Assembly (NCBI GenBank): GCA_040757115.1
Contig: JBFLYA010000151.1
Coordinates: forward strand, 1-9,044
Reading direction: 5' to 3'
Source: a bacterium
GTDB taxonomy: Bacteria > UBA9089 > CG2-30-40-21 > SBAY01
Length of the DNA: 9,044 nucleotides
The notes beneath the pieces are model-generated. The model ran no database searches, was not told the DNA's origin, and saw nothing but the letters and a program-made list of their open reading frames with translations. The position numbers were made by a program, and so were the translations under genes. Each line of letters starts with the position of its first letter. Position 1 is the first letter of the stretch. This document shows positions 1 through 9,044 of this stretch, one piece after another.

Positions 1-308
1 TATAAAAACATCAAGAAACTCTAAGGAAATAACTATAGAAATACAATAATAAAAAATTAATTTTAATCCTGTTCATCTGCGAAAATCTGCGTCCCATTTT
101 ACATTTTCAGGGGAAACGGTCATGCCCACAGGGAGTGGGCACAAAGGAAGGTGAAAATAAAGGAAGGATGCGGGCGGGGATGCTGAAGTCGAACAACGCA
201 AGCTAAAGCCTGCGGCTACCAGCCTTCCCGAGTCCCGAACCCCGAGTCCCGAGTCCCGATTTTCAGAAGAACGGCTTAGAATTTGGGGGTAAAGGGTATT
301 TATATACG
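1..308. other. Non-coding region upstream of the VWA gene
   Basis: No credible reading frame is seen here. The first ~70 bases are plain AT-rich DNA. Most of the rest (about 71-260) is one copy of a dispersed repeat, listed separately. Bases 261-308 form the immediate leader of the VWA gene, with a G-rich stretch 'gggggtaaaggg' (285-296) that is only a poor ribosome binding site because of its distance from the start. I see no convincing -35/-10 pair, so the promoter of the VWA-TPR pair is unknown and may lie in the repeat or beyond the window. Confidence 0.6.
163..260 (+). repeat. Dispersed intergenic repeat, copy 1 (98-bp core)
   Basis: This 98-bp core matches 2807-2904 at 94 of 98 positions without gaps, in the same orientation. 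It contains the near-palindrome 'GCTAAAGCCTGCGGCTACC' and ends in a run of 7-bp units, CCCGAGT/CCCGAAC/CCCGAGT/CCCGAGT. Looser similarity extends left to about 71 ('ctgcgaaaatctgcg' and 'ttttcaggggaaacggtcatgccc'), with small insertions relative to copy 2. It contains no open frame, so it looks like a non-autonomous REP- or MITE-like sequence. What moves or maintains it cannot be seen. Confidence 0.85.
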
Positions 309-1337
309 ATGAATTCAGGTAACCTTTTTGCTCAACCAGAATATTTAGTTATATTAACCGCTATACCTGTTTTAATCCTGTTTTACATAGTTGTATTTTA
401 CCAGAAAAAAAAGGCATTGGCTAAATTTGGTAATTTAGACCTGCTAAAAAAATTGTCTCCGACAATAAGTAATAACCGACAAAAAATAAAGGTTGTTTTA
501 ATTGTCTTAAGTTTTATTTTATTGGTAATTGCCCTGGCAAGACCTCAAATAGGCACCAAATCAGGGATAATAAAAAGAACAGGTATCGACATAATTTTAG
601 CGATTGATACCTCGTTGAGTATGCTGGCGGAGGATATTAAACCAAATAGACTCACAAATGCAAAACAAAAAATAAGTAACTTGATTGATAAATTAAGAGG
701 AGACCGTGTGGGATTGGTTGTTTTTGCGGGTGAAAGTTTTGTCCAATGCCCATTAACCCTTGATTACAGTGCGGCAAAGATATTCCTCGAGGCAATTGAT
801 ATAAATACCGTGCCAGTGCCAGGAACGGCTATTGGAAATGCCATAAGATGTGCCACCGCGGCATTTGTCAAAAAGGAACAAAAATATAAAGCACTGATTC
901 TACTTACGGATGGAGAAGACCATAACAGTAATCCTATTCAAGCGGCTAAAGAGGCACAAAAAAAAGGCGTGAAAATCTATACCGTTGGCATAGGCTCGAC
1001 TCGAGGAGAACCTATACCTGTTAAAACCCCAGATGGACAAGTTGAATATAAAAAAGATGCCTTATGTGAAATCGTTATGAGTAAGTTAGATGAAACAACT
1101 CTGGAAAAAATTGCATCTTTAACTAATGGTAAATACTATCAAGCGACCTACGGCGAAATTGAATTAAATAAAATATATCAGGATATTTTAAGAATGGAAA
1201 AGAAACAACTTCTGTCGAAACAATACATTCAGTATGAAGATAGGTTTCAATATTTCTTAATTGGTGTCTTGATTTTACTGGTAATAGAAATGAGTATCAG
1301 CACCCACAGAAAAATGGCGGTGGAAAGATTTGAATAG
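309..1337 (+). CDS. Membrane-anchored VWA-domain protein, BatA/BatB type
   Basis: This 342-residue protein has the Bat layout: an N-terminal membrane segment (about residues 11-31), a second at 61-77 followed by the 'ARPQ' stretch, a von Willebrand A domain (about 92-290), and a final membrane segment (about 315-331). The metal-ion-dependent adhesion site is intact: D100-T-S-L-S104, T173 in 'PGT', and D201 in 'TDGED'. The VWA domain should therefore face the periplasm and bind a divalent metal and a protein partner. In Bacteroides and relatives, Bat proteins are associated with aerotolerance or envelope stress. That link is family knowledge and is not shown here. The 'IPVKTPDGQVEYKKDA...SKLDETTLEKIA' region fits BatA and BatB about equally, so no symbol is given. 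The next gene overlaps its end, so the two are translationally coupled. The other genes usual in a bat cluster (moxR, DUF58, a second VWA gene, batD) are not in the window. Confidence 0.88.
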   Translation: MNSGNLFAQPEYLVILTAIPVLILFYIVVFYQKKKALAKFGNLDLLKKLSPTISNNRQKIKVVLIVLSFILLVIALARPQIGTKSGIIKRTGIDIILAIDTSLSMLAEDIKPNRLTNAKQKISNLIDKLRGDRVGLVVFAGESFVQCPLTLDYSAAKIFLEAIDINTVPVPGTAIGNAIRCATAAFVKKEQKYKALILLTDGEDHNSNPIQAAKEAQKKGVKIYTVGIGSTRGEPIPVKTPDGQVEYKKDALCEIVMSKLDETTLEKIASLTNGKYYQATYGEIELNKIYQDILRMEKKQLLSKQYIQYEDRFQYFLIGVLILLVIEMSISTHRKMAVERFE

Positions 1338-1995
1338 AATTAAGGTAATTATTTTAATATCTTTTTGTACCTTTTTAGGTTTTTTAGACCCTGTTGCTGA
1401 TAAAAATAGGGTTGGAAATAAACTTTATGAGCAAGAGAAATATGATGAGGCATTAGTAAAATATCGAGAGGCACAACTTAAAAAACCTCAATCCACAGAG
1501 TTATATTTTAATATAGGCAATGCCTTTTATAAAAAACAACAATATGAAAAGGCAATTAAAGAATATCAAAATGCCCTTAAAAATAAGGAGACCTTATTCC
1601 AGGCTAAAACTTATTATAACATTGGTAATTCTCAATATAGAGATGGGAAATTAGTTGATGCCATTGTTTCATATAAAAAATCATTACAGATTAATCCTGA
1701 TGATTTAGAGGCAAAGTATAATTTAGAATTTGTGCATAAAAAATTAAAACAGCTATCTCAAAAACACCCTGCTAAATCTGAACAACAAAAACAAAAAAAA
1801 TCTAAAGGTAGTGAAGGGGAAAATGGTAAAGATAAAGAAAAACAAACTCAACAAGCAAAGCAAGAAGATAAAAATAAGATGTCTAAAGAAGATGCAGGGC
1901 GAATATTACAGGCTTTAGAAGAGGAAGAAAAAGAGATTCAAAAGCGAAAACAAGTTCAGATTAGTGGAGATAAGCAGATAGAAAAGGATTGGTAA
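1330..1995 (+). CDS. batC: TPR protein, BatC type
   Basis: This 221-residue protein starts with TTG at 1330, eight bases inside the VWA gene. The start is chosen because it gives a complete hydrophobic N-terminus (about residues 4-19), probably a signal peptide or membrane anchor. The Cys at 13 lacks a good lipobox. Three tetratricopeptide repeats follow (about 24-54, 57-88 and 94-127), with typical residues such as 'LYFNIGNAFYKKQQYEKAIKEYQNAL' split across the second. Then comes a low-complexity Lys/Gln/Glu linker (about 143-185) and a conserved-looking tail 'EDAGRILQALEEEEKEIQ' ending in 'EKDW'. That tail, with the adjacent VWA gene, is characteristic of BatC-type proteins. The likely role is as a periplasmic or membrane-associated scaffold for the VWA partner. 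The low GC and A-rich codon use match the neighbours. Confidence 0.82.
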   Translation: MNRIKVIILISFCTFLGFLDPVADKNRVGNKLYEQEKYDEALVKYREAQLKKPQSTELYFNIGNAFYKKQQYEKAIKEYQNALKNKETLFQAKTYYNIGNSQYRDGKLVDAIVSYKKSLQINPDDLEAKYNLEFVHKKLKQLSQKHPAKSEQQKQKKSKGSEGENGKDKEKQTQQAKQEDKNKMSKEDAGRILQALEEEEKEIQKRKQVQISGDKQIEKDW

Positions 1996-2014
1996 TCAGG
2001 TAATCGATTAATAT

Positions 2015-2049
2015 GGTAATTGGTAACTAATTACCAGTTACCAATTACC
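2015..2049 (+). other. 14-bp perfect hairpin between the TPR and LOG-fold genes
   Basis: Bases 2015-2028 (ggtaattggtaact) are the exact reverse complement of 2036-2049, with a 7-nt loop that is itself one unit of the neighbouring heptad array. The 5' arm can also pair with the identical array segment 2064-2077, so register-shifted hairpins are possible. No T-run follows, so it is not an intrinsic terminator. It could stabilise the 3' end of the upstream mRNA. Confidence 0.7.
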
Positions 2050-2090
2050 AATTACCAATTACCAGTTACCAATTACCAATTACCAACTAC
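2029..2090 (+). repeat. 7-bp tandem repeat array (AATTACC/AGTTACC)
   Basis: Eight full heptads run without gaps: AATTACC, AGTTACC, AATTACC x3, AGTTACC, AATTACC x2, then a partial unit 'aactac'. The array ends one base before the ribosome binding site of the next gene. Copy-number change here would alter the leader but not the reading frame. Related fragments ('ggtaatcaggtaatc') lie just upstream at 1991-2005. Confidence 0.92.
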
Positions 2091-2097
2091 AAGGAGG
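2091..2097 (+). promoter_or_regulatory. Strong ribosome binding site (aaggagg)
   Basis: A full AAGGAGG lies eight bases before the ATG at 2106 and fixes that start. It directly follows the heptad array. Confidence 0.85.
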
Positions 2098-2105
2098 ATT
2101 GAAAA

Positions 2106-2669
2106 ATGAAGATAAGAGTTGGTGTTATGGGCACTTCCGAAGGGGAATTAAACCCGGAAATTGTCAAAAAGGCTTATATTTTAGGAGAGGAAATAGCCAG
2201 GTGGGGTTGTGCCATACTTACCGGTGGTTGTCCTGGATTACCCTATGAGGCAACTAAAGGTGCTAAAGCACAAGGAGGTATGACCATAGGTATTTCTCCA
2301 GCCTTAACATTAGAAGAACATATTAAAATATTTCATTCGCCAGCAGATGAAATTGATGTGATGATTTATACTGGGAGTGGTTTAATGGGACGTGAAGTAA
2401 CCGCAGTCCGCAGTTGTGATATTGTCATTATTGTTGGAGGACGCTCTGGAACACTCGGTGAATTCGCAATCGCTTATGACGAAGGAAAACTTATTGGTGT
2501 TTTAGAAGGAAGTGGCGGAATAGCAGATGAAATTAGAAGGATTGTTGAAACGATTAAAAAACCCACAGGTTCAAAAATTATCTATTCTACAAATCCAAAA
2601 GAATTAATTGCGAAATTATTAACCGTTCACCGCAGGGTTCAGGGCTCGGGACTCGGGGCTCGGGAATAA
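2106..2669 (+). CDS. LOG/SLOG-fold nucleotide-binding protein (TIGR00725-like)
   Basis: This 187-residue protein has a Rossmann-like LOG fold: an N-terminal 'VGVMGTS' strand-loop, 'ILTGGCPGLPYEATKGA' (about 37-53), 'GLMGREVTAVRSCD' (about 92-105) and the signature 'VGGRSGTLGEFA' (110-121), a variant of the PGGxGTxxE motif that binds a nucleotide phosphate. Relatives include 'lysine decarboxylase'-named proteins and cytokinin-activating LOG phosphoribohydrolases. The true substrate here is unknown. The usual fold should end near residue 172. The remaining 'VHRRVQGSGLGARE' is encoded by an inverted copy of the local CCCGAGY heptad repeat, so it is probably a replaced or extended C-terminus. The gene looks like a single transcription unit with no functional tie to its neighbours. 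Confidence 0.85.
   Translation: MKIRVGVMGTSEGELNPEIVKKAYILGEEIARWGCAILTGGCPGLPYEATKGAKAQGGMTIGISPALTLEEHIKIFHSPADEIDVMIYTGSGLMGREVTAVRSCDIVIIVGGRSGTLGEFAIAYDEGKLIGVLEGSGGIADEIRRIVETIKKPTGSKIIYSTNPKELIAKLLTVHRRVQGSGLGARE
2635..2665 (-). repeat. CCCGAGY heptad repeat, inverted, inside the end of the LOG-fold gene
   Basis: On the minus strand this reads as CCCGAGCC/CCGAGTCC/CCGAGCCC-type heptads, the same unit that ends the dispersed repeat at 227-260 and 2871-2904 but in opposite orientation. It encodes the last ten or so residues and approaches the stop codon of the LOG-fold protein. Confidence 0.75.
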
Positions 2670-2903
2670 AAGAATCCCCTAACCCCTTAATCCCGCCAGC
2701 GGGGGAGACAAAAAAATAAAAATTTGGTGTCCTCTGCGAAATCTGCGGATATTTTCAGAGGAAACGCTCATGCCCCTGCAGGGCACAAATGACGATAAAA
2801 ATAAATGAAGGATACGGGCGGGGATGCTGAAGTCGAGCAACGCAGGCTAAAGCCTGTGGCTACCAGCCTTCCCGAGTCCCGAACCCCGAGTCCCGAGTCC
2901 CGA
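2670..2903. other. Non-coding region between convergent genes, mostly repeat
   Basis: No gene is seen. The region opens with a C-rich/G-rich patch containing a small hairpin (CCCGC-CA-GCGGG, 2692-2703). A-runs rather than T-runs follow on the plus strand, so I do not call it a terminator. From about 2731 it is the second copy of the dispersed repeat. No intrinsic terminator for either convergent gene is evident. Confidence 0.6.
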
Positions 2904-2904
2904 T
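2807..2904 (+). repeat. Dispersed intergenic repeat, copy 2 (98-bp core)
   Basis: It is identical to 163-260 except for four substitutions, all transitions. It contains the hairpin-forming 'AGGCTAAAGCCT' and ends with the CCCGAGT heptads. Weaker similarity extends left to about 2731 ('ctgcgaaatctgcgg', 'ttttcagaggaaacgctcatgccc'). Its last base is the first base of the kinase stop triplet (2904-2906 on the minus strand), so the element abuts that gene with no spacer. Confidence 0.88.
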
Positions 2905-4919
2905 TACTGATTACCTCTCTTTATGTCCTTGGCGCATCTAAAACCACTGCTATTTCGTGATTTATCTGGAGCAAGATAGTTTCGGATAAAACATTGGGTA
3001 GTAATTTGATTTCCCAAATAGGAGCCACCACGCCAAACACGATAATGACCAATATTTGGTCCTTTAGGATTTATTGAAGGACTATTTTCATAATAATTAC
3101 TATCATACCAATCTGTAACCCATTCACAGACATTTCCAGCCATATCTTCACAACCATAAGGGCTCTTTCCCTCTGGAAAACTTCCCACTGGTGTTACTCT
3201 TTGCATGCTGATATTACATTTATTTCGGTCAAATATATCTCCCCAGGGGTATTTTCTTCCCCCTGTGCCTCTTGCCGCCTTTTCCCATTCTGCCTCAGTA
3301 GGTAGGCGTTTTCCTGCCCATCTGGCATATCTATTTGCTCCATCCCAGGTAACCTCTACGACTGGATATTTTTCATACCCAGCCTTTACCTTATACAGAC
3401 CGTTTGGTTTTTCTATCTTACAATATTCGGACTCAAGATTAATATAACCGTCGTGCTTGCCCATCGCATTTAAAAACCTAACATACTGTTCATTAGTTAC
3501 TTCATACTTATCCATATAGAAACTATCTAAATAAACTTTGCGTTGTGGATGTGTATTGTCTCCATTGTGCATTCCCATAATAAATTCACCGCCCTCAACT
3601 AATACCATTTCTGAAGGAATTGGAAAATCTGCTTTTTGAGACAGAGATTTAACTCTTTCTAACTGGGTAATTAATTCTTTTTTTTCGTTTTCAGCATTCT
3701 CTATTTTCTGATTTGCTATCTGCATTTGAGCCTCTAAGTTTTGTTTCACTCCTTCTAAATTCTGTAATTTAGTTTGCAATGTATATAATTTCTTTGCATA
3801 ATCTCTTTGTGTGATTTGAAGTGTATTTTGATTTTTATTATATTTTTGGATAAAGTAACCAGCTATACTCACCGCGATAATGATACCAATTATGCTTAAA
3901 ATTGTAATCTTTTTCAATTTCAAAAAGGTTTCCTTATTAATGGTAATTTCATCTCTTTTTTGCTCAAAATCAATCTTTGGGGCACGATGCATTTCTAAAT
4001 CTGAAAGTAACTCTTTTACCTCCTGATATCTCTTCTCAGGGGCTTTTGCTAAACATTTTCTTGTAATATTATCTAACCATACCGGAATTTGAGGATTTAA
4101 CTCTTTAAGTGGAATAGGGGTTTCAAATATGTGTTTATAGGCAATGGCAATTAATGTATCAGAGCCAAAAGGAGGTTTGCCAGTAAGAAGTTCATACAGG
4201 ACAATGCCTACTGAATAAATATCAGTTCGAGCATCAATTTTTTCTCCTTTAACTTGCTCTGGAGACATATACTCTGGAGAACCAACTATCAGAAGGTCAG
4301 GACTCGTTAAACCATTAAGCTCGGCAGATTTAGCTATACTAAAATCTCCTATCTTTACTATGCCGTCTTTTCTAATAAGGATATTCTGTGGTTTTATATC
4401 ACGATTTATAATCTGGTTTTCATGGACTACTTGCAGTGCCTTTAATACCTGCTTTATAACTCCAACCGTCTCAATCGGAGATAAAATGTTTCTTTCTTGA
4501 AGTATACTCTTCAGGTCCTGACCATCAACATACTCCATAGAAATATACCATCTATTATCAAACTGACCAATATCATATATCCTGATTATATTATCATGGC
4601 TTAGTCTGCGAGTAATCTTTGTTTCTTGTTTGAATCGTTCGACAATTTCTTGATTCATAGATAGACCCGGGGCAAGCACTTTCAACGCCACTATCTCATC
4701 TAATATAAAATCTTTAGCCTTATAAACAATTCCTACTCCTCCTCTACCAATTGAACTAATAATTTCATATCTTTTGTCTATCTGATAATGTGGTTCAAAT
4801 ACAATATCAATCGCAGTGATAGGTAAATTTTTACTGATAGTAATTTCTTCGTTACATTCTGGACATAATAAGGAATTGGTGTTATCCAGGAAGTTGATTT
4901 GACATTTATTACAAATCAT
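2904..4919 (-). CDS. Transmembrane Ser/Thr protein kinase with zinc ribbon and FGE/SUMF1-like sensor domain
   Basis: This 671-residue protein has five parts. A CxxC...CxxC zinc ribbon (C3, C6, C19, C22) is followed by a Hanks-type kinase domain (about 51-312): glycine loop 'GRGGVGIVYKAKD' (58-70), catalytic K80, E99, loop 'INRDIKPQN' (171-179), metal-binding 'GDFSIAK' (191-197) and 'MSPEQ' (218-222). Then come one membrane helix (about 338-357), a coiled coil (about 365-428) and an FGE-sulfatase/SUMF1-like domain (about 436-665; 'MVLVEGGEFIMGM', 'RLPTEAEWEKAARG', 'DMAGNVCEW', 'RVWRGGSY', 'GFRCA'). The kinase should face the cytoplasm and the FGE-like domain the periplasm. The catalytic loop has NRD instead of HRD and DFS instead of DFG, but K80, D174, N179 and D192 remain, so activity is plausible. 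The FGE-like domain has Gly (635) where the first catalytic Cys is expected, so it is more likely a ligand-binding module than a formylglycine-generating enzyme. A ribosome binding site 'gaaagg' lies eight bases before the ATG. Confidence 0.9.
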   Translation of the reverse strand: MICNKCQINFLDNTNSLLCPECNEEITISKNLPITAIDIVFEPHYQIDKRYEIISSIGRGGVGIVYKAKDFILDEIVALKVLAPGLSMNQEIVERFKQETKITRRLSHDNIIRIYDIGQFDNRWYISMEYVDGQDLKSILQERNILSPIETVGVIKQVLKALQVVHENQIINRDIKPQNILIRKDGIVKIGDFSIAKSAELNGLTSPDLLIVGSPEYMSPEQVKGEKIDARTDIYSVGIVLYELLTGKPPFGSDTLIAIAYKHIFETPIPLKELNPQIPVWLDNITRKCLAKAPEKRYQEVKELLSDLEMHRAPKIDFEQKRDEITINKETFLKLKKITILSIIGIIIAVSIAGYFIQKYNKNQNTLQITQRDYAKKLYTLQTKLQNLEGVKQNLEAQMQIANQKIENAENEKKELITQLERVKSLSQKADFPIPSEMVLVEGGEFIMGMHNGDNTHPQRKVYLDSFYMDKYEVTNEQYVRFLNAMGKHDGYINLESEYCKIEKPNGLYKVKAGYEKYPVVEVTWDGANRYARWAGKRLPTEAEWEKAARGTGGRKYPWGDIFDRNKCNISMQRVTPVGSFPEGKSPYGCEDMAGNVCEWVTDWYDSNYYENSPSINPKGPNIGHYRVWRGGSYLGNQITTQCFIRNYLAPDKSRNSSGFRCAKDIKRGNQ

Positions 4920-4965
4920 ATTATTAACCTTTCAATAATTACATTTAGATTATTAATTTTATTAT

Positions 4966-4981
4966 TGCAAATTTTATGCTA
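4966..4981 (-). promoter_or_regulatory. Sigma-54-like promoter for the kinase gene
   Basis: On the minus strand it reads TAGCATAAAATTTGCA. Aligned to TGGCACG-N4-TTGCA it matches 9 of 12 defined positions, with exact -24/-12 spacing and an intact TTGCA. The departures are G to A at the first G of the -24 GG, plus CG to TA. Transcription would start near 4956, giving a leader of about 37 nt. The same 17-bp core recurs at 6659-6675. An alternative reading is an operator, since AGCA-N7-TGCT-like symmetry is present. Confidence 0.5.
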
Positions 4982-5013
4982 ACTCTAATTTCTGTCTTGC
5001 TATTATTAGAGTT
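4981..5013. repeat. 9-bp inverted repeat next to the kinase promoter
   Basis: AACTCTAAT (4981-4989) and ATTAGAGTT (5005-5013) are perfect reverse complements separated by 15 bp. The inner edge overlaps the first base of the -24-like element. The octamer ATTAGAGT also occurs at 6575-6582 upstream of the other sigma-54-like promoter. It is a possible operator. Confidence 0.55.
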
Positions 5014-5047
5014 AAAGAAATTTACCACAAAAAATATCCTGCCTTTA

Positions 5048-5066
5048 TTGTTCAATTATTAAACAC
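5048..5066 (-). promoter_or_regulatory. Enhancer-like 19-bp site upstream of the kinase gene
   Basis: On the minus strand it reads GTGTTTAATAATTGAACAA and matches the perfect palindrome at 6505-6523 at 15 of 19 positions. It is centred about 100 bp upstream of the predicted kinase transcription start, the usual range for sigma-54 activator binding sites. The activator encoded next door is the obvious candidate to bind it. Confidence 0.5.
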
Positions 5067-5141
5067 TTCCAAAAGGTTAAAGGTATAACTTCTTGAGATA
5101 CAAATAGTTACAACTTTTTTAAAAAAAATTTATTTTTTTGC

Positions 5142-5170
5142 TTGACAAAATAATTAAAATTAGATATAAT
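5142..5170 (+). promoter_or_regulatory. Consensus sigma-70 promoter (TTGACA-N17-TATAAT)
   Basis: Both hexamers are perfect and the spacer is the optimal 17 bp. A run of A and T tracts immediately upstream (about 5113-5140) could act as an UP element, as at stable-RNA promoters. Transcription would start near 5177, over 360 bp before the activator start codon, so it makes either a long leader or a separate RNA. Confidence 0.85.
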
Positions 5171-5367
5171 TTTTTTGCTTTGATTGGGATGGGAAAAATT
5201 TGAATATAAAGATAATAAGGGACCGAAGTGAGATACTATACCCTTTTAATATATACCACACATATAAATAAGAGAGAAAGAGTAACTTAAGTCAGTCTTG
5301 ATGTTTATGCAAGGGAAAAATGTATTATTCTTTAACTCAATTAGTCTCTTAGATGTGTGGTATTTTT

Positions 5368-5386
5368 GTGTCTAATAGTTACCAAA
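5368..5386 (+). promoter_or_regulatory. Weak partial match to the enhancer-like palindrome
   Basis: The left half GTGTCTAATA resembles GTGTCCAATA of the 6505-6523 site, but the right half does not (12 of 19 overall). It could serve autoregulation of the activator or be chance in AT-rich DNA. Confidence 0.2.
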
Positions 5387-5476
5387 AAATAAGGGCAAAA
5401 GTAACAGAAGAAAAAAACTAAGAATTACCCCCTCTTAGCTATTGGTTCTTCTTCACATTACCCTTGCCCTATTTTT
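5384..5476 (+). terminator. Long imperfect hairpin ending in a T-run (terminator or structured RNA end)
   Basis: Nested stems pair AGGGCAA (5392-5398) with TTGCCCT (5464-5470), GTAA with TTAC, GAAGAA (5407-5412) with TTCTTC (5449-5454), and CTAAGA (5418-5423) with TCTTAG (5433-5438) around a 9-nt loop. An A-run on the left pairs with a T-run on the right (5472-5476), giving a bidirectional terminator look. It lies between the strong promoter and the activator gene and could reduce activator transcription. The stem is unusually long and interrupted for a terminator. Confidence 0.5.
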
Positions 5477-5538
5477 ATATTATACACTATTTTTAAAAAA
5501 AAGTCAAGATTTAATTTTAAAAAAATTAAGGTAAGATT

Positions 5539-6504
5539 ATGAGTAACTTTAATGGAATAGTTGGTAAAAGTGCCAAAATGCAACAGGTTTATCATCTTAT
5601 AGATATATCTGCAAACACCAATGTTCCAGTTCATATCTATGGAGAAACTGGCACAGGTAAAGAATTAGTTGCTCGAGCTATACATAATCGAAGTAAAAGA
5701 AGAAATTATATCCCGATAAACTGTGCCGCCATACCTCATGATTTAGCCGAAAGTGAGCTATTTGGTCATGAAAAAGGGGCTTTTACCTCAGCCATTAAAG
5801 ACCGATTAGGTAAGCTGGAATTAGCTCAAGGGGGAACTATACTTTTTGATGAAATTGGAGAGATGAGTATCCCTTTGCAGGCTAAATTATTGCGTGTTGT
5901 GGAAGATAAAATATTTTATCGAGTAGGTGGAACTAAACCTATTAATGTTGATATTAGAATAATTTCAGCCACGAATAAATCACTATTAACTCAGGTTAAA
6001 AATGGACAGTTTAGAGATGACCTTTATTATCGGTTATCCGTGTTTCAGATAAATTTACCACCTTTACGAGAGCGTAAAGAAGATATTCCTGAATTAGTTA
6101 AGCACTTTATAAAAATGGCTAATGAGGAAACTAATAAAGATGTTAGGGATATTGATAGTCTGGCATTAACTAAATTAATGGAATATGATTGGCCAGGAAA
6201 TATCCGTCAACTTAGCAATTGTATTCTCAAGGCAGTTATTATTGCCAGTCGTTCTCATATTACCATTGATGATATTCACTTACCAATATTCATACCTACT
6301 AATGGAAAATTGAAGCTACAACAGGTGGATGAGGCGGCTTATGATAAAAAAGGTCAAGATTCATCTTCGTTAGTTGATTTAGAAATAACGGCAATTAAAC
6401 GGATGCTTGAGGAAAAGAATGGAAATAAAAAAGAAACCGCTAAAGCATTAGGAATAGGTCGTTCATCTCTTTATTGGAAGATACGGAGATATAATTTAGC
6501 GTAA
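5539..6504 (+). CDS. Sigma-54 activator (bacterial enhancer-binding protein), PspF-like, without sensory domain
   Basis: This 321-residue protein is only an AAA+ domain plus a DNA-binding tail, the PspF layout (PspF is about 325 residues). Visible motifs are Walker A 'GETGTGKE' (35-42), the sigma-54 contact loop 'GAFTSA' (80-85), Walker B 'ILFDEIGE' (101-108), sensor I 'SATN' (143-146), arginine-finger region 'FRDDLYYRL' (158-166), sensor II 'WPGNIRQL' (218-225) and a Fis-type helix-turn-helix (about 279-320, 'KKETAKALGIGRSSLYWKIR'). It should hydrolyse ATP as a hexamer to remodel sigma-54 polymerase from upstream sites. The fifth residue of the usual GAFTGA is Ser. With no receiver or GAF/PAS domain, activity must be set by expression, a partner protein or phosphorylation. 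The start is supported by AAGG at 5528-5531, seven bases upstream. It lies between two sigma-54-like promoters, which are its likely targets. No pspA-like gene is present, so the pspF symbol is withheld. Confidence 0.93.
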   Translation: MSNFNGIVGKSAKMQQVYHLIDISANTNVPVHIYGETGTGKELVARAIHNRSKRRNYIPINCAAIPHDLAESELFGHEKGAFTSAIKDRLGKLELAQGGTILFDEIGEMSIPLQAKLLRVVEDKIFYRVGGTKPINVDIRIISATNKSLLTQVKNGQFRDDLYYRLSVFQINLPPLRERKEDIPELVKHFIKMANEETNKDVRDIDSLALTKLMEYDWPGNIRQLSNCILKAVIIASRSHITIDDIHLPIFIPTNGKLKLQQVDEAAYDKKGQDSSSLVDLEITAIKRMLEEKNGNKKETAKALGIGRSSLYWKIRRYNLA

Positions 6505-6523
6505 GTGTCCAATAATTGGACAC
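6505..6523. promoter_or_regulatory. Perfect 19-bp palindrome, probable activator binding site 1
   Basis: GTGTCCAAT-A-ATTGGACAC is a perfect inverted repeat of 9-bp arms around one base, starting right after the activator stop codon. Lack of a following T-run and the existence of two related copies favour a protein-binding site over a terminator. It is centred about 170 bp upstream of the predicted start at ~6687, in the enhancer range. The Fis-type helix-turn-helix of the adjacent activator is the likely reader. Confidence 0.65.
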
Positions 6524-6564
6524 AAGACCTCTTTTATAGAAATTACAAGCAAATGTTTAAATTA

Positions 6565-6583
6565 GTGTCCAAAAATTAGAGTC
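6565..6583 (+). promoter_or_regulatory. Imperfect copy of the palindrome, probable activator binding site 2
   Basis: The left arm GTGTCCAA is intact and the right arm degraded; 15 of 19 positions match the site at 6505-6523. Its centre is 60 bp from that of site 1 and about 113 bp upstream of the predicted start. Paired strong and weak sites are common for sigma-54 activators. Confidence 0.5.
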
Positions 6584-6658
6584 TTTGGAAGTAATTTTGG
6601 AGAGGAAATACTTTATATAACTTTAAGTAAAGTAATAAGTAAGATAAGATTAAAAGAG

Positions 6659-6676
6659 GTTAGCATAAAATTTGCT
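6659..6676 (+). promoter_or_regulatory. Sigma-54-like promoter for the envelope genes or small RNA
   Basis: GTTAGCATAAAATTTGC (6659-6675) is identical over 17 bp to the minus-strand sequence upstream of the kinase gene. The TAGCA/TTGC blocks have -24/-12 spacing. It is flanked by a 7-bp inverted repeat (AAAAGAG 6652-6658, CTCTTTT 6675-6681). Transcription would start near 6687, just before the hairpin. Confidence 0.5.
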
Positions 6677-6697
6677 CTTTTACGAGTAGGGGTAAGT

Positions 6698-6756
6698 AAC
6701 TGGGTATAAGCAGTTGAACAACGGAGAATGATACCTGTATATGCTTATACCCGGTT
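6698..6756 (+). other. 15-bp stem-loop in the leader
   Basis: AACTGGGTATAAGCA (6698-6712) pairs with TGCTTATACCCGGTT (6742-6756) throughout, with one T-G wobble. The wobble suggests selection for RNA rather than DNA symmetry. The outer flanks (gtaagt and atttac) may extend the stem past a bulge. Confidence 0.7.
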
Positions 6757-6824
6757 AACAAATATTTACGATAGGGGATTGATATAACTAAGGGAAAATA
6801 GTGATTATTTTTACACACTATAAA

Positions 6825-6864
6825 AGCCAATAGTGGGTCAAGGACCTATTATTGGCTTTTTTTT
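6825..6864 (+). terminator. Strong intrinsic terminator just upstream of the Ig-fold gene
   Basis: A 15-bp stem, AGCCAATAGTGGGTC (6825-6839) with 6843-6857, closes a 3-nt loop and is followed directly by eight T (6857-6864). Two of the pairs are G-U. CACTA (6816-6820) can pair with TAGTG (6831-6835), which would disrupt the stem and could act as a weak antiterminator. Confidence 0.85.
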
Positions 6865-6883
6865 GTTTAGAGGAGGTCAATTT

Positions 6884-7750
6884 ATGAAAAAAATCATTAA
6901 TATTGGTTGGTTAATTACTCTTATTCTAATAGTTGGTGGATACCTTTCATCAGTAGAGGCTATTTCTATTGTGCCAAGTATTGTAAAATTATCATTGACA
7001 CAAGGAGAGAGTAAAAGCAATGTTTTTGAGATTAATAATGGCGGAGATGAAGAAGTTTATGTTGAGATATTCACAAAGGATTGGGTATTAGAAAACAATA
7101 GCCGGAAATTTGCACCTGCAGGCACACATTCCCAGTCATTAAGTAAGTGGATAACCTTTGAAGAAGAGAGTTTTACCCTTGCCCCAAAACAAAAACGCTC
7201 ACTCCGATATGCAATAGATGTTCCACAAAACGCTGAAGGTGGATATTGGGGATTAGTTTGTTTCAATTCCCGACCATTAAAAAAGGGTGGCGGGGTTAGA
7301 GTTGCTACACAATTGGTATCTTTTGTTGGGGCTGAAATTACTGGAACTTTGAAAAAAAAGATTGAAATAACTGAAATATCAGCAGAAAATATTAAAGATA
7401 GAGGATTCAGATTTCAAGCAAAATTGAAAAATCTCGGTAATTCACCTCTATTTCAACCATCTCCAGTGGGAAAGTTTAAAATTAAGGATAAAAACGATAA
7501 TGTCATTGCCGAAGGAAATTTAGAAGGAAGAATGATTTTACCCAATGAAATCGGTGATTATACCTCCGAATATTTTAAATTAAACCCACATGACGAAAAT
7601 AAGTATTTAACAACAATTATTTTTGACTATGGCGATACAAAACTTATTGGTAAAAAAGTTATACTGCCCACAAACACATTTTATAATTGGCAGGTATTAG
7701 AGAAACCAGCAACTAAAGAGGCAACAGAAGCCAGTGGCAAAAAACAATAA
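6884..7750 (+). CDS. Secreted two-domain Ig-fold protein, pilus-chaperone-like
   Basis: The start is ATG 6884, seven bases after AGGAGG (6871-6876). The in-frame GTG at 6833 lies inside the terminator and is rejected. The 288-residue product has a clear signal peptide (KK, hydrophobic 7-20, cleavage after 'VEA', residue 26). The first beta-sandwich (about 27-150) resembles fimbrial chaperones and WxLIP/DUF916-type proteins: 'VKLSLTQGES', 'NNGGDEEVYVEIFTKDW', 'SLSKWITFEEESFTLAPKQKRSLRYAI' and 'PQNAEGGYWGLV', the last two being the hallmark order in this group. A second beta domain covers about 158-262, followed by a short hydrophilic tail. It should act in the periplasm, binding or presenting surface proteins. 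It overlaps the next gene, so the two are probably co-translated. It lacks an adjacent recognisable pilin or classical usher, so a chaperone-usher pilus cannot be claimed. Confidence 0.8.
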   Translation: MKKIINIGWLITLILIVGGYLSSVEAISIVPSIVKLSLTQGESKSNVFEINNGGDEEVYVEIFTKDWVLENNSRKFAPAGTHSQSLSKWITFEEESFTLAPKQKRSLRYAIDVPQNAEGGYWGLVCFNSRPLKKGGGVRVATQLVSFVGAEITGTLKKKIEITEISAENIKDRGFRFQAKLKNLGNSPLFQPSPVGKFKIKDKNDNVIAEGNLEGRMILPNEIGDYTSEYFKLNPHDENKYLTTIIFDYGDTKLIGKKVILPTNTFYNWQVLEKPATKEATEASGKKQ

Positions 7751-9044
7751 TTTGTCTTTTTCAGGAGTTTTAATTATACTTTGGGCTTTATATCCTGAAT
7801 CTTCTTTAGCCATATCTGGTTCTGGAAATTACACATTCGAACTTGAGGAAAATCTATCAATGGCAACTTATAATCTTAATCTTAATGGAAGACAAAAAGA
7901 TTTATATTTTAACTCATCAACCAATTTTCAGATTAATGTCCAGGATAAAAAACCTGATTTCACAAATACTCAACTAACTATTTATAACAAACTGTATAAT
8001 TTAGCCTTATTTAATCTATCTTATGGAATAAGCCGATTGGTCGAGCCCAATTTGAATTTATTTGGGGTTAAATTTGAAATGAAAAAAAAAGCACAGACAT
8101 CAACTTTTTTTGCCGGAAAATCTGCTGGCTCTCAAGTTATGGGGATAAAAACAAACACAGAATATGGCTCAAATACATCTTATGGCTTATTTTTATGGGC
8201 TAAAGAAAATACTCAAATACTCGGGTTAGATTTCTCAAAACCTATCCATAAATTCTCAAACCTACAAGGTGAATGTTATTTAAATAACGAAAACCAGTGG
8301 GGATTACTTTTAAAAAATTTAATAAACTATAAAAAAACTACCTTACGAACTGAATATTCAATAATAAACAATGTGCCTAACTTTAACTTGTTTGCCAACT
8401 ACAAAACTAAAAGATTAAATACAGAAATTGAATATTCCAGAACCAATCAGGCTAATTTATGGAAATTAAAAGGTGATTTTAAAACGGACAAATTTAATGC
8501 CGGTGGATATATTTCCAATAAAAAGGATTTATCAGAAAGCTTATTATATAATGGCTATGTTGGGTATAATTTAAAAGTTTTAAAAAAGATTACTCCTTCT
8601 ATTTTGTATTCACATTCTTACAGTCATCTCTCACAACTATCAACTGAAAATATCTATGATAGTCTTTTTTTAAAAACAACTTACCTTGAATCTAAATATC
8701 CGTTATCTATATCCACCAACATAGGAATTGAGATGGAAAAACAAGAAAGCCCGACTTCCATTAAAAGTGAAGTAACCTTTGAAAAAGGTCTGCAATTACG
8801 ATATGAATATTATGGATTTAGACCGTGGGCAAATTTTAATGTAACAACAGGTGAGGATAAAATCAACACATCTTACCAAAAACAATCAAATTCTATATCT
8901 TATGGAATTAGTAAAAATATTAGTCGAAAATTAAACATATCCTATAATTGTTATCAATCAGAAGATAAATCACAATCTTCATCCGGAGAAAAAATTAATA
9001 ATCGAATAAACAAATTCCTTACCCTTGATTATAAATTTCCAAAA
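7734..9044 (+). CDS. Probable outer-membrane beta-barrel protein (3' end beyond window)
   Basis: An open frame runs from after an in-frame TAG at 7698-7700 to the window edge with no stop, giving at least 437 codons. The only reasonable starts are GTG 7734, overlapping the upstream gene by 17 bases, and TTG 7752. GTG is preferred because it adds a Lys before the hydrophobic segment of a signal peptide ('LSFSGVLIILWAL...SSLA', cleavage near residue 26). AAGAGG lies about 12 bases upstream, a weak binding site. The rest has no cytoplasmic fold motif. It is a series of short alternating polar/aromatic segments rich in Tyr, Asn, Ser and Lys ('YSLFLW'-like strands, 'SISYGISKNISRKLNISYN'), as in outer-membrane barrels. 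It is not recognisably an FimD-type usher or a TonB receptor. Coupling to the Ig-fold gene suggests a joint role in envelope export or assembly. Confidence 0.68.
   Translation, partial: MAKNNNLSFSGVLIILWALYPESSLAISGSGNYTFELEENLSMATYNLNLNGRQKDLYFNSSTNFQINVQDKKPDFTNTQLTIYNKLYNLALFNLSYGISRLVEPNLNLFGVKFEMKKKAQTSTFFAGKSAGSQVMGIKTNTEYGSNTSYGLFLWAKENTQILGLDFSKPIHKFSNLQGECYLNNENQWGLLLKNLINYKKTTLRTEYSIINNVPNFNLFANYKTKRLNTEIEYSRTNQANLWKLKGDFKTDKFNAGGYISNKKDLSESLLYNGYVGYNLKVLKKITPSILYSHSYSHLSQLSTENIYDSLFLKTTYLESKYPLSISTNIGIEMEKQESPTSIKSEVTFEKGLQLRYEYYGFRPWANFNVTTGEDKINTSYQKQSNSISYGISKNISRKLNISYNCYQSEDKSQSSSGEKINNRINKFLTLDYKFPK

Follow-up and report, generated by a model that had tools for sequence, protein, structure and literature searches.

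Identical putative sigma-54 promoters on both sides of an enhancer-binding protein gene, and a -25 base change in a lineage with an altered RpoN box

Organization of the locus

The window analysed here is one whole contig (C151, 9,044 bp) of a 4.3-Mb bacterial genome (G000). Between two gene units it holds a gene whose product combines an AAA+ sigma-54 interaction domain with a HTH, as expected of an enhancer-binding protein, and has no N-terminal sensor domain (Table 1); because of this absence, control of the activator probably lies in its own amount. In alignments, its loop reads GAFTSA instead of GAFTGA in orthologs and paralogs across the order, and serine at that position has been classed as putatively functional (PMC3162934). 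The recognition-helix region GIGRSSLYWK is likewise kept across the order, as is the dyad described below.

The kinase gene on one side has orthologs in a second genome of the same genus (G001, 97%) and in the sister genus (G002, 67%). In the envelope unit on the other side, orthologs of the first product give a weak PF06030 match, and its structure model, of poor quality (pLDDT 60), matches the WxL-interacting protein 9i25 at 3.2e-6; the resemblance to this family may serve as a lead only. The second product is truncated by the contig edge, and its complete ortholog in G001 (709 aa) carries an SdrD_B domain. Outside genes, a GC-rich stretch (GCGGGCGGGGATGCTGAAGTCGA...CCCGAGTCCCGA) occurs in two copies, at 140-260 and 2790-2905, which probably represent a dispersed repeat, and tandem TTACCAATTACCAG repeats are found at 2010-2090.

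Two regions may act at the RNA level. Ahead of the activator gene, a sigma-70-type promoter (TTGACA-N17-TATAAT, 5142-5170) opens a conserved RNA-coding region (5142-5480) with a hairpin at 5253-5363 followed by a U-run and a second hairpin at 5386-5474. Counterparts are present in G001, G002 and a further relative, G003, and also ahead of activator paralogs in G005-G007, and the closing stem covaries, with C-G exchanged for G-C. A role as an attenuator or as a small RNA is possible for these hairpins and terminators. The envelope-unit leader is nearly identical in G001 and different in G003; upstream of its terminator, CACTAT could pair with ATAGTG on either side, an alternative pairing that suggests an attenuator. 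An Rfam search with both regions returned nothing meaningful.

Table 1. Features of the window that bear on the proposed regulation.
Feature	Position	Strand	Remarks
Ser/Thr protein kinase with C-terminal FGE-sulfatase domain, target unit 1	2904-4919	-	PF00069, PF03781
Putative sigma-54 promoter, kinase gene	4967-4983	-	GTTAGCATAAAATTTGC(A); -25 A, -24 G, -13/-12 GC; predicted start ~4955
Kinase-side dyad, candidate activator site	5048-5066		GTGTTTAATAATTGAACAA on minus strand; 77 bp from -24 G
Sigma-54 activator (enhancer-binding protein)	5539-6504	+	AAA+ PF00158, 2.4e-65; Fis-type HTH PF02954, 1.3e-9
Upstream dyad 1, candidate activator site	6505-6523		GTGTCCAATAATTGGACAC, perfect palindrome; directly 3' of activator stop codon; 148 bp from -24 G
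Upstream dyad 2, candidate activator site	6565-6583		GTGTCCAAAAATTAGAGTC; 14.0 bits; 88 bp from -24 G
Putative sigma-54 promoter, envelope unit	6659-6675	+	GTTAGCATAAAATTTGC(T); predicted start ~6687
Envelope-unit leader	6687-6883	+	long hairpin 6698-6756; intrinsic terminator 6822-6864 before start codon; fold -63.8 kcal/mol
Secreted Ig-like protein, first gene of target unit 2	6884-7750	+	resembles WxL-interacting proteins
Probable surface or outer-membrane protein, second gene of target unit 2	7734-9044	+	ends at contig edge

Twin promoter sites and their dyads

The preliminary description of this DNA had reported an identical 17-mer on both sides of the activator gene, each copy intergenic and oriented toward its own gene, and had considered such a repeat unlikely to arise by chance. 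All of this holds on re-examination. The sequence GTTAGCATAAAATTTGC is exact at both places, with the kinase gene downstream of one copy and the envelope gene downstream of the other, and at up to 3 mismatches the window contains 3 matches where 0.11 are expected, a number reached in none of 200 shuffles. The third match, at 8829-8845, has 3 mismatches, lies within a gene and was dismissed. When all 70 TTNGCAN6TTGC matches in the genome were read, the 16-base core TTAGCATAAAATTTGC was found only at the two window sites and thus never inside genes, where its random occurrence had been named as an argument against promoters. The -24/-12 frame was also correctly described: -25 is A in place of the first G of the -24 GG, -24 is G, and both copies retain an unaltered TTGC in the -12 element, with GC at -13/-12 at a fixed spacing from the -24 element. 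The starts predicted here differ from those given before by at most one base. The rpoN gene, whose absence would have spoken against this reading, is present in a single copy (PF04552, 3.8e-53), and further sites with A at -25 were found at promoter positions, which had been named as support.

The same promoters can be followed in the relatives. In G001 the kinase-side 17-mer is identical and the envelope side reads TTAGCATAAAATTTGCT, and both promoters of this genus carry A at -25 (AG instead of GG at -25/-24 in G000 and G001). In G002, CTGGCATAAAATTTGCT is found upstream of the kinase ortholog and CTGGCATAAGATTTGCT upstream of the envelope gene, and G003 has TTGGTATAAGATTTGCT in the same place upstream of its envelope gene; G002 thus has GG at both promoters and G003 at the envelope promoter. 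Because the sister genus carries GG at the same promoters, the A is most simply explained as derived, in sigma-54 promoters that are ordinary in other respects, and the sites as canonical promoters that have drifted. On the kinase side of G003 the dyad is present and no -24/-12 site was seen. The kinase gene of G001 lies on a different contig, and the two contig ends resemble the sides of an insertion between promoter and start codon.

Upstream of the promoters lie dyads that are candidate sites for the activator. In an alignment of the window with G001 and G003, the palindrome GTGTCCAATAATTGGACAC and the second dyad 60 bp further on are conserved, the envelope side of the orthologous G003 locus likewise having two. 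A matrix derived from the dyads of the searched genomes, with the kinase-side dyad left out, finds exactly three sites in the window (about 0.1 expected), namely those listed in Table 1. Their distances of 77, 88 and 148 bp correspond to the 80-150 bp usual for upstream activator sites (PMC6755734). G001 and G002 retain promoter and dyad together, as does G003 for its envelope unit. A dyad search detected the motif in 8 of 9 genomes. At the order-level dyad loci, each of the 10 canonical [CT]TGGCA[CT]-N5-TTGC sites had a dyad no more than 264 bp away, and the other ~19.6 kb of these loci contained no such site.

Pattern searches, from which all genome-wide counts are taken, gave 12 matches to TTRGCAY-N5-TTGCW in the genome and 1 in a reversed control, with -25 being A in 6 and G in 6. 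Seven of the 12 are intergenic and upstream of a gene (on C3, C27 and C253, two on C4 and the two on C151), and four of these seven have A. A third promoter with A, TTAGCATAAGATTTGCT, is identical on contig C27 of G000, C133 of G001 and C16 of G002. It lies about 160 bp downstream of a dyad of its own and precedes a secreted-protein gene. In G000 (L007:1501-2453) this third regulon member encodes a secreted 227-aa protein without a Pfam or NCBIfam match, and a dyad-linked promoter of G005 (L098) precedes the gene of a similar secreted protein. At C3, C4, C253 and C306 of G001, the other promoter loci that were checked, no such dyad is present, and the dyad-linked promoters therefore look like one regulon.

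The -25 base and the RpoN box

The RpoN box, ARRTVAKYRE in its canonical form, is ASRTVAKYRE in both G000 and G001; its sequence in G002 and G003 is AVRTVAKYRE. The altered position is Arg in all 24 other RpoN boxes read. By alignment, the changed residue is R455 of E. coli sigma-54, so the canonical Arg-Arg at 455/456 has become Ser-Arg in this genus, with Val at 455 in the sister genus. According to a cryo-EM study, 5'-CTGGC-3' around -25/-24 is read by R455 and R456, which the authors describe as invariant (PMC9770992), and according to a review, replacement of either by Ala abolishes -24 binding (PMC7175178). The joint occurrence of the R455 loss and A at -25 suggests that sigma factor and promoter covary, within one lineage only. 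A natural change of sigma-54 specificity may have occurred here: loss of R455 in one family would have relaxed -25 from G to purine, and the promoters of the regulon would then have drifted to AG in parallel. We put this forward tentatively, at slightly below an even chance.

Alternatively, the two sites could be real sigma-54 promoters whose A at -25 reflects plain drift in an AT-rich genome, unrelated to the RpoN box, and this explanation may as easily be right as wrong. One-base departures from GG are known from characterised Myxococcus sigma-54 promoters (PMC7910581), so that GG is usual and not strictly defining; G is retained elsewhere among the promoters of this genome and, for the most part, in the Val-bearing G002 and G003, which also lack the arginine. 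Against unrelated drift, -25 is A at all three dyad-linked promoters of the genus and G at those of R455-bearing relatives, where the search pattern itself required G. In the family, 8 of 16 matches with A at -25 occupy promoter positions, whereas of 14 such matches examined in other members of the phylum only 1 falls outside open frames (Fisher p 0.017, with orthologs that are not independent). Of the 10 matches in the genome to TTTGCAY/TTCGCAY-N5-TTGC, that is, with T or C at -25, 9 lie within open frames and none is upstream of a convincing gene.

Two further observations were considered in this connection. The GAFTSA loop was rejected as the cause of the A, since relatives bearing GAFTSA have GG promoters and R455. 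An apparent counterexample in R455 organisms, the -25A match TAGCATTATATTTGCA that G005 and G006 have ahead of activator paralogs, was set aside as it lies within the 3' arm of a conserved RNA hairpin.

Proposed regulon and its meaning

On sequence grounds, the two 17-mers are very probably sigma-54 promoters by which the intervening gene switches on its neighbours. We consider it highly probable that a single enhancer-binding protein encoded at the locus activates an envelope regulon through sigma-54 promoters with relaxed specificity at -25, the A being tolerated in this lineage, likely via loss of R455. Bound to GTGTCCAATAATTGGACAC-type dyads that lie 77-148 bp ahead of the promoters, the activator would use ATP to convert the sigma-54 closed complex to an open one at both. 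This would switch on the kinase gene and, on the opposite side, the unit of secreted Ig-like and surface proteins, and thereby couple the kinase to the surface proteins; the gene on C27 would be a third target. The sigma factor would accept A in place of the first G of the -24 GG, the likely reason being that R455 is now Ser. The preliminary description had predicted control of both flanking units through a non-canonical promoter class. The control is supported by the checks proposed there and more strongly by the upstream dyads and the conservation of promoter and dyad in the relatives, whereas the separate class is contradicted by the GG of the sister genus. Several features count against the proposed regulon as a whole: the GAFTSA departure, the missing kinase-side -24/-12 site in G003, the apparent insertion in G001, the lower-scoring kinase-side dyad, and the leader terminator, which would reduce the transcription that reaches the envelope gene.

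The activator could also control the envelope unit only, with the kinase promoter answering to a different one of the at least five other activator-like proteins encoded in the genome. The kinase-side dyad is indeed weaker (10.2 of 34.9 bits with the matrix built without it), but this same matrix found it, it is kept in G001, G002 and G003 and thus conserved in four genomes, and no such dyad accompanies the other promoter loci checked, which makes this division of control unlikely. Finally, the 17-mers might be a small repeat, or be bound by a different protein, and only resemble sigma-54 promoters, as the match spans the spacer plus both elements and lacks the first consensus G, but the GG and exact -24/-12 spacing of the orthologous sites in G002 and G003, the lack of further copies in the genome and the dyads at typical distances leave this very improbable.

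Compared with known systems, the promoters share with the YTGGCAC-N5-TTGCW consensus the -24 G, the CA, the spacing, the -12 GC, a single rpoN and dyads 77-162 bp upstream; they differ in having A for the first G of GG at four promoter-positioned sites, and in a spacer that is almost fixed as ATAARAT in the regulon. The RpoN box retains nine of its ten residues. The activator resembles PspF-type enhancer-binding proteins, which consist of AAA+ and HTH only, in lacking an N-terminal regulatory domain, in its Fis-type HTH and in its predicted control of neighbouring genes, and differs in its GAFTSA loop and in the RNA-coding region, with its own sigma-70-type promoter, that precedes it. In Myxococcus, too, a sigma-54 promoter can lack one G of GG, but the departures there concern single promoters, whereas here they recur across a regulon together with a change in the RpoN box (PMC7910581). 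Envelope targets are common for sigma-54 (PMC3162934), and the design of the regulon is usual for this sigma factor; the departure lies in the paired changes of promoter and RpoN box.

Few known pairs of sigma factor and promoter are as rigid as sigma-54 with its -24/-12 promoter. A lineage without one of the two arginines, whose promoters lack one of the bases that these read, would represent a natural experiment on which base is read by which residue, and in such genomes scans demanding GG would miss part of the regulon.
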